Shown here one piece after another: positions 1-64,000 of a DNA stretch of 64,000 nt. The position numbers and the translations under genes were made by a program. The notes below the pieces were generated by a model. It saw only the letters and a program-made list of their open reading frames with translations, was not told where the DNA came from and made no database searches. Origin of the DNA: Alcanivorax sp. (GTDB taxonomy: Bacteria; Pseudomonadota; Gammaproteobacteria; Pseudomonadales; Alcanivoracaceae). The stretch covers positions 248,001 through 312,000 of the forward strand of contig JAIUME010000001.1 in NCBI GenBank assembly GCA_022565695.1, read 5' to 3'. How positions within the stretch are numbered: the first letter of the stretch is position 1; every line of letters starts with the position of its first letter.

Positions 1-285
1 CGCTTTCTCCAGCTGATCTACCCGGTGCGTCATGGTCCCGGACGTCACCATGGTCGACGCCATCAGCTCTCCCGGGGACAGCGCATAGGGCGGGCCTGCC
101 CGGCGCAAAGTGGCCAGGACGTCGAAACTCGCGCCATTCAGGCCATGCTCTGACCAGGTCTTCTCCATGCTGCGCATGAGGTGCTGATGAAGCCTCTTGA
201 TCCGCCCTATGGTGCCCATCGGCGTAACGTGGAGGTCTGGGCGCTCTTGCCGCCATTGTTCGAGGATGCTGTCTACGTGGTCCAT
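1..285 (-). CDS. MarR-family transcriptional regulator, N-terminal part (cut by window edge)
   Basis: Reading the minus strand from the ATG at 285 gives 95 open codons to the window edge. The translation begins MDHVDSILEQWRQERPDLHV and contains the typical MarR winged-helix region: a long helix (IGRIKRLHQHLMRSMEKTW), then FDVLATLRRAGPPYALSPGE and a recognition-helix stretch, STMVTSGTMTHRVDQLEKA, as in family members that read ...S.GT.TRR.D.LE. MarR proteins are dimeric repressors that release DNA on binding a small phenolic or other ligand. It is divergent from the exporter gene at 373 and the 87 bp between them hold two palindromic sites, so it most likely controls that exporter and itself. 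The C-terminal dimerisation part lies outside the window. No strong ribosome site is visible before the ATG. Confidence 0.85.
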   Translation of the reverse strand, partial: MDHVDSILEQWRQERPDLHVTPMGTIGRIKRLHQHLMRSMEKTWSEHGLNGASFDVLATLRRAGPPYALSPGELMASTMVTSGTMTHRVDQLEKA

Positions 286-308
286 GGGAATCAGTGTTGC
301 ACAGATAT

Positions 309-324
309 ATCTTGACATCAAGAT
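309..324. promoter_or_regulatory. Palindromic operator 1, probable MarR site
   Basis: The sequence ATCTTGACATCAAGAT is a 7-2-7 inverted repeat in the divergent gap between the MarR gene (start 285) and the DMT exporter (start 373). It has the size and A/T-ended dyad shape of MarR-family operators. It lies 24 bp upstream of the MarR start codon, placed for autorepression. Binding by the adjacent regulator is inferred. Confidence 0.75.
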
Positions 325-335
325 TGTTGGCACTT

Positions 336-351
336 ATCTTGACGTCAAGAT
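336..351. promoter_or_regulatory. Palindromic operator 2, probable MarR site
   Basis: ATCTTGACGTCAAGAT is a perfect 16 bp palindrome (18 bp with the flanking T and A), identical to the site at 309-324 except at one central base. The two centres are 27 bp apart. It lies 21 bp before the exporter start codon and would cover its promoter or early transcript. Confidence 0.78.
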
Positions 352-372
352 AAATGCCAACAGGGGTCTCTC

Positions 373-1359
373 ATGCAGGACCACATGCAAAGCCACATGC
401 AAAGCCAGCAGCGCACCTTCATGAACCTGCCCGCACCGCGAGCGAAGCTGATCCCCTTGCTCAGCCTGCTATCAGGCGGGGCGCTTTTGGGGCTGTCCAC
501 CAATCTGGCAAAGCTCGCCGGGGAGGCAAGCCTCTCGCCGCTGGCATTTTTGTACTGGTCCATCGTCGGGGCGGCACTTGTGTTGATGGTCGTTGCCGCG
601 CTACGCCGGGATCTGCCCCCGGTCCACGCCCGAGCGCTTGAGTACTATGGCGTATCGGCGCTGGTCGGCGTGGCCGGGTCCAATCTGATTTTCTTTTCGG
701 CGGTTCCCCATGTTGGCGCCGGGTTTATCGCCCTGATCATTTCTCTGCCGCCCTTGCTGACCTACCTGGGGGCGTTGGCGTGGCGCCTGGAGCGCTTCCA
801 GATGGTCCGCGCAGTCGGCGTGGCCGTGGCGCCGGGAGGTGCCGGTGTGCTTGCCGTGCGCAAGTTTGCGGCGCCCGAGGCTGATGGATTATGGATATTC
901 ATTGCCCTGCTCGGGCCAGTTCTGCTGGCCATCGGCAACCTGTATCGCACGCTGCGCTGGCCCGAAGGTGTGTCAGCTGATGCGCTGGCGCCGGGGATGC
1001 TGGTCGCCGCTGCAGTCATGCTGCTGGGGGCCGGGCTGCTGCCAGGTTTTTCACTGGCCGTTCCCCTTGACCAGAGTCTGCCGCTCATTCTGATCGCGGT
1101 GCAGGCCGTGGTCTTCGCGGGGCTGTTCATGTTGCTGCTTGTACTGCAGAAGTCGAGCGGGCCGGTTCTGCTCAGCCTGCTCGGCTCTGTGGGCGCGCTC
1201 GTGGCCGTGCCGGTCGCTGTTTTTCTGCAGGGCGAGGCGCTACCCGAGGGGCTGCTTCCGGGCGCCACCCTGATCATCGTTGGTGTTGCCCTGCTCACAT
1301 TCAGTAAGGCCAGGTCTGCCCAACACCAACTCGCTCACCAGGAAGGAGACATCGCATGA
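373..1359 (+). CDS. DMT-superfamily EamA-type transporter
   Basis: The 328-residue product is almost entirely hydrophobic with about ten membrane spans arranged as two EamA repeats (roughly residues 20-150 and 170-310), the usual length and plan of drug/metabolite exporters of the inner membrane. Substrate cannot be told from sequence. The ATG at 373 is preceded by AGGGG with about 8 bp spacing, which favours it over the in-frame ATG at 421, which has no ribosome site. The stop overlaps the next start by 4 bases (ATGA at 1356), so the two genes are translationally coupled. The two palindromes just upstream and the divergent MarR gene suggest ligand-induced export. Confidence 0.88.
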   Translation: MQDHMQSHMQSQQRTFMNLPAPRAKLIPLLSLLSGGALLGLSTNLAKLAGEASLSPLAFLYWSIVGAALVLMVVAALRRDLPPVHARALEYYGVSALVGVAGSNLIFFSAVPHVGAGFIALIISLPPLLTYLGALAWRLERFQMVRAVGVAVAPGGAGVLAVRKFAAPEADGLWIFIALLGPVLLAIGNLYRTLRWPEGVSADALAPGMLVAAAVMLLGAGLLPGFSLAVPLDQSLPLILIAVQAVVFAGLFMLLLVLQKSSGPVLLSLLGSVGALVAVPVAVFLQGEALPEGLLPGATLIIVGVALLTFSKARSAQHQLAHQEGDIA

Positions 1360-1997
1360 ATATCATTATCTACGGCGCCGCCGGAGACGTCGGCAAGCGC
1401 ATCACAGCAGAAGCGCTCGCGCGGGGACACAAGGTCACCGGCGTGGTCAGAACGGAGGCGCAGTTTGGCGCGTTGCACGATAACGTTTATCCCTGCGCGG
1501 CAGATGTTGCAGACGCGGCCCAGGTCGCCCGGACCGTCAAGGGCCACGACGTGATCATCAGTGCGCTCCGCCCACCGACTGGCCAAGAGAGCGCCCTCGT
1601 TGCACTGACCCGCTCCGTTCTGGACGGTGCGATCGCGGAGGGTATACGTGCATTGCTCGTTGGCGGCGCTGCGCGGTTACGCCTGCCCAGCGGCAACGGT
1701 GAGACAGTACTGAATGCACCAGACTTCTTGCCGGTATCGGCAGTGGCCATTGCTCACGCCTGCCAGGCGCAGTACCAACTCTGCCTGAATGAACACCGCG
1801 CAAACTGGACCTTCCTTTCACCGGCCGCGATGTTGCAACCGGGAGAGCGCACCGGGCACTACCGTCTCGGCACCGATACCCTGGTGGTGGATGATAGCGG
1901 TACGTCTCGTATTTCCATGGAGGATTTTGCGGTAGCGATGCTGGATGAAGCGGAAGCGCCAAAGCACATCCGGCAGGCTTTCACTGTCGGATACTGA
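1356..1997 (+). CDS. NAD(P)-binding NmrA/atypical SDR protein
   Basis: The 213-residue protein starts MNIIIYGAAGDVGKRI, a Rossmann nucleotide-binding loop of the GxxGxxG class (here GAAGDVG), followed by ARGHKVTGVVR and a DVAD segment typical of the NmrA-like or YwnB-type atypical short-chain dehydrogenases. These bind NAD(P) and act as quinone or flavin-type reductases or as redox sensors; the reaction here is unknown. An AAGGAGA ribosome site precedes the start, and the ATG overlaps the exporter stop, so it belongs to the MarR-controlled pair. It converges with the gene ending at 2033. Confidence 0.82.
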   Translation: MNIIIYGAAGDVGKRITAEALARGHKVTGVVRTEAQFGALHDNVYPCAADVADAAQVARTVKGHDVIISALRPPTGQESALVALTRSVLDGAIAEGIRALLVGGAARLRLPSGNGETVLNAPDFLPVSAVAIAHACQAQYQLCLNEHRANWTFLSPAAMLQPGERTGHYRLGTDTLVVDDSGTSRISMEDFAVAMLDEAEAPKHIRQAFTVGY

Positions 1998-2032
1998 GCG
2001 GCGCAGGTTTCGCCAGTGCAGATATGCTTTTT

Positions 2033-2899
2033 TCAAAGTTTCGATTCGAAAATCTGATTGAGCTCGGCCTGGGATATTTGCTCATTGGCGTACGAGAACG
2101 TACCGTGCGCCATCATTTCCTGCGCCGCTGCACGCAGGCGGAAGTACAGTGATCTGGCCAGGCTACCGCCTATGCTGACGCGACGCACCCCCAGATCACG
2201 GAGCTGTGCAAAACTGACGTCGGCGCCGCTCAGGCCCATCACTACGTTGAGCGGGCCGGTCAGCTCGCGCACCAGTTCGCGGACGGTATCGATGTCACTC
2301 GCACCCGGTGCGAAGAGGCAATCCGCTCCTGCCTCTCGATACAGATTCGCCCTTTCTATGGCCTCGTCCAAACCACCAGGCACGCCAATGTTGAATCGGT
2401 CAGTGCGCGCAACAAGCACAAACGGCATGCCGCTTTCATCAATCGCTCGGCGGGCTGCTGCTATGCGCTCAACGGCCTGTGCGCGGTCGTACAATGGCTG
2501 GTCTTTACGCCCTGTATAGTCTTCGATATTGCCACCAACGGCACCCGACTGTATGGCAAGCCTGATGGTGTCCGCGACATCCTCCGGGGATTCGCCGAAT
2601 CCCGCTTCCAGATCAGCATTCACCGGCACCGAAACGGATTCGCATATTTTACGCACTTCGACGAGCATGGCATCGCGCTCAACTCTTGCCTCCGGCGCGC
2701 AGAATGCGTTATCCGGCTTGCCCTGAGAGAAAGCGATTCCTGCACTTGTCGTGCCGATGGCATCAAACCCGGCAGCAACCAGCATCTTGGCGCTGCCGGC
2801 GTCCCACGCATTCGGCATGAGAAAGCAGCCGCTTTCCTTGTGCCGCGCCATGAATCGTTCGGCCTTTCTGTTTTGCGTATCGCTCAGTGTATTACTCAT
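2033..2899 (-). CDS. Isocitrate lyase/PEP mutase-family protein
   Basis: The 288-residue product has the PEP mutase/isocitrate lyase TIM-barrel features: NAWDAGSAKMLVAAGFDAIG near the N-terminus, VNADLEAGFGE for the metal-binding acidic loop, NIED, and LVARTD. Members of this single-domain branch include 2-methylisocitrate lyase-like, carboxyvinyl-phosphonate mutase-like and oxaloacetate decarboxylase enzymes; the sequence does not decide among them. I place the start at the ATG at 2899 because AGGAGGAG lies 7 bp upstream; the frame stays open to 2932 but without such a site. It follows the AraC regulator gene by 46 bp on the same strand and may be controlled by it. Confidence 0.83.
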   Translation of the reverse strand: MSNTLSDTQNRKAERFMARHKESGCFLMPNAWDAGSAKMLVAAGFDAIGTTSAGIAFSQGKPDNAFCAPEARVERDAMLVEVRKICESVSVPVNADLEAGFGESPEDVADTIRLAIQSGAVGGNIEDYTGRKDQPLYDRAQAVERIAAARRAIDESGMPFVLVARTDRFNIGVPGGLDEAIERANLYREAGADCLFAPGASDIDTVRELVRELTGPLNVVMGLSGADVSFAQLRDLGVRRVSIGGSLARSLYFRLRAAAQEMMAHGTFSYANEQISQAELNQIFESKL

Positions 2900-2945
2900 C
2901 GGTATGCTCCTCCTGGCGCGTGATGGGCGCAATTACAGATGCCGA

Positions 2946-3983
2946 TCACGAAACGGGGTGGCTGCGGGGGGCATGGCCGGTCCAGCGTTTGAAGGCGCGG
3001 TGAAAGGCGTTCGCGTCGGAATAGCCAAGCAGGAAGGCGATTTCCGTGATCGTCATGCGCCCTTCCCGCAGGTAGCGTTCTGCCAGGTCACGGCGCGCTG
3101 TATTCACAATCAGGCGGAAGCTTGTGCCTTCCTCCTTCAGCCGGCGGTGCAGGGTTCGCGGCGTCAGGCAAAGCTTCTCGGCAATGGCCTCCATGGTCGG
3201 CTCACCATCACACAATTCATCTCGTAGTAGTCGCAGAACCTGGCTGATAACCCCCTCGGATGCCGGGAGGTTTTCATGCATGGTCATGACAACAGATTCG
3301 AGAAGTCGCTGCAACTCGGCATCAGATTCCAGCATCGGCAGTTCCAGCAAACCGGCGGGAAAAACCAGTTCGCTTCGATCGTGCGAGAAGCTTAATGGCG
3401 CACCAAAGATACGCTGGCACTCCGAGACACTGGCAGGTTTCGCGTGGGTGAAGCGGACTTCGTCAAGGCGGAGCCTGACGCCAGTCAGGCGACAAAAGGC
3501 AAGATACCATCCTGCCATGATGAACTCGGATACAGGTTGCGGTGCCCCGCCAGGCACAGGCAGGCAATGGCTGAGTATCGCGTTCTTTCCCGCGGTCTCG
3601 AGTCTGACTTCGGCGACATCATGCATAACGCGATGATACTGCACCAGACGATGAATGCCCGCTCCCAGATCATGGCTGGAGCGAATCGCATATTCCAACG
3701 CACCGAATGATCCCGGCCTTACACATTCTGCGGTATGCAATCCAATATGGTCATCGCCGGCGAGTCGGCTCGCTTTCTCCCACACCGAAATAGCCAAAGC
3801 GTGCGGCACTCTGGCTTCAATATCATCAAGAGATACCGCCTTGATTCTGGCCAACTCAGGTATTTTCTGAACATCCAGCTGCTTGCTTTGCAGGTATGCC
3901 AGCACCGGCAGGACAGATCGCACTGATACAGACGCCGAATGTCCGGAATGGGTACTCATTTTGTCCGGTTGAGCGATCTTCAT
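2946..3983 (-). CDS. AraC-family transcriptional regulator (arabinose-bd-like N domain)
   Basis: The 345-residue protein has an N-terminal domain of about 200 residues of the type found in OruR/ArgR-like AraC regulators (HALAISVWEKASRLAGDDHIGLH region) and a C-terminal double helix-turn-helix at about 245-340 (MEAIAEKLCLTPRTLHRRLK and ITEIAFLLGYSDANAFHRAF). This class usually activates a neighbouring catabolic gene in response to a small metabolite; the PEP mutase-family gene just downstream is the obvious target. The ATG at 3983 lacks a strong ribosome site; an internal ATG at 3959 is a possible alternative. Confidence 0.87.
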   Translation of the reverse strand: MKIAQPDKMSTHSGHSASVSVRSVLPVLAYLQSKQLDVQKIPELARIKAVSLDDIEARVPHALAISVWEKASRLAGDDHIGLHTAECVRPGSFGALEYAIRSSHDLGAGIHRLVQYHRVMHDVAEVRLETAGKNAILSHCLPVPGGAPQPVSEFIMAGWYLAFCRLTGVRLRLDEVRFTHAKPASVSECQRIFGAPLSFSHDRSELVFPAGLLELPMLESDAELQRLLESVVMTMHENLPASEGVISQVLRLLRDELCDGEPTMEAIAEKLCLTPRTLHRRLKEEGTSFRLIVNTARRDLAERYLREGRMTITEIAFLLGYSDANAFHRAFKRWTGHAPRSHPVS

Positions 3984-4092
3984 CCCGAGAGAACCCCGCT
4001 AGCATACTGTGCCTGATACGAGCGTTTTATAGCTATTTCGCTGCACAAAGGCAACTCGTTGGCCTCCGGCTTTGATGATACAGGAGCATGAT

Positions 4093-4620
4093 GTGAGAAG
4101 GTTCGTATTTGTCACTGTGTTGTGGCTCACTCCCATGGCAGCCTCAGCGCATTTTGAAATGGAAGCGGATCCGTTTGCCTATCTTGTCAATGGTCATTCC
4201 ATCCACGCTGCTTACCTGTTTGAGGGTGGCCACTGGCGCATGCAGCTGGGCAGTTTCAGTGCTGACGTTCCGCGCTGGTTGCACGGCAATGATCGTTTCG
4301 AGGTTGACGTATCCGGGGTCACTTTCAAGGTGGACTACTATACAAGCGGGCAAGGCCGTGGCTGGTTTTTCGGCGGCGATGTTGACAGAACCAGGGCAAG
4401 GTATCGTCTGCGAAGTTCGGGGGAGAAGGCCAGTGACGTCATGGCAGGATTCGGCCCTCGGGCCGGATATCGTTTTCAAATGAACGAAAATCTTTTTATT
4501 TCGCCCTGGATATCGGTACGCTATTTATTCAACGTTGACGATATTGAGATATCGGGCCAACGCTATGATCAGGACCGCATAAGCATATTCCCTACCGTGC
4601 ATATTGGATGGCGTTTCTGA
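4093..4620 (+). CDS. Small exported protein, probable outer-membrane beta-barrel
   Basis: The start is best put at the GTG at 4093, 6 bp after AGGAG; the frame is open back to a TTG at 4072, but that has no ribosome site. The 175-residue product has a classic signal peptide (VFVTVLWLTPMAASAHF, cleavage after ASA). The mature part is rich in alternating aromatic residues and Gly (YFEGGHW, GRGWFFGGDVDR, AGYRFQMNENLFISPW) and ends in HIGWRF, a terminal Phe as used by the Bam machinery. This suggests an 8-strand barrel of the OmpW/OmpA-transmembrane type. I do not recognise a specific family. It is monocistronic and converges with the glutathione transferase gene. Confidence 0.6.
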   Translation: MRRFVFVTVLWLTPMAASAHFEMEADPFAYLVNGHSIHAAYLFEGGHWRMQLGSFSADVPRWLHGNDRFEVDVSGVTFKVDYYTSGQGRGWFFGGDVDRTRARYRLRSSGEKASDVMAGFGPRAGYRFQMNENLFISPWISVRYLFNVDDIEISGQRYDQDRISIFPTVHIGWRF

Positions 4621-4646
4621 AGAACAAGCGCCTTGCGGCGGCGTCT

Positions 4647-5300
4647 TTAGGCATCGCGCCTGGCATCTGCCGCCTCATAGAAAGCCATCTGATCTGCGTG
4701 CGCTTTCCGGAACGCCGGCCGGGCCGTCCCGCGTGCAATATAGTCACGGCTGGCCTTGTGCGGCGCCAGTTCGCCGAACCGATCAACCAGACGCAATGCG
4801 TCGACCATGACAATATCGGCGACGGAAAAATCTCCGGCCAGCCACTCGCGCTCGGCCAGCACTTGTTCCATATGATGGAGGCGTGAGGCCAGAAAGGCGT
4901 TCAGGTTGCTTCGCCCTGGCGTCTCCTCATCATCGCCGGAAAATTTGAAAATCGACCAGGGCACGCTAGCCATCTCGACGGAATTGAGCCCCGCGAACAG
5001 CCATTCGATGACGTTGTTGCGGCCCGCCGGATCAGGGGGCATTAAAGCGGCACTGCGTTCTGCCAGATAAAGCAGGATGGCGCCGCTCTCGAAAATGGAC
5101 GTGTCACCATGGGTCAGCCAGGGCACTTGCCCGAAGGGTTGCCGCGAGAAATGCGCGTCGCGCCGGTCTGCGAAAGGGGTGCCCTCGACACGATAGGGCA
5201 GTCCCGCCTCCTCCAGGGCCCAGCGCAGTCGGATATCCCGTACATAACCCCGCGGGGTTTCGGGGACCCAATCAAAGGTTGTGATAACGAAATCAGCCAA
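4647..5300 (-). CDS. Glutathione S-transferase family protein
   Basis: The 217-residue product has a thioredoxin-like N-terminal half (VITTFDWVPETPRGYVRDIRLRWALEEAGLPY, then GQVPWLTHGDTSIFESGAIL, the cis-Pro and Glu-Ser glutathione-binding signature) and an all-helical C-terminal half. Such enzymes conjugate glutathione to electrophiles or reduce them; the substrate is unknown. The start codon is TTG at 5300, well supported by AAGGAG 9 bp upstream. It is probably co-transcribed with the small membrane-protein genes that precede it on the minus strand, 13 bp away. Confidence 0.88.
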   Translation of the reverse strand: MADFVITTFDWVPETPRGYVRDIRLRWALEEAGLPYRVEGTPFADRRDAHFSRQPFGQVPWLTHGDTSIFESGAILLYLAERSAALMPPDPAGRNNVIEWLFAGLNSVEMASVPWSIFKFSGDDEETPGRSNLNAFLASRLHHMEQVLAEREWLAGDFSVADIVMVDALRLVDRFGELAPHKASRDYIARGTARPAFRKAHADQMAFYEAADARRDA

Positions 5301-5313
5301 TGGTCTTCTCCTT

Positions 5314-5697
5314 TTAACGCGCTGCCGTGCTGGCTAACTGCACTCTCTGGTGCCACTCCACCGCAGCCAGCCAGCCCACGAAAGCCGCCTCACCCGCCAG
5401 ATGCAGGATGCCGAAAGGGCTTATCGTGCCTCGGAACGCCACGATGATGCCCAGACAGGCCAGAGCCCAGCCTGCATTGGCATAGACCAGCAGTTTGATC
5501 TGCCACATGGCGCGTGTGGCCCGGCGGGCCAGGCTGAAGGAGTAGCAGGCGTAGAGCAGATTGACCACGCCGATGAACAGCAGCAGGTCCCGGGGCAAGG
5601 CATGCAACCGGCTGAGCCAGCCACTGAGGGCAAGCACCAGAATCCCCGCGATGGCTGCGGCGGTGCAATCTACCCACAAGGGCTTTCGGATTGTCAG
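5314..5697 (-). CDS. Small membrane protein of unknown function, non-ATG start
   Basis: The frame encodes about 125 residues with four hydrophobic spans (AAAIAGILVLALSG, LLLFIGVVNLLYACYSFSLA, IKLLVYANAGWALACLGIIVAF, ILHLAGEAAFVGWLAAVEW). I do not recognise the family. No ATG fits; candidates are CTG at 5697, which overlaps the stop of the preceding gene as CTGA and lies behind AGGAGCGGAG, or TTG at 5679. The overlap with the DUF2834 gene suggests coupled translation of two membrane proteins. The long extension of this frame upstream to 6051 is a shadow of the DUF2834 gene. Confidence 0.55.
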   Translation of the reverse strand: MTIRKPLWVDCTAAAIAGILVLALSGWLSRLHALPRDLLLFIGVVNLLYACYSFSLARRATRAMWQIKLLVYANAGWALACLGIIVAFRGTISPFGILHLAGEAAFVGWLAAVEWHQRVQLASTAAR

Positions 5698-6026
5698 GAT
5701 GGTGTTCTCCGCTCCTGTCTGAGGCGGATCAGCAGGTAGGCGGCGAAGCCGGTGGCAACACCCGGCACAAGACCGATCACCAGGGCGATCCAGCCATGGC
5801 GGATGTGGGTGGTTCTGGCCTCGTACAGCACCCATACGGCGAGCACGAACCAGCAGAAGATGACATCCAGGGAATAGCCGGTTGAATAGGGATTGACGAA
5901 GCCGGCGGCGATGGCGCCGATGATATCGCGGCTCTGGATCAGCGGCGGCACCACGACAATGACGAATACGGCGGCGAAGCCAGCGCCGAGCGCATAAAGC
6001 AGGCTGCGGTAGGTTGTTACGTTCAT
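5694..6026 (-). CDS. DUF2834-like membrane protein
   Basis: The 110-residue product starts at ATG 6026 (MNVTTYRSLLYALGAGF) and has three membrane spans. The middle part, YSLDVIFCWFVLAVWVLYEA followed by GWIALVIGLVPGVATGFAAYLL, resembles the DUF2834 family of small inner-membrane proteins of unknown function. The frame is open further upstream to 6182, but that part is rich in Arg and Pro and antisense-like, and I do not count it. It is followed, with a 4-base overlap, by another small membrane protein and then the glutathione transferase, so the three probably form one transcript. Confidence 0.68.
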   Translation of the reverse strand: MNVTTYRSLLYALGAGFAAVFVIVVVPPLIQSRDIIGAIAAGFVNPYSTGYSLDVIFCWFVLAVWVLYEARTTHIRHGWIALVIGLVPGVATGFAAYLLIRLRQERRTPS

Positions 6027-6102
6027 GTTGCCCCCTGAGGTACGGGGCCACCGGAACAGTCCGGTGGCCTCCTTACCGTCGACCGCATTAACGATATCGC
6101 TG

Positions 6103-8730
6103 TTACAGCCCAACCTCAAACGCGGGGGAGGCCCAGCCCTGACGGGAGCCACGGGCAATGGTGTCTGGCAGCGGCTCGCCACCGAAGATCACTTGTTCGC
6201 TATCGCCGTACTGCAGCCAGGTTTCCGTGGGCGTGACACCCACGCCTGGCTTGCTGTAATCGCACACGCCCTCGGGGAAGATCTCGGCAACCTGTTGCGC
6301 GAACGCCTGGGGGTTCAGCACGGAAGGGTAATCCGCCGGATCGACAGGCTTGAGCTGGCACTTGTTGACCAGGGTCTTGATGGAATCGCCGGCCACGGTG
6401 CGGGGGGTGCCAAAGCGGGTCAGGACCACGGTCTCCTGCAGCTCGACGACGGGCGACAGGATCGGGCTGAGTAGCCCGGTGATGACGCCCAGCAGTTCGC
6501 TGATGATCGGGATCTCATCGATGATCGGCAATGTCTGCGGGTCCAGGCCACACACCTGGCCCGTCAGTGCATCGGCGATCACGCCCAGTTCGGCGGGGGC
6601 CGGCGGCAGCAGGGACAGATCCAGCAACGGCAGCAACGGATCGGGGTACAGCAGCTGGCCGGTCATCGGCACGATGGGGCCGTCGGGGCCGCCCAGCAAG
6701 CCGGACAGTGACAGGCAGCGGTCGCGGGCAAAGGTCGGTTTGTTGTCCACGACACGCTCGGCAATCGTGACATCGCGATCGTCCTGTTCGATCTCGGACA
6801 GCCACAGATCCATGACCAGCAGGGCTTCGGTGGTGAACACGGAATCGCCGAACAGGGGCGCCGGGCCGTACCAGATCACGTGGTTGTCAGCATGGCCCTG
6901 GGTGGCCTCAAGGCGGGCACGCATCTGCCAGGAATGGAAGGCGTCGTGGGCGATGCCGGGGTCCGGGCCGCGCAGGTCGATGATGGGCACATTCGACAGA
7001 TGCTCTGCAGTGTTCACGCCGCCGGTGCGGTAGACATTGCGCAGGGTCTCCAGGTCGGCTCGGGTACGCTCCGGCTGGGGCCGGATGTCCACGCTCAGGC
7101 CACCGATTTCCCGGTTGACGGTGAGGAACTGTTCGCCGGTAATCAGGCCCTGCGCCAGGGCACTCAGGCCGTATTGCACGCCGACGTTATCCAGCGGGAT
7201 GCCGGCGAACCCCCGCTGCAGCAGCACTTCATTGGGGGTCCAGACTTCTTCCGGGCGAGGACCGAACTGGTTGATCATGTAATCCAGCAGACCACAGCGC
7301 AGGCCATCCGGGGCGGTGTCGGGATCATAGACCTGAATGCCCTCCTCCAGGCCGGAGCAGCTGGCCTGGTCCGGTGCGGCGGAGGGGAAGAACGCCAGAT
7401 CGGAAACCAGCGGATTGAGCGGCAGGTGGCCGTAGAAGAAAGACCACTGCACGGCTGGCAGCACGCCGGAAGAAACCAGCGACATCAGCACGTCCGGGAA
7501 GCTCTCCGGGCTGTCGGGCAGCTGGTTACCGAAATAGTTGCTAAGCAGGTTGTAGTCGGCGAACTGGGTCGCCGTGGTCCAGACGTCCGGGTAGGAACAC
7601 TGCACGATCAGGCCCTGATAGATGCCGGGGTAGGCGTTCGCGATATGTTGCTGGGCGATGGCGCCGCCGGAGCAGCCGGTACCGATGGTGTACCGGATCA
7701 CGCCGTACTGCTCGATGATGCGCTCCTTGGCCATCATCAGGGATTCAGCGGCGGTGACCAGATTGACGTTGTGGCCAAGGTTGGCCTGGGCTGTCGACAG
7801 GGTCATGAAGCCGCGCGCCAGGGCGACGGAAATGCTGTCACCCAACAGGATTTCACCGCCGTCCGGGGCGGTGCCGGCGATGTCGCCTTCCGGCGGCCGG
7901 CCCATGCCGTAGCTCACGCCGACATTGCCGCCGTGGTGGATCAGCAGTTTGCCATTCCATTGTTCCTGGGGGTTCACGGCGGTCCAGGGTTGGTCCGGTT
8001 GAAACAGGGTCATGATCAGGTAGCGGTCGCGGTTCTGCACGCCGCGCTCCATGCGCACGATGTAGGGCACCTCGACGCCGTGGTCTGTGGTGATCACCGC
8101 GATGTCGCTGTCCGCTGGCGGGTTCTCCGGATCATAGGGCTGGAATGCCTCGGGCAAGCCCGGATTCTGCGGATCAAAGTTCGTCAGCAGGGCCTGCAGG
8201 CGCTCCGCGGGCAGGTACTTGAAGCTGTACTCCGCAGGCTGATTGCACTGCGCATCCACCGCGCCCTGATTGGTGCACCGCCAGGGCTGCACCTGGGGCC
8301 CGGAAAATACCGGCCCGCCATGGGGGTGGTTGATGATCTCTTGCTCGAGCACGGTGTTGCCACCCAGCACAGCCCGCAGGGTGTTCGGGCCCAGGGCCAG
8401 GCCTTCGACCAGGCCCTTGAGGGTGCCGCGCTCGGTGCGCACCAGCTGGTCGGTAACATCGGTACTGCCCAGCATTACGCGGGCGCCATCCAGTTGCTGT
8501 GTCTCGGCGGGGACAATCTCGATCAATGCGTCGCCGCCACTGATCAGGTCAGCGCGGTTGGACAACACGCGAAGCTCTGCCTCTCCGGTGCCACCGCCGC
8601 CGCCAGGCGGTGGGTTGCCGCCCGGATCGCCGGGGCCAGGGCCGCCGGAAAGCGAGCCAGAGGAACTGCCGCCGCACGCGGCCAGCAAACACAGGGTACC
8701 TGCCGCCAGAAGCAGCTTTGTTGTTGTCAT
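6103..8730 (-). CDS. Large exported lipoprotein, DUF6351-like putative esterase
   Basis: The 875-residue product begins with a lipoprotein signal (TTTKLLLAAGTLCLLAACGG, lipid attached at the Cys), then a Gly/Pro-rich linker at about 25-50. The body resembles DUF6351-type exported proteins: an N-terminal beta-rich part with QPWRCTNQGAVDAQCNQP, and a catalytic-type region with GTGCSGGAIAQQHIANAYPG, where the Ser of GCSGG is near residue 354, an alpha/beta-hydrolase nucleophile elbow as in tannase or feruloyl-esterase-like enzymes. FHSWQMRARL and GHADNHVIWYG near residue 635 could supply the His. Substrate is unknown; a polyester, polyphenol ester or steroid ester are possible. The ATG at 8730 is chosen for GGAGA 5 bp before it and the clean signal peptide. 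Confidence 0.7.
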   Translation of the reverse strand: MTTTKLLLAAGTLCLLAACGGSSSGSLSGGPGPGDPGGNPPPGGGGGTGEAELRVLSNRADLISGGDALIEIVPAETQQLDGARVMLGSTDVTDQLVRTERGTLKGLVEGLALGPNTLRAVLGGNTVLEQEIINHPHGGPVFSGPQVQPWRCTNQGAVDAQCNQPAEYSFKYLPAERLQALLTNFDPQNPGLPEAFQPYDPENPPADSDIAVITTDHGVEVPYIVRMERGVQNRDRYLIMTLFQPDQPWTAVNPQEQWNGKLLIHHGGNVGVSYGMGRPPEGDIAGTAPDGGEILLGDSISVALARGFMTLSTAQANLGHNVNLVTAAESLMMAKERIIEQYGVIRYTIGTGCSGGAIAQQHIANAYPGIYQGLIVQCSYPDVWTTATQFADYNLLSNYFGNQLPDSPESFPDVLMSLVSSGVLPAVQWSFFYGHLPLNPLVSDLAFFPSAAPDQASCSGLEEGIQVYDPDTAPDGLRCGLLDYMINQFGPRPEEVWTPNEVLLQRGFAGIPLDNVGVQYGLSALAQGLITGEQFLTVNREIGGLSVDIRPQPERTRADLETLRNVYRTGGVNTAEHLSNVPIIDLRGPDPGIAHDAFHSWQMRARLEATQGHADNHVIWYGPAPLFGDSVFTTEALLVMDLWLSEIEQDDRDVTIAERVVDNKPTFARDRCLSLSGLLGGPDGPIVPMTGQLLYPDPLLPLLDLSLLPPAPAELGVIADALTGQVCGLDPQTLPIIDEIPIISELLGVITGLLSPILSPVVELQETVVLTRFGTPRTVAGDSIKTLVNKCQLKPVDPADYPSVLNPQAFAQQVAEIFPEGVCDYSKPGVGVTPTETWLQYGDSEQVIFGGEPLPDTIARGSRQGWASPAFEVGL

Positions 8731-8923
8731 GGGTGTCTCCATCGCCGACTTTCTGCCGGTCTGTCCGATAGAGCAGCATCGCCATGGGCCATGCTGCACA
8801 GAGGGAATAGCGCAATATTTATGCTAGGCGGAATGGCGGTGGGACACCGTTAGAGAGCGGTAGCGATATGGTTACCAAGGGCATTGCGGTCTTTGCGAGG
8901 TGTTTCCGGATGTATACGGCCTG

Positions 8924-9775
8924 CTACCGGACTTCTGCCTGCAGGCGCTCCCAGGTCTGGATCATCTGCTTCTTCGGCAGGCCCCAGCGGTAACCGCCGA
9001 GGGCGCCGCTTTGCTGGATCACGCGATGGCAGGGAATCAGCAGGCCTATGGGGTTCGCGCCCACAGCGCTGCCCACGGCGCGGGAAGCCTTGGGCGAGCC
9101 GACGGATCGGGCAACCTGGGCATAGCTGGCCAGTGCGCCGGGGGGAATGTTCAACAACGCACGCCACACGGCGATCTGGAAATTGGTGCCGGCCACATGC
9201 AGGGACAGTGGCGTTTGCGTGGCTGTCTGGGGGGGGCGGGTGGGCCCGGGGGAAAAGAAGCGATCAATCACGTGACGCGTGGTGGCACTGTTCCGGGTCA
9301 TCACGCTTTTCGGCCAGGTCTTTTGCAGGGCCGCCAGCAGCTCGTCTTCACTGGTGTAATCCACGAATCCGGCACGACAGACACCCCGCTGGGTGATTGC
9401 CACAAACATGTCGCCGAACGGCGTCTCATGCACCGCGTAGTCGATCTGCACACCCTCGCCCCGGCGTTTGTATTCGCCGGGGGTCACAGCCTCCAGCTGC
9501 ACAAAGTGATCATGCAGTCGCGAGGTGCCGCTCAGCCCAAGATCATGGGCGACGTCCAACAACGAGCCGGGCTCCTGCAACAGGGACTTGCCGCGCTCCA
9601 GTGTCAGCACCTGCAAAAAACGCTTCGGCGTCGTGCCCGCCCAGCGGCAGAACAGCCGCTGGAAATGGTACGGGCTCAGATGCACATGCGCGGCAACCTC
9701 CTCCAGCGAGGGCTGCTTGCCAGCCTGTGCGACCAGATAGGCCATGGCGTTTTCAATGCGCTGGTAGTCTGACAT
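8924..9775 (-). CDS. Ada-like AraC/methylated-DNA-cysteine methyltransferase
   Basis: The 283-residue protein joins an AraC-type helix-turn-helix domain (residues 1-105; SLEEVAAHVHLSPYHFQRLF) to a C-terminal O6-alkylguanine-DNA alkyltransferase with the PCHRV active site at about residue 245. It moves the alkyl group from O6-methylguanine to its own Cys. The N-terminal zinc domain of E. coli Ada, which repairs methylphosphotriesters and switches Ada to an activator, is absent, so it cannot sense damage in that way. Start chosen at ATG 9775 because of GAGG upstream and the clean MSDYQRIENAM beginning. It lies alone, downstream of the RibD-like gene. Confidence 0.93.
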   Translation of the reverse strand: MSDYQRIENAMAYLVAQAGKQPSLEEVAAHVHLSPYHFQRLFCRWAGTTPKRFLQVLTLERGKSLLQEPGSLLDVAHDLGLSGTSRLHDHFVQLEAVTPGEYKRRGEGVQIDYAVHETPFGDMFVAITQRGVCRAGFVDYTSEDELLAALQKTWPKSVMTRNSATTRHVIDRFFSPGPTRPPQTATQTPLSLHVAGTNFQIAVWRALLNIPPGALASYAQVARSVGSPKASRAVGSAVGANPIGLLIPCHRVIQQSGALGGYRWGLPKKQMIQTWERLQAEVR

Positions 9776-9884
9776 GCACTTGCCTCGAACATGATTCGGC
9801 GTTACAGGACATAAATTACGGGGCATCAACTACGCAATATGGTAAGTGGTCACGCTCCGTATGCCGACCCGAATCTTGCGGTAT

Positions 9885-10451
9885 TCATCGCACATGATAT
9901 CTCAGCAAGACCGCACCAGACGGAAAGGGCCGGGCTTCCACCAGCGACAGCGCGACCCGGTCAGGCAAGCCGGCCCAGGCGGCCGGGCCTTCGACGCCCA
10001 CAAACGGTTGAACCAGAATATGCACTTCGTTGATCAGTGATGCCTGCAGCATTGCGGTAGCCAGGCCGGGGCTGCCGAAGATCACGGCGGTGCCCGTCAC
10101 ACCGCGCAAGGCCTGTGCAAGGCTGGCCATATCCGGGGGCGCTGCATTCCTGTTGCTGATGTACCGCACATTTTCCCACGCCGTCGCGCTTTCCTTACTG
10201 GCAACAACATATTTGGGAATCGCGGCAAAAGCGTTTGCCAGTGCGACGGTATCGTCTGGCAGATCCTGCCGGTTCACCGCCGTGGGCCAGAAGGCATCAA
10301 ACAGCTCGAAGGTGTGTCGCCCGAGAATCATGGCATCGGCAGACGAGACCAGCTGGATCGCATACTGGTGGTGCGCCTCATCAATGACGCTGTCCAGATG
10401 ATGGCAGCGACCACTCACGGTTGCGTTGATCGAGTGAATGACATGCGCCAT
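9885..10451 (-). CDS. Dihydrofolate reductase-family (RibD C-terminal-like) protein
   Basis: The 188-residue product matches the RibD_C/DHFR-like fold: HSINATVSGRCHH at the start, SADAMILGRHTFELFDAFWP, then KYVVASK and VIFGSPGLATAMLQASLINE, the conserved G.x.G...L...LIDE-like stretch. Such stand-alone proteins are NADPH-dependent reductases of unknown substrate. The ATG at 10451 has AGGAG about 9 bp upstream; the frame is open to 10601 but without a better start. It is divergent from yebG. Confidence 0.82.
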   Translation of the reverse strand: MAHVIHSINATVSGRCHHLDSVIDEAHHQYAIQLVSSADAMILGRHTFELFDAFWPTAVNRQDLPDDTVALANAFAAIPKYVVASKESATAWENVRYISNRNAAPPDMASLAQALRGVTGTAVIFGSPGLATAMLQASLINEVHILVQPFVGVEGPAAWAGLPDRVALSLVEARPFPSGAVLLRYHVR

Positions 10452-10593
10452 GTGGCGGGCTCCTGTTCCGATATGCTTTCCCGGTCTGGTCGCCCGGGCG
10501 CCGCGCGTTTCGACACGGCGTGGCGCACATGCGCGCCTCTCACATGCCCCATGCCCCTGTTCAAAGACCGGCAATTCCTCTATGCTCTGATAA

Positions 10594-10609
10594 CTGTCCA
10601 TATGGACAG
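10594..10609. promoter_or_regulatory. LexA (SOS) box upstream of yebG
   Basis: CTGTCCATATGGACAG is a perfect 16 bp palindrome with the CTGT-N8-ACAG arms of the gammaproteobacterial LexA box (18 bp with flanking A and T). It ends 39 bp before the yebG start codon, and yebG is a known LexA target in E. coli. It lies 142 bp from the divergent RibD-like gene, whose control by it is less likely. Confidence 0.9.
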
Positions 10610-10648
10610 TATTTCAAATCAATCAATATCAAGGCGCAGAGGTAATGA

Positions 10649-11017
10649 ATGGCCGTCGAAGTGGTATATCGCAGCAGCCGGGATCTGGAGCAATTATTCA
10701 TGGATAAAGCCGAAGCAGACCGCCATGACAAGATGCTGGAGCTGGCGGAAATGTTGACCAGTGTGTTGCAGAAAGCCGAGCCGTCGCTGAGCGAGCAACA
10801 GGGCGAGAATCTGGGCATCTTCATGGCACGCCACCGGACCATTTTCGCCAAGGCCTTCAAGAGCCAGGCCGATGCACTGAATGAACTGGCAACATCTGAT
10901 GCGGGCTCTGATGCGGGCTCTGATGCCGGCTCTGATGAAAAGTCTGGTGCAAAACCGGATGCAGTATCCGGTATGGGGTCCGGTATGGAGCCTGGTAAAG
11001 AATCCAGCGCAGCGTAA
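10649..11017 (+). CDS. yebG: YebG-family SOS-induced protein with repeat-rich C-terminal tail
   Basis: The first 80 residues match YebG: MAVEVVYRSSRDLEQLFMDK, then EADRHDKMLELAEMLT and a helical part ending in KAFKSQADALNEL. YebG is a small DNA-damage-induced protein of unclear function. A LexA box lies just upstream and AGAGG precedes the ATG. Unlike the 96-residue E. coli protein this one is 122 residues, because a tail of about 40 residues follows (DAGSDAGSDAGSDEKSGA and further Gly, Ser, Lys, Met), coded in part by a 12 bp tandem repeat. The tail is likely disordered. Confidence 0.86.
   Translation: MAVEVVYRSSRDLEQLFMDKAEADRHDKMLELAEMLTSVLQKAEPSLSEQQGENLGIFMARHRTIFAKAFKSQADALNELATSDAGSDAGSDAGSDEKSGAKPDAVSGMGSGMEPGKESSAA
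10895..10938 (+). repeat. 12 bp tandem repeat in yebG (three and a half copies)
   Basis: The unit TCTGATGCGGGC occurs at 10895 and 10907, with a one-base variant at 10919 and a partial copy at 10931. It is in frame and codes for SDAG repeats in the C-terminal tail of YebG. Confidence 0.9.
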
Positions 11018-11020
11018 TGC

Positions 11021-11080
11021 GTCTCAGGGTTTCACCATAAGCCTCACGGTTTCACCAAAAGCCTCACGGTTTCACCAAAA
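11021..11080. repeat. 20 bp tandem repeat across the stop codon of the LysE-type gene
   Basis: Three head-to-tail 20 bp units end at 11040, 11060 and 11080. The second and third (GCCTCACGGTTTCACCAAAA) are identical and the first differs at about three bases. On the minus strand the last codons and stop of the LysE-type exporter (LLVKP, stop at 11064) lie in the copy nearest the gene, so the other two copies are duplicated gene ends lying outside the gene. Confidence 0.92.
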
Positions 11081-11708
11081 GATAGGCACCGGCACCCACC
11101 ATGAGACTGCCCGCAGTAACCTTGATACTGCGGGCTGCCGCGAGTCCTTTGCCAAGTGGGCCGCCCTGCCCTGTGAGCGTTGCTGAGTAATAGGCATAAC
11201 CCAGTTTGACGCCACCCACTGCCACCACCGTCAGCGCGATGATGATAGCAATATCGAATGCGCTGATAGCAGTCAGGTCGACAAACACCGGGAACAGGCT
11301 TGCGTAGAACAGTATCGCCTTCAAGTCGCCCAGCGTGAGGATCAGGCCGGAGAGAAAACTGGCAGTCATGCTGGGCGCTGAATGCCCGGAGACTGGAAGC
11401 CCGCTCTGCGCGCTCTGCAACGACGCCTTCGACCTGATAAGGCTGATGCCAAACCAGATCAGGTAGATGCCCGCGAGATATCGGAGAATCAGGAACAGGC
11501 CGCCCATCACCTCGGCCAGCGCGGTCATGCCAAGCACCGCGAGGAAGACAAACACCAGATCACCCAGCACGATACCGGCGGAAACCGCAGCGCCGTGCCG
11601 AAAGCCGGCGGTGGATGAGCGCACCACAACCAGCGCGACACTGGTGCTCGGCAACAGCGCCAGCATGGCCAGCACAGAGAACAGCGTGACTATTTCAAAT
11701 GCACCCAT
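11064..11708 (-). CDS. LysE/RhtB-family amino-acid exporter-like protein
   Basis: The 214-residue product is an inner-membrane protein with six spans and the LysE family pattern: LLPSTSVALVVVRSSTAGFR after the first span, GIVLGDLVFVFLAVLG, and LRYLAGIYLIWFGISLIRS. The family exports amino acids or related small molecules. In P. aeruginosa the chp cluster ends with chpE, also a LysE-type gene, so this could be a displaced counterpart; that is conjecture from position. Its ATG lies 13 bp after the cytochrome b561 stop, so they are probably co-transcribed. Confidence 0.85.
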   Translation of the reverse strand: MGAFEIVTLFSVLAMLALLPSTSVALVVVRSSTAGFRHGAAVSAGIVLGDLVFVFLAVLGMTALAEVMGGLFLILRYLAGIYLIWFGISLIRSKASLQSAQSGLPVSGHSAPSMTASFLSGLILTLGDLKAILFYASLFPVFVDLTAISAFDIAIIIALTVVAVGGVKLGYAYYSATLTGQGGPLGKGLAAARSIKVTAGSLMVGAGAYLLVKP

Positions 11709-11721
11709 TCGCTGCGGGCCG

Positions 11722-12261
11722 TTACTTGATCATGCGTTTGAGGGTTTCGTCCTTGTCAAAGATGTGGTGCCAGAGGCTGCCGCCAATATGTACCAGAATC
11801 AGCACGAAGATCAGCGGCGCCGCAATGTTGGTGTGGGCGTTGTAGATCATGCCGGACAGGTCCTTGTTTTCTCCCAGCACAACGGGAATGGCAAAGAGTC
11901 CGAAGACGCTGACTTCGCGCTGGCCGAACTGGGACATGAGCAGGCCAGCGATGGGCATGCCGATGACCAGCAGCACCAGGCCCCAGTGCACGATGCGGGA
12001 CAGCTGGGCCTGCCACAGGGCGCCGTATTGCAGGGGGCGGCCGGTCCAGGGACGTAGCACGAGCCAGACGGCCATAAGCAGCATGGCGGTGAGACCGAAG
12101 CTGCGGTGCAGCATCATCCACCAGGTGCGCTCGTCCGCGCCGCGCTCATAAGTACCGGCGACATTGACGGCAATGAAGGTCATCAGAACGGCCAGAAAAA
12201 GGCTCCAGTGCAGCAGCTTGTTGAGGCTGCCCCATTGTGTATCCGTGCTGCGCAAACCCAT
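11722..12261 (-). CDS. Cytochrome b561-family protein
   Basis: The 179-residue product has four membrane spans with the haem-ligand His residues expected for bacterial cytochrome b561: LLHWSLFL in span 1, LHRSFGLTAM in span 2, RIVHWGLVLL in span 3 and NAHTNIAAPL/LVHIGGSLWHH in span 4. It moves electrons across the inner membrane, probably between quinol and an acceptor; CybB of E. coli is a superoxide:quinone oxidoreductase. The ATG at 12261 is chosen because AAGGAG lies 8 bp upstream; the frame runs on to 12291. Confidence 0.9.
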   Translation of the reverse strand: MGLRSTDTQWGSLNKLLHWSLFLAVLMTFIAVNVAGTYERGADERTWWMMLHRSFGLTAMLLMAVWLVLRPWTGRPLQYGALWQAQLSRIVHWGLVLLVIGMPIAGLLMSQFGQREVSVFGLFAIPVVLGENKDLSGMIYNAHTNIAAPLIFVLILVHIGGSLWHHIFDKDETLKRMIK

Positions 12262-12298
12262 GGCGTGCTCCTTACGTGCAGTGGTGCGCACTGCATTG

Positions 12299-13303
12299 TT
12301 ATTGGTCCGGCGGCGCCTGTTGCGGCAGGTCCGTCAGGCGCAGGCCACGGCCTTCGCGGCGGGCCTGTTTCAAATAAGGTACCACACCTTTCTGGTAGAT
12401 CGTCTGCTTGCCGCTGGCCATGTAACGCAGGCGTTTATAGACCCAGTGATACTGTGTCGGGTAGCGACTGATCAGCGTCGCCAGGGCGCTGTTGATGGCG
12501 GTCAGGCAAGTGGCTTCATCCTCGCTGTAGCAGTCAGCCGGGGCAGGGTCGATGTAGACCTCAATGTCGTGGGGGCCGGTCTTGCGGTGGCAGCCGACGA
12601 AGAAGATATGCGGCTGGTAGCGCTTGATCAGTTTGTGCGGCAGGTTCGAGGTGCGCACCGGGTAGCCGAACAAGGGCACGATGGGGTTATTGCGGCCCTT
12701 GGGAGTGTGGTCAGACAAGATGGCCACGGCTTCACCACGGCTCATGGCGCTTACGGCTGCCTTGATGCCGCGGGCGTCAGCCGTCACCAGGGTGCTGCCG
12801 GTGCTTTCACGGGCGCGAGTCACGATATCGGTAAGCGCCTCGCTTTTGCCTTTCTGGTAGAACACCTGCATGGGGCCTTCGGGGCCAAGCAGCAGGTTGG
12901 GCAGTTCCCAGCTCGACTGGTGCAAGGTCAACAGCAATACCGGGCGCTCGCTGGCATAGGCCTCACGCAGTGCCTCCAGACCTCGTACCGACGTGATCCG
13001 TGCCAGGCTTTGCGCCGGGGGGCGCACCCATACATGAGCAAATTCGGACAGGGTGCGGCCGGTTTCCGTGAGGGCCTGGCGCGCACGGCGAGCAGCTTGC
13101 TGATACGTAAGCTCGGGATAGCAGAGCATGATGTTGACCAGCGACACGCGGTAAGCGCTGGTCATACGCAGGGGCAACCAGGTCAACAGCCAGGCGATAG
13201 CACCGCCGAGTCGCGTCGCGACGCTCAGGGGCAGGCGGCTCAGCAGCCAGAGGCCGGCTAAAATGGATTTTTCTTCCGCGCTGGCGGGGCGCTTGTCTGC
13301 CAT
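12299..13303 (-). CDS. Lipid A biosynthesis acyltransferase, HtrB/LpxL type
   Basis: The 334-residue product belongs to the LpxL/LpxM family, which adds secondary acyl chains to Kdo-lipid A at the inner membrane. It shows an N-terminal anchor (VATRLGGAIAWLLTWLPL), the catalytic H-x4-D/E motif as HQSSWE (about residue 133), MQVFYQKGKS, the SDHTPKGRNN segment and VYIDPAP near the C-terminus. The HX4E rather than HX4D form is common in this family. It lies between the metallohydrolase gene and cytochrome b561 with gaps of about 38 bp, on the strand of the chp operon. Confidence 0.88.
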   Translation of the reverse strand: MADKRPASAEEKSILAGLWLLSRLPLSVATRLGGAIAWLLTWLPLRMTSAYRVSLVNIMLCYPELTYQQAARRARQALTETGRTLSEFAHVWVRPPAQSLARITSVRGLEALREAYASERPVLLLTLHQSSWELPNLLLGPEGPMQVFYQKGKSEALTDIVTRARESTGSTLVTADARGIKAAVSAMSRGEAVAILSDHTPKGRNNPIVPLFGYPVRTSNLPHKLIKRYQPHIFFVGCHRKTGPHDIEVYIDPAPADCYSEDEATCLTAINSALATLISRYPTQYHWVYKRLRYMASGKQTIYQKGVVPYLKQARREGRGLRLTDLPQQAPPDQ

Positions 13304-13341
13304 GGGGTCTGTTCCTGCGTATTCAGCGGGCCTGGTCGGGA

Positions 13342-14337
13342 TCAGGCATCAAGGATAAAGGTTTCACCATGCTGCAAGGTCTGGAAGTCCGTGTCTGCCA
13401 GACCGGCGGCGGCCAGGGCCAGGCGCAGTGCCTGCGGCGGCTCATCCATCGGCTCGTCGGTGAGCACGAAGGTGCCCCAGTGCATGGCGATGGATTGCCG
13501 GGCGCGCACATCCTGGTGGATGCGCACCGCCTCCGCCGGGTCCACGTGTACCGGCTGCATGAACCAGCGTGGCGCATAGGCGCCGATGGGCAGCAATGCT
13601 ACATCCATGCCGCCAAAGACGTCGCCTATTTCTGAAAAACAGCTGCCGTAGCCAGTATCGCCGGCGAAATACAGGCGAAAATCGTCGATATCAATAATCC
13701 AGCCACCCCACAGGGTGCGATTGCTGTCGTGGGGGCCGCGGCCACTGAAATGTTGGGCGGGCACAAAGAAGGCTTCGCTGCGGGCATCCCGGCTGCTCTG
13801 CCACCACCCCAGCTCCACCAGGGTGTGAATGCCGCGACGCCGGAACCACTGGCCCACGCCTTGCGGGACATACCAGGTAATCTGCTCGCCGAAACGCCGG
13901 TGCAGGGCGAGGACGGTATCCCGGTCCAGATGGTCGTAGTGATTGTGGGAGATCAGCACCTTGTGGATCGGGGGCAGGTCTGCCACCTGCAGCGCCGGGG
14001 GTGTGAAGCGGCGCGGGCCGGCCCATTGCACCGGGCTGGCGCGCTCGGCAAACACCGGGTCGGTGAGCAGGTTGATGTCGCCCATCTGGCACAGAAAGCT
14101 GGCGTGGCCGATCCAGGTGATACGCGGCTGTTGCGCCGGGGCCTGCAGCTGCTCTGGTGTGGGTGTCAGCAGGGGAAAGGCCTGGCCGGTCGGGAAACGT
14201 CCGCCGGTTTCCCGCTGCCAGCGCAGAAACGAGCGCAACCCGTGGCGCGGGGTGCGGTCGGGATTGCGGTAGCGGCCTTTGTGGAACGCGGGGCGCTCAG
14301 CGAGCCGGGCCAGCAGGGCCCGATCCACGGCATTCAT
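13342..14337 (-). CDS. Metallo-beta-lactamase-fold hydrolase (NAPE-PLD/UlaG-like)
   Basis: The 331-residue product has ITWIGHASFLCQMGDINLLT, LTDPVFAERASPVQWAGPRRF, and the zinc motif SHNHYDHLD at about residue 117, followed by GDTGYG and a late Asp-His (IAMHWGTF). This pattern fits the lipid-phosphodiesterase or UlaG-like branch of the superfamily, such as N-acylphosphatidylethanolamine phospholipase D-like proteins. The start ATG overlaps the stop of chpC by four bases (ATGA), which couples it to the chemosensory operon. A role in pilus signalling is not known; membrane-lipid turnover with the HtrB gene next to it is a possibility. Confidence 0.85.
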   Translation of the reverse strand: MNAVDRALLARLAERPAFHKGRYRNPDRTPRHGLRSFLRWQRETGGRFPTGQAFPLLTPTPEQLQAPAQQPRITWIGHASFLCQMGDINLLTDPVFAERASPVQWAGPRRFTPPALQVADLPPIHKVLISHNHYDHLDRDTVLALHRRFGEQITWYVPQGVGQWFRRRGIHTLVELGWWQSSRDARSEAFFVPAQHFSGRGPHDSNRTLWGGWIIDIDDFRLYFAGDTGYGSCFSEIGDVFGGMDVALLPIGAYAPRWFMQPVHVDPAEAVRIHQDVRARQSIAMHWGTFVLTDEPMDEPPQALRLALAAAGLADTDFQTLQHGETFILDA

Positions 14338-14786
14338 CGTGGTTGCAGGCCGGCCACTGCCTGTTCCATGGCGTCCAGATCCGGGATCACGGCCAGATCG
14401 CCCCCGAGCTGGATGTACATGGCTTCTGCCGGGCCGGTGTCCACCGGCTCTTCCACCAGATCCTGTCGATTGATCTTGATCTGGCGGGGAATGCCCTGCA
14501 CCACCACAGCATAGAAGCCGGTGTTGCCGGTAACGGTATTGAGCACGGCGATATGGGCGTCTTCGCCGATCACCACCTGGCCGGACTCGTTGAGGCGTTC
14601 AAAGGACAGCAGCGGCACATCCGAATCACGCCAGTTGATCCAGCCCAACAGCCATTCGGAACCATGGCCGGGACGGTCCGGCTGGCGCAGGGGAATCACC
14701 TCGGCAACGATGATGTTGGGGATCAGCCAGGGCCTCCCCTGCATGGGGATCAGCAGGCTGGAGATTTCGTTGGGCAGTTCCGCCAT
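14334..14786 (-). CDS. chpC: CheW-like protein ChpC
   Basis: The 150-residue protein is a single CheW-like domain (EISSLLIPMQGRPWLIPNII, GSEWLLGWINWRDSDVPLLS, VLNTVTGNTGFYAVVVQGIP). In P. aeruginosa ChpC follows ChpB and is a second adaptor that is needed for responses of the Pil-Chp system to certain ligands. Position after chpB (13 bp gap), length and sequence fit. GAGGAAG precedes the ATG. Confidence 0.85.
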   Translation of the reverse strand: MAELPNEISSLLIPMQGRPWLIPNIIVAEVIPLRQPDRPGHGSEWLLGWINWRDSDVPLLSFERLNESGQVVIGEDAHIAVLNTVTGNTGFYAVVVQGIPRQIKINRQDLVEEPVDTGPAEAMYIQLGGDLAVIPDLDAMEQAVAGLQPR

Positions 14787-14799
14787 GGTGTCTTCCTCG

Positions 14800-15882
14800 T
14801 TATAGCGTCGGGGTTGGGTGGCCGGCGGCCGGGCTCATGGCGCGGCGCACGTGTTCCACCAGCTGACGGGCAAGCTGTTCCGGATCACCGCTGTAGCTGA
14901 CACAGCCGGTATCGCGGCTGGCATCCGGCTGGCTGCTGACGGCGCAGCTGTCGGCAGACTGTGCCCACACCGGCGCGCCGGTCGCAGCCATGGCCGGGGC
15001 GGCGATGGCGCCGTCGTTGCCCATGCCGGAAAACAGGATAGCACCGGCGCGGGCGCCGAAGGCCATGCTGACATTCTGGATGGCCTGATCAATGGACGGC
15101 GAATAGGGCCCTTCCCAGGGTTTGCCCGACGAACACAGCTGGCCGCTGCCGGTAAAGGTGACTTCGTAATCCACCGGCGCCAGCAAGACCTGCCCGGCTT
15201 GCAGGGCCATGCCGTCGCGGCCGACGTCGCAGTGAAAGCCGTTGTCGCGGCACAGCACCTTGGCCAGCGTATCCAGAAAGCCGCCATCAATATGCTGGGC
15301 CAGGAAGAAGGCCACTGGCAGCTCCGGGGGCAGGCAATCAAGAAACTGTTTTACCGCTGCCGGGCCTCCCAGCGAGGCGCCCAGCACCCACACCTGCTCC
15401 GGCGCCTGGCCCCGGGGCAGGCTCTCGAATTCACGGGGGGTGGCAATGGGTCGGGCGGGGGCGGCCGCCGGCACCAGGGTTTCCAGCTCTTCGCGAATCC
15501 GTGGCTTGCCCACATAGTCGAGCAGCTTGGCCAGCAGGCGGCGTTCCCAGCGCGGGTATTCGGCGGCTATCCGGGCGGGTGCCTGGCCGTCGCAGAACAG
15601 GATCGGCGCTGCGGCATTTTCCAGCAGGTCGTCGAGAAACTGTTGCCAGCGATCTTCGTGGGACAGGTCCACCACCCAGAGATCCGGCGCCTGTGCCAGC
15701 CAGCCCGGTTCAAGGTTGGCCGGATCGGTATTCAGCAGCACCACCTCATAGCCCTGCCCCTTCACGGCTGACGCCAGAAGGTGGGCTTGTAATCGGGTGT
15801 CGGCAATGATGCCGATGCGCGGGTTGGCGGGCGTCACTGGGGGCTCCGGCAGTGCCTGGCACAACACTTCTTGGCACAACAA
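14800..15882 (-). CDS. chpB: Protein-glutamate methylesterase ChpB (CheB-like)
   Basis: The C-terminal half (about 165-345) is a CheB methylesterase with the triad Ser in GASLGGPAA, His in AQHIDGG and Asp in GMGNDGA; it removes methyl groups from PilJ, opposing PilK. The N-terminal 130 residues look like a response-regulator fold (RIGIIADTRLQAHLLASAVK, then PDLWVVDLSHED and DYVGKPRI) but the paired acidic residues of a true receiver are reduced to one (ADT). The start is uncertain: TTG at 15882, GTG at 15870 or TTG at 15867, none with a strong ribosome site; the 5' end is a 15 bp tandem duplication coding LCQEVLCQA. It follows chpA directly. Confidence 0.88.
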   Translation of the reverse strand: MLCQEVLCQALPEPPVTPANPRIGIIADTRLQAHLLASAVKGQGYEVVLLNTDPANLEPGWLAQAPDLWVVDLSHEDRWQQFLDDLLENAAAPILFCDGQAPARIAAEYPRWERRLLAKLLDYVGKPRIREELETLVPAAAPARPIATPREFESLPRGQAPEQVWVLGASLGGPAAVKQFLDCLPPELPVAFFLAQHIDGGFLDTLAKVLCRDNGFHCDVGRDGMALQAGQVLLAPVDYEVTFTGSGQLCSSGKPWEGPYSPSIDQAIQNVSMAFGARAGAILFSGMGNDGAIAAPAMAATGAPVWAQSADSCAVSSQPDASRDTGCVSYSGDPEQLARQLVEHVRRAMSPAAGHPTPTL

Positions 15883-15886
15883 TGCA
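15857..15886. repeat. 15 bp tandem duplication at the 5' end of chpB
   Basis: The unit TGGCACAACACTTCT at 15857 is followed by TGGCACAACAATGCA at 15872. On the minus strand this gives TTGTGCCAAGAAGTG then TTGTGCCAGGCACTG, so the possible chpB start codons are themselves duplicated. Confidence 0.8.
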
Positions 15887-15891
15887 GCAAG

Positions 15892-18800
15892 TCAGTCGCT
15901 GGGCGCACTGGCGGTCTCCCGCGCCTGAGCCAGCAGTTCGGAAATGGTCGCCAGCAGTTCGCTTTCCTGGAACGGCTTGCCCATGTAGGCGTTGACGCCT
16001 ATGTCGAACGCACGGTCGCGATGCTTCTCGCCGGTCCGCGAGGTAATCATGATGATCGGCACGTCTTTCAGGCGCTCGTCGTGGCGCACATGGGTCGCCA
16101 CCTCGAAGCCGTCCATGCGTGGCATTTCGATATCCAGCAGCATCAGATCCGGCTTGTATTCCTCCAGCGTGGCGATGGCATCCATACCGTCCTTGGCAGT
16201 GATGACCTCGTAGCCGCTGCGCTCCAGCAAGCGCGTGGTCACCTTGCGCACGGTCACCGAGTCATCGGTCACCATGATCAGCGGATTGGCGGCGGCACGT
16301 TCTGCCTGCACCAGTTTCTGACGATCATGCTCCAGCGCCAGGGCAGCACGGCGCTCTTCTGCCGCGTAATGCTGGCGCTGCATGTGCGCGGCACGGATCA
16401 GCGAATGAATATCCAGAATGATGACCACTGAGCCGTCACCCAGGATGGTCGCGCCACTGATACCGGCGACGGTCGCCAGCTGCGGGCCCACCGATTTCAC
16501 CACAACTTCCCGCGAGCCCACCAGGGAATCCACCAGCACCGCCACAGTGTGCTCAGAGCTGCGCACCAGCAGCACGGGCATCGGCAATACCTGGGTATCC
16601 AGATGCTGCGGCTTCAGCGAACCATGTACGAAACTGCCGAGGTATTCGAAATCATATTGCTGCCCGGCATAGGTAAAGGGCATTTCTTCGGTGTTGAAAT
16701 AATCTTCCAGCTCGTAAGGGCTGATACGCACGATACCTTCGATCTGGTTCAACGGTATGGCGTAGCTGTCGTCGCCGACCCGCACCATCAGGGCGCGGTT
16801 CATGGCCAGGGTAAATGGCAGGCGAATCACGAAGCGGGTGCCTTCACCGCGCCGGGAATCAATGGTGACCGAGCCACCCATCTGTTTGATTTCGGATGCC
16901 ACCACGTCCATGCCGACGCCGCGCCCGGAAATCTGGGTCACCTGTGCTGCGGTGGAGAAACCGGCATTGAAAATGAACTGCTGGATTTCCTGATCGGTCA
17001 GCATGGAGTCGTCGTCGATCAGGCCGCGCTCCACAGCTTTTCTGCGCACGGCATCCGTGTCGATACCCTTGCCGTCATCGGACAGCGTCATCACCACTTC
17101 GCCGCCTTCGCGGCCCAACTCCAGAGTCACGCGGCCGCTGTCGGATTTGCCGCCGGCCACGCGTGCATCCGGGCTTTCGATACCGTGATCCACGGCGTTA
17201 CGCAGCATGTGTTCCAGCGGCGCGACGACGCGCTCAAGCAAGGTGCGGTCGAGTTCGCCTTCCGGGTTGAGGACGTCGAACTCGACCCGCTTGCCAATTT
17301 CGCCGGATACCTGCCGCACCACACGACGCAAACGCGGCACCAGGCGGGCGAAGGGCACCATGCGCGTGCGCATGAGTTTTTCCTGCAGCTCGGTGTTGAT
17401 GCGCGCCTGTTGCAGCAGCAGGGTTTCGGTGTCCTTGGTGCGATCCAGCAAGGTGCTTTTCAGATCGAGCAGATCCGATGCGGATTCCGACAGCTGTTTG
17501 GTGATCTGGTGCAGTTCGGAATACTGGTCCATTTCCAGCGGATCGAAATCTTCCGAGTACTGGCCCGCTTCCACGCCCTGTTTGTAGTTGGACATGATCT
17601 GCGCTTCGGTCTCTGAATCGAGCCGGCGCAGCTGCTCGTAGAGCCGCTCTACGGTGTTGCCCATTTCTTCAACGTGGGCGTTGAATTCCGTAATCCCCTG
17701 CTCGACGCGACCACGGTTGATACTGGTTTCCCCGGCCAGGTTAACCAGGGATTCCAGCAGCTCGGATGCCACGCGCACCATTTCCTGGGGCTGCTGCTGG
17801 CGGCGCTGGCGTTCTTCGCGGATCACCTGGGCGTCCGGTTTCACCATGTCGGTGGCGGGCGCCTGCTCGGCCGGCAACTCTGGTGTGGCGGGCCGTACCG
17901 GGGGCTTGGGCACGGCGGCGCTGATCTGTTCCATCAGGCCGGCCAGGCGGGTCAGCCAGCCACTCAGGGTATTGAAGTAGGCCTCGTCCGGCACATGGCC
18001 GCGCGGCGTATCCAGCAAAAACTGTTCGAACTCGTGGCTGGCATCGCCCAGGGATTTCAGGCCGGCCAGGCGTGCGCCGCCCTTGAGGGTGTGCAGCGCA
18101 CGTTTGATTTCATCGTTATGGGTGCTGACCTGGGGTGTTTCGCGCCAGGCGCCAATATGTTCGTCGATCAGCTCGGCCAGCTCGGCGGATTCCTCGATGA
18201 AAATCTGCAGGATTTCCACATCGGCATCGGCGGCGATCAGATCCGTGCTGACCGGTTCCGGCGCGGGCGGCGGGGTGTAGATCGGCTCGGCAGTATTTGC
18301 GCCACCCAGATCAGCCAGGCTGAAGCTGGCCGGGTCCGACATGTAGTCGCTGATGCCGGTCATCAGTTCATTCGCCGGGGCCAGCGCGCGCTCTTCCTTG
18401 ACCGCTTCGACCATTTCGGCCAGCCGGTCGTGGCAGCGATGCAGCAGATCAAACAACACGGGTTCTGCGCGCAGGCGACCCTGCGCCAGGCCTTCGTAGA
18501 GGTTTTCCAGCTCGTGGCCCAGATCGCCCAGCTCGGGAATCTCGGCCATACGTGCGCCGCCTTTCAGCGTATGCAAATCCCGCTGCAGAGACTGCACTTC
18601 AATCAGGTTATCCGGCGCGGCCATCCAGGCTTCCAGGCGGCCGGTAATGGCTTCCAGAATTTCGTCGGCTTCTTCGAGAAAAATCTCGACCAGTTCCATA
18701 TCGCGTTCTGAGCCACGTTCTGAGCCGCGTTCTGAGCCGCGTTCTTGCTCGGGCACGGCACCAGAGTGAGCGTCAACGCCCGCATCAAAAGATGGCGTCA

Positions 18801-21800
18801 GCTCTGGCTCAGGCTGGAACTCGGGCTCCGGCTCGGCCATGTTTGTGTTTGTGTTTGTGCTTGTGCTTGTACCTGTGTTTGTGCCAGCCGGAAACGCCTG
18901 GATTGCCGCCACCAGATCCGGGGCCGGCTGCACAGGGCGGGCATCGCGCAACGCATCCACCATATCCGCGAGACGGTCATGGCAACGGTGCAACAGGGCA
19001 AACAGATCGGGACTGCCGGTGAGCTTGTCCTGGGTCACGGCTTCGTAGAGATTTTCCAGTTCGTGGGCGAGATCGCCCACGGGCGTAATGCCCGACATCA
19101 GGGCGCCGCCTTTCAGGGTGTGCAGTTCGCGCTGCAATACCGCGACATGGCTGATATCACCGCCCTGCTCCCAACCGTCGAGACTTTCGCTGGCCGCATC
19201 AAGAATCTCGCCGGCTTCTTCCAGGAACAGGGCAGCCAACTCCGGGTCTGCATCTTCCGCCATAAACCGGCCGGTCTGATCATCGCCAGGCGTCTGCGCG
19301 GCGTCCGTGCTTTCCGGATTTGTGCTTTCCGGGCTTGTGTTTTCCAGTTCAGCACTATGCCAAGGCGTCTCTGAGCTGCCGCCGCCGGGGCCGCCCTCGG
19401 GGTCATTGTCCGGGTCGTTTATGTTATCCAGCAGGTCCCGCAGCGCCTGCACCAGTTCGGGCTCAGCCCGTACGGTTTGCCCGGCAGCGAGGAAATCCAT
19501 CATCGTCATCAGCGCTTCGTGGGCTTGCTGTGCAAGCTCCACAAAATGGTCGTCGCATTCCAGGCGGCCATCTATGACAGCGGTATAACCTTCCGACAGC
19601 ACGTTGGCCAAGGTGCTGATTTCGGTCAGCCCCGCGGTATCGGCACTGCCGCCCAGCAGCGACAGTTCGTCGCGCAGGGGCTTGAGCGTGCCCGCGCTGT
19701 CCTGGTCGACCATCCATTGATCCAGCAGACGGTCTGCATCCACGATCAGGTCCATGCCTTCCGACAGGAACACCGACAGTATGTGCTGGTCCCCTTTCTG
19801 CTCGCCGATGTGGGTGAGCTGCTCGTGGGCCATGGCGATGCGGACGGCGAGTGCTTCGCTGCCGGCCAGTGGCGGCATACCCGGGTGGGCATATCCGATG
19901 CCCCGCTCGATGACACTTACCACATCCTGCAGCAGGGTGATCACTTCGCGGTCGGCGCGTACGCCGTTGTTGATCATTTCCTTGACGAATTTTTCTGCCG
20001 GCTCGGCGACTTCCGCCACGGCTTCGATTTCCGCCATGCGGGCGCTGCCCTTGAGGGTATGCAGGGCGCGGTGAACACTGTCATCCATCGGGTGTTCGGA
20101 AATATGCTGATCCAGGCTATCCAGCCAGGCATGCACCAGGGCGATATTGGCATCGCTCTCGTTACGGAAAATCTCCAGCAGTACCGGATCGGTGTCGTCT
20201 GCGTCCGTGACGGTCGTGTCCGAACCAGGCGCGCCTGAAACAGTCATGTCCGGCACGTCCAGAGGCTGATCCTCTATAGAGGACTCTATCGGAGACTCTG
20301 TCCGGAAATCTGTGCCGCCAGGCAAGCTGCTGTCATCGAAGGTGATTTCTTCCGCGTCGTCAGTCAGCCAGTCCGGCGCCGTGCTCGCGTCCGTTTGTTC
20401 ACCGTCAATCTCGTCAACATCAATCTCGTAAACGCCGAGTTCTTCACCGACCGTCAGATCGCTCTGGCCGGCGCCGATGACATCCGGTATCACGCTGATG
20501 CTGCCGCCAGCGGCGAGTGCATCCGCCGCATCACTGAGCGGCGTGACGTCGTAGGGGTCAGGCTTCTGGGCAGCAAAGGCTTCCACCAGTGCCGGCACCA
20601 GTCCGTGCACCTTGCGCACCAGCTCCACCAGGATCGGTGTGGGTTCGATGGTCTGGTCGATGACACGGTTCATCATGTTTTCGACGGACCAGGCCAGTTC
20701 GCCCACGGTGGTGGCGCCAACCATGCGGCCGGAGCCTTTCAGCGTGTGGAAGGCGCGGCGGAATTCAACCAGCGCTTCCTGATCCTGCTGATTGGCGGCC
20801 CAGCGCGGGAAATAGATATTCAGGGCTTCCAGCACTTCGCTGGCTTCTTCGACAAAGATTTCGATGATTTCATCATCGATCAGGTCGTCATCCCCTCGGG
20901 CAGTCGGCGGCGTGGTGACCGATGGATTGGTGACCGGTGGAGTGGTAACCGATGTAGTCTCGACGGCGCTGAGGGTGATGTCCTCGTCGCCGTACTCTTC
21001 ATTCGGTTCGTCCGTCAGCGCATCCTTCAGCGCATCCTTCAGCGAATCAAGGCGCTCACCCGCGTCCGCATCAGCCTGCTCGGGTGCGGGCTCCAGTGTA
21101 ATGCTGTAATCGCCATCCTGTTCGTCAGCCGCTGCGTCACCGTAGTCGAAATCGTCTGACATGCTCTCCGGGGCCGCTGGCACAAACTGCTCGGCATCGG
21201 CGGCTTCGCTTTCGGTGTCATCGCTCGCGGTGTCATCACTTTCACCGTCATCATCACGGCGACCAAATTCCTGATCGTCCAGCGGATAACCGAGTGCCGC
21301 CACGCTATCACGGGCCAGATCGAGAATGCTGTCGCTGGTATCCGGGTCGTCCGTCAGACGCTCCAGAAAATATTCGACGCTGGTGATGGCATCCGCCAGG
21401 GTGTCCATGCTGCGCCAGTCCGGTGTTACGGCGTCTGCGCCAAGCAGCTTCTCGCTGACATACACTACGCACTGACGCAGGATCAGCGCCGGGCGTTGCA
21501 GCTGAATCAGCTGCAGGCCACCGCGCACGGCATCCAGACGCGCAGGCACTTTTTCCAGATGGGATTGCTGCCACTGGGACGCAATAAATTCGACGATGCC
21601 GTCTTTGGCTTCTTCCAGCCCGGCACGGCATTCGCGAATCACCGCTTCCTGGGCCTTGCTGACGTGATCCGGTATCTGGGCCAGTTCGCCAGTGCGGCCA
21701 TGGCCTTTGCCGGACAGCCCGGCCAGCGTGGCTTCCACGAACAGCAGCGCACCCGCTATGTCCATCAGGTCTTCGCGTGCAGCGGGTCGCTCGCCGGCGA

Positions 21801-22959
21801 CCATCGCATCCAGCACGGCCAGTTGTTCTTCCACCAGCTTGCGTGGCTGTCCAAGCCCGAGCACCGCAACAGTATCTGCTACCTGCTTGAGCGTCTGGCT
21901 CTGGGGTTGCAGCACCGCTGGATCGGTCTGCTCTTCCATCACATAGCGTTCCAGCGCTTCTTTGACTTTGCTCAGTTCTTCGGACAGCGCGGTGACAACC
22001 GACCCCATGGCCTCCTGGTCCGGGCCACTCATGCGCTCGCGTTCGGCATTGACCAGCTCTTCGGACGGCAAGGCGTCATCCAGGCGGAAGCTTTTGCGCA
22101 GGGCGCTGATACGGGGGCTGTCGGCGTTGCTGCGTGCAACGTAGTACAGCAGATTTTTCAGCAAATCCTGTGGCGGCGGCGTGGACAAGTGCGGGGCGCC
22201 TTCGGCTACCAGGTCACGCAGTTGTCGATCAAGATGGCCAAGCACCATCTTGACCGAGGTGCCGATCTCAATGGTGCCGTGGACGAGACCTTCCACCAGC
22301 GCGTTGGCCGCTTGCCACAACGAGGCCTGGGGGGCATCACCGGAGACCTGCTCCAGCTTGCCGAACACCTTGCCCATGTATTCCAGATTCTGAGGCAGGT
22401 TGTCGTTACGCAAGGTGCCGAGCAGTGCAATCTGATACATCTGCCGAATCTTGCGCACCAGCTGGCCAAAGTTAGGATCAGCGGCAGCAGCAGAAGGGGC
22501 GCCGGTGTGTATCGCGCCCCCGGCGATGTCCGGTTTGAACAGAGAGGTTTCGGATAACAGGGATTCGCCACGTGCGGCGCGCAGGTCGTTCAGCAAGGGC
22601 AGCAGCACCAGTGGCAGATCGCGTCGGCTGGACTGGATGCGAGCCAGATAAGGTGGCAACTGCAGGATCGCGCGCATCAGGGTTTCCAGCGCGTCGTTCA
22701 GTTGCCCGGCGCCAACACGCTCTTCCAGCAGCGCTTCCGCCAGCTTTTCCATTTCTTCGGCAAGCAGGGCGGCGCCATAGAACTCGACCATCTGCAAGGT
22801 GCCGTACACCTGGTGCAGATAGGTCTGGCAAAAGCGCATGCGCGAAGAATCTTCGGGATTCTCCACGTAGGCTTCCAGGGCCTGTTGGGCCTGATTCAGG
22901 GTTTCCTGAATCTCGCCTTTGACCCAGTCCAGAGCCAGATAGTCGTGGCGGTCAGACAT
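15892..22959 (-). CDS. chpA: Pil-Chp chemosensory histidine kinase ChpA
   Basis: The 2355-residue protein is close to the 2472 residues of P. aeruginosa ChpA (PilL). After an N-terminal degenerate phosphotransfer-like region there are five canonical Hpt motifs with the phospho-accepting His at about residues 738 (HTLKGSGRM), 966 (HTLKGSARM), 1279 (HTLKGGALM), 1462 (HTLKGGARM) and 1622 (HTLKGGARL). A CheA-type dimerisation and ATPase part follows (HMLRNAVDHGIE near 1916, LSDDGKGID near 1960, GRGVGMDVV near 2015), then a CheW-like domain (about 2080-2200) and a C-terminal receiver with Asp in LMLLDIEMPRMDG near 2277. It phosphorylates PilG, PilH and its own receiver. Linkers between Hpt domains are acidic and built from short tandem repeats. 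AGGAG precedes the ATG. Confidence 0.97.
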   Translation of the reverse strand: MSDRHDYLALDWVKGEIQETLNQAQQALEAYVENPEDSSRMRFCQTYLHQVYGTLQMVEFYGAALLAEEMEKLAEALLEERVGAGQLNDALETLMRAILQLPPYLARIQSSRRDLPLVLLPLLNDLRAARGESLLSETSLFKPDIAGGAIHTGAPSAAAADPNFGQLVRKIRQMYQIALLGTLRNDNLPQNLEYMGKVFGKLEQVSGDAPQASLWQAANALVEGLVHGTIEIGTSVKMVLGHLDRQLRDLVAEGAPHLSTPPPQDLLKNLLYYVARSNADSPRISALRKSFRLDDALPSEELVNAERERMSGPDQEAMGSVVTALSEELSKVKEALERYVMEEQTDPAVLQPQSQTLKQVADTVAVLGLGQPRKLVEEQLAVLDAMVAGERPAAREDLMDIAGALLFVEATLAGLSGKGHGRTGELAQIPDHVSKAQEAVIRECRAGLEEAKDGIVEFIASQWQQSHLEKVPARLDAVRGGLQLIQLQRPALILRQCVVYVSEKLLGADAVTPDWRSMDTLADAITSVEYFLERLTDDPDTSDSILDLARDSVAALGYPLDDQEFGRRDDDGESDDTASDDTESEAADAEQFVPAAPESMSDDFDYGDAAADEQDGDYSITLEPAPEQADADAGERLDSLKDALKDALTDEPNEEYGDEDITLSAVETTSVTTPPVTNPSVTTPPTARGDDDLIDDEIIEIFVEEASEVLEALNIYFPRWAANQQDQEALVEFRRAFHTLKGSGRMVGATTVGELAWSVENMMNRVIDQTIEPTPILVELVRKVHGLVPALVEAFAAQKPDPYDVTPLSDAADALAAGGSISVIPDVIGAGQSDLTVGEELGVYEIDVDEIDGEQTDASTAPDWLTDDAEEITFDDSSLPGGTDFRTESPIESSIEDQPLDVPDMTVSGAPGSDTTVTDADDTDPVLLEIFRNESDANIALVHAWLDSLDQHISEHPMDDSVHRALHTLKGSARMAEIEAVAEVAEPAEKFVKEMINNGVRADREVITLLQDVVSVIERGIGYAHPGMPPLAGSEALAVRIAMAHEQLTHIGEQKGDQHILSVFLSEGMDLIVDADRLLDQWMVDQDSAGTLKPLRDELSLLGGSADTAGLTEISTLANVLSEGYTAVIDGRLECDDHFVELAQQAHEALMTMMDFLAAGQTVRAEPELVQALRDLLDNINDPDNDPEGGPGGGSSETPWHSAELENTSPESTNPESTDAAQTPGDDQTGRFMAEDADPELAALFLEEAGEILDAASESLDGWEQGGDISHVAVLQRELHTLKGGALMSGITPVGDLAHELENLYEAVTQDKLTGSPDLFALLHRCHDRLADMVDALRDARPVQPAPDLVAAIQAFPAGTNTGTSTSTNTNTNMAEPEPEFQPEPELTPSFDAGVDAHSGAVPEQERGSERGSERGSERDMELVEIFLEEADEILEAITGRLEAWMAAPDNLIEVQSLQRDLHTLKGGARMAEIPELGDLGHELENLYEGLAQGRLRAEPVLFDLLHRCHDRLAEMVEAVKEERALAPANELMTGISDYMSDPASFSLADLGGANTAEPIYTPPPAPEPVSTDLIAADADVEILQIFIEESAELAELIDEHIGAWRETPQVSTHNDEIKRALHTLKGGARLAGLKSLGDASHEFEQFLLDTPRGHVPDEAYFNTLSGWLTRLAGLMEQISAAVPKPPVRPATPELPAEQAPATDMVKPDAQVIREERQRRQQQPQEMVRVASELLESLVNLAGETSINRGRVEQGITEFNAHVEEMGNTVERLYEQLRRLDSETEAQIMSNYKQGVEAGQYSEDFDPLEMDQYSELHQITKQLSESASDLLDLKSTLLDRTKDTETLLLQQARINTELQEKLMRTRMVPFARLVPRLRRVVRQVSGEIGKRVEFDVLNPEGELDRTLLERVVAPLEHMLRNAVDHGIESPDARVAGGKSDSGRVTLELGREGGEVVMTLSDDGKGIDTDAVRRKAVERGLIDDDSMLTDQEIQQFIFNAGFSTAAQVTQISGRGVGMDVVASEIKQMGGSVTIDSRRGEGTRFVIRLPFTLAMNRALMVRVGDDSYAIPLNQIEGIVRISPYELEDYFNTEEMPFTYAGQQYDFEYLGSFVHGSLKPQHLDTQVLPMPVLLVRSSEHTVAVLVDSLVGSREVVVKSVGPQLATVAGISGATILGDGSVVIILDIHSLIRAAHMQRQHYAAEERRAALALEHDRQKLVQAERAAANPLIMVTDDSVTVRKVTTRLLERSGYEVITAKDGMDAIATLEEYKPDLMLLDIEMPRMDGFEVATHVRHDERLKDVPIIMITSRTGEKHRDRAFDIGVNAYMGKPFQESELLATISELLAQARETASAPSD
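18704..18748. repeat. 12 bp tandem repeat in chpA linker (Gly-Ser-Glu-Arg)
   Basis: The unit TTCTGAGCC(A/G)CG is repeated three to four times between the third and fourth Hpt domains and codes for GSER repeats on the minus strand. Confidence 0.88.
18839..18885. repeat. TTTGTG hexanucleotide repeat in chpA linker
   Basis: About seven copies of TTTGTG or GCTTGT-like hexamers code on the minus strand for an alternating Thr-Asn/Thr-Ser tract (TNTGTSTSTNTNTNM) between Hpt 3 and Hpt 4. It is a microsatellite in coding sequence with a period that keeps the frame. Confidence 0.88.
19308..19352. repeat. 15 bp tandem repeat in chpA linker (Pro-Glu-Ser-Thr)
   Basis: Three 15 bp units, GTGCTTTCCGGATTT, GTGCTTTCCGGGCTT and a diverged third beginning GTGTTTTCC, code for repeats of the PESTN/PESTD kind (SPESTNPESTDA) before Hpt 3. 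Confidence 0.8.
20405..20434. repeat. 15 bp tandem duplication in chpA (EIDVDEIDG)
   Basis: TCAATCTCGTCAACA followed by TCAATCTCGTAAACG codes on the minus strand for the repeated EIDV(D)EID stretch in the acidic linker before the second canonical Hpt domain. Confidence 0.75.
20914..20958. repeat. 15 bp tandem repeat in chpA linker (Val-Thr-Thr/Asn-Pro)
   Basis: Three units at 20914, 20929 and 20944 (GGTGACCGATGGATT and two variants) code for the VTTPPVTNPSVTTPP tract just before the first canonical Hpt domain. Confidence 0.82.
21015..21050. repeat. 12 bp tandem repeat in chpA linker (DALK)
   Basis: TCAGCGCATCCT occurs at 21015 and 21027, with a diverged copy (TCAGCGAATCAA) at 21039. It codes for LKDALKDAL in the acidic linker. 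Confidence 0.85.
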
Positions 22960-22960
22960 G

Positions 22961-22976
22961 AACTCTCCTGAGAGTT
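22961..22976 (-). promoter_or_regulatory. Inverted repeat covering the chpA ribosome site
   Basis: On the minus strand AACTCTC-AG-GAGAGTT is a 7 bp inverted repeat immediately before the chpA ATG (22959). Its centre is the AGGAGA ribosome-binding sequence, so pairing would hide it. It sits between the pilK stop (22983) and the chpA start. A regulatory effect is only inferred; the two-base loop means that only the outer pairs could form. Confidence 0.4.
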
Positions 22977-22982
22977 ATCCGG

Positions 22983-23873
22983 TTACCGGCAGCGCCGGAA
23001 CGCCAGCGCGTCAGCAAAATGTACCCGCTCAAGATCCGGGTGGTGCCAGTCTGTAATTTCGCCTGCACCCAATACCAACATGCCACCGGGGGCGAGTTTT
23101 TCCGCCAGCCGCGTGACAATTTGCCGTTTCCGCCAGCGGCGGAAATAAATCAGCATGTTCTGGCAAAAAATGATGTCCATATCGCGAATCGGCGCCTGCT
23201 GCAGATCCAGCACATTGAGTCGTGCAAAACAGACTCTGTCACGCAGTGCGTCCTGCACCTGATACTCGCGTTCGTTCAGCTGGCGAAAGTAGCGCTCGCG
23301 CAGCGCGGGGTCGATACGCTCTACCTTGCGCGAGCCGTAAATCGCCTTGCGCGCTTTGGCCAGCGTCGGCAGGCTGATGTCGGTCGCCGTAATGCCGTAG
23401 TAGTCCGACGACTTGCGCGCCTGAAACTGCTCGCTGATCACCATCGCCAGAGAGTAAGGCTCTTCGCCGGTGGAGCAGCCGACGCTCCACACATCCAGGG
23501 AGGACTTCGGCGGGCGCTCGTCGATAAAGCGCTGCACGTACTCTTCCACCAGCGCATAGGAGCCGGGGTGCCGGAAAAAACTGGTTTCCTGCACCGTCAG
23601 GCGATCCACCAGCACAGACCATTCCATCGCCTTGGCGCCGGTCGAGCCGGCCACCAGTTGCTGGTAATAGTCGTCGTAGTCTTCCAGCGCCAGCTCGCGC
23701 ATACGCACGGCAAGACTGTTTTCCAGAAACGGCTTGCGCTCCGGATGAAGTGTCATCCCGGTACGCTCCTCAAGGAGCGTTTTCCAGAGCTCGAACTGTT
23801 CCGAGCTCATCTCCGGGGTGCTGCGAATCGACCAGCTATTCGTCACGTTCGTCACTGCGGGGCTCGGTCTCAT
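22983..23873 (-). CDS. pilK: PilK, CheR-type methyltransferase
   Basis: The 296-residue protein is a CheR-like S-adenosylmethionine methyltransferase. It has the N-terminal helical domain (EQFELWKTLLEERTGMTLHP), LTVQETSFFRHP, the SAM-binding VWSVGCSTGEEPYSLAM, TATDIS and the late FCQNMLIYF. It methylates glutamates of the receptor PilJ. It sits between pilJ and chpA as in P. aeruginosa. The ATG at 23873 has GGAG 9 bp upstream; an internal ATG at 23810 would remove a 21-residue extension but has no spacing to a ribosome site. Confidence 0.94.
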   Translation of the reverse strand: MRPSPAVTNVTNSWSIRSTPEMSSEQFELWKTLLEERTGMTLHPERKPFLENSLAVRMRELALEDYDDYYQQLVAGSTGAKAMEWSVLVDRLTVQETSFFRHPGSYALVEEYVQRFIDERPPKSSLDVWSVGCSTGEEPYSLAMVISEQFQARKSSDYYGITATDISLPTLAKARKAIYGSRKVERIDPALRERYFRQLNEREYQVQDALRDRVCFARLNVLDLQQAPIRDMDIIFCQNMLIYFRRWRKRQIVTRLAEKLAPGGMLVLGAGEITDWHHPDLERVHFADALAFRRCR

Positions 23874-23905
23874 GGTCCCGTCTCCGGAACCGGCTTACAC
23901 CGGAA

Positions 23906-25930
23906 TCAGCTGTGGTCGGGCAGGCGGAAACCTGCCACCGAGTTACGCATTTCCTGAGCCATCTCAGCGAGGTTACCAATGGAGCGCGCCGTTGCCGTGG
24001 TACCGGCAGAGGTCTGCGAGGTAATCTCCTGAATAACGTTCATGGTGTTGGAAATATGACCAGCAGATGCTGCCTGCTGGCGCGCTGCGTTGGAGATGTT
24101 CTGAATCAGATCCGCCAGGTTCTTGGATACGGATTCGATTTCTTCCAGGGCCACACCCGCATCCTGTGCCAGGCGCGCACCCTTCACCACTTCTGCCGTG
24201 GTGTGCTCCATGGAGATAACCGCTTCGTTGGTATCGGTCTGAATGGTTTTTACCAGGGTTTCAATCTGCTTGGTGGCCGCTGCGGAACGTTCCGCGAGGC
24301 GCTGTACTTCATCCGCTACCACCGCGAAGCCTCGCCCTGCTTCACCGGCCATGGACGCCTGAATCGCCGCGTTCAACGCCAGAATGTTGGTCTGATCGGC
24401 AATGTCGTTAATCAGGGATACGATGTCACCGATCTCCTGGGACGATTCACCCAGACGCTTGATCCGTTTCGAGGTTTCCTGAATCTGCTCACGGATGGTG
24501 TCCATGCCGTGGATCGTGGCCTGTACCACTTCGGCGCCCTTGTTGGCGATGGCTACCGCCCGTTCCGCTACCGCTGCCGACTCGGCGGCGTTGGCTGATA
24601 CCTGGTCAATGGACACCGCCATCTCGTTCACCGCCGCCGAGGCGCCGGCAATTTCCTGGGCCTGGTGCTCGGACGCTTCCGCCAGATGCATCGCCGTGGA
24701 CTGGGTTTCCTGGGCCGCGGAGGCCACCTGCACCGCTGTCTGGTTAATGGTCTGTACCAGAGAACGCAGCTGGTCAATGGAGTAGTTGATGGAGTCGGCG
24801 ATGGCGCCGGTGAAGTCCTCGGTTACCGTCGCCTGCACGGTAAGGTCACCATCAGCAAGGTCGCCAAGCTCATCCAGCAGACGCAGAATCGCCGCCTGGT
24901 TCCGCTGGTTCTCTGCTTCCAGTTCGTCCCGCTGGGATTGCGCGTAGCGCTGCCGGAAGGCCACGATGATGCCGATCAGGAACAGGGCGACGGCACTGAA
25001 AATCAGGCCCACGGTTACTGACGGGAATACGCCGCCGGTAGACGCTTCAAACTGGTTGTTCAGCTCAGTGGCTTCCGCCAGCAGATCCTGAGTACGACGG
25101 AAGATGTTGTCCGCCGCGACCCGGACCCGGAACAGCTCGGGCGCTGTTTCCAGAATCTGGTCAACAGACTGGTTGACGAACTCGTCGAACAGGTCAGCAA
25201 TTTCCGCCAGGAAGTCCAGCGCTTCGGGGTCATCAATCTGCGTAATACCCTGAGAGGCATCACCTTCAATCATGCCGTTAAGAACACGTTCGAACAGCGC
25301 GGCGTCACGGCCGAAGGCATCGGCTGCCACAACAGAGCCGTCGCCACCTTCCAGCACTCGCGCGATGGATCGCACGATACGCTCTGCCAGCCAGGACTGG
25401 CGCTGGGCGTAAGCAACCTGATCCGGCGCAGCGTTATACCCGATCATGATTTCGACGACCGCTTCGTACTCAGCCTGCAGCGCGGGGATGGTCTGGGCCA
25501 GGGTGTCCGCTTCTTCGTGCAGATCGATAACGGTATCTTCACCATTAAGAATGATCTCCGCATTGCGGCGCACGTCGAGCCAGGTGGTGTTCAGACGCTC
25601 ACGCAGATCGGCATCTGCCGAGCGAGCATCGATCACCTCGTCCCAGGCGGTCTGGAAATTGTTACGCGCATCACTCAGCAGCTCGAACGCCTCGGCATTA
25701 CCTGCCGCGGCCTCCAGTGCGCTCTTCGCAATCTGCTGGGAAATCACTCGCATGTCTGAGGCAGAGGTTACCTGCTCTTTCGCGATACCCGCCTGATAGG
25801 CCAGCAAGGCGAAAGTGAATACCGCCGCCACCGTCGCCACCACCGCGCCAAAGACAAGGCCCAGGCTTAACGGGCCGGCACCCGCGCCACCGCGCAGCTT
25901 GGCAAACAGTTCTCCCGAATTGGACTTCAT
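23906..25930 (-). CDS. pilJ: PilJ, methyl-accepting receptor of the Pil-Chp system
   Basis: The 674-residue protein has two membrane spans (about 25-47 and 302-325) flanking a helical periplasmic sensor domain with PilJ-type sequence, a short HAMP-like part, and the long cytoplasmic coiled coil ending in a hairpin with [20 protein letters not shown] and [16 protein letters not shown]. In P. aeruginosa PilJ reads pilus attachment and relays it to ChpA through PilI. Length (682 there) and gene order match. GGGAG precedes the ATG. It has no C-terminal pentapeptide for tethering PilK or ChpB. Confidence 0.95.
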
Positions 25931-25997
25931 AACTCTGGCTCCCGGCCTGGCTTTTCGCTCGTTTTATTAGTGCTGCTTGACGCTGAAGCGTCCCCGA

Positions 25998-26543
25998 TCA
26001 CCCGGTGCGGGCAACCTGTAAAAATCTTGGATCATCGGCAAGCTGGAACAGGCTGAACACTGCCCACAATTCGCCGTCACGCATGTAAGCGCCCCGGGTA
26101 TAGGGCGTCACGGACTCGTCTGCCGCCGGCGGCTCGGCCATGAAGCCATCCACCGGAAAATGCTGCATCCCGAGCACCTCATCCACGGCCAGGCCGGTGT
26201 AGAGATCCCCCTCATCAATCACCAGCAGACGCCGACGGCGCTCCTGCAGGGTCGATATCTTGTCGAGGAAGCCGGTGAGATCCATCACCGTCATCAGGCG
26301 GCCACGCACATTGGCCACCCCTTTCATCCAGCTCAGCACCCCCGGCACCCGGGTGTAGGGCGGCACTTTGAGAATTTCGGAGACTTCGTCCAGGGGCGCC
26401 ACGTAGCGCACACCGTCGAGAATGAAGCCGATGCCGCTCCAGTAACGGACCAGATCCTGCTTGGAAGGCAGCTCCGCAGCCTTGTCGCGGCAGCGAAAGT
26501 AATACTCTGCCAGCTTGATGTAGGCTGCCGATGCTGCGCTCAT
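25998..26543 (-). CDS. pilI: PilI, CheW-like adaptor
   Basis: The 181-residue protein is a CheW-like domain with the segments GFILDGVRYVAPLDEVSEIL, VPGVLSWMKGVANVRGRLMT and VDEVLGMQHFPVDGF. PilI connects the receptor PilJ to the ChpA kinase. It lies between pilH and pilJ with a gap of 22 bp on the upstream side. Length agrees with PilI of Pseudomonas (178). Confidence 0.93.
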   Translation of the reverse strand: MSAASAAYIKLAEYYFRCRDKAAELPSKQDLVRYWSGIGFILDGVRYVAPLDEVSEILKVPPYTRVPGVLSWMKGVANVRGRLMTVMDLTGFLDKISTLQERRRRLLVIDEGDLYTGLAVDEVLGMQHFPVDGFMAEPPAADESVTPYTRGAYMRDGELWAVFSLFQLADDPRFLQVARTG

Positions 26544-26565
26544 CCCCGCTTACCCCCTGTGCTCA

Positions 26566-26934
26566 TCAGCTGCCAGCAAGCAGTCTGTCGACGGTCTTGA
26601 TCAGCACATCTTCATCCACCGGCTTGGTCAGGTAGTCTTTTGCCCCCTGACGCTTGCCCCAGACGCGATCTGTCTCCTGATCCTTGGTGGTGACGATCAC
26701 AATCGGTATTTCCGCTGTATCGGCACCCTTGGTCAGCTGGCGCGTGGCCTGGAAGCCATTCAGCCCCGGCATCACCACGTCCATCAGGACCAGATCCGGG
26801 TGCTCCGCCCGAGCCACGGCCACGCCGTCGGCGCCGTTGGCGGCTTCGAGCACTTCGTGCCCGTGTTTCTCGAGGATCTCCCGAAACTTGTAGGTCTCCG
26901 TCGGAGAATCATCCACGATCAGAATGCGTGCCAT
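26566..26934 (-). CDS. pilH: PilH, CheY-like response regulator
   Basis: The 122-residue single receiver domain has the acidic pair DDS at 7-9, phospho-accepting Asp in LVLMDVVMPGLNG near 52, Thr in VIVTTKDQ and Lys in DYLTKPVDE. In P. aeruginosa PilH opposes PilG, mainly acting on the retraction side of pilus control or as a phosphate sink. It is the second gene of the operon. Confidence 0.94.
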   Translation of the reverse strand: MARILIVDDSPTETYKFREILEKHGHEVLEAANGADGVAVARAEHPDLVLMDVVMPGLNGFQATRQLTKGADTAEIPIVIVTTKDQETDRVWGKRQGAKDYLTKPVDEDVLIKTVDRLLAGS

Positions 26935-26976
26935 AGTATCCTCTTGCCCTGCTACCCGCCGTCCGGCGGGGAGCCT

Positions 26977-27360
26977 CTAGTTAGCCATATGCGCGCGAAT
27001 TGCGCCAAGCAACTCTTCTTTCGAGAATGGCTTGGTCAGGTATTCGTCGGACCCCACGATACGCCCTTTCGCCTTATCAAACAGCCCGTCTTTGCTGGAC
27101 AGCATGATCACCGGGGTGCTTTTGAAGGCGCTGTTGTTCTTGATCAGCGCGCAAGTCTGATAGCCATCCAGCCGGGGCATCATGATGTCAACGAAGATGA
27201 TATTGGGCCGGGTATCAGCAATCTTGGCCAAGGCGTCAAACCCGTCCGTCGCTGTAATGACGGTGCATCCGGCCTTCTGCAACAAGGTTTCTGCGGTGCG
27301 ACGAATCGTTTTGGAGTCGTCGATCACCATTACCTTGAGATCCTGAAAATTGTCAGTCAT
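26977..27360 (-). CDS. pilG: PilG, CheY-like response regulator
   Basis: The 127-residue single receiver domain shows MVIDDSKTIRRTAETLLQKA, phospho-accepting Asp in IIFVDIMMPRLDG near 57, MLSSKDGLFDKAKGRIVGS and EYLTKPFSKEE. PilG is the main output regulator of the Pil-Chp system, promoting pilus extension through PilB and FimL and raising cyclic AMP in Pseudomonas. It is the first gene of the minus-strand operon pilGHIJK-chpABC; the 303 bp upstream separate it from gshB. Confidence 0.95.
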   Translation of the reverse strand: MTDNFQDLKVMVIDDSKTIRRTAETLLQKAGCTVITATDGFDALAKIADTRPNIIFVDIMMPRLDGYQTCALIKNNSAFKSTPVIMLSSKDGLFDKAKGRIVGSDEYLTKPFSKEELLGAIRAHMAN

Positions 27361-27663
27361 GGAAACTGCCTTTAACCGTGAACCGAAATGGAAGGCGTAA
27401 CGTATTGTATTATTTGCCTTTTATTCTGCTGTCGGGCGGTTTCGCCCGGTTCCGTGCCCCTGGCTGAGTTTTTTAACATAGTTTCCACATTCAATCTATA
27501 AAACCCTGGCAGCATTGAGAAAAGGCTCCCATCGGGGCGCCCTGATTGCTACTATCCTGATGCTTGATGGCGCACCGGCTTTTCTGGCGACGCCACGTTA
27601 CATTGACACTTATCACCGATATCCGCACCCCAATTGACGGCGGGTATCCCAGCGGGGTCTGAC
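27361..27663. promoter_or_regulatory. Divergent promoter region pilG / gshB
   Basis: This 303 bp gap carries no gene. The part next to pilG is AT-rich, with minus-strand TAATAC and TACAAT hexamers at about 27406-27414 that could be a -10 box. A hairpin with arms CGGGCG/CGCCCG and GTTT loop lies at 27433-27448, within the pilG leader or promoter. On the gshB side a TTGACA hexamer at 27603-27608 has no matching -10 at normal spacing. I could not fix either transcription start. Confidence 0.45.
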
Positions 27664-28620
27664 ATGTCTGTCACAATCGGGGTCGTGATGGACCCCATCG
27701 CCAAGATCAAGCCCTGGAAAGACAGCACCTTCGCCATGCTACTGGAAGCCCAGCGCCGTGGCTGGCCCGTGCTGTATATGGAGCCGGGCGACCTGTATGT
27801 GCGCGATGGCCGGACGTTTGCCGGCGCCCGCCCGCTGACCGTCACGGACCAGCTGGAGCAGTTCTTCAGCCTCGGCGAGCCCCGCAATCTGGACCTCGCC
27901 GACCTGGATATCGTGCTGATGCGCCAGGACCCGCCGTTCAACACCGAGTACGTCTACACCACCTATCTGCTTGAAAAAGCAGAGCGCGAGGGCGTGCTGG
28001 TGGTCAACCGCCCCGGCAGCGTGCGGGACTGCAACGAGAAGCTGTTCGCCACCGAATTCCCCCAGTGCTGCGTCCCGACCCTGGTCACCAGCCGCGCCGA
28101 TCTGCTCAAGGACTTTGTGCGGGAATTCGGTGACACCGTGATGAAACCCCTGGACGGCATGGGCGGCAGCAACATCTTCCGGGTCCAGCGCGATAGCCCG
28201 AACATCAGCGTGGTGATCGAGGTGCTGACCCAGCACGGCCGCACACCGATCATGGTGCAGCGCTATATTCCGGAGATCACCCAGGGCGACAAGCGCATCC
28301 TGATGATCAACGGCGAGCCGGTGCCCTATGCCCTGGCGCGCATCCCCCAGAAAGGCGAGTTCCGCGGCAATCTGGCCGCTGGCGGCACCGGCGAGGGGCG
28401 TGAGCTGACCGACCGTGACCGCTGGATCTGCGAGCAGGTGGGGCCAACGCTCAAGCGCAAGGGGCTCTATTTCGTCGGCCTGGACGTGATCGGCGACTAT
28501 CTCACCGAGATCAATGTCACCAGCCCCACCTGCATCCGTGAACTGGACAAGCACTTCGGCATCAACATCGCGGGCGATCTGTTCGACACCCTGCTGACAC
28601 TGAAGCAGAACAAGGCCTGA
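27664..28620 (+). CDS. gshB: Glutathione synthetase
   Basis: The 318-residue protein (E. coli GshB 316) joins gamma-glutamylcysteine and glycine using ATP. It shows GVVMDPIAKIKPWKDSTFAM at the start, the ATP-grasp features VMKPLDGMGGSNIFRV, MVQRYIPEITQGDKRILMIN, RIPQKGEFRGNLAAGG and the metal-binding end DVIGDYLTEINVTSPT. The ATG at 27664 gives the family N-terminus; the frame runs on upstream to 27634. It is followed by the TonB-like gene with a gap of 5 bp, an arrangement also seen in P. aeruginosa. Confidence 0.97.
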   Translation: MSVTIGVVMDPIAKIKPWKDSTFAMLLEAQRRGWPVLYMEPGDLYVRDGRTFAGARPLTVTDQLEQFFSLGEPRNLDLADLDIVLMRQDPPFNTEYVYTTYLLEKAEREGVLVVNRPGSVRDCNEKLFATEFPQCCVPTLVTSRADLLKDFVREFGDTVMKPLDGMGGSNIFRVQRDSPNISVVIEVLTQHGRTPIMVQRYIPEITQGDKRILMINGEPVPYALARIPQKGEFRGNLAAGGTGEGRELTDRDRWICEQVGPTLKRKGLYFVGLDVIGDYLTEINVTSPTCIRELDKHFGINIAGDLFDTLLTLKQNKA

Positions 28621-28625
28621 CCCGG

Positions 28626-29504
28626 ATGGCTCAAACCACTGCGCCCGTTTCGCCGTCCGACCGCCTCAGCTTTACGCTGTTTGTGGCGGTGGCCGTGCAC
28701 GCCACCCTGATCTTCGGCGTCGGCTTTGCGCCAGAGCGGCCGGCCGCCGGCGCACGCACCCTGGAAGTGACCCTGACCCAGCACCGCAGCGAACAGGCGC
28801 CAGAGGATGCGGATTTCATCGCCCAGGCCAATCAGGTCGGTTCCGGTGATCTGGCCGACAAGGCCGAGCTCACCACCACGGAGCTGAGCGATTTTGCTGA
28901 CAGCAAGATCGAGACGGTGCAGCTGCAGGCCCCGAGTGTGCTGGAGCGCAGTGAGCGCGTACCGCAACAGCTGGTCATCACCACCGAAGCCGAGTCATCC
29001 CGGCAGGTCAACGCGCGCCCGGAACAGGAAGACAGCCCGCAGAATCTGCCCGTGGCGGATCGGGAGTCTCTGGACGCCATGAGTCAGGAAATCGCCAGCC
29101 TGCAGGCGCGGCTGGACAACCAGCGCCAGGCCTATGCCAAGCGCCCCCGGGTGCACCGGCTGACGTCGGTGTCGGCCAAGGCGCATTTCGAGGCGCTGTA
29201 TATCGATGCGTTCCGCCGCGATGTGGAAGAGGCCGGCACGCGCAATTTCCCCAGCCGGGCCCTGAGCCAGCAGACCTTCGGCAATGTGCGTCTGATGGTC
29301 GCCATCAACGCCGATGGCAGTGTCCGTGATGTCGAAGTCCTGCAATCCTCGGGGCATGGTTTCCTGGATCAGGCGGCCATACAGAGCGTGCGCCTGGCGG
29401 CGCCGTTTGCACCCTTCACCGGGGAGATGCGCGAGCGGGCGGATATTCTGGAGATCATCCGCACCTGGCGCTTCGACCCCCGACAGATCGTCACCAGCCA
29501 CTGA
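28626..29504 (+). CDS. TonB-family protein, TonB3-like
   Basis: The 292-residue protein has one N-terminal membrane span (about 15-33, FTLFVAVAVHATLIFGVGFA), a long charged periplasmic stretch with a coiled-coil part (SLDAMSQEIASLQARLDNQR), and a C-terminal TonB domain (about 205-290; RLMVAINADGSVRDVEVLQS and WRFDPRQI). In P. aeruginosa the gene at this position is tonB3, required for normal twitching motility. The lack of the Pro-rich spacer typical of TonB1 fits TonB3. It probably works at the cell envelope with type IV pili rather than iron uptake, an inference from synteny. Confidence 0.85.
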   Translation: MAQTTAPVSPSDRLSFTLFVAVAVHATLIFGVGFAPERPAAGARTLEVTLTQHRSEQAPEDADFIAQANQVGSGDLADKAELTTTELSDFADSKIETVQLQAPSVLERSERVPQQLVITTEAESSRQVNARPEQEDSPQNLPVADRESLDAMSQEIASLQARLDNQRQAYAKRPRVHRLTSVSAKAHFEALYIDAFRRDVEEAGTRNFPSRALSQQTFGNVRLMVAINADGSVRDVEVLQSSGHGFLDQAAIQSVRLAAPFAPFTGEMRERADILEIIRTWRFDPRQIVTSH

Positions 29505-29567
29505 CGGATTACCGGCAGCCGCCACGGCATGCTTGCCCGGACGTCCCACCACACTGATACTGCACTC

Positions 29568-30125
29568 ATGTCATCTTTTGCCCACCAGCTGCTGATCGCC
29601 ATGCCCCAGATGGCGGACCCCGGGTTCTACCGGACCGTCACCTATATCGTTGAGCACAATGACGAAGGCGCCATGGGGCTGATCATCAATCAACCCATGG
29701 GTATTACCCTGTCGCATCTGTTCGAGGATCTGGCCATCACGCCGCGTGTCAGCGTCGATGCGGCGCACCCGGTCGTGTGCGGCGGCCCGGTGCAGACCGA
29801 TACCGGATTTGTCCTGCACCCGGCTACAGAGCGCGCCTGGAATTCCTCCGTCATGCTGCAAGACGGTCTGTGCATGACCACCTCAAAAGACGTGCTGGAT
29901 GCCATTGCCCTGGGCGCTGGCCCGGCGCACTCGCTGGTGGCGCTGGGTTATGCCGGGTGGGATGCAGGGCAACTGGAGGCCGAACTGGCCGATAACGCCT
30001 GGCTCACCACACCCGCCACCGAGTCGCTGCTGTTCGAGGTCCCGTTTGATCAACGATGGCAGGCTGCGGCGCGCCAGCTGGGCATCGACGTACATCTGCT
30101 GTCGACGCAGGCCGGGCATGCCTGA
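29568..30125 (+). CDS. YqgE/AlgH family protein
   Basis: The 185-residue product matches the UPF0301 family: FAHQLLIAMPQMADPGFYRT, VTYIVEHNDEGAMGLIINQP and VCGGPVQTDTGFVLHP. The family is widespread and its function is unproved; in Pseudomonas it is called AlgH. Start chosen at ATG 29568 (MSSFAHQ); the upstream extension to 29529 does not fit the family. It overlaps ruvX by 8 bp, with the pair co-transcribed as in most gammaproteobacteria. Confidence 0.93.
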   Translation: MSSFAHQLLIAMPQMADPGFYRTVTYIVEHNDEGAMGLIINQPMGITLSHLFEDLAITPRVSVDAAHPVVCGGPVQTDTGFVLHPATERAWNSSVMLQDGLCMTTSKDVLDAIALGAGPAHSLVALGYAGWDAGQLEAELADNAWLTTPATESLLFEVPFDQRWQAAARQLGIDVHLLSTQAGHA

Positions 30126-30573
30126 GGCCGCATCCGACGCCACGCCTGCCGGGGCCCGCACGCTGATGGGGTTCGATTTCGGCACCCGCAAGATCGGTAT
30201 TGCGGTGGGCCAGTCAATCACCGGCACCGCCACACCCCTGCCAGCCCTGCCGGCCCGGGACGGCATCCCGGACTGGGCCGCTGTGCAGCAATTGATCGCG
30301 GAATGGCAACCCGACCAGCTGGTGGTAGGATTGCCCTTGAACATGGATGCCACCGAAAGTGATCTGAGCCGTCGCGCGCGCAAGTTCGCGGGACGCCTCA
30401 AGGGCCGTTTCGGCAAGGCCGTGGTACTGGTGGACGAACGCCTTTCCACCCGCGAAGCCCGTGATCGCATGGGTGATGCATATCGGGGTGGCGCCGATCC
30501 GAGAGTGGACAGCATGGCCGCCGCCATATTGATCGAAGCCTATTTCACCGATGGCGCAGGAGACGTGCTGTGA
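30118..30573 (+). CDS. ruvX: Holliday junction resolvase-like RuvX/YqgF
   Basis: The 151-residue protein has the RNase H-like fold signature GFDFGTRKIGIAVGQ, VVGLPLNMDATES, and VDERLSTREAR with DSMAAAILIE at the end, all usual for YqgF/RuvX. The family acts in 16S rRNA 5' processing (as YqgF) and may cut recombination junctions. Start at ATG 30118 inside the YqgE gene; its stop overlaps the GTG start of pyrR. Confidence 0.93.
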   Translation: MPEAASDATPAGARTLMGFDFGTRKIGIAVGQSITGTATPLPALPARDGIPDWAAVQQLIAEWQPDQLVVGLPLNMDATESDLSRRARKFAGRLKGRFGKAVVLVDERLSTREARDRMGDAYRGGADPRVDSMAAAILIEAYFTDGAGDVL

Positions 30574-31136
30574 GTACAGAACCGGACAGCCGGCATTTTG
30601 ACAGCGGCCACATCGAAGGGCTGCTGGACAGCATGGCGGAGCAGTTGCTGGCCCATGTGCGTGATCATGGCCTTAGCAACGACGGCCTCAGCGGCTATGC
30701 CCTGGTCGGCATTCATTCCGGCGGCGCCTGGGTCGCGCAGGCGTTGCAGGCGCGGCTGGACAAGCATCAGCCAGGCAAGACTGTGCCACTGGGCACGCTG
30801 GACATCAGCTTCTATCGTGACGATTTTTCTCACCGCGGCATGACCGCCAGGGTAAGGCCCACGGCGCTGCCTTTCGACGTCGACGGCGCCCACCTGATTC
30901 TCGTCGATGACGCCCTGATGAGTGGCCGCACCGCCCGCGCGGCGCTGAACGAATTGTTCGACTACGGGCGCCCTGCCAGCGTCACACTGGCGGTGTTGTT
31001 CGATATCGGGCGCCGGGAGCTGCCCATCAGTGCGGATATTTGTGGTCAGCGCGTGGCATTGCCCCCCGGACACCGGGTAGAATTACGCGGACCCACACCG
31101 CTCACGGCGGACGTCATCGAAAAAGGGCCACAATGA
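30570..31136 (+). CDS. pyrR: PyrR-like phosphoribosyltransferase, pyrimidine regulator
   Basis: The 188-residue product has the PRPP-binding motif [18 protein letters not shown] (about 108-125), the type I PRTase signature of PyrR/uracil phosphoribosyltransferase, with [14 protein letters not shown] and [13 protein letters not shown]. In Gram-positives PyrR binds pyr mRNA leaders; in Pseudomonas it regulates pyr genes and may have weak UPRTase activity. The start codon GTG at 30570 overlaps the ruvX stop and the stop overlaps the pyrB ATG. No attenuator-like hairpin can be assigned here because the genes overlap. Confidence 0.93.
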
Positions 31137-32149
31137 TCGCAGAGCCATCATCGGATCCCCTGCAACTTACCAGCGACGGTCAGTTGAGGAATTTCATTTC
31201 CATCGAAGGCCTGCCCCGCTCCGTTCTCGAACAGATTCTGGATAACGCCGCCTCCTTCGTGGATGTGGGCGACCGCGCCATCAAGAAAGTCCCCCTGCTG
31301 CGCGGCAAGACCGTGGTCAATCTGTTCTTCGAGGCCAGCACCCGCACCCGCACCACTTTCGAGCTGGCCGCCAAGCGCCTGTCCGCCGACGTGCTCAATA
31401 TCGACATCGCCCGCTCGGCCACCAGCAAGGGCGAGTCCCTGATGGACATGCTGCGCAATCTGGAAGCCATGGCCAGCGACATGTTCGTGGTGCGCCATGC
31501 GGATTCCGGCGCCGCCCATTACATCGCCCGCCATGCTACCCCCGACGTCGCCATCATCAACGCCGGCGACGGTCGCCACGAGCATCCGACCCAGGCGATG
31601 CTGGACATGTACACGATCCGCCACTACAAGGGCGGCTTCGCCGGGCTGAAAGTGGCCATCGTCGGCGACATCCTGCACTCGCGGGTGGCGCGCTCGCAGA
31701 TTCATGCCCTGAACATTCTCGGCGCCGAAGAAGTGCGCGTCATCGGCCCGAAGACCCTGCTGCCGGCAGATATCGACAGCCTTGGCGTCAGCGTCTTTAC
31801 CGATCTCGACCAGGGTCTGCAGGGGGTGGATGTGGTGATCGCCCTGCGCCTGCAGAAAGAGCGCATGGACTCCGCGCTGCTGCCCTCCGAAACCGAATTC
31901 TTCAATCTCTACGGCCTCACTGACGAGCGGCTGCGGCATGCGCATCCGGACGCCATCATCATGCATCCGGGCCCCATCAACCGGGGCGTGGAAATCGCCT
32001 CGGAAGTGGCCGACGGCAAGCGCTCGGTCATCCTCCATCAGGTGACCTTCGGCATCGCCGTGCGCATGGCCGTGATGTCGATGTGCATGAGCGGCCGGGA
32101 AACCGAGCAGCGCGCAGATCACGGAGGTGCCCATGCAACCCCGCGCTGA
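31133..32149 (+). CDS. pyrB: Aspartate carbamoyltransferase catalytic chain
   Basis: The 338-residue chain condenses carbamoyl phosphate and aspartate. Seen are the carbamoyl-phosphate motif [54 protein letters not shown], and the [11 protein letters not shown] loop. The start ATG at 31133 overlaps the pyrR stop (ATGA) and leaves an N-terminal extension of about 30 residues as in Pseudomonas, where the longer chain assembles with an inactive PyrC. It overlaps the following pyrC-like gene by 17 bp; no pyrI gene is present, consistent with the Pseudomonas-type dodecamer. Confidence 0.96.
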
Positions 32150-33416
32150 TCTGCTGATTCGCAAGGCACGGGTGATAGACCCGGCCACCGGTCGTGATGA
32201 AGTCGCCGACCTGCTGATCGAAGGCGGTCGCCTGACCCGCATTGGCGCCAGCCTCGACGCCCCCGGCGCAGAGCTGTTTGATGCCGAGGGGCTGTGGCTG
32301 TTGCCGGGCCTGGTGGACAGCTGTGTGCGTCTGCCCGAACCCGGCAACCACCGCCGTGGCAGCCTGCACAGTGAAACCCGTGCGGCAGCCAGCGGTGGCA
32401 TTACTCATCTCTGCGCCGCGCCGGATACCGATCCGGTGATCGACAGCGCCGCTGTGGTGCGGCTGATCCGTGACCGCGCCATGCGCGCCGGCTTTGCCCG
32501 GGTGCTGCCCATCGCGGCACTGACCCAGGGCCTGGAAGGCAGTCAGCTGGCGGAAATGGCGACGCTGAAAGACGTTGGCTGCATCGCCGTCAGCAATGCC
32601 GGGCATCGGGTGCAGGATGCGCTGGTGCTCAAACGCAGCCTGGAGTACGCCGCGACCTTTGATTTGCCGGTGATCTTCCGCCCGCAGGATTCGGCGCTGA
32701 GCGCCGGCGGCTGTGTCCACGAAGGCCCTGTGGCAGCCCGACTCGGTCTGCCCGGTATTCCCGCCGTGGCAGAGACCGTCGACCTGGCCCGCGCCTTGCT
32801 GCTGGTGGAAGCCACCGGCGTACGCGCCCATTTCCATCAGATCAGCTGCGCCGCCAGCGTCGCCCTGCTGCGCCACGCCCGCGCCCAGGGCTTGCCGGTA
32901 ACCGCCGATGTGAGCATTCACCATCTGTTGCTGGATGAGAGTGCCATCGAGGGTTTCAACAGTTTCTGCCACATCAGCCCGCCGTTGCGCAGCCGCGCTG
33001 ACCGCGATGCGCTGATCCAGGGCGTGATCGACGGCACCCTGGATGCCATCAGCTCACAGCACACACCGCTGGGCTCGTCCGCCAAGCTGGCGCCGTTCCC
33101 CTCCACCCGACCGGGTATTTCCGGGCTGGATACGCTGCTATCGCTGACCCTGGAACTGGTTCAGCGAGACCAGATTCCCCTGCGCCGCGCCATTGATGCC
33201 CTGACCGCCGCCCCGGCCCGTTGTCTGGGCCTGAATGCCGGACGCCTGGAAGACGGCCGCCTGGCCAGCCTGTGCATCGTCGACCCTACCGCCAGCCGCC
33301 TGCCCGGTGAGGACTGGCTCTCCGCCGGCCGCAATTCTCCCTGGCTGGATACCGAACTCCCCGGCGTGGTGCGTCTGACCGTATGCGAAGGCAAGGTCAC
33401 CTGGCTGTCGGATTGA
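32133..33416 (+). CDS. Dihydroorotase-like protein PyrC', catalytically inactive partner of PyrB
   Basis: The 427-residue product is a dihydroorotase homologue of the amidohydrolase superfamily. The first zinc motif, normally D-x-H-x-H followed by R-E-P-G, reads [10 protein letters not shown] here, so both His ligands are gone. Later His positions are also changed, while the fold ([41 protein letters not shown]) is kept. Such a protein is known from P. aeruginosa and P. putida as an inactive structural subunit needed for assembly of the aspartate transcarbamoylase. The start ATG at 32133 has GGAGG upstream and overlaps pyrB by 17 bp. An active dihydroorotase must be coded elsewhere. Confidence 0.9.
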
Positions 33417-33436
33417 AAACGCCGCGCCAAACCCTT

Positions 33437-34468
33437 TTATATAAACGTCTGGCACAAACGTCTGGTCAGTAGCTCCGCGCTTTCCGATGGCACCCGACTC
33501 ACATTCTGCCCTGCCCAAAGCGGCGAGAAATCGCCACTCCCTGTGGCTTCGGCCGTCTGGCGCAGTGGTGTTATGGCTGTACTGGCCAACGGAAACGCTG
33601 GCGGCAAGGTGCTTATCGGGCCGAGCTCGCGCATCAGGCGGTTGATGATGCCGCGTGCCGGGCGGCCGCTGAACAGATTGGTGAGGGCGGTCTGTTGTGC
33701 TGCAGGGCTGTCGAGCGCCTCACGATGTACCGCGCTGGTGGTCGCCTCCGGACAGCGCAGGTAGGCGGTGCCGACCTGTACAGCGCTGGCGCCCCGGTCC
33801 AGCGCGGCCCGCACACCGGCGGCATCGGCGATGCCACCGGCGGCGATGACCGGGATATCGACCGCAGCAAGCACCGCCTGCAGTAACGTCATGGTGTCCT
33901 GCTGCGTGTCGAGATCCTCCGTGAGAAACATACCGCGATGGCCGCCGGCCTCCAGCCCCTGGGCGATGATGGCATCCGCACCATTTGCCTGTAACCAGCG
34001 CGCCTCGTCTACGGTGGTAGCCGTGGACAGCACCAGAGAGCCCCATCGCTTGACGCGGGCCAGCAACGCGGGCGCTGGCAGGCCGAAGTGGAAACTGACG
34101 ACCGGCGGCGCGAAGGGCTCAACGATATCGGCAATGGCGTCGCTGAAGGGTTGCCGCAAGGGCTGCTCGGGGATGGCAGCGGGGTCGAGACCGAGTTCAG
34201 CGTAATAGGGCGCCAGGACATCTCGCCAGGCCGTTTCATCCGTGGCCGACGGCGGGGTATGGCAAAAGAAGTTGACGTTGAAGCGCCCTGGCGCCTCGCT
34301 CAGCTGCTTCAGGTTCTGTTGTAGCGCAGCTGCCGAGAGCATCGCGCAGGGCAGTGACCCGAGCCCACCGGCACGCATGACTGCCATCGCCAGCTGTGCA
34401 TCCTGCGAACCCGCCATGGGCGCCTGAATGACCGGCAGGCGACAACCGGCAAATCCCTCATACGTCAT
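33437..34468 (-). CDS. Nitronate monooxygenase-family FMN oxidoreductase
   Basis: The 343-residue product has the NMO/2-nitropropane dioxygenase TIM-barrel features: IQAPMAGSQDAQLAMAV, FNVNFFCHTPP, VVSFHFGLP, and the FMN-site GADAIIAQGLEAGGHRGMF, whose His is the catalytic base in class I nitronate monooxygenases. PVIAAGGIADAAGV and AVQVGTAYLRCPEA follow. It oxidises alkyl nitronates or an analogous substrate. The start is the ATG at 34468 (MTYEGFAG), with AGAGG 9 bp upstream; the frame extends to 34528. Its 3' end lies in a 13 bp tandem duplication. It converges with pyrC'. Confidence 0.88.
   Translation of the reverse strand: MTYEGFAGCRLPVIQAPMAGSQDAQLAMAVMRAGGLGSLPCAMLSAAALQQNLKQLSEAPGRFNVNFFCHTPPSATDETAWRDVLAPYYAELGLDPAAIPEQPLRQPFSDAIADIVEPFAPPVVSFHFGLPAPALLARVKRWGSLVLSTATTVDEARWLQANGADAIIAQGLEAGGHRGMFLTEDLDTQQDTMTLLQAVLAAVDIPVIAAGGIADAAGVRAALDRGASAVQVGTAYLRCPEATTSAVHREALDSPAAQQTALTNLFSGRPARGIINRLMRELGPISTLPPAFPLASTAITPLRQTAEATGSGDFSPLWAGQNVSRVPSESAELLTRRLCQTFI
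33441..33466. repeat. 13 bp tandem duplication at the 3' end of the nitronate monooxygenase-like gene
   Basis: ATAAACGTCTGGC at 33441 and ACAAACGTCTGGT at 33454 are tandem copies differing at two bases. They code for the last residues (RRLCQTFI) before the stop at 33437. The unit is not a multiple of three, so the duplication must have changed the frame of the C-terminus or the stop position. Confidence 0.8.
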
Positions 34469-34655
34469 CGTTAACACCTCTTGCTCGCCATCCGCCCGGC
34501 GCTGTCGGCCGCCTTCTGACTTTGTCATGTGAGCGTGCCCTTTTTCGACGCCTGTTATTCACGGCATCTTCACCATACGGTCAATGTACTCCTGCACGCT
34601 CGTACCCGGACTGATCTTCAACTCATTCGCTTATCAGCATTCGGGGAACCATGTG

Positions 34656-36647
34656 ATGCGTACTCTAACAACTACCGGGGCGGGCGCCTTGCTGTCGCTC
34701 GTGCTACCCCTATTATTGTCCGGCTGCGGTGGCAGCAGCTCATCCGGCAACAATGCGCCGCCCGAGCCGACACCTCCCGCCACACTGCGTGTCGGCACCC
34801 TGCCCGATACTCAGGGTGATGGCCCCAACGTGGCGGTCCACGCCATGGATGCGGTACTCAGACGGCATCAGGAGATGGGCGCGGACGTGGTCATCGCCGT
34901 AGGCGATCTCACCAACAACGGCACGCCGGAAGAGTTCGCCCAGTGGCGGGCTGTCGCCGACATCTACCGCGAGGCCGGCATGGAAATTCTGCCGCTGATG
35001 GGTAACCACGAAGACAGCTGGGCACATACCACCCGATGGATCGATGCCATGCGCCCGTACATCCCGGCAGACGCTCATCACATGCCGTATGCCGAGTTCC
35101 TCAACTATTCAGTGGTGCGCAGCAACGTATTGATCATAAATATTCGCTATTGGGGCCTGGCTGGCGCCTTCCCCTGGATTCGTGACACGGTGGCGCGTCA
35201 TCGCCACGAGGTCGATCACATTCTCATCTCCAGCCATGACGGACTGATCGGTGCCAAGTATGGTCAGGTACGCGAACAGATCGTCAGTGGCCAGAAAGGC
35301 GAGAACGGTCTGATTGATCAGTACGACGAGATTCGCCGTCTCTTTGTGGACAACGATGTGATCTGGCTGCAGGGGCACGAGCATCAATATCAGCGCAGTG
35401 TGGTACGCGGGCCTTTCACCGCAGTGAATAAATCGCTGCCCACCAACGTGACCTATGCGGACGCCACCGAGCCGGCCAGCCGATCCTGGACGGAAACCGG
35501 CGGCAACTACCGACTGCCTTATTACACCCAGATCATGTCAGGCAATGCGTCCTACAAGGGCTACGAGCTGCGCTGGGGCGAAAGTGAGCTGGTGCAACGC
35601 ATCATCCTGCACAAGTCCAATTCCATGCGTGATGGCTCAACTGCCTACGACGTGCACGCCGCCATGCTGACCTTTAACGGGCCACGGGTTGATTACCAGG
35701 CCTGGTATGCCGAGCATACGCTGCAGAATGATCTGGCCGGACCGGGTGAACTGGCCAACCCGACATGGACGCTGTTCGACCGTTTCAGCCGCACCACGGA
35801 TCGTTGCGAAAAAATTGTCTACCCCAACAGCATCCCGGTGGGCACTCGCCCGGTGCTGGACCATGACCCCACCTACCGGACGCCGGAATGTCGGGGCCCG
35901 GATGGCGCCATCGCACGTCTGGAAGCGGGCACCAACAATATTTTCAATCGGGTGGATTCCACCACACGCACTATGGGCTATACCCCGGACTGGAGCCGCG
36001 CTGAATCCACCATGGATCTGCTGCGTCTGACTTACCAGTATTTGTATCAGTACCATCAGGCCTGGACACCCAACCTGAATGGCAACCAGCGCGCTGTCCC
36101 TGATGGCGAGCAGGTCCGGGTGCCTGAGACCACCATCGACACCAAAAAGCATGTCACGTTGAGCTGGCTGCCAGCACAGCCGGGCACCGCCTCCAGCGTG
36201 CTGATGGTCAGCGGGACAGGAGGCCAGAACGGCATCTACACCAACGCCTGGGGCGGGCTCAAGGACATCGAGGGCGACAGCGGTTTGCCGGGCAGCCAGC
36301 CAGATGGCTCCGCGAAGTCACCACACACCCTGCCCGACCAGGCGACGCGCAGCTGGGATCTGCACGAGGCACCCACGGACAATTTCGCCCTGAGCTTCAG
36401 CGTACCGAATGCGCTCATTGGTGCGAACCTGACATTGGGCGTGCTGACCGATGAGGGCTGGCAACCCGCCGCCTCCGCAAACTGCATCGTCCAGGCCGCC
36501 TTTCATGAGGCGTGGCTTGATGGCGGTGCACCGCGCGATCCTGCCTGTACGGACCAGCCGTTGGTGGGATTCGATGACACGGCCGACCAGCACCTCTGGT
36601 GGATGGTGACGAACCGTGACCTGGAAGTTGCCCTGCTGTCTCGTTGA
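34656..36647 (+). CDS. Lipoprotein, metallophosphoesterase (calcineurin-like)
   Basis: The 663-residue product begins with a lipoprotein signal (LLSLVLPLLLSGCGGSSSSG). The phosphoesterase domain shows the metal ligands: GTLPDTQGDG (motif I, usually GDxH but changed here), AVGDLTNNGTPEEF (GDxxxx), MGNHEDSWAHTTRW (GNHE), ISSHDGLIGAKYGQ, and WLQGHEHQYQRSVV (GHxH). The C-terminal 250 residues are of unknown type. The start ATG at 34656 is supported by the signal peptide and GGGGAA; the frame extends to 34584. It is probably anchored to the outer membrane or inner membrane facing the periplasm. Substrate unknown. Divergent from the nitronate monooxygenase-like gene. Confidence 0.85.
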   Translation: MRTLTTTGAGALLSLVLPLLLSGCGGSSSSGNNAPPEPTPPATLRVGTLPDTQGDGPNVAVHAMDAVLRRHQEMGADVVIAVGDLTNNGTPEEFAQWRAVADIYREAGMEILPLMGNHEDSWAHTTRWIDAMRPYIPADAHHMPYAEFLNYSVVRSNVLIINIRYWGLAGAFPWIRDTVARHRHEVDHILISSHDGLIGAKYGQVREQIVSGQKGENGLIDQYDEIRRLFVDNDVIWLQGHEHQYQRSVVRGPFTAVNKSLPTNVTYADATEPASRSWTETGGNYRLPYYTQIMSGNASYKGYELRWGESELVQRIILHKSNSMRDGSTAYDVHAAMLTFNGPRVDYQAWYAEHTLQNDLAGPGELANPTWTLFDRFSRTTDRCEKIVYPNSIPVGTRPVLDHDPTYRTPECRGPDGAIARLEAGTNNIFNRVDSTTRTMGYTPDWSRAESTMDLLRLTYQYLYQYHQAWTPNLNGNQRAVPDGEQVRVPETTIDTKKHVTLSWLPAQPGTASSVLMVSGTGGQNGIYTNAWGGLKDIEGDSGLPGSQPDGSAKSPHTLPDQATRSWDLHEAPTDNFALSFSVPNALIGANLTLGVLTDEGWQPAASANCIVQAAFHEAWLDGGAPRDPACTDQPLVGFDDTADQHLWWMVTNRDLEVALLSR

Positions 36648-36666
36648 CCCCCTGCTATCTCGTTGA
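36632..36666. repeat. 19 bp-spaced tandem duplication across the stop of the phosphoesterase gene
   Basis: CCTGCTGTCTCGTTGA at 36632 recurs with one change as CCTGCTATCTCGTTGA at 36651. The first holds the last codons (LLSR) and the stop; the second is a copy of the gene end outside the gene. Confidence 0.88.
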
Positions 36667-36672
36667 ACGAAT

Positions 36673-36704
36673 GTTGCCCCCGCGCGCGGATCTGCGGGGG
36701 TAAC
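36673..36704 (+). terminator. Hairpin after the phosphoesterase gene, candidate terminator
   Basis: GTTGCCCCCGC and GCGGGGGTAAC form an 11 bp stem with one G-T pair around a 10-base loop, 26 bp after the stop at 36647. No run of T follows, so it is at best an imperfect intrinsic terminator or an RNA-stabilising hairpin. Confidence 0.45.
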
Positions 36705-36787
36705 ATCACCGGCCACACCCATCACAAGACCCGCACCGCCTCACTCCACTTACAGATTGACGCATCAGTCCGCTTGTTACCGGGTGG

Positions 36788-39754
36788 ATGAATCTGCTTT
36801 CATGGAGCCGGCCACCTCCCGACTTGCCGGAAGCTCCCGTTATGCAGGCTCCAGAGCCGTCACCTTTGAAACAGTCCCTTCAGGAGACACACCTGCTACT
36901 GGCGGATCAGCCCGGTCTGGGCCTTCTGCTGGTCATATTCCTGCTCGGCATGCTGCTGTATCGCATGGTCAGTCGCGCTCGCCGGCTGCCGCTGGCACAG
37001 GCCCGGCAAGCACAGCATGAAGCCCTGTTGACCCTGAACCACATCAACAGCCTGACAACACGCAACATTGATGACCGGCTGACCGAAGCACTGAGCCTGG
37101 GGCGCCAATACCTGCAACTCGACAACGGCATCATCAGCAGTGTGCATGGACAGGATTACCGGGTGATCTCCCACGTGTCGTCGGCCACCCCCATAGCGCG
37201 CGGTGAAAGCTTCCCGCTTGGCGAGACTTACTGCTCTATTACCTTGAAGAACGGCGGCGTCACTGCCATCAGCCACATGGCAGCCTCTGAGTATACCGGG
37301 CACCCCTGCTACAAGGGGTTTGCCCTGGAATCCTACATCGGCGTGCCGTTGAAGGTCGGCGGGCGCCCTTACGGCACCCTCGCCTTTTTCTCTCAGCAGC
37401 GCCGCAAGAAACCTTTCAGTGCCCAGGATCGCGAATTCGTCGTGCTGATGGCCAACTGGGTGTCATCGTCCATCGAGCTGAAACTGGCCGACGAAAAGGA
37501 ACTGCAATCCAATGCCAAGCTGGAGAAGCTGACCAATCATGTACCGGGTATGGTGTACCAGTATGTGCGAGACCAGGATGGCAAAGGGTTCTTCCCCTAT
37601 GTGAGCGCCGTCGTGCGCGATATCTATAGCGAAATACCTGACAATCTGCGTTTCAGCGACCAGCCCGTAATACGCAATATTCACCCGGCAGATCTTGAAA
37701 AGGTCTTGTCCTCCATTAGCGAATCAGGTGAAACGTTAACGCCCTGGCGTTGTGAGTATCGCTATTTCCATGCACGCAAGGGGCTGATCTGGCTGGAAGG
37801 CCATGCCAATCCGGAACGGCTGCATAACGGTTCGGTACTCTGGCATGGCGTCATTACCGACATCTCCAGCCGCAAGCGCATGGAACTGAATCTGCAGGGC
37901 GAGAAAACACGCCTGCAGAGCATCATAGACAGCACCGCCATCGGCACCTGGGAATGGAATATCGCCACCGGCATCGCGATTTTCAATGCACGCTGGGCGG
38001 CCATGATCGGTTATACGCTGGAAGAGCTGGCGCCCACGACGCTGCCTAACTGGCTGTCACTGATTCACCCGGACGACCGGCGCGCTTGCGAAAGTGCCAT
38101 GAACGATCACGTCAAGGGCCTCACGCAGCGTTTCGATTTTCGTTATCGCATACGGCACAAGTCAGGGCACTGGCTATGGGTGCATGATCGCGGGCAGGTC
38201 ATGTCGTGGTCGGACACCGGCAAGCCGCTGTTAATGTTCGGCACCCATGCGGACATCACCCATAGCGTGGAAACCCAGGAAGCACTGGCGGAAAGTGATT
38301 CGCGTTTTCGCAGTATTCTGTCCAGCTTGCCGGGCACTGTTTATCGATGCCGTCATGATGACAGACGTACCATTCACTATGTCAGCGAGCGCATCAGCGA
38401 TCTGACCGGTTATACAGCCGAGGAGTTGCTCGAAGAGAAGAATGCATCGCTGGATGCACTGATCCTGCCGGAGGACCTGCCACAACTCAACGGCATCAGT
38501 GACGCACTGAGCAGCAAACGGCCCTACGAAATATTCTACCGTTTGCGGCACAAGGATGGTTCGACGGTATGGATTCAGGACAAGGGTTCTCTGAGCTACG
38601 ACAGCAAGCGACGCACACAGTGGCTTGATGGGTTCATGTGGGATATCACCGACCGCAAGATTCTGACAGAACAGCTTGCCGAAAGTGAGCAGCGCTTTGA
38701 GGGCGCGTTTGAAACTGCGCCTCAAGGGATGGCCATCATTCGGCATGATGGCCGCTGGCTGGATATGAATACGGCACTTTGCACCATGCTCGGATATGAT
38801 CGCGCCGACCTGATGGGCGGCCACCACCGCGATCTGACACACCCGGAAGACAGAGACGCCGAACGCACACAGATCGAGGCCCTGCTGGCCGGCCACACCA
38901 GCGCCTTCCAGATCAAAAAACGCATGCTGCACAAACGTGGCCATGAAATCTGGGTACTGGAAAGTGTATCGCTGGTTTACGATGCCAACGACAAACCCAG
39001 CTACAAGATCGCCATCTTCCAGGACATTTCTGAAGAGATGCGCACTGATATTCTCAAGCGCAATTTCGTGTCGACGGTCAGCCATGAGCTACGCACACCC
39101 CTGACGGCCATCTTCGGCTCCCTGGGGCTGGTCACCAAGGGTGCACTGGGCGAGTTGTCACCGCAGATCCAGAAGATTCTCACCATTGCCTACAATAATG
39201 CAGAGCGCCTTATTACGCTGATTAATGATCTGCTGGATATGGAGAAGCTGATTTCCGGCAATGTCGACATCAATATCAGCAACGTCGACGGCCCACACGC
39301 CCTGCAGGAAGCCATGGAGGCCAACGCCAGCTACGGGGAGCAATATGGTGTGCAGTTTGTCCTGGGCAGCGTTACACCGCTCACGCTGCTGGCGGACAAA
39401 TCCAAACTGCATCAAGTGCTTGCCAATCTGCTCTCCAATGCTGCCAAATTTTCCCGCGCCGGCGGCAGCGTCACCCTGTCTCTTGCCAGAGACGGCGACA
39501 CGGCCGTGATCGCCATCGCCGACACCGGCGAGGGCATCCCCACCGCATTTCATCACAAGGTGTTCGAAAAATTCAGTCAGGCAGACAGCTCTGACATCAA
39601 GAAGAAGGGCGGCACAGGTCTTGGCCTGGCCATTTCACGGGAGCTGGTGGACAAGATGCAGGGACGTATCTGGTTCGAGAGTATGGTCGATCAGGGCAGC
39701 ACTTTTTATGTTGCGCTGCCGCTGGCCGAGCAGCAAGGCGAAGCCACGTCCTGA
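36788..39754 (+). CDS. Multi-PAS sensor histidine kinase with GAF domain
   Basis: The 988-residue protein has one N-terminal membrane anchor (about 44-62, GLGLLLVIFLLGMLLYRMVS) and then a GAF domain (about 68-215, with SFPLGETYCSITLKNGGV) and four PAS domains with PAC tails (about 225-350, 365-490, 500-620 and 630-745). A HisKA domain (about 757-825) has the phospho-accepting His in STVSHELRTPLTAIFG near residue 766, and an ATPase domain ends the protein (NLLSNAAKFSRAGG, IADTGEGIPTAFHHKVFEKF, GGTGLGLAISRELVD). It has no receiver domain and no response-regulator gene is next to it, so it is an orphan. Signal unknown. The ATG at 36788 is weakly supported (GGGTGG). Confidence 0.9.
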   Translation: MNLLSWSRPPPDLPEAPVMQAPEPSPLKQSLQETHLLLADQPGLGLLLVIFLLGMLLYRMVSRARRLPLAQARQAQHEALLTLNHINSLTTRNIDDRLTEALSLGRQYLQLDNGIISSVHGQDYRVISHVSSATPIARGESFPLGETYCSITLKNGGVTAISHMAASEYTGHPCYKGFALESYIGVPLKVGGRPYGTLAFFSQQRRKKPFSAQDREFVVLMANWVSSSIELKLADEKELQSNAKLEKLTNHVPGMVYQYVRDQDGKGFFPYVSAVVRDIYSEIPDNLRFSDQPVIRNIHPADLEKVLSSISESGETLTPWRCEYRYFHARKGLIWLEGHANPERLHNGSVLWHGVITDISSRKRMELNLQGEKTRLQSIIDSTAIGTWEWNIATGIAIFNARWAAMIGYTLEELAPTTLPNWLSLIHPDDRRACESAMNDHVKGLTQRFDFRYRIRHKSGHWLWVHDRGQVMSWSDTGKPLLMFGTHADITHSVETQEALAESDSRFRSILSSLPGTVYRCRHDDRRTIHYVSERISDLTGYTAEELLEEKNASLDALILPEDLPQLNGISDALSSKRPYEIFYRLRHKDGSTVWIQDKGSLSYDSKRRTQWLDGFMWDITDRKILTEQLAESEQRFEGAFETAPQGMAIIRHDGRWLDMNTALCTMLGYDRADLMGGHHRDLTHPEDRDAERTQIEALLAGHTSAFQIKKRMLHKRGHEIWVLESVSLVYDANDKPSYKIAIFQDISEEMRTDILKRNFVSTVSHELRTPLTAIFGSLGLVTKGALGELSPQIQKILTIAYNNAERLITLINDLLDMEKLISGNVDINISNVDGPHALQEAMEANASYGEQYGVQFVLGSVTPLTLLADKSKLHQVLANLLSNAAKFSRAGGSVTLSLARDGDTAVIAIADTGEGIPTAFHHKVFEKFSQADSSDIKKKGGTGLGLAISRELVDKMQGRIWFESMVDQGSTFYVALPLAEQQGEATS

Positions 39755-39789
39755 GGCTCGCCCTGCCGCTGCGCTCCGGGCCTGCACGG

Positions 39790-40374
39790 TCAGCCCGGCG
39801 GATACTTCGACAGCATTTCCGTGATCAGGCTATCGATCAAATCCTCTCTGCGTTCGGTGGACATGCTTTCGGTAAGGTTACGCCGACCGGCGCCGCGCCA
39901 GATCGCCCGACGCTCTTGCGGGGTCACGAATTCGACCACCAGCTTGCCTTCCTTGATCTGTCGCGAATCCGGCGCGGTGGCAAGACCAAGCCCCAGATTG
40001 TTGCGACCAAAACCGAGACCGTAGCTGAAGCCGCTGGACTGGTTGCGGATTTCCTCGACGATGTCATATCGCACGAGTATGTCAGCCTCATCGATGGGCA
40101 CCTTGCGCATGCCGCGCCGATCCAGCTCGCGGGTCAGGCTGCGCTCGATACGCCCCGCGTCCAGACTCAGATAAGACTGCTCGTCCGTGTGCGGCATGAA
40201 GGCGTAGCTGTTCTGGCCATCAAATGATGCGCCACGATCATGATCCACGGTAACGGTGCTGCACCCGGCGACAAGGAGCAACAACAGACTGGCCACCAGG
40301 GCACGCGCACCGGCAACAGGAGAAAACGTAGAGCCGGCATCAGGCCGGGCATGGCATTGCAGGGACCGGAACAT
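39790..40374 (-). CDS. DUF4136-like lipoprotein
   Basis: The 194-residue product has a lipoprotein signal (ARALVASLLLLLVAGCSTVT, lipid on the Cys) preceded by a Met-rich start, then a DUF4136-type domain: FDGQNSYAFMP, IERSLTRELDRRGMRKVPID, ADILVRYDIVEEIRNQ, and a Gly-rich GFGRNNLGLG stretch, with a conserved RR.LIDSLI.EML end. Family function is unknown. It stands alone after the sensor kinase gene. Confidence 0.78.
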   Translation of the reverse strand: MFRSLQCHARPDAGSTFSPVAGARALVASLLLLLVAGCSTVTVDHDRGASFDGQNSYAFMPHTDEQSYLSLDAGRIERSLTRELDRRGMRKVPIDEADILVRYDIVEEIRNQSSGFSYGLGFGRNNLGLGLATAPDSRQIKEGKLVVEFVTPQERRAIWRGAGRRNLTESMSTERREDLIDSLITEMLSKYPPG

Positions 40375-40507
40375 AACTGTGTACCTCTACCTATGAGTGC
40401 CGTGTTTGTATGTCCTTTAGAGTAGCAGAACACGCGTTTGCTCCCGTGATGGGCACCCCGACCATCAATTTGACGCTTTCCCGGGGCAATTCACCGTGAG
40501 CGTGTCC
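40375..40507. other. Intergenic gap between DUF4136 lipoprotein and DUF1653 genes
   Basis: This 133 bp stretch carries the promoter side of the DUF4136 gene, transcribed leftwards. I see no clear terminator for the rightward-lying DUF1653/LysR pair and no small gene with a ribosome site. Confidence 0.3.
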
Positions 40508-40744
40508 TCACTCCACCGGGGCAAACCGGGGCTGAAGACGGCCTTCACGCTCTATCTGTTCGATAAACATGGCCAGCGGCCGCACCCAGAGCCCGCCCTC
40601 CCCGTACAGGGCACGATAGACCACCTGAGGCTCCAGGCTTTCACTGTGCCGCGCCACCCCGATGACGTCGTACAGGTTGCCCTTGAAATGGCGGTAGATA
40701 CCCGGTGTCAGGGTCGGCAGCGGAGGCAGGTCATGGTCGCTCAT
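40508..40744 (-). CDS. DUF1653-like small protein
   Basis: The 78-residue product contains PGIYRHFKGNLYDVIGVARH and VVYRALYGEGGLWVRPLAMF, the conserved pattern of the DUF1653 family (Y-R-H-F-K-G-x-Y-x-V and Y-x-x-L-Y-G-x-x-x-x-W-x-R). The function is unknown. Its ATG overlaps the LysR-gene stop by four bases, so it is translated from the same message. Confidence 0.85.
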   Translation of the reverse strand: MSDHDLPPLPTLTPGIYRHFKGNLYDVIGVARHSESLEPQVVYRALYGEGGLWVRPLAMFIEQIEREGRLQPRFAPVE

Positions 40745-41670
40745 GGTGCGGTCTCTTGTGGGTGGTCGGGGCCGTTTTCTTCACACAGCAAGCGCGTACG
40801 GCGGGTCAGGATGTCACCCAGCTGGCGGGTGGCAGGCCCGGCATAGTCGCGGTCGCCATACACCAGATAGAGGTCCGCGAAACGCTCGGCGCCTTCGCTC
40901 AATGGCAGCACGCGCAGTGCCTCCGCCGCCAGCTCACGGCGAATCTTCTCCTCCGGGTACCAGGCAAAGCCCTGGCCCCGGCAGGCGGCCTGAATCGAGG
41001 TGGAGACATGGCTAAGTGTCCAGCGCTGTTCGGCACCCAGCCAGCCGGCATCGCTGCGGCGATGGCCCGAATCCCGCACCACCAGCTGGCGATAACGGCG
41101 AAGATCGTGAAAATCCACCTCCCGACCCAGTTTGTGCAGCGGGTGCTGGGGATGGGCCACCGGCACGAAGCGCACTCGCATGAGATGGTCACCCAGAAAG
41201 CCCGGCGGTATGCGTGCCGCAATGGCCAGGTCGACGCGGCGCTCCAGCAGGGCCTCTTCCGTGCCCGAGAGCACGGTTTCGAACAGCTCGACGCGGGTGT
41301 CGGGAAACGCATCGCCCAGCTCCGCCAGGCAATCCAGCATCAGCCAGTTGGGGTACAGCGCTTCCACCGCCACCTGTATCGCGGCTTCATGGCGCAGGCT
41401 CAGGTGTGCAGCCGCCTGCTCCAGGGCCTCCGCCTCGCCAAGCAACGCCCGGGCACGGCGGTAAAGCAGCTCACCCGCAGGGGTCAGGGCCGCCTTGCGG
41501 CCTTTGAGGGTGAAAGCACGCAGGTCCAGCGTGCTTTCCAGCTTCTGGATCGCGTAGCTGACCGCAGATTGGCTCTTGCCCAGCGCTTCCGCAGCCTGGG
41601 CGTAGCCGCCAGCATCCACCACAGCCAGCAACGCCCGCCATTGCTCAAGGGTGATCTTCGGTTCCGTCAC
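40741..41670 (-). CDS. LysR-family transcriptional regulator
   Basis: The 309-residue protein has the LysR N-terminal helix-turn-helix (LEQWRALLAVVDAGGYAQAAEALGKSQSAVSYAIQKLE) and a C-terminal periplasmic-binding-type effector domain. It is divergent from the glutathionyl-hydroquinone reductase and pirin genes, the classical position for a LysR activator. E. coli YhaJ, which responds to aromatic or quinone-like compounds, similarly controls yqjG-like and pirin genes. The effector is inferred to be a quinone or halo-aromatic. Confidence 0.9.
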   Translation of the reverse strand: MTEPKITLEQWRALLAVVDAGGYAQAAEALGKSQSAVSYAIQKLESTLDLRAFTLKGRKAALTPAGELLYRRARALLGEAEALEQAAAHLSLRHEAAIQVAVEALYPNWLMLDCLAELGDAFPDTRVELFETVLSGTEEALLERRVDLAIAARIPPGFLGDHLMRVRFVPVAHPQHPLHKLGREVDFHDLRRYRQLVVRDSGHRRSDAGWLGAEQRWTLSHVSTSIQAACRGQGFAWYPEEKIRRELAAEALRVLPLSEGAERFADLYLVYGDRDYAGPATRQLGDILTRRTRLLCEENGPDHPQETAP

Positions 41671-41684
41671 AGGAAGCCCGCCAT

Positions 41685-41750
41685 ATACATCAGTAAATTA
41701 GATGGAATGGCCTTAATTTATCCGGTTTCTAATTTAAATGACAGATGTAT
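41685..41750. promoter_or_regulatory. Nested dyad in the LysR/hydroquinone reductase promoter region
   Basis: Two inverted repeats share nearly one centre. The outer arms are ATACATC (41685-41691) and GATGTAT (41744-41750), and the inner arms are TAAATTAGA (41694-41702) and TCTAATTTA (41728-41736). The region is AT-rich and lies 15 bp before the LysR start and 41 bp before the reductase start, so it is a likely recognition and activation site of the LysR protein. TTN11AA-like spacing fits LysR sites but was not proved. Confidence 0.62.
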
Positions 41751-41791
41751 CCTGTTCATATCACGCAACCCAATGAGAGTGGAGCAGCGAC

Positions 41792-42784
41792 ATGGGACTT
41801 CTCGTCGACGGCGTATGGCACGACAAGTGGTATGACACCGACAAGACCGGTGGGCGCTTCGAGCGCAGCGAAAGCCAGTTTCGTCACTGGGTGACCGCCG
41901 ATGGCAGCGCCGGGCCCGATGGCAACGGCGGCTTCCGCGCCGAGCCAGGTCGTTATCACCTGTATGTCTCCCTCGCCTGCCCCTGGGCTCACCGGACGTT
42001 GATTTTCCGCAAGCTCAAGGGCCTGGAAAAGATGATTGATGTGTCCGTCGTGCATCCGCTCATGCTCAGCGAAGGCTGGACCTTCGATGCGGATTTTCCG
42101 GACGCCACCGGCGATGGCCTGCATGACTTCCGGCGTATGTACGAGATCTATCTGCGCGCCGACAAGCAATACTCCGGCCGCGTTACTGTACCGGTGCTCT
42201 GGGACAAACAGCAGCAGACCATCGCCAGCAATGAGTCGGCGGACATCATCCGCATGTTCAACAGCGCGTTCGATGACGTGGGCGCCGCACCGGGCGACTA
42301 TTACCCGGCAGCACTGCGCAGCGACATTGATGCGGTCAACAGCTGGATTTATGACGAGGTCAACAACGGCGTCTACAAGGCCGGCTTCGCCAGCAGTCAG
42401 GATGCCTATGACGACGCCGTGACGACGCTGTTTGCCGGGCTGGATCGCTTGGAGAAACGGCTGGCAACACAGCGCTTTCTGGTCGGCAATACCGTGACCG
42501 AAGCCGACTGGCGCCTGTTCACCACGCTGGTGCGTTTTGACCCGGTGTATGTGACGCACTTCAAGTGCGATCACAAGCGCATTGTCGATTACCCGAACCT
42601 GATCAACTACGTGCGCGATCTGTATCAGACGCCCGGCGTGGCGGAGACCGTGAATATCGGCCATATCCGCCATCACTATTTCCGCAGCCATCCGACCATC
42701 AACAAGTACGGCATTGTCTCAAAGGGCCCGGCGTTGACCTACGACCAGCCCCATGATCGTGAACGACTTGGCCCACGGGCCTGA
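41792..42784 (+). CDS. Glutathionyl-hydroquinone reductase (Xi-class GST)
   Basis: The 330-residue protein matches the Xi-class (EcYqjG/PcpF type): GLLVDGVWHDKWYDTDKTGG, FRAEPGRYHLYVSLACPWAH with the catalytic Cys of CPWAHR near residue 63, SEGWTFDADFPDATGD, and the C-terminal GNTVTEADWRLFTTLVRFDP and THFKCDHKRI. It reduces glutathionyl-hydroquinones to hydroquinones with release of glutathione disulfide. GGAG precedes the ATG with 8 bp spacing. It forms a transcription unit with the pirin gene, 18 bp downstream. Confidence 0.93.
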   Translation: MGLLVDGVWHDKWYDTDKTGGRFERSESQFRHWVTADGSAGPDGNGGFRAEPGRYHLYVSLACPWAHRTLIFRKLKGLEKMIDVSVVHPLMLSEGWTFDADFPDATGDGLHDFRRMYEIYLRADKQYSGRVTVPVLWDKQQQTIASNESADIIRMFNSAFDDVGAAPGDYYPAALRSDIDAVNSWIYDEVNNGVYKAGFASSQDAYDDAVTTLFAGLDRLEKRLATQRFLVGNTVTEADWRLFTTLVRFDPVYVTHFKCDHKRIVDYPNLINYVRDLYQTPGVAETVNIGHIRHHYFRSHPTINKYGIVSKGPALTYDQPHDRERLGPRA

Positions 42785-42802
42785 CTGACAGAGGACAACA
42801 CC

Positions 42803-43672
42803 ATGACAGCACGTGACGTACGTTTTCTGATTCCTGGCCACGACACCAGTGACGGCGCCGGCGTCAAGCTCAAGCGCAGCCTGGGGCAGTCGGCGCGCGC
42901 ACGGCTGGACCCGTTTCTGATGCTGGATGAGTTTTCATCTGACGATGCCACGGACTATATTGCGGGCTTCCCGTCACACCCGCACCGTGGTTTCGAGACA
43001 GTGACCTATATGCTTGACGGCCACATGCTGCATGAAGATCACCTCGGAAATCGTGGTGATCTCACATCCGGTGGTGTGCAGTGGATGACTGCCGGGCGCG
43101 GCATCATCCATTCTGAGATGCCGCAGCAGAACGAAGGTCGCATGCGCGGCTTTCAGTTATGGCTGAATCTGCCTGCGAAAGAAAAGATGAAGCCCGCGGG
43201 CTATCGCGACATCCAGGCGGCAGAGATTCCCGAAGCGACTTTCCCGGGCGGTGTATTGGTGAAGGTCATCGCAGGGGAGATTGCATCGGAAGGCGGCAGC
43301 GTCACCGGGCCGATTCATGGCCCCAGCCAGAAAATCAGCACTGACCCGCAGTACTGGGATGTCAGCCTGCGCAGTGGCGCCGAGGTGACACTGCCGATAC
43401 CGGCAACCCATAACGCGTTCATTTATGTGTTCGAGGGTGATGTCATGATCGGTGGCCACGATGGCCGCAAGGTGCCCACCCACAACGCGGCCATACTGGG
43501 CGACGGCGACAGCCTGAACGTCAGTGCCGGCAGCCGCGATGCACGTTTCCTGCTGCTGGCGGGCAAACCCATAGGCGAGCCGATCGTGCAGTACGGCCCG
43601 TTCGTCATGAACTCGATGGAGGAAATCGAGCAGGCGCTGCAGGATTACCGCCAGGGCAAACTCACCGCCTGA
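42803..43672 (+). CDS. Pirin-family protein (possible quercetinase-like)
   Basis: The 289-residue product is a bicupin pirin: FLMLDEFSSDDATDYIAGFP, HPHRGFETVTYMLDGHMLHE with the metal-binding His of HPHRG, RGIIHSEMPQQ, and the second cupin with IYVFEGDVMIGG. Pirins bind Fe or another metal; some degrade quercetin and others act as redox cofactors. Its place after a hydroquinone reductase and LysR gene suggests a role in aromatic or quinone detoxification. Confidence 0.9.
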   Translation: MTARDVRFLIPGHDTSDGAGVKLKRSLGQSARARLDPFLMLDEFSSDDATDYIAGFPSHPHRGFETVTYMLDGHMLHEDHLGNRGDLTSGGVQWMTAGRGIIHSEMPQQNEGRMRGFQLWLNLPAKEKMKPAGYRDIQAAEIPEATFPGGVLVKVIAGEIASEGGSVTGPIHGPSQKISTDPQYWDVSLRSGAEVTLPIPATHNAFIYVFEGDVMIGGHDGRKVPTHNAAILGDGDSLNVSAGSRDARFLLLAGKPIGEPIVQYGPFVMNSMEEIEQALQDYRQGKLTA

Positions 43673-43680
43673 CACTGACC

Positions 43681-43703
43681 ACCGGGCTAGCAATCTGCCC
43701 GGT
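43681..43703. terminator. Hairpin between convergent pirin and pilU genes
   Basis: ACCGGGC (43681-43687) and GCCCGGT (43697-43703) form a perfect 7 bp stem with a 9-base loop in the 52 bp between the two convergent stops. It has no strong T-run on either side, so it is a candidate bidirectional terminator of low certainty. Confidence 0.45.
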
Positions 43704-43724
43704 ATCTGCACATGCCACGCTGCG

Positions 43725-44846
43725 TTACTCGGTATCCTCGATGGACAGCCCACGCGTGGCGCTGTCCATTTCGCTGGAGCTGGTTTCCGCCCCCAGTTTG
43801 ATCATCAGGCGCAGGTCGTTGGGGGCATCCGCGTGGGACATGGCGTCTTCGTAGGTGATCTCGCCCTGGCTGTACAGATCGTACAAGGCCTGGTCAAAGG
43901 TCTGCATGCCCTGCTCGCGGGATTTCTTCATCAGTTCCTTGAGCAGATGTACTTCACCCTTGCGGATATGGTCGGCCATCAGCGGACTGTTAAGCAGCAC
44001 CTCGATGACGGCGCGCCGGCCTTTGCCGTCCGGTGTCGGAATCAGCTGCTGGGCCACGATGCCACGCAGATTGAGCGACAGATCCATGTACAGCTGACCG
44101 TGCCGGTCGGCCGGGAAGAAGTGAATGATGCGGTCCAGCGCCTGGTTGGCGTTGTTGGCATGCAATGTCGCCAGACACAGGTGTCCGGTTTCTGCGAAGG
44201 CGATGGCGTAATCCATGACCTCGCGGGTCCGGATTTCACCGATCAGGATCACGTCCGGGGCCTGGCGCAATGTGTTCTTCAGTGCGACCTCGAAGGAATC
44301 CGTATCCAGCCCCACCTCTCGCTGCGTCACGATGCAGCCCTGGTGCTGGTGAATGAATTCGATCGGGTCCTCGATGGAAATGATATGGCCTTTCGAGTTC
44401 TTGTTGCGGTGGCCAATCATGGAGGCCAGCGAGGTGGATTTACCGGTGCCGGTCGCCCCCACAAAGATCACCAGACCGCGCTTGGTCATGGCGAGATCCT
44501 TGATCGCCGGCGGCAGGCGCAATTCGTCCACGGTGGGGATCTTCACTTCGATACGCCGGATCACCATGCCGACCAGGTTGCGCTGGTAGAAGGCGCTGAC
44601 CCGGAAACGGCCGATGCCACGGGCAGAAATGGCGAAGTTGCATTCCTTGGTGTCGATGAATTCCTTACGCTGGCGTTCTGTCATGACACCGAAAACAATA
44701 TCCCGGGTCATGTCCGGCGTGAGGGCGGTCTTGGTGACCGGCAACACTTTGCCATGGATTTTCATCGACGGCGGCACACCGGCGGTAATGAACAGATCAG
44801 AGCCGCCTTTCTGTACCATGATCTTCAGGAGTTCTTCAAATTCCAT
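43725..44846 (-). CDS. pilU: PilU, PilT-like retraction ATPase
   Basis: The 373-residue hexameric AAA ATPase has the Walker A motif GATGTGKSTSLASMIG (about 127-142), SIEDPIEFIH, VILIGEIRTREVMDYAIAFA (Walker B/Asp box) and the His box CLATLHANNANQALDRI. PilU is the accessory ATPase that supports PilT under load and depends on PilT. Length (382 in Pseudomonas) and the place 14 bp after pilT agree. A C-terminal tail of about 15 residues, STRGLSIEDTE-like, is acidic. Confidence 0.95.
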   Translation of the reverse strand: MEFEELLKIMVQKGGSDLFITAGVPPSMKIHGKVLPVTKTALTPDMTRDIVFGVMTERQRKEFIDTKECNFAISARGIGRFRVSAFYQRNLVGMVIRRIEVKIPTVDELRLPPAIKDLAMTKRGLVIFVGATGTGKSTSLASMIGHRNKNSKGHIISIEDPIEFIHQHQGCIVTQREVGLDTDSFEVALKNTLRQAPDVILIGEIRTREVMDYAIAFAETGHLCLATLHANNANQALDRIIHFFPADRHGQLYMDLSLNLRGIVAQQLIPTPDGKGRRAVIEVLLNSPLMADHIRKGEVHLLKELMKKSREQGMQTFDQALYDLYSQGEITYEDAMSHADAPNDLRLMIKLGAETSSSEMDSATRGLSIEDTE

Positions 44847-44860
44847 TGTCCGTCACTCCC

Positions 44861-45895
44861 TCAGAACGAATCTGGCGTCTTGGCTTTTTCGCGCGCTGCT
44901 TCACGGGAGATGACGCCCTTCTGCAACAGATTCTGCAAGCACTGGTCCAGCGTCTGCATACCGATACCCGCCCCGGTCTGAATCGCCGAGTACATCTGCG
45001 CCACCTTGTCTTCGCGAATCAGGTTCCGGATCGCCGGCGTCCCGATCATGATTTCGTGGGCCGCCACCCGGCCGCCGCCATTTTTCTTCATCAGTGTCTG
45101 CGAAATAACCGCCTGCAGAGATTCCGACAGCATGGAGCGCACCATGGATTTTTCTTCCGCCGGGAAAACATCCACGACCCGGTCAATGGTCTTGGCCGCC
45201 GAGGTGGTATGCAGGGTGCCAAAGACAAGGTGCCCGGTCTCTGCGGCAGTCAGTGCCAGGCGGATGGTTTCGAGATCTCGCATCTCACCCACCAGAATGA
45301 TGTCCGGATCCTCCCGCAGGGCCGAGCGCAACGCTTCGGCAAAGCCGAGGGTGTCACGATGCACTTCCCGCTGGTTCATCAGGCATTTTTTGGATTCATG
45401 CACGAATTCGATCGGGTCCTCGATGGTGAGGATATGTTCATAGCGGGTGTTGTTGATGTAATCGATCATTGCCGCCAGGGTGGTGGACTTGCCCGAACCG
45501 GTAGGCCCGGTGACCAGCACAATGCCGCGGGGGGTATCCGAAATCTTCTGGAAGACCTTGCCCATGCCCAGATCTTCCATGGACAGCACTTTCGAGGGAA
45601 TGGTCCGGAATACCGCGCCGGCCCCCCGGTTCTGGTTGAAGGCGTTCACCCGGAAGCGCGCCACCCCTGGCACTTCGAAGGAGAAGTCGGTTTCCAGGAA
45701 TTCTTCGTAGTCCTTGCGCTGCTTGTCATTCATGATGTCATAAATCAGCGCGTGAACCTCCTTGTGCTCCATGGGCGGCAGGTTGATACGCCGCACATCG
45801 CCGTCCACCCGAATCATCGGTGGCAGGCCAGCAGAGAGATGCAAATCAGACGCGCCGTTTTTGGCACTGAAGGCAAGCAATTCGGTAATATCCAT
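44861..45895 (-). CDS. pilT: PilT, type IV pilus retraction ATPase
   Basis: The 344-residue protein matches PilT at its full length (344 in P. aeruginosa): ITELLAFSAKNGASDLHLS at the start, Walker A GPTGSGKSTTLAAMIDY (about 130-146), EDPIEFVHESKKCLMNQRE, DIILVGEMRDLETIRLALTA, and AAETGHLVFGTLHTTSAAKT. It disassembles the pilus filament by ATP hydrolysis and so drives twitching. It is the first gene of the pilT-pilU pair and is divergent from yggS. Confidence 0.97.
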   Translation of the reverse strand: MDITELLAFSAKNGASDLHLSAGLPPMIRVDGDVRRINLPPMEHKEVHALIYDIMNDKQRKDYEEFLETDFSFEVPGVARFRVNAFNQNRGAGAVFRTIPSKVLSMEDLGMGKVFQKISDTPRGIVLVTGPTGSGKSTTLAAMIDYINNTRYEHILTIEDPIEFVHESKKCLMNQREVHRDTLGFAEALRSALREDPDIILVGEMRDLETIRLALTAAETGHLVFGTLHTTSAAKTIDRVVDVFPAEEKSMVRSMLSESLQAVISQTLMKKNGGGRVAAHEIMIGTPAIRNLIREDKVAQMYSAIQTGAGIGMQTLDQCLQNLLQKGVISREAAREKAKTPDSF

Positions 45896-46063
45896 GGGCG
45901 ATACGATACCTTACAGGTTAGCAGGGCCTTTCTGGTTGTCAGGCTGCGGGGCGGGCGGCCTGTGGACCCCTGAGCGCGGATGTTGGTGGCCGGTCTTCTG
46001 TGGGGCCAGTCAGAATATCCTCGTAGGCTACAACGTTAACCTGTCACCCAGCGTGGTTCAATC
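45896..46063. promoter_or_regulatory. Divergent promoter region pilT / yggS
   Basis: The 168 bp carry no gene. An inverted repeat ACAGGTTA (45913-45920) and TAACCTGT (46037-46044) brackets most of the gap. I could not assign convincing -10/-35 boxes on either strand. Confidence 0.35.
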
Positions 46064-46765
46064 ATGACGCAACAGCCGACACCCCTGAAAACCCTGCAGC
46101 ATCGAATTGATCACAGTTGCCGGCAAGCCGGACGCCCTGACGGGGAGGTCACGCTGCTGGCGGTGAGCAAAACCCGCAGTGCCGACGAGATCCGCGCCCT
46201 GAGTGCGCAGGGGGTGACGGATTTCGGGGAGAATTACCTGCAGGAGGCGCTGGCCAAACAGCCGGCGCTGGCCGACCTGGGCCTGACCTGGCATTTCATC
46301 GGTCCGATCCAGTCCAACAAGACCCGGGATATCGCCAGCCACTTCGCCTGGGTGCATTCCCTGGATCGTCTGAAGATTGCCCGGCGATTGAGTGAACAGC
46401 GCCCGCCGTCTCTGCCGCCGCTGAATCTGTGCATCCAGGTCAATGTGGATGATGAGGCCAGCAAGAGCGGGGTTGCTCTGGCCGAGGTCCCGGCGCTGGC
46501 GGCGGCCATCGCCCAGCTACCCAATGTGCGCCTGCGCGGCCTGATGGCGATTCCCCGGGCGGGGGCCACCGACAATAATCAGGCGGCTTTTCGCACGCTC
46601 GCCATGACACTGTCACAATTGCGTCATACCATGCCCGGACAGACCGCCGCATGCCTGGACACCCTGTCCATGGGCATGAGCGATGATTTCGAGACCGCCA
46701 TTGCCGAAGGCGCCACCCTGGTGCGCATCGGCACTGCGCTGTTTGGCCCTCGGCACGTTCAGTAA
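46064..46765 (+). CDS. YggS-family pyridoxal phosphate homeostasis protein
   Basis: The 233-residue protein has VTLLAVSKTRSADEIRALSA, where the Lys of VSKT binds PLP, FGENYLQEALAK, TWHFIGPIQSNKTRDIA, LCIQVNVDDEASKSGV and LSMGMSDDFETAIAEGATLV, the usual YggS/COG0325 pattern. It binds pyridoxal phosphate and affects amino-acid and B6 balance but has no known enzyme reaction. It precedes proC, as in Pseudomonas and E. coli. Confidence 0.95.
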   Translation: MTQQPTPLKTLQHRIDHSCRQAGRPDGEVTLLAVSKTRSADEIRALSAQGVTDFGENYLQEALAKQPALADLGLTWHFIGPIQSNKTRDIASHFAWVHSLDRLKIARRLSEQRPPSLPPLNLCIQVNVDDEASKSGVALAEVPALAAAIAQLPNVRLRGLMAIPRAGATDNNQAAFRTLAMTLSQLRHTMPGQTAACLDTLSMGMSDDFETAIAEGATLVRIGTALFGPRHVQ

Positions 46766-46776
46766 GGACAATTCTT

Positions 46777-47589
46777 ATGGCACAGCAAACCATCGGCTTT
46801 ATCGGCGCCGGCAATATGGCTACCAGTCTGGTGGGCGGCATGATTGCCAAGGGCATCCGCCCGGCACGGATCTGGATGAGCGATATCAGCAGCGAGCGGC
46901 TGGACGAGCTCAACCGCCAGCATCGGGTGCATGTGAGCACCCGCAACAGCGAGTTGGCGGAGCGCTGTGATGTACTGGTGCTGGCCGTGAAACCACAGGT
47001 GATGGCCGATATCTGCGCCGAGCTTCGCCAGCAACTGGGCGCACGTCGCCCGCTGATCATCTCCATCGCCGCCGGGGTCACCGTTGGCCAGCTCCGCAAC
47101 TGGCTGGGTGATTTGCCGGTGGTGCGCACCATGCCCAATACGCCGGCACTGGTTCAGGCGGGGGCCACCGGCCTGTTTGCCGGCCTCGGCGTGAGCGATG
47201 AGCACAAGGCCCTGACCAGCCAGATCATGGGCAGCGTCGGTCTGAGCTTCTGGTTCGAGCAGGAACAGGAACTGGACGCCGTCACCGCCGTATCCGGCTC
47301 CGGGCCCGCCTATTTCTTCCTGTTGATGGAATCCATGATCCACGCCGGGGAGCAGATGGGCCTGACCCCCGACACCGCCCGCCAGCTGGTGCTGCAGACC
47401 GCCTGGGGTGCCGCGCAACTGGCCATCACCAGCGCGCAGTCACCGGCCAGCCTGCGGCAGCAGGTCACTTCGCCCGGTGGCACCACCGCCGCAGCGCTGG
47501 GGGTGTTCGAAGAGGCCGGCTTCGCCGAGCTCGTCAGCAAGGCCTTGCAGGCTGCGCGGCATCGCGCCGAGGAACTGGGGGCGGCCTGA
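46777..47589 (+). CDS. proC: Pyrroline-5-carboxylate reductase
   Basis: The 270-residue enzyme reduces pyrroline-5-carboxylate to proline with NAD(P)H. The N-terminal TIGFIGAGNMATSLVGGMI is the Rossmann loop, MPNTPALVQAGATGLFAG follows in the middle, and the conserved VTAVSGSGPAYFFLLMESMI and the C-terminal VTSPGGTTAAAL are ProC signatures. AAGGAC precedes the ATG 9 bp upstream. It follows yggS by 11 bp. Confidence 0.96.
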   Translation: MAQQTIGFIGAGNMATSLVGGMIAKGIRPARIWMSDISSERLDELNRQHRVHVSTRNSELAERCDVLVLAVKPQVMADICAELRQQLGARRPLIISIAAGVTVGQLRNWLGDLPVVRTMPNTPALVQAGATGLFAGLGVSDEHKALTSQIMGSVGLSFWFEQEQELDAVTAVSGSGPAYFFLLMESMIHAGEQMGLTPDTARQLVLQTAWGAAQLAITSAQSPASLRQQVTSPGGTTAAALGVFEEAGFAELVSKALQAARHRAEELGAA

Positions 47590-47822
47590 CCGCCCCCGCC
47601 CGCGACAGCAACCCTCGGGCAACCCCGACTTGCAAAATGCGTCCGCGCCCCGATACTACACACATTGCTGCACAGCGCAGCGCACCGCTGAACACCACCG
47701 AACATCAGTAACGGGATGAAGTAACGGGATGAGCAACGGGACGTCGGGCGTGTCCGCACCGCTGTCTGCGCCGCTTAATGTCGTAACGAATGTCGTCACG
47801 AATGCCTTAACAGGAGTTGCCG
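47590..47822. other. proC-yggT intergenic region with two tandem repeats
   Basis: The 233 bp between proC and yggT contain no convincing gene. GTAACGGGATGA occurs at 47708 and 47721 and a partial copy follows at 47733; AATGTCGTAACG at 47777 is followed by AATGTCGTCACG at 47789, a 12 bp tandem repeat. The region also has GC-rich stretches after proC but no clean terminator with a T-run. The repeats lie just before the yggT ribosome site. Confidence 0.6.
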
Positions 47823-48362
47823 ATGAACCCCCAGGGTGCGATGACCTTTCTGATCGATGTTGTCATCAATCTGTTTATCTTCCTGCTGCTGACCCGCTTC
47901 ATCCTGCAGCTGGTCCAGGCTGACTTCTACAATCCGTTGTCGCAGTTCGTGGTCAAGGCCACCAATCCGGTGCTGACGCCCCTGCGTAAGCTGGTGCCTG
48001 GCACCAGCATCGTGGATGTGGCATCGCTGGTCATGGTGGTGGTGCTGATCATTCTGAAGGTGGTGATGCTGGTGAGCCTGAGCGGCCAGGGTGTGCCGCC
48101 GGTGCCGCAGATGGTGATCTTTGCGCTGCGCTCGCTGGCGTCGTTGATGATCAACTACCTGTTCTTTGCGGTGTTGATCCGGGTCATTCTCAGCTGGGTG
48201 GCACCCGATCCCTACAACCCCTTCACCGCCATCATGACGCAGATTACCGAACCGGTCATGGCGCCCGTGCGCCGTGTGATGCCCGCCATGGGCGGGCTGG
48301 ATCTGAGCCCACTGGTGGTACTGCTGGGCCTGCAATTCCTGATGGTGCTGTTCGCCATCTGA
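47823..48362 (+). CDS. YggT-family membrane protein
   Basis: The 179-residue protein has about four to five membrane spans and two copies of the YggT motif, FNRFILQLVQADFYNPLSQF-like in the first half and VILSWVAPDPYNPFTAIMT in the second, with the usual NPL/NPF and KLVPG elements. The family affects cell shape and osmotic balance; the exact role is unknown. The ATG at 47823 follows AGGAG by 6 bp. It is part of the yggS-proC-yggT cluster seen in Pseudomonas. Confidence 0.92.
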   Translation: MNPQGAMTFLIDVVINLFIFLLLTRFILQLVQADFYNPLSQFVVKATNPVLTPLRKLVPGTSIVDVASLVMVVVLIILKVVMLVSLSGQGVPPVPQMVIFALRSLASLMINYLFFAVLIRVILSWVAPDPYNPFTAIMTQITEPVMAPVRRVMPAMGGLDLSPLVVLLGLQFLMVLFAI

Positions 48363-48370
48363 GCAATCGG

Positions 48371-49480
48371 TTACTCGGACAGCGTCAGGGTACGGATCTG
48401 GTAGTAGGCCTCTTCGGCAATGGCGTGATAGGGCACCGCGCGCTTTTCGAAAGCCCGGTAGGAGGCATACACCTCTTCAGCCTGGGCATTGCCGGCAACC
48501 AGCTCTGCCAGCACCTCGTCGCTGGCCTTCTTCAGCGCAATGATCACATCATCCGGTAACCGACGCAGCTGCACCTTGTGCCGGGTGGTCAGCTCTTCCA
48601 GGGCTGCGGCATTGCGCTCGGTGTATTCGTCATACACTTCCTGATTCACCGCCAGCGCCGCTGTCTCGATGATGGTCTGCAGACGCGGTGGCAGCGCGTT
48701 CCACTTGTGCAGATTGATCAGCAGCTCCAGCAACGGGCCCGGCTCCTGCCAGCCCGGATAATAGTAGTAGCGGGCAATGCGCTGGAAACCGAAGGTAATA
48801 TCGTTGTAAGGCCCGACCCACTCCGCCGCATCAATGGCGCCGGTCTGCATCGCGGTGTACACCTCACCGCCGGGCAACTGCACGGGGTTGGCGCCGACAC
48901 GGCGCATCACTTCACCGCCGAGGCCGGGAATGCGGATGCGCAGGCCGCGCAGATCCGCCAGCGAGTTGATTTCCTTGTTATACCAGCCCGCCATCTGTGT
49001 GCCGGTGCAACCCGCCCGGAAAGGCTTCAGATTGAAGCCTTCATACAGGCTGTCCCAGAGCTGCTGGCCGCCGCCGCGACTGATCCAGGCATTCATCTCC
49101 TGCGCGTTGAGCCCAAACGGTACGGCTGTGAAGAAGGGCGTCGCCGGATGCTTGCCGCGCCAGTAATAGGAGGCGCCATGGCCCATTTCCGCATTGCCCT
49201 GGGACACGGCATCAAAGGTTTCGAAGGCGGGCACCAGCTCGCCGGCACCGTATACCCGGATACGCATCTGCCCGCCGGACATTTTTTCGACAAGCTCGGC
49301 GAAGCGCTCCGGCCCAGTGCCAACACCGGGGTAATTCTTCGGCCAGCTGGTGACCATGCGCCAGCGGTAGGTCTGCTCGCCTTCCGCCAGCCCCGGCACG
49401 CACTCTTCCTGCGGGCCACAACCCGCCAGGGTCGCCGCCGAGCCCAGACCCAGCGCTGCAACAAATTTCCGTCGATCCAT
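48371..49480 (-). CDS. TRAP transporter solute-binding protein, DctP/TakP type
   Basis: The 369-residue product has a Tat-like, lipoprotein-type N-terminus (DRRKFVAALGLGSAATLAGC, with twin Arg and a lipobox Cys). The body is a TRAP solute-binding fold of the alpha-keto acid type (TakP-like): WRMVTSWPKNYPGVGTGPER, AGELVPAFETFDAVSQGNAE, GTQMAGWYNKEINSLADLRG, RIPGLGGEVMRRVGANPVQL. It would bind a carboxylic acid in the periplasm. No DctQ or DctM gene is adjacent, so its membrane partner must be coded elsewhere. It converges with yggT. Confidence 0.9.
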   Translation of the reverse strand: MDRRKFVAALGLGSAATLAGCGPQEECVPGLAEGEQTYRWRMVTSWPKNYPGVGTGPERFAELVEKMSGGQMRIRVYGAGELVPAFETFDAVSQGNAEMGHGASYYWRGKHPATPFFTAVPFGLNAQEMNAWISRGGGQQLWDSLYEGFNLKPFRAGCTGTQMAGWYNKEINSLADLRGLRIRIPGLGGEVMRRVGANPVQLPGGEVYTAMQTGAIDAAEWVGPYNDITFGFQRIARYYYYPGWQEPGPLLELLINLHKWNALPPRLQTIIETAALAVNQEVYDEYTERNAAALEELTTRHKVQLRRLPDDVIIALKKASDEVLAELVAGNAQAEEVYASYRAFEKRAVPYHAIAEEAYYQIRTLTLSE

Positions 49481-49501
49481 TGTTATTTTCCTTCGCGCTG
49501 C

Positions 49502-51700
49502 CTAGATAACCTCTAGCCGGGCATACTGGCTCACCAGCCACTTACTGCCCACATCATCAAAATTGATTTGCAGCCGTGCGTTCGGCCCCTGCCCTTCGAA
49601 GTGCAGGATAGTGCCTTCGCCAAACTTCGGATGCAGCACGCGCATGCCCAGCTGGAAGCCCTGCACCACTTCGTCCTGGGTGCCACGGGTCACCGGCGCG
49701 ACCGGCCGTGACATGCCACCGCGCAGGCGCACTTCCTCCAGCAGCTCCGAGGGGATCTCCCGCAGAAAACGTGACGGCGCGTTCAATTGCTCGCTGCCGT
49801 ACAGGCGGCGGCTCTCCGCATAGGTCATATACAGCTGGCGCATGGCACGCGTGATGCCGACATAGCAAAGCCGACGCTCTTCCGCCAGGCGTCCGGGCTC
49901 GTCTGCGGACATCTGGTGCGGGAACAGTCCCTCTTCCATGCCGGACATGAACACCACCGGGAACTCGAGCCCCTTGGCGGAATGCAGCGTCATCATCTGC
50001 ACCGCTTCATCGTGCTCGCCGGCCTGGCGCTCGCCGGATTCCAGTGCCGCATGATCCAGAAACGCAGTCAGGGCGTCCGCGCTGCCTTGCATGCCCTCAT
50101 CGCCGTCATTGCCGGCTTCATCGCCAAAGCCCTCATCATCAAACTGGCGCGTGGCGGTAATCAGTTCACGCAGGTTTTCCACGCGCTGCTGGCCCTTCTC
50201 GCCTTTCTCATTGGCGTGGAACGCCAGCAGGCCCGAGCCATCCAGCACGTGTTCGGTGCGCTCGCCCAGCACCAGTGTTTCCGTGTCTCGCGCCAGGCGG
50301 TTTATCAGGTCAATAAAGCTGCCCAGTGCCGACGCCGCGCGCCCGGGCAGCAGCCCTTCGCTGATCATGGCCACCGCCGCCTGCCACAGACTGGTGCCGC
50401 GCATCCGCGCCTGCTCGCGCAGGGATTCCACCGTCTTGGCACCGATGCCACGAGTTGGCGTATTCACCACGCGCTCGAAGGCGGGGTCGGCATCGCGATT
50501 GACCAGCAAGCGCAGATAGCCCAGGGCGTTCTTGATCTCGGCGCGCTCGAAGAAGCGCTGGCCGCCGTAGATCCTGTAGGGAATGCCGGACTGCAGGAAG
50601 GCCTCTTCCAGCACCCGGGACTGGGCATTGGAGCGATACAGCACGGCCATCTCGTTGCGGCCCAACCCCTCTTCCTGCAATTTCTGGATGCGCGCCGCGA
50701 TAAAGCGCGCCTCATCCACTTCGTTGAAGCCCGCGTAAAGGCGGATCGGCTCGCCCTCACTGATTTCGGTCCACAGTTCCTTGCCCAGGCGGTCGCTGTT
50801 CTGGGCAATCACCGCGTTGGCCGCCTGCAGAATGGTGCCGGTGGAGCGGTAGTTCTGCTCCAGGCGGATGATGCGCAGGCCCTCATAGTCGCGGTTCAGG
50901 CGCTGGATATTCTCGATCTTGGCACCCCGCCAGCCGTAGATAGCCTGGTCATCATCGCCGACGATGGTGATACCACTGCCACCGGCCGACAGCAGCTGCA
51001 GCCAGGCGTACTGAATGGCGTTGGTGTCCTGGAACTCGTCCACCAGGATATGGCGGAACCGGCGCTGATAGTGGCCGCGTAGCTCGTCATTGTCGCGGAT
51101 CAGCTCCAGGGCCCGCAGCAGCAACTCGTTGAAGTCCACCAGCCCGCCACGGGCACAGGCGGCCTCGTAGGCGGCATAGATGCGCTGCATGGTCTGCAGG
51201 AACAGGTCATGGCCAGGCTCCATGTGGGCCGCGCGCAAACCCTCGTCCTTCTGGCTGTTGATGAACCACTGGGCCTGGCGGGATGGCCAGCGTTGCTCAT
51301 CCAGCTCCAGCTCCCGCAACACGCGCTTGATGATGCGCTGCTGATCGTCGGAATCCAGAATTTCGAAGTTCTGCGGCAGCCCGGCCTCCTGCCAGTGGGC
51401 ACGCAGCAGCCGATGCGCGATACCGTGAAAGGTCCCCACCCACATGCCGGAGGTGGGGATACCCAGCAGCGCCTCGATGCGGTGCCGCATCTCCGCCGCT
51501 GCCTTGTTGGTGAAGGTCACAGCCAGAATGCCGTAGGGCGACAGTTGTTCGGTGGCCACCAGCCAGGCAATACGATGCACCAGCACCCGGGTTTTCCCGG
51601 AGCCAGCGCCGGCCAGTACCAGCATATGGGGGTCATCTGCTGCCACCGCATCGCGCTGGGCAGCATTCAGGCCGTCAATCAGAGAAGTCACATCATCCAT
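49502..51700 (-). CDS. uvrD: DNA helicase II (UvrD), SF1A 3'-5' helicase
   Basis: The 732-residue protein fits UvrD (720 in E. coli) and unwinds DNA 3' to 5' in nucleotide-excision and mismatch repair. The motifs are LNAAQRDAVAADDPHMLVLA (Q motif), GAGSGKTRVLVHRIA (I), AVTFTNKAAAEMRHRI (Ia), DEFQDTNAIQYAWL (II), GDDDQAIYGWRGA (III), LEQNYRSTGTILQAAN (IV), LHSAKGLEFPVVFMSG (V) and YVGITRAMRQLYMTYAESR (VI). The start at ATG 51700 (MDDVTSLIDGL) matches the family; the upstream extension to 51937 is antisense to the leader of the diguanylate cyclase gene. No LexA box was seen before it. Downstream is the TRAP gene. Confidence 0.96.
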   Translation of the reverse strand: MDDVTSLIDGLNAAQRDAVAADDPHMLVLAGAGSGKTRVLVHRIAWLVATEQLSPYGILAVTFTNKAAAEMRHRIEALLGIPTSGMWVGTFHGIAHRLLRAHWQEAGLPQNFEILDSDDQQRIIKRVLRELELDEQRWPSRQAQWFINSQKDEGLRAAHMEPGHDLFLQTMQRIYAAYEAACARGGLVDFNELLLRALELIRDNDELRGHYQRRFRHILVDEFQDTNAIQYAWLQLLSAGGSGITIVGDDDQAIYGWRGAKIENIQRLNRDYEGLRIIRLEQNYRSTGTILQAANAVIAQNSDRLGKELWTEISEGEPIRLYAGFNEVDEARFIAARIQKLQEEGLGRNEMAVLYRSNAQSRVLEEAFLQSGIPYRIYGGQRFFERAEIKNALGYLRLLVNRDADPAFERVVNTPTRGIGAKTVESLREQARMRGTSLWQAAVAMISEGLLPGRAASALGSFIDLINRLARDTETLVLGERTEHVLDGSGLLAFHANEKGEKGQQRVENLRELITATRQFDDEGFGDEAGNDGDEGMQGSADALTAFLDHAALESGERQAGEHDEAVQMMTLHSAKGLEFPVVFMSGMEEGLFPHQMSADEPGRLAEERRLCYVGITRAMRQLYMTYAESRRLYGSEQLNAPSRFLREIPSELLEEVRLRGGMSRPVAPVTRGTQDEVVQGFQLGMRVLHPKFGEGTILHFEGQGPNARLQINFDDVGSKWLVSQYARLEVI

Positions 51701-51888
51701 GGCCGGGGATTCTACCTGAATCCGTGTCCGGCGGGGCCTGATCCGGGCGGAAAAAGCCGCTGCTGTACCGTAAAGCGGTGATTTCAGGGCGGAAACGTGT
51801 AAAGCCTGTTTTACTGTTGCCCGCCCCCGGCTACACTGAAACCCAAAAACGCAGCTCGTTTTCCGACAAGCCGGACGGGAGGGGAATT

Positions 51889-54771
51889 TTGCCAGTACCG
51901 GAAGCATCAGAAGTACCGGAAATACCTGCGACACCACTGTCCGGCGCCTCCCTGTCTGATGCCCAGACCCGTGTGCTGGCGCGCAGCTTGCCTGTGCTCA
52001 ATCTGGTGGAGGCCCTGGCGGCACTGGCGTTGATCGTCGGTTACCGGGCCAGCAGCGTACCCCCCTGGCAACTGTTGACCTGGGCTGCCATGGTGCTGGG
52101 CATAGTCTTTCTGCGGGCGGTTGCCAGCCAGCTTTTGCGCCAGTTCGACGGCGATGCGGCCTCCCTGCGTGGCTGGCAGTTGGGCCTGACCGCCTGCATT
52201 CTGGCCAACGGCGCCCTGTTCGGCATTGCCGTGGTCTGGTTCAACCCCATTGCAGAGCTGTTCCAACCGGAGCATGTCACACTGCAGGCCCTGATGCTCA
52301 CCCTGACCCTGGGCCTGACGGTCGTGGCGCTGACGATCTGCAGCGTGCACTTCATTGCCGGCATGCTCTATCCGGTCGCCTCGCTGACTCCCGTGGCCGT
52401 GTATCTGGCCATGACCTCGCCAGACTATTACTCCTTCACCGGCGGGCTACTGATTTTCATGGTATTCGGCATCCTCGCCGCACGACGCATTCACAACAGC
52501 AGCCGCGACACCCTCGCCCTGCAGGCGCGCAATGAATCCCTGATTGCCTATCTCAACCGCACCCGCGCCAATGCGGAGGCGCTCAACGAAAAGCTGTCTC
52601 AGGAAATCTGTGAACGGAAAGAGGCACGCCAGCGTCTGCAGGACTCCCGGGACCGGCTCGAGAGCACCGTGCGCGACCGCACCCGGGCGCTGGAACAGAT
52701 CAACACCGAGCTGGCGGCCACCGGTCAGCGGCTGCAACTGGCGCTGGATGCCAGCAACATCTGCCTGTGGGACTGGAATCTGGTCAGCGGCGAAACCTTC
52801 CACTCGAATTTCGAGCGCTTGCTCGGCTACCAGCCCGAAGCGCTGGGTAATTTCATGGAAGACCTGCAGCGGCTGGTACATACCAGTGATTTTCCGCGTA
52901 TCCGCGCCGCCATGGTGGATCATTTCAAGGGCCGCAGCAGCCAGTACCAGGTGGTCTACCGTCTGCAGCATGCCGACGGCCAATGGCACTGGATTCAGGA
53001 TGAAGGTCGTGTCGTGGCCTGGAACCAGCAGGGTCGCGCTACGCGCATGATCGGCACCCGGCGGGATATCACCGAGGACAAGGAAGCCCGCGAGCAACTG
53101 CGCCTGGCGGCCACCGTGTTCGAAAACGCCTCGGAAGCGATCTTCATTTTCGACCGCAACTTCCACTTCCTGACTGTCAATGACTGCTTCACGCGCATCA
53201 CCGGGTATCACGAGAGAGAGGTCGTCGGCCATGCCGTGGGCGAAATCGGCAACCTTCCCGGGAATCAGCCCGCCTATCGCACCATCGTCCAGGCGCTGAA
53301 GAATGAAGGGTTCTGGGAGGGCGAACTGCTCGAGCGTCGCAAGACCGGCGAGGAGTACCCGGAGTGGCTGCAGATCAGCGCGGTCTACGACGAGAATGGC
53401 CGCCTGACCCATTACGTGGGCATGTTCTCCGATCTCACGGCGCGCAAGGAGGCGGAGGAGCGGGTGCAATTCCTGTCGAACTTTGACCGCCTCACAGGCT
53501 TCGCCAACCGCAATCAGTTCCGTGAACGCTTACAGAAAACGCTGACGTTGGCGCGCCTCAACCGGGAATGCACCGCCCTGGTATTCCTGGATCTGGACCG
53601 CTTCCGGCCGATCAATGATTCCCTCGGCCATGAGGTCGGTGACCGGCTGCTGAAGCTGGCCGCAGAGCGGTTGCGCGGCTGCGGTTTTGCCGAGGAAAAT
53701 CTGGCCCGGGTCGGCGGCGACGAATTCACCCTGATGGTGGAAAACTACACCAACCGTGCCGAGCTCGAGCAGACCTGCCAGCAATTGATCAGCGCCATGC
53801 GCAGGCCATTCCATTTTGACCAGCATGAGCTGTTGCTGGGCGCCAGCCTGGGCGTCAGTATATTCCCGGACACGGCCAAGGACGTGCAGACACTGATCAA
53901 TCAGGCGGATCTGGCCATGCATCAGGCCAAGCGCGCCGGCGGCAACACCTTCCAGTTCTACTCCAGTGACATGCGCGTGGCCTCGGTGGAACAGCTGGCG
54001 CTGGAAACCAGCCTGCGCAAGGCCATCTTCAAGAACGAGTTCGTGGTGCACTACCAGCCGAAGATGGATCTGGCCACAGACCGCATCACCTCGGTGGAAG
54101 CGCTGGTGCGCTGGCAGCACCCCACCATGGGCCTTTTGCCACCAAAGGATTTCATTCCGCTGGCGGAAGAAACCGGGCTGATCAGTGCTATCGGTGAGCT
54201 GGTGCTGGAACGCTCCTGTCGCCAGGCCGTGCAGTGGCACCGGCAAGGCTTCTCTGACGTGTGCATTTCCGTGAACCTGTCGGCCCATCAGTTCCGCAAG
54301 GGCAATGTCCTGGAAATCGTCGACCGGGTATTACAGACCACGGAGCTGCCCGCGCACCTGCTGGAGCTGGAACTGACCGAAAGCCTGATCATGGAAGATC
54401 TGGACAAGAATATTGCGCTGCTGCAAGGCCTGCGCAAACGCGGCGTGGCGTTGTCACTGGATGATTTCGGCACCGGTTATTCGTCGTTGAGCTATCTCAA
54501 GCGCTTCCCCATCGACACGCTGAAGATCGACCGCTCTTTCATCACCGAGCTGGATCAGAGCCCCGACGATGCGGCCATCACCCGCGCCATCATCGATATG
54601 GCCCACAGCCTGAATCTGCGTGTGGTGGCCGAAGGCGTGGAAACCGATTCCCACCTGCGCATCCTGCGCAGCATGGGCTGTGACAGCATCCAGGGTTACC
54701 TGATCAGCAAGCCGGTCCCGGAGGCCGAACTGCTGCAGCTGCTCAAAGCCCAACAACAGGCCCGCGCCTGA
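51889..54771 (+). CDS. Membrane PAS-GGDEF-EAL cyclic-di-GMP protein
   Basis: The start is most likely TTG at 51889 because GGGAGGGG lies 4 bp before it and the longer frame from 51778 has no ribosome site. The 960-residue protein has about five membrane spans (residues 30-205), a coiled coil (about 215-285), two PAS domains (about 290-410 and 415-535), a GGDEF domain with the intact motif GGDEF near residue 608, and an EAL domain with EALVRW near 736 and DDFGTGYSSLSYLKRFPID. Both catalytic motifs look intact, so it may make or break cyclic-di-GMP. It faces uvrD, and converges with mgtE. Confidence 0.92.
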   Translation: MPVPEASEVPEIPATPLSGASLSDAQTRVLARSLPVLNLVEALAALALIVGYRASSVPPWQLLTWAAMVLGIVFLRAVASQLLRQFDGDAASLRGWQLGLTACILANGALFGIAVVWFNPIAELFQPEHVTLQALMLTLTLGLTVVALTICSVHFIAGMLYPVASLTPVAVYLAMTSPDYYSFTGGLLIFMVFGILAARRIHNSSRDTLALQARNESLIAYLNRTRANAEALNEKLSQEICERKEARQRLQDSRDRLESTVRDRTRALEQINTELAATGQRLQLALDASNICLWDWNLVSGETFHSNFERLLGYQPEALGNFMEDLQRLVHTSDFPRIRAAMVDHFKGRSSQYQVVYRLQHADGQWHWIQDEGRVVAWNQQGRATRMIGTRRDITEDKEAREQLRLAATVFENASEAIFIFDRNFHFLTVNDCFTRITGYHEREVVGHAVGEIGNLPGNQPAYRTIVQALKNEGFWEGELLERRKTGEEYPEWLQISAVYDENGRLTHYVGMFSDLTARKEAEERVQFLSNFDRLTGFANRNQFRERLQKTLTLARLNRECTALVFLDLDRFRPINDSLGHEVGDRLLKLAAERLRGCGFAEENLARVGGDEFTLMVENYTNRAELEQTCQQLISAMRRPFHFDQHELLLGASLGVSIFPDTAKDVQTLINQADLAMHQAKRAGGNTFQFYSSDMRVASVEQLALETSLRKAIFKNEFVVHYQPKMDLATDRITSVEALVRWQHPTMGLLPPKDFIPLAEETGLISAIGELVLERSCRQAVQWHRQGFSDVCISVNLSAHQFRKGNVLEIVDRVLQTTELPAHLLELELTESLIMEDLDKNIALLQGLRKRGVALSLDDFGTGYSSLSYLKRFPIDTLKIDRSFITELDQSPDDAAITRAIIDMAHSLNLRVVAEGVETDSHLRILRSMGCDSIQGYLISKPVPEAELLQLLKAQQQARA

Positions 54772-54789
54772 CCCCGTTTGCGGGTCGCG

Positions 54790-56139
54790 TCAACCAAGCC
54801 CCAGCATCGCCGTCGCGATACCGAAGTAGATCAGTACACCGCTGACGTCAGCAATGGTGGTGATCAGGGGCGTGCTCGCAGTCGCCGGGTCGAAGTTGAG
54901 CTTGTTGAGGATAAAGGGCAGGCCCATGCCAATCAGGCTGCCCACCAGCACCACGATGATCATGGTCAGCGCAACGACGATGGCGATATCAATACCCGCC
55001 CGGAAGAAACCCACCATCAACACTGCCGCCGCCATGGTCAGGCCCAGGGCCGATGCCACCACGATGTCCTTGAGAAACAGTTTCGCCCAGTCGCTGCCGG
55101 TCACATCGCCGGTGGCGATACCACGCACCATCAGTGTCGCGGACTGGGCGCCGGCGTTACCGGCGCTGGCGACCAGCAGTGGCATGAAGAACAGCAACGC
55201 AATATGCGCCGCAATGGTGTCTTCGAAGTAGGCGATGCCGGCACCGGTGAAGATGTTGGCGAATACCAGGATCACCAGCCAGTGCACCCGCGAGCGGTAC
55301 AGGGCGTAGGGCGACGCTTCCCGCAGACTGGTGTCCAGCTTGCCGACCGTCGCGCCCTTGTGCATGTCTTCCGTGGCTTCCGCCTCGGCGACATCCATCG
55401 CGTCATCGTAGGTCACGATGCCCACCAGCTTGTCGCTGCCGTTGACGATGGGCAGTGCCAGCAAGTCGTAGCGGGATATCTGTTTGGCAATCTCTTCCTG
55501 GGCCGTATCGGTGGTGGCAGACACCACTTCGCGGGCCATGAGATCGTCGACCCGCAGGTTCGGCGTGGCAACAATCAGTTGCCGCAGGGACAGGGCACCC
55601 AGCAAGCGGTGATCCTGATCCACCACAAAGGCCTGGTAGATGGTTTCCTTGTCCGGGGCGGTGCGGCGCAGGCTTTCCAGTGCCTGGCCGACGGTCATGC
55701 CGGACTGCACCATAGCGTAGTCGGAGGTCATGATGGCGCCAGCCGTGCCTTCTTCATAGCTGGCGAGGCGCCGCAGATCTTCCCGCTCTTCCCGCGCCAG
55801 GCGCTTGAACAGCAGGTAACGGATATTGTCATCCAGCACGTTGAAGAGGTCGGCCCGCTCATCGGCGGACATGGCGGTCACCAGCTCGGCAAGATCACCG
55901 GGAGACAATCGCTCGGCAATGGCCTGCTGGAGGGCCATGGGCAGATAACCAAAGGTGTCCGCACGCTGCTCCAGGCCCATGGTCTGCAAGACCATGATGC
56001 CCTTCTCAGGCTCATTGCTCTCACCGATCACATCAGCAAGGTCAGCGGAATTCAACTCGGCCACCAGGCCGGGGATCGCGGCACGATCATCCTGGGCAAT
56101 GGCGGCCTGCAGGGCAGCGGCCAGTGTCTCGTAGGTCAT
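54790..56139 (-). CDS. mgtE: Magnesium transporter MgtE
   Basis: The 449-residue protein has the MgtE plan: an N-terminal helical N domain (about 5-130), a CBS pair (about 135-255; EEGTAGAIMTSDYAMVQSGM, KLVGIVTYDDAMDV), a connecting helix and five membrane spans (about 285-449) with LPFILNKLNFDPATASTPLITT, whose acidic residue and the surrounding ASGNAGAQSATLMVRGIATG line the pore. It takes up Mg2+ and is gated by cytoplasmic Mg2+ through the CBS and N domains. It converges with the GGDEF-EAL gene. Confidence 0.95.
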   Translation of the reverse strand: MTYETLAAALQAAIAQDDRAAIPGLVAELNSADLADVIGESNEPEKGIMVLQTMGLEQRADTFGYLPMALQQAIAERLSPGDLAELVTAMSADERADLFNVLDDNIRYLLFKRLAREEREDLRRLASYEEGTAGAIMTSDYAMVQSGMTVGQALESLRRTAPDKETIYQAFVVDQDHRLLGALSLRQLIVATPNLRVDDLMAREVVSATTDTAQEEIAKQISRYDLLALPIVNGSDKLVGIVTYDDAMDVAEAEATEDMHKGATVGKLDTSLREASPYALYRSRVHWLVILVFANIFTGAGIAYFEDTIAAHIALLFFMPLLVASAGNAGAQSATLMVRGIATGDVTGSDWAKLFLKDIVVASALGLTMAAAVLMVGFFRAGIDIAIVVALTMIIVVLVGSLIGMGLPFILNKLNFDPATASTPLITTIADVSGVLIYFGIATAMLGLG

Positions 56140-56165
56140 TCGCTCGCCTCTCCTTACGCATCTGA

Positions 56166-56187
56166 CGCGTCATGATCGCATGACGCG
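56166..56187 (-). promoter_or_regulatory. Hairpin in the mgtE leader, proximal
   Basis: CGCGTCATG and CATGACGCG are perfect 9 bp arms around a 4-base loop (ATCG), 27 bp before the mgtE start on the minus strand. It would lie in the 5' leader. A regulatory or termination role is possible but unproved. Confidence 0.5.
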
Positions 56188-56261
56188 CCGGTGAGCCTCA
56201 GAGGCGGAGCAGAGGCCGGGGGGGCGTGCCAGCGAGGGTGTCGCGGACAGCGTTCACATTG

Positions 56262-56280
56262 GTGCCGTTCATAACGGCAC
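56262..56280 (-). promoter_or_regulatory. Hairpin in the mgtE leader, distal
   Basis: GTGCCGTT and AACGGCAC form a perfect 8 bp stem with a three-base loop, about 120 bp before the mgtE start. It stands between the exported-ligase stop at 56404 and mgtE, and could be a leader element or a weak terminator of the upstream gene, as no T-run follows on the minus strand. Confidence 0.45.
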
Positions 56281-56403
56281 TGGTACTGGAAGGGTCCATA
56301 TATATCGTAGTTGTCTTACCAGCTTATGGCGGCGCAACAATATCGGAATTTATGGCCTACGGTCAATAAACTACCATATCAGAGACGCTCTCCCTGCGGG
56401 CGT

Positions 56404-57258
56404 TCAGTCGGTCCCGGCGGGCGATTCACGCAGACGCAGGAAACTGGCAAAACGGGGGATGCCGTTGGCGGTAAGGCCGCTGTATTTATAGGTCACGATG
56501 CTGCCCACTGGCGGTGGGTCGGCGCGCTCCGCATCGGTGAAGCCCGTGCCCAGGCGGAAGTACTGACCGGCCTCTGTTCTGACCAGCATGGCCCCCATGA
56601 CCCCGCTGTTGCGGCCCTCCCCGGGCAGGTGCATCACGACTTCCGCTTCGGCATCCTGCCAGGGCTTGAGCTTGAGCAGATGGGCGGTGCGCCCGACATG
56701 ATGGTACGCAGCGCCGCGATGGAGCATCAGCCCCTCACCGCCACCGGCCACCACATCATCCAGATGGCGCATCAGTTCCGACTGGCTGGCCACGCGGAAT
56801 TGCGGCACCTTGGCGATGTGCGCCGACGGTGGCGTCTGCAGGAGTGCCCGCAATCGCAGCACACGCTCATCGAAGGGCGCCGCCATGTCCGGCGCATCAA
56901 AGACCATGAAGCGCACCTCCGCCCAGGCGGACTCATCCGGCACCTGGCGACGCACGGTGCCGGAGAGACGGTCAAAGGTGCCCCGCCCCATCCAGAGTTC
57001 ACCGTCCAGGGGGATGTCGGGAAAATCGCGGGTGAACCAGGCGGGTGCGGCAAAGACATTGCCCTGACGGGAGATCAACCGGGCGCCGTCCCAATAAGCA
57101 CGCACGCCGTCGAGTTTTTCGCTGACCCAGAATTGCGCAAGATCGTCGCTGGCCTCATAGACACTGGCCAACTGCACCGGCGGCATCGCCCCCTGCGCCA
57201 TGACCGCCAGGCTCGCGCCGGATAACAGTAGAACCAGAACAAGTATCAGGTACGCCAT
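56404..57258 (-). CDS. ligE: Exported ATP-dependent DNA ligase, Lig E type
   Basis: The 284-residue protein starts with a signal peptide (LILVLVLLLSGASLAVMAQG, cleavage near 22-25). The rest is a minimal ATP-dependent DNA ligase: motif I EKLDGVRAYWDG with the adenylated Lys near residue 48, DGELWMGRGTFDRL, RFMVFDAPD (motif III/IIIa), GEGLMLHRGAAYH (motif IV) and HLLKLKPWQDAEA (motif V). A short OB-fold follows. Lig E enzymes seal nicks in DNA and are exported; they may act on DNA in the periplasm, for example during uptake. AGGAGGAATAACG precedes the ATG at 57258. It is followed by mgtE and is downstream of glmS. Confidence 0.92.
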   Translation of the reverse strand: MAYLILVLVLLLSGASLAVMAQGAMPPVQLASVYEASDDLAQFWVSEKLDGVRAYWDGARLISRQGNVFAAPAWFTRDFPDIPLDGELWMGRGTFDRLSGTVRRQVPDESAWAEVRFMVFDAPDMAAPFDERVLRLRALLQTPPSAHIAKVPQFRVASQSELMRHLDDVVAGGGEGLMLHRGAAYHHVGRTAHLLKLKPWQDAEAEVVMHLPGEGRNSGVMGAMLVRTEAGQYFRLGTGFTDAERADPPPVGSIVTYKYSGLTANGIPRFASFLRLRESPAGTD

Positions 57259-57318
57259 CGTTATTCCTCCTTGAAAGTGGCAGAAGGAATATAGACGGGT
57301 CAGACGCTCGGAAGGTCG

Positions 57319-57354
57319 CCCGGCACCGGAACTGCTGCACAATTCCGGGCCGGG
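57319..57354 (-). terminator. Hairpin downstream of glmS, candidate terminator
   Basis: CCCGGC-A-CCGGAA (57319-57331) pairs with TTCCGG-GCCGGG (57343-57354), giving a 12 bp GC-rich stem with one bulged A and an 11-base loop. On the minus strand it lies 48-83 nt after the glmS stop at 57402. It has no T-run, so termination is only plausible; it also lies upstream of the ligase start at 57258. Confidence 0.45.
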
Positions 57355-57401
57355 TCAGGGATGTCGCACACCCATCGTGGTCAATGGATGACGCGCAGTG
57401 C

Positions 57402-59228
57402 TTATTCTACTGTCACCGACTTGGCCAGGTTGCGCGGCTGATCCACATCCGTACCGCGCATCACGGCGACATGGTAGCTGAGCAGTTGCAGCGGGATGGT
57501 GTAGATAATCGGCGCCAGATATTCGGGCACCTTTGGCATGGTCAGTACCGTGAAGCCCTCCGCATCGCTGAGTTCGGCGTGGTGATCGGCAAACAGATAC
57601 AGCTCGCCGCCCCGGGCACGCACTTCCTGCAAATTGGATTTCAGTTTTTCCAGCAGCTCGTCATTCGGCGCCACCGCCACCACCGGCATGTCCTTGTCCA
57701 CCAGCGCCAGCGGCCCGTGCTTGAGCTCGCCCGCCGGATAGGCTTCCGCATGGATATAGGAAATCTCTTTCAGCTTGAGCGCGCCCTCCATGGCCACCGG
57801 GTACTGAGTACCGCGACCGAGGAACAGGGTGTGATGCTTTTCCACAAAATCCTTGCTCAGTTCGTGGATGGCACCATCAAGCCGCAACGCCTGCTCGGTC
57901 AGTGACGGCAGTTGACGCATGTCCGTCAGAATGGCTTCGAGACGGTCGTCGCTGACGCCGCGCGCGCGCGCCGTGGCCAGCACCAGCAATAACAACGCCG
58001 CCAATTGCGTCGTGAATGCCTTGGTAGACGCCACGCCGATTTCCGGCCCGGCGCGCGTCAGCAGCGCCATCTCGGATTCGCGCACCAGCGATGAACTGTC
58101 CACATTGCAGACGGCAAGCCGTCCGATGTAGTGCTCGCTGGTTGCACCGCGCAGCGCTGCCAGGGTGTCGGCGGTCTCGCCACTCTGGGAGATGGTCACC
58201 AGCAGGGTGTTCTCCGGCACAACATGATTGCGGTATCGAAACTCGCTGGCGACCTCGACCTGGCAGGACACGTCAGCCAGATCTTCCAGCCAGTAGCGCG
58301 CCACCATACCGGCGTGATAGCTGGTGCCGCAGGCAATGATCTGTACGTTGCGCACGCGGGACAGCATGGCTGTCCGCTCGCCCAGCAAATGGGCGAGCGC
58401 TTCGGGGCTCTGAATGCGGCCTTCAAGCGTACGCTGCAAGGCTGCCGGTTGTTCAAAAATTTCCTTCAGCATGAAGTGGCGGTATTCGCCTTTCTCCACG
58501 TCTTCGTGGGTGCCGTCAAATTCGTGCACATTGCGTTCAACGGCGTCGCCGCTGGCATCGAAGATCTGCACACCGTCGCGGCGCACTTCCGCCACATCAC
58601 CTTCTTGCAGGAAGATGAATCGCGTGGTCACCGGCAACAGGGCAAGCTGGTCCGAGGCAATATAGTTTTCGCCGATACCCAGCCCGATCACCAGCGGGCT
58701 CCCCGAACGCACTGCAATCAGGCGGTCCGGTTCATCCGCACTGACCACGCCCAGCGCATAAGCGCCATGAAGCTTCGGCACCGTGTCTGTCACCGCCTGC
58801 AGCAGATCCTTGCCCGCAGCACGGGCCTGGTGCAGCAGGTGCACGATGACTTCGGTGTCAGTGTCGGAGGTAAACCGATAGCCGTCAGCAATAAGCTGCT
58901 CACGCAGGCTCTGGTAGTTTTCGATAATGCCGTTGTGCACCACCGCAAGATCGTCCCCGGACATATGCGGGTGGGCATTTGCCTCGGTGGGCTTGCCGTG
59001 GGTCGCCCAGCGCGTGTGGGCGATGCCCAGTGTGCCCAGGGTGCCAGCGTCCTGCGTGGCACTCTCCAGGCCCGCGACTTTGCCTGCACGACGTACGCGT
59101 TGCAGGCTGCCCTCGGCCACAACCACCAGACCCGCAGAATCATAACCACGGTATTCCAGGCGTTTGAGTCCGGTAATCAGAATCCCGGTAACATTGCGCT
59201 CACCGATGGCGCCAACAATTCCGCACAT
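57402..59228 (-). CDS. glmS: Glutamine-fructose-6-phosphate aminotransferase (isomerising)
   Basis: The 608-residue protein makes glucosamine-6-phosphate. Cys1 of the glutaminase domain is seen in [17 protein letters not shown] after removal of Met, with [28 protein letters not shown] and [14 protein letters not shown]. Two SIS domains follow (about 285-430 and 455-600): [59 protein letters not shown], and the C-terminal [11 protein letters not shown]. Its ATG is 2 bp after the glmU stop, so the pair is an operon. Confidence 0.97.
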
Positions 59229-59230
59229 GC

Positions 59231-60670
59231 TTACTGCTCTCCCTGCCGAGATGTGTCACCGGGCTGGCCTGCAGCCGGCGCGTCCTGTGATGCTTTCTGT
59301 GATGCTTCTTGTGATGTGCTGCTCGGCCGCTGCCAGCCGCTGAGGTTGCGCTGTTTTGACCGCGCCACGGCCAGTTCTTTCTCGGGGACATCTTTGGTCA
59401 CGACACTGCCGGCCCCCACCGTAGCACCGCTGCCGACACTGACCGGCGCCACCAGCGAACTGTTGGAACCGATGAAGGCATTGTCGCCGATATGGGTCTC
59501 GAACTTGTTTACGCCGTCGTAGTTACAGGTAATGGTGCCTGCGCCAACATTGACGTCCCGACCAAGGGTCGCGTCTCCAAGATACGTCAGATGATTGACC
59601 TTGCTGCCCGGGCCGATCAGTGTCTTTTTTGTTTCGACAAAATTACCGACCCGGGCACCCGCCGCCAGCTCGGTGCCCGGCCGCAAGCGCGCGAACGGCC
59701 CGACGTGGCAGTCTTCACCCACCACCGCACCGTCCACGACCGAATTGGCCTCAATATGGGAACCCTCGCCGATACGGGCGTTGCGAATCAGACAGTTCGG
59801 GCCAATGGTGACCCTGGCCGCAATATCCACCTCACCCACCAGCACCGTGTTGATATCCAGCACCACATCCTGGCCACAGCGCACATTGCCGCGCACGTCC
59901 AGCCGCGCCGGATCCATCACGGTCACACCGTCGCGCATCAGCGCTTCCGCCTGAACCTGTTGATAAACCCGTTCGAGCCGCGCCAGTTGAACCCGGTCAT
60001 TAACGCCGTCCACTTCCCAGGGGAATGACGGCTGCACCGCATCAATGGTCAGGCCATCTGCCACGGCCATGGCAATCACGTCGGTGAGGTAATACTCGCC
60101 CTGGGCGTTGTTGCTGGACAGTTTCGGCAAGGCCTGGTCCAGGAATGCCCTGGGGCAGGCGAGAATGCCGGTGTTGATTTCGCGGATCGCCTTCTGAGTC
60201 GCGTCGGCATCCTTGTATTCCACGATCGCCTGCACGGCGCCCTCGGCATTACGCACAATGCGACCGTAGGCACCGGGGTCCGCCATCTCCAGCGTCATCA
60301 ATGCCAGGGTGTCCGGCTGCACACGGGACACAAAGTCTCGCAGGGTTTCGGCGCGGATCAGCGGCACATCGCCGTACAGGATCAGCACCACCTCTTCAGA
60401 AATATGCGGCATGGCCTGCGCCACAGCGTGGCCGGTGCCCAGTTGTTCGGCCTGCTCGGCCCAGATCACATCCGTGGCCGGCACTTCGCGCTGTACCCGA
60501 TCACCGCCGTGGCCAAACACCACACAGATGCTGCCGGGGGAAAGTGCCCGGGCGGTATCAATGACATGGCCAAGCATCGGCTTGCCCGCCAGCGGGTGCG
60601 CCACTTTGGGCAGGTCGGAGCGCATGCGCGTGCCCTTGCCCGCTGCGAGAATCACGATTGCCAGTTCCAT
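59231..60670 (-). CDS. glmU: Bifunctional UDP-GlcNAc pyrophosphorylase / glucosamine-1-P acetyltransferase
   Basis: The 479-residue protein has the N-terminal uridylyltransferase (about 1-228; [47 protein letters not shown]) and a left-handed beta-helix acetyltransferase (about 250-455) with hexapeptide repeats, [40 protein letters not shown] and [19 protein letters not shown]. It makes UDP-GlcNAc for peptidoglycan and lipid A. The usual end KGWKRP is followed here by a tail of about 25 residues rich in Ser, Gln, Ala and Asp ([14 protein letters not shown]), coded by a 12 bp tandem repeat. AAGGAAGAGCA precedes the ATG. glmS follows 2 bp later. Confidence 0.97.
59286..59321. repeat. 12 bp tandem repeat in the glmU 3' end
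   Basis: TGTGATGCTTTC, TGTGATGCTTCT and a diverged TGTGATGTGCTG at 59286, 59298 and 59310 code for the Ser-Gln-(Glu/Lys/Asp)-Ala tail of GlmU. Confidence 0.9.
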
Positions 60671-60684
60671 TGCTCTTCCTTCTG

Positions 60685-60714
60685 CTTGCAGAGCCTGTAC
60701 TTGCTGAACCTGTA
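60685..60714. repeat. 15 bp tandem repeat in the glmU upstream region
   Basis: CTTGCAGAGCCTGTA at 60685 is followed by CTTGCTGAACCTGTA at 60700, with a trailing TTTGCC. It lies in the leader or promoter zone just before glmU (ATG at 60670). Confidence 0.8.
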
Positions 60715-60787
60715 TTTGCCAAGCTCGATGTTAACCCATGGCCGGCAACGGAGCACGGCGCAGGCATCGGCAGGCCTGCCACTGAAC

Positions 60788-60820
60788 AAAAAAGGGGCGG
60801 CTTCTCAGCCACCCCTTTTC
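60788..60820 (-). terminator. Intrinsic terminator of the atp operon
   Basis: AAAAGGGGCGGCT and AGCCACCCCTTTT form a 13 bp stem with one C-A mismatch and a loop of TCTC. On the minus strand a run of six T follows, so it ends transcription after atpC (stop 60841) before glmU. On the plus strand the T-run TTTT is shorter. Confidence 0.85.
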
Positions 60821-60840
60821 TGACAACGACTTGCCGGCAA

Positions 60841-61275
60841 TTACTTGCTGGAGCCGCCGAATTTCTTCTTCATCTGCTGAATGGCCCGCAGCTGTGCCAC
60901 GGACTCGGCCAGCTGCGCAGAGGCTGCAGAGTAGTCCATCTCGGAGCTCTTGCCTTCCAGCGCTTCTTTGGCGCGCTGTTTGGCTTCTTCTGCTGCCGCC
61001 TCGTCCATGTCATGGGCGCGCTCGGCACTGTCAGCAAGAATGGTCACGACCTTGGGCTGCACTTCCAGGAAGCCGCCGTTGACGTAGAACACATCCTCCT
61101 CACCACCTTCCTTGATGATGCGTACCGGGCCCGGTTTGAGTGCTGTCAGCAGTGGCGCGTGACCGGGCAGAATGCCCAGGTCACCTTCGCTACCGGCGAC
61201 AACCACCATTTCCACCAGGCCGGCAAACAACTGACGTTCAGCGCTGACGATATCGCAATGCACTTTTGCTGGCAT
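60841..61275 (-). CDS. atpC: ATP synthase F1 epsilon subunit
   Basis: The 144-residue protein matches the epsilon subunit: [60 protein letters not shown] and a helical C-terminal hairpin with [20 protein letters not shown]. It belongs to the central stalk and inhibits ATP hydrolysis. It is the last gene of the atp operon and is followed by a strong terminator. Confidence 0.96.
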
Positions 61276-61300
61276 GTGCTTCTTCTCCCGCTCGGGCGAA

Positions 61301-62698
<1,398 letters not shown>

Positions 62699-62720
62699 TC
62701 AGCTTGCTTGTCCGCCCCGG

Positions 62721-63596
62721 TCAGACCGCGGCAGCACCACTAACAATTTCGGAGATTTCCTGTGTAATCGCAGCCTGACGGGCCTTGTTATACAGAAGCT
62801 CCAGATCACGAATCAGGTCGCCTGCGTTATCGGTTGCCGCCTTCATGGCAACCATCCGCGCGGCCTGTTCGCAGGCGTTGTTTTCCACGACCGCCTGGTA
62901 CACTTGCGTCTCGATAAACCGCAACAACAGGCCTTCGATCAGCTCTTTCGGTGCCGGCTCGTAGATGTAGTCCCAGCGGTGCTGGCTACCTTCATCACGG
63001 AACTCGGCCACCTCACCGGCGGGCAGCGGCAGAACCTGCTGCACGAACGGCTGCTGAGTCATGGTGTTGACGAATTCGTTGTACACCAGGTAAATCCGAT
63101 CAACCTCGCCGTTTTCAAAGCTGTCGATCATCGCCTTGATGGTGCCGATCAGATCCGACAGATGTGGCGCGTCACCCAAGCCGTTGACGGAAGCGACAAC
63201 GTCGCCCCCGAAGCTGCGGAAGAAGCTCATCGCCTTGTTGCCGATGGCGCAGTACTGCACTGCAACACCTTTGCCAGACCAGTCGCGGGCTTCACGCAGC
63301 ATCTGCTTGAACAGATTCACGTTGAGACCACCGCACAGACCGCGGTCTGACGAGACAACGATGTAGGCGACTTTCTTTACCTCACGATCAACGAGGAAAG
63401 AATGCTGATATTCCACATCGGCATTGGCCAGATGCGCGATCACATTACGGATACGGCTGGCGTACGGCTTGGTCGCCGACATCCGCTCCTGTGCTCTGCG
63501 CATCTTGCTGGCGGCCACCATCTCCATCGCACGGGTGATTTTCCGCGTGCTCTGGACGCTGGCGATCTTGGTACGTACCTCTTTCGCGCCGGCCAT
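62721..63596 (-). CDS. atpG: ATP synthase F1 gamma subunit
   Basis: The 291-residue protein shows [57 protein letters not shown] and at the C-terminus [20 protein letters not shown] then [15 protein letters not shown]. It is the rotating central shaft. It is 3-5 residues longer than the typical 286-288 of Pseudomonas. Confidence 0.98.
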
Positions 63597-63619
63597 AGGA
63601 CTATCCTTTTAAGCAACGA

Positions 63620-64000
63620 TTACCAGGTCTGGGTGGCCTTGAACTTCTCGATCGCTTCCTTGATGCCGGATTCGATCTCGCCGTTGAAGTCGCCCTTCTC
63701 GTTGATCTTGTCCATCAACGCCTTGTTTTCGCTGTTCATGTAATCCAGCAGCGAAGCCTCGAATTTGCCGATCTTCTCAAGGGCCACATCTTTCAGGAAG
63801 CCTTCGTTGACGGCATACAGCATGACGCCCATTTCGGCGACAGACTGCGGGCTGTACTGCTTCTGCTTCATCAGTTCGGTAGCGCGCTGACCGTGCTCCA
63901 GCTGTGAGCGAGTCGCTTCGTCCAGATCAGAAGCAAACTGGGCGAAAGCCGCCAGTTCACGATACTGAGCCAGAGCCAGACGAATACCACCACCGAGCTT
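63620..64000 (-). CDS. atpA: ATP synthase F1 alpha subunit, C-terminal part (cut by window edge)
   Basis: The open frame reaching the window edge codes for the last 126 residues of the alpha subunit: [40 protein letters not shown] and the end [10 protein letters not shown]. The gene continues beyond position 64000. The stop TAA lies 23 bp before the atpG start. Confidence 0.97.

Follow-up and report, generated by a model that had tools for sequence, protein, structure and literature searches.

In-frame tandem repeats in the length-variable interdomain linkers of a ChpA-type kinase from Alcanivorax sp.

The window analyzed here is the whole 64,000-nucleotide stretch of contig JAIUME010000001.1 from Alcanivorax sp., a relative of oil-eating marine bacteria whose genome assembly is a draft in 22 contigs. 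It contains, in window coordinates (as throughout), the following gene.

chpA (pilL type): 15892..22959, minus strand; ORF of 2355 aa, recognized from its translation and Pfam matches.

Pfam matches in the product comprise six Hpt stretches, H-kinase_dim, HATPase_c, CheW and a C-terminal receiver (Response_reg), and with several Hpt domains, the CheA core and the C-terminal receiver all present, it is classed as a Tfp-class CheA. Membership in this class predicts, at the level of sequence, that the chpA system controls type IV pili. Seven neighboring genes match, again by Pfam, two single-domain receivers, CheW, a PilJ-type receptor, CheR, CheB and a second CheW. Why ChpA has so many phosphotransfer domains is described as an open question (PMC12632253).

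The domains are joined by linkers whose boundaries were set by an alignment of 40 sequences, as follows.

Linker A: 20905..21276, minus strand; aa 562-685; acidic, net charge -0.27 per residue; three arrays.
Linker B: 20206..20469, minus strand; aa 831-918, between HTLKG domains at aa 738 and 967; one array.
Linker D: 19246..19422, minus strand; aa 1180-1238, between a conserved block without an HTLKG motif (about aa 1055-1179) and the HTLKG domain at aa 1280; one array.
Linker E: 18721..18891, minus strand; aa 1357-1413, between HTLKG domains at aa 1280 and 1463; two arrays.
Linker F: 18244..18318, minus strand; aa 1548-1572; no array at TRF score 50.
Linker G: 17797..17904, minus strand; aa 1686-1721, preceding the kinase dimerization region; neutral, no array, and the least variable in length among the aligned orthologues.

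Linkers are lower in GC3 in 39 of the 40 orthologues, an observation that bears on a possible rare-codon or pausing effect. These orthologues come from a comparison set with one genome per species, in which 40 of the 46 family genomes were used for chpA; G006 (gene split over two contigs), G010 (front part interrupted or duplicated) and G034, G037, G041 and G044 (pieces on separate contigs) were excluded. An alignment inspected by eye covered 12 genomes, namely G006 and 11 from the set of 40, and structure alignments A1 and A2 held 39 of the 40 orthologues, with G033 omitted as 99.2% identical to G027. At the order level, 68 genomes outside the family matched, and 20 of them were sampled, taken roughly by score and with both ends of the gene on one contig, other qualifying genomes being left out.

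TRF detects seven arrays in chpA, as follows.

Array 1: 21206..21243, minus strand; 15 bp x 2.5, TRF score 55; translation ESDDTASDDTESE.
Array 2: 21011..21048, minus strand; 12 bp x 3.2, TRF score 62; DSLKDALKDALTD.
Array 3: 20912..20958, minus strand; 15 bp x 3.1, TRF score 66; TTSVTTPPVTNPSVTT.
Array 4: 20405..20433, minus strand; 15 bp x 1.9, TRF score 51; VYEIDVDEID, the weakest, with about two copies.
Array 5: 19307..19345, minus strand; 15 bp x 2.6, TRF score 57; LENTSPESTNPEST.
Array 6: 18840..18884, minus strand; 6 bp x 7.3 or 12 bp x 3.8, TRF scores 53 and 62; GTNTGTSTSTNTNTNM.
Array 7: 18702..18745, minus strand; 12 bp x 3.7, TRF score 81; QERGSERGSERGSERD.

A preliminary description had listed six of these repeats, and TRF, run on the window, recovers all six with starts 0 to 4 bp off and adds a seventh, array 1, which was absent from it. 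The description's further statement, that unit lengths are divisible by three, holds for all seven by TRF, and by alignment all seven lie in interdomain linkers: three in A, two in E and one each in B and D, with array 7 overrunning the alignment-defined end of linker E by 7 residues, to aa 1420. A contingency or phase-variable locus, in which copy change switches frame or expression, was considered and set aside, every unit in chpA being a multiple of three.

Across the 40 orthologues, 25 of 32 arrays fall within linkers, and TRF arrays cover 3.04% of linker bases versus 0.14% of the rest; the other 39 genes hold at most 3 arrays each against the 7 found here, and at a TRF score of 50 no linker array is detected in 26 of the 40. 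The seven arrays were not found in relatives of the same genus by an ungapped two-unit search, which reached a best identity of only 0.57 to 0.71, and the same search against 42 other chpA sequences (two of them pieces of one gene) reached at most 0.75. As a control, linker 28-mers searched against one relative only gave a mean of 0.61 and a maximum of 0.68; one 24-bp array query slightly exceeds that maximum, scoring 0.71 in two members of the genus. With matches in the genus near the control level, the arrays find no support as a shared ancestral feature. Pairwise alignment with the nearest relative, G003, shows array 7 as a 36-bp (3 x 12) gain over a single unit in G003.

A 400-kb sample of this genome contains 44 arrays, or 11 per 100 kb against 1.0 in a Markov resample, and none of 317 mechanically picked ORFs in it has more than two; the samples from G003 and G004 each contain one ORF with three. 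Disorder-like coding sequence carries 5 arrays in 15.7 kb of the genome sample (0.32 per kb), 2 in 1.7 kb elsewhere in the window (1.18 per kb) and 6 in 0.84 kb of chpA (7.1 per kb); these excesses in chpA are inflated because the locus was reported for standing out. This genome and G003 together have more arrays than G004 and G019 together (87 versus 55, each pair over 800 kb; p = 0.009, binomial). A slippage-prone genome is nevertheless rejected as a full explanation, since G003, whose density across the genome is much the same (10.8 per 100 kb), has only one linker array in its chpA.

The linkers themselves vary greatly in length. Over the 40 full-length orthologues, the six linkers total 115 to 556 aa while the remainder of the protein measures 1960 +/- 5 aa, and linker E alone spans 4 to 77 aa across the family. 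Between this genome and G003, linkers A, B, D and E differ by 28, 25, 3 and 19 aa, and the summed non-linker length is equal. Identical linker lengths in all close relatives would have spoken against the preliminary description's suggestion that the spacing is free to vary; in fact, of the 15 pairs whose domains are 90% or more identical in DNA, 14 differ in linker length, the exception being a pair at 99.2%.

That description went on to suggest a possible evolvable tuning device for the twitching response. In such a device, copy number would be kept variable because linker length sets the effective concentration of each Hpt domain at the kinase or receivers. The array density of chpA, far above background, is in keeping with this proposal, as are the length differences among those 15 pairs, the larger mean summed linker difference where one or both members of a close pair carry an array (54 aa, versus 34 aa without), and the recurrence of arrays, with other units, in 12 of the 20 chpA genes of the order-level sample, which come from other families. 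Under simple chain scaling, effective concentration falls as n^-1.5, and the differences from G003 in linkers A, B and E would then amount to 1.5- to 1.8-fold changes. By the same scaling, however, one 4-aa unit (57 versus 53 aa) shifts effective concentration by only about 12%, and linker totals are spread almost as widely among the 26 orthologues that lack a linker array (SD, 107 versus 110 aa). Among pairs at 85% identity or more with an array on neither side, 25 of 26 likewise differ in linker length. No particular length seems to be required, given the range of linker E, and a high rate of copy change is not to be expected, because the arrays are short and imperfect. Spacing that is free to vary between species thus stands, and a role as a tuning device is unlikely.

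Nor do linker indels point to tandem duplication as their main source. We compared linker gaps of at least 6 bp with adjacent sequence (0.75 identity) in 21 close pairs, which are not independent and in which gap placement is uncertain, the pair of this genome and G003 (87.6%) falling below the cut. Only 10 of 106 gaps resemble tandem duplications: 8 of 32 at 6 to 8 bp (random segments, 7%), 2 of 43 at 9 to 15 bp (2%) and 0 of 31 among longer ones. A 15-bp segment of G005 is 93% identical to its neighbor and missing in G004. Because most close-pair gaps do not show as tandem duplications, duplication accounts for no more than a part of the turnover of linkers.

AlphaFold2 gives pLDDT below 50 for linker E, and for linker B over most of its length, each between well-modeled Hpt domains, and on these models, which cover B and E, the array-bearing segments would qualify as tandem repeats in disordered protein regions. 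Over the 40 species, sequence varies and composition stays linker-like, with disorder modeled only for B and E of this protein. Linker A is net acidic in all 40 species scored and linker B in 39 of 39, and acidity drops toward the kinase in all 40 orthologues when linkers are defined by alignment; located by a sequence motif instead, the trend is positive in 39 of 40 family proteins and in 19 of the 20 order-level ones (mean rho, 0.37).

It could be that the linkers form a graded acidic chain, with net charge per residue near -0.3 in the N-terminal linkers and close to 0 beside the kinase, whatever their length and sequence. Selection would then act on the charge profile, not on length, and repeat gains would add spacer rapidly without disturbing it, letting lineages quickly and quantitatively retune Hpt encounters with kinase and receivers. 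This is a speculative proposal that we doubt. Between-species charge SD is not tighter than in random draws of pooled linkers for A (0.067 versus 0.061), B (0.068 versus 0.058) or D (0.104 versus 0.082), that of E (0.070 versus 0.089) lies within the 5-95% range, and that of F is lower than random (0.051 versus 0.089). Charge held more tightly than chance within each linker is therefore unsupported for A, B and D and not clear for E; what is consistent is the difference between linkers.

The acidity of linkers A and B in every species scored would also suit another account, that DNA repetition merely follows amino acid composition or protein-level repetition. In the chpA genes of G001 and G045, DNA repetition is indeed no stronger than under synonymous recoding (1000 and 724 of 1000 trials reach the observed number), and composition is a possible explanation of their arrays. 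In this genome, resampling synonymous codons with the protein kept yields a mean of 0.66 arrays and a maximum of 4, and codon shuffling within each linker a mean of 0.02; 0 of 1000 trials reach the observed 7 by either procedure. Since synonymous recoding gives far fewer arrays, the repetition here is at the DNA level, and arrays as a by-product of protein composition are rejected for this genome, an account we regard as very improbable.

An assembly or sequencing artifact, for which only the draft state of the 22-contig genome might speak, is the least credible explanation of all, because the arrays, at 29 to 47 bp, are shorter than a usual short read, and they show unit-to-unit substitutions inside an intact 2355-codon frame, in which seven separate in-frame errors are implausible.

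We consider it probable (roughly 80%) that the arrays are recent in-frame duplications in relaxed, disordered, acidic linkers that act as tethers. Array position, DNA-level repetition, absence in relatives, between-species length variation and the low-confidence models of linkers B and E all support this reading. The linkers would be intrinsically disordered acidic tethers joining helical Hpt modules, with purifying selection keeping the frame and a near-constant domain length. Linker length and sequence would be tolerated widely, in a nearly neutral manner, provided that disorder and, away from the kinase, acidity persist. Replication slippage or short tandem duplication may add 12- to 15-bp units, of which only 3n events would survive in linkers. 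As no sequenced relative shares them, the seven arrays most simply arose, by gain rather than loss, after the lineage split from its sequenced relatives. Bare relaxation leaves unexplained the excess of arrays in this chpA over both its relatives (7 versus at most 3) and disorder-like coding sequence (7.1 versus 0.32 per kb), and the larger length differences in array-bearing close pairs would also fit a repeat-driven process. The array set is an exceptionally dense instance of a process already known, not a demonstrated tuning device. With spacing loose while domain lengths and the linker charge gradient are kept, we infer that the Hpt modules diffuse on their tethers and do not form a rigid assembly, and such loose spacing yields predictions about the length and charge of the linkers that can be tested.

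The protein resembles the Tfp-class CheA, ChpA (PilL), of the Pil-Chp system in its multiple Hpt domains, kinase core, CheW, C-terminal receiver and gene neighborhood (PMC10542144, PMC12632253), accounts that do not, in the portions available, treat linker repeats, length turnover or charge. No report on tandem repeats in ChpA linkers appeared among the matches listed, as judged from titles and the starts of abstracts, with few subscription journals covered. In the closest parallel, amino acid tandem repeats in Borg ORFs are described as having 3n units, being recent and rarely shared between genomes, and lying commonly in disordered regions, sometimes with several arrays per ORF (PMC9879509); the ChpA arrays are alike in all of these respects, although 3n units are what any frame-keeping coding repeat must have. 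Borg repeats are near-perfect, pervasive in extrachromosomal elements and described as under very strong selection (PMC9879509), whereas those of ChpA are short and imperfect and lie in one chromosomal kinase gene. Flexible disordered linkers are described as varying in sequence while keeping disorder and as working by spatial confinement, and in processive enzymes their length is conserved (PMC6540235); that of the ChpA linkers is not. Protein tandem repeats in general are enriched in disorder-promoting residues, located within disordered regions and said to arise mostly by duplication (PMC7230257). Compared with these, ChpA stands out only in how many arrays a single gene carries, and its arrays chiefly serve as a good illustration of micro-duplications that are recent, lineage-specific and placed in disordered linkers.

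The gene under study encodes the putatively pilus-steering multi-Hpt kinase ChpA (Tfp-class CheA, pilL type) and lies in the window as follows:

15892-22959, minus strand, chpA, ORF of 2355 codons

Its product carries six Hpt stretches together with H-kinase_dim, HATPase_c, CheW and receiver domains, and the neighboring genes encode CheW, CheB, CheR, MCP/PilJ, CheW and two receiver domains (all from Pfam), which makes this a Pil-Chp cluster; its gene names are assigned by analogy. The six interdomain linkers (A, B, D, E, F and G, from the N terminus to the kinase) sum to 115 to 556 aa among 40 full-length orthologues, in which the remainder of the protein comprises 1960 residues (SD, 5.3; range, 1948 to 1979). 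Mean lengths (± SD) over these 40 sequences are 85 ± 40 aa for A, 97 ± 52 for B, 42 ± 18 for D, 39 ± 17 for E, 32 ± 10 for F and 35 ± 7 for G. Linker G, at the kinase, has the smallest SD of the six and is therefore the most length-constrained; the mean relative length difference over ten sister pairs is 0.005 for G, 0.055 for F and 0.10 to 0.16 for A, B, D and E. The preliminary description suggested that linker spacing may be free to vary, and between species this is borne out: lengths differ in all 12 pairs at 90 to 95% domain DNA identity and also in 2 of the 3 pairs above 95%, so that linker length is not uniform across close relatives. AlphaFold2 models of two Hpt-linker-Hpt segments give pLDDT values above 90 for most Hpt residues and below 50 throughout linkers E and B.

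The linkers follow a charge gradient. Family mean net charge per residue, calculated from linkers of 15 aa or more, runs from -0.29 (A) and -0.30 (B) through -0.21 (D), -0.16 (E) and -0.12 (F) to +0.01 (G), and linker identity, G included, explains 69% of the charge variance. Charge and linker position are positively rank-correlated in 40/40 orthologues, a count drawn from related and hence nonindependent species, and likewise when G is omitted. An alignment-free method returns a positive gradient in 39/40 family members and a weaker one (mean rho, 0.37) in 19/20 chpA genes of other families, counts that likewise come from related species. Between-species charge within linkers A, B and D is no tighter than in random draws. 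The window ChpA (A to G: -0.27, -0.27, -0.24, -0.14, -0.12 and 0.00) matches the profile of the family even though it carries seven tandem arrays. GC content at third codon positions is lower in linkers than in domains in 39/40 orthologues, and the linkers are richer in the threonine codons ACA and ACT.

All six arrays previously noted in the linkers were recovered by TRF, which added a seventh at 21206-21243; three fall in linker A, one each in B and D, and two in E, and TRF found none in F and G, the two closest to the kinase. Codon shuffling within linkers yields a mean of 0.02 arrays and synonymous resampling a mean of 0.66 (maximum, 4), neither reaching seven in 1,000 trials (0/1000 each); the DNA copies are therefore more than a by-product of amino acid repetition. 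Four other orthologues show no clear excess of arrays over synonymous resampling, which equals or exceeds the observed number in 479/1000 (G003, the nearest sequenced relative), 1000/1000 (G001), 724/1000 (G045) and 54/1000 trials (G029) and reaches the observed summed score in 53, 162, 425 and 4 per 1,000, respectively. Strong DNA-level repetition is thus special to the window genome and, perhaps, G029. Little can be concluded about function from unit lengths that are all multiples of three, since a unit of any other length would disrupt the reading frame.

Array density in a 400-kb sample of the window genome is 11 per 100 kb (Markov resamples, 1.0), and three relatives (G003, G004 and G019) have 10.8, 7.0 and 6.8. 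Seven arrays in a 7-kb gene have a Poisson probability of 1.7e-5 at the sample rate, and six in the 0.84 kb of disorder-like chpA sequence one of 4e-7, both uncorrected for the choice of the locus as a standout; disorder-like sequence in the rest of the window holds 2 arrays in 1.7 kb, also above the sample rate. None of 317 ORFs in the window-genome sample has more than two arrays, and the G003 and G004 samples each contain one ORF with three. Elsewhere in the window, an array at 10895-10937 (12 bp × 3.6, read as SDAGSDAGSDAGSDE) lies near the C-terminal end of a 122-aa ORF (10649-11017, plus strand), which is closely followed by a 20-bp × 3.0 array (11023-11081; score, 104). The unit of this array is not divisible by three, and the array overlaps the end of an ORF at 11064-11708 (minus strand). 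A further array (59283-59316, 12 bp × 2.8) lies in the C-terminal tail of a 479-aa ORF that we take to be a putative GlmU-like protein.

Of 20 chpA genes sampled from other families, 12 have at least one array (23 in total, at least two of them, by eye, inside domains), and several are much longer than the seven of the window chpA, such as a 6-bp unit × 22 coding EA. Given such long arrays in chpA of other families, the linkers of this gene seem to be sites where repeats recur. At L189 (G084), L184 (G096), L195 (G123), L203 (G094) and L186 (G075), chpA has long tandem arrays of EA, PE or other units, one example being three copies of a 90-bp unit.

The seven arrays themselves are private to the window genome among the chpA sequences compared. 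Their best ungapped two-unit matches in genus sequences score 0.57 to 0.71, near the level of a chance-like control in which 28-mers were compared with one relative (mean, 0.61; maximum, 0.68). Across all 42 other chpA sequences these matches do not exceed 0.75. The clearest case is the array at 18702-18745 in linker E, which corresponds to one unit in G003, with three more in the window (a 36-bp difference); a 45-bp repeat of a different kind occurs in linker A of G003, and G001 has a 6-bp array of 11 copies in linker B. Gain in the window lineage is the simplest reading; loss from all relatives instead is a formal alternative. In another relative, the front of chpA matches twice in tandem (G010:C1:2852487-2857218, L074; 59% identity over query 304-858 and 63% over 1-858), which may be either a partial duplication or an interrupted gene.

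Repeats are not a general engine of linker length change, to which they may nevertheless contribute. Linker arrays occur in 14/40 orthologues (25 arrays, including the window's seven) and are absent from 26/40. Summed linker length averages 321 ± 110 aa in the first group and 336 ± 107 aa in the second, and in relative terms A, B and E scatter somewhat more in the first (0.53, 0.61 and 0.56 versus 0.42, 0.49 and 0.36). Among pairs with at least 85% domain identity, 25/26 with an array on neither side differ (mean summed difference, 34 aa), as do 12/12 with one on at least one side (54 aa), mean identity being equal in the two classes. In 21 close pairs the linkers have 106 gaps of at least 6 bp, and only 10 of these resemble duplicated adjacent sequence. 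Gap length is a multiple of three in 148/184 cases, and the others probably reflect aligner placement, because the frames used are open.

The evidence fits ChpA linkers that are disordered tethers, only loosely constrained in length and sequence, where short duplications that keep the frame would build up. We consider it unlikely that linker spacing is an adaptive tuning device, as had been suggested for the twitching response. By simple chain scaling, one unit in linker E would change effective concentration by ~12%; for linkers A, B and E, the length differences between G003 and the window genome would change it 1.5- to 1.8-fold. What relaxed tethers leave over is the excess of arrays in this single gene of the window lineage. 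Related work covers CheA architectures (Berry et al., PMC10542144), the Pil-Chp system (reviewed in PMC12632253), tandem repeats in Borgs (PMC9879509), tandem repeats in proteins at large, as a census (PMC7230257), and processive enzymes with disordered linkers (PMC6540235).
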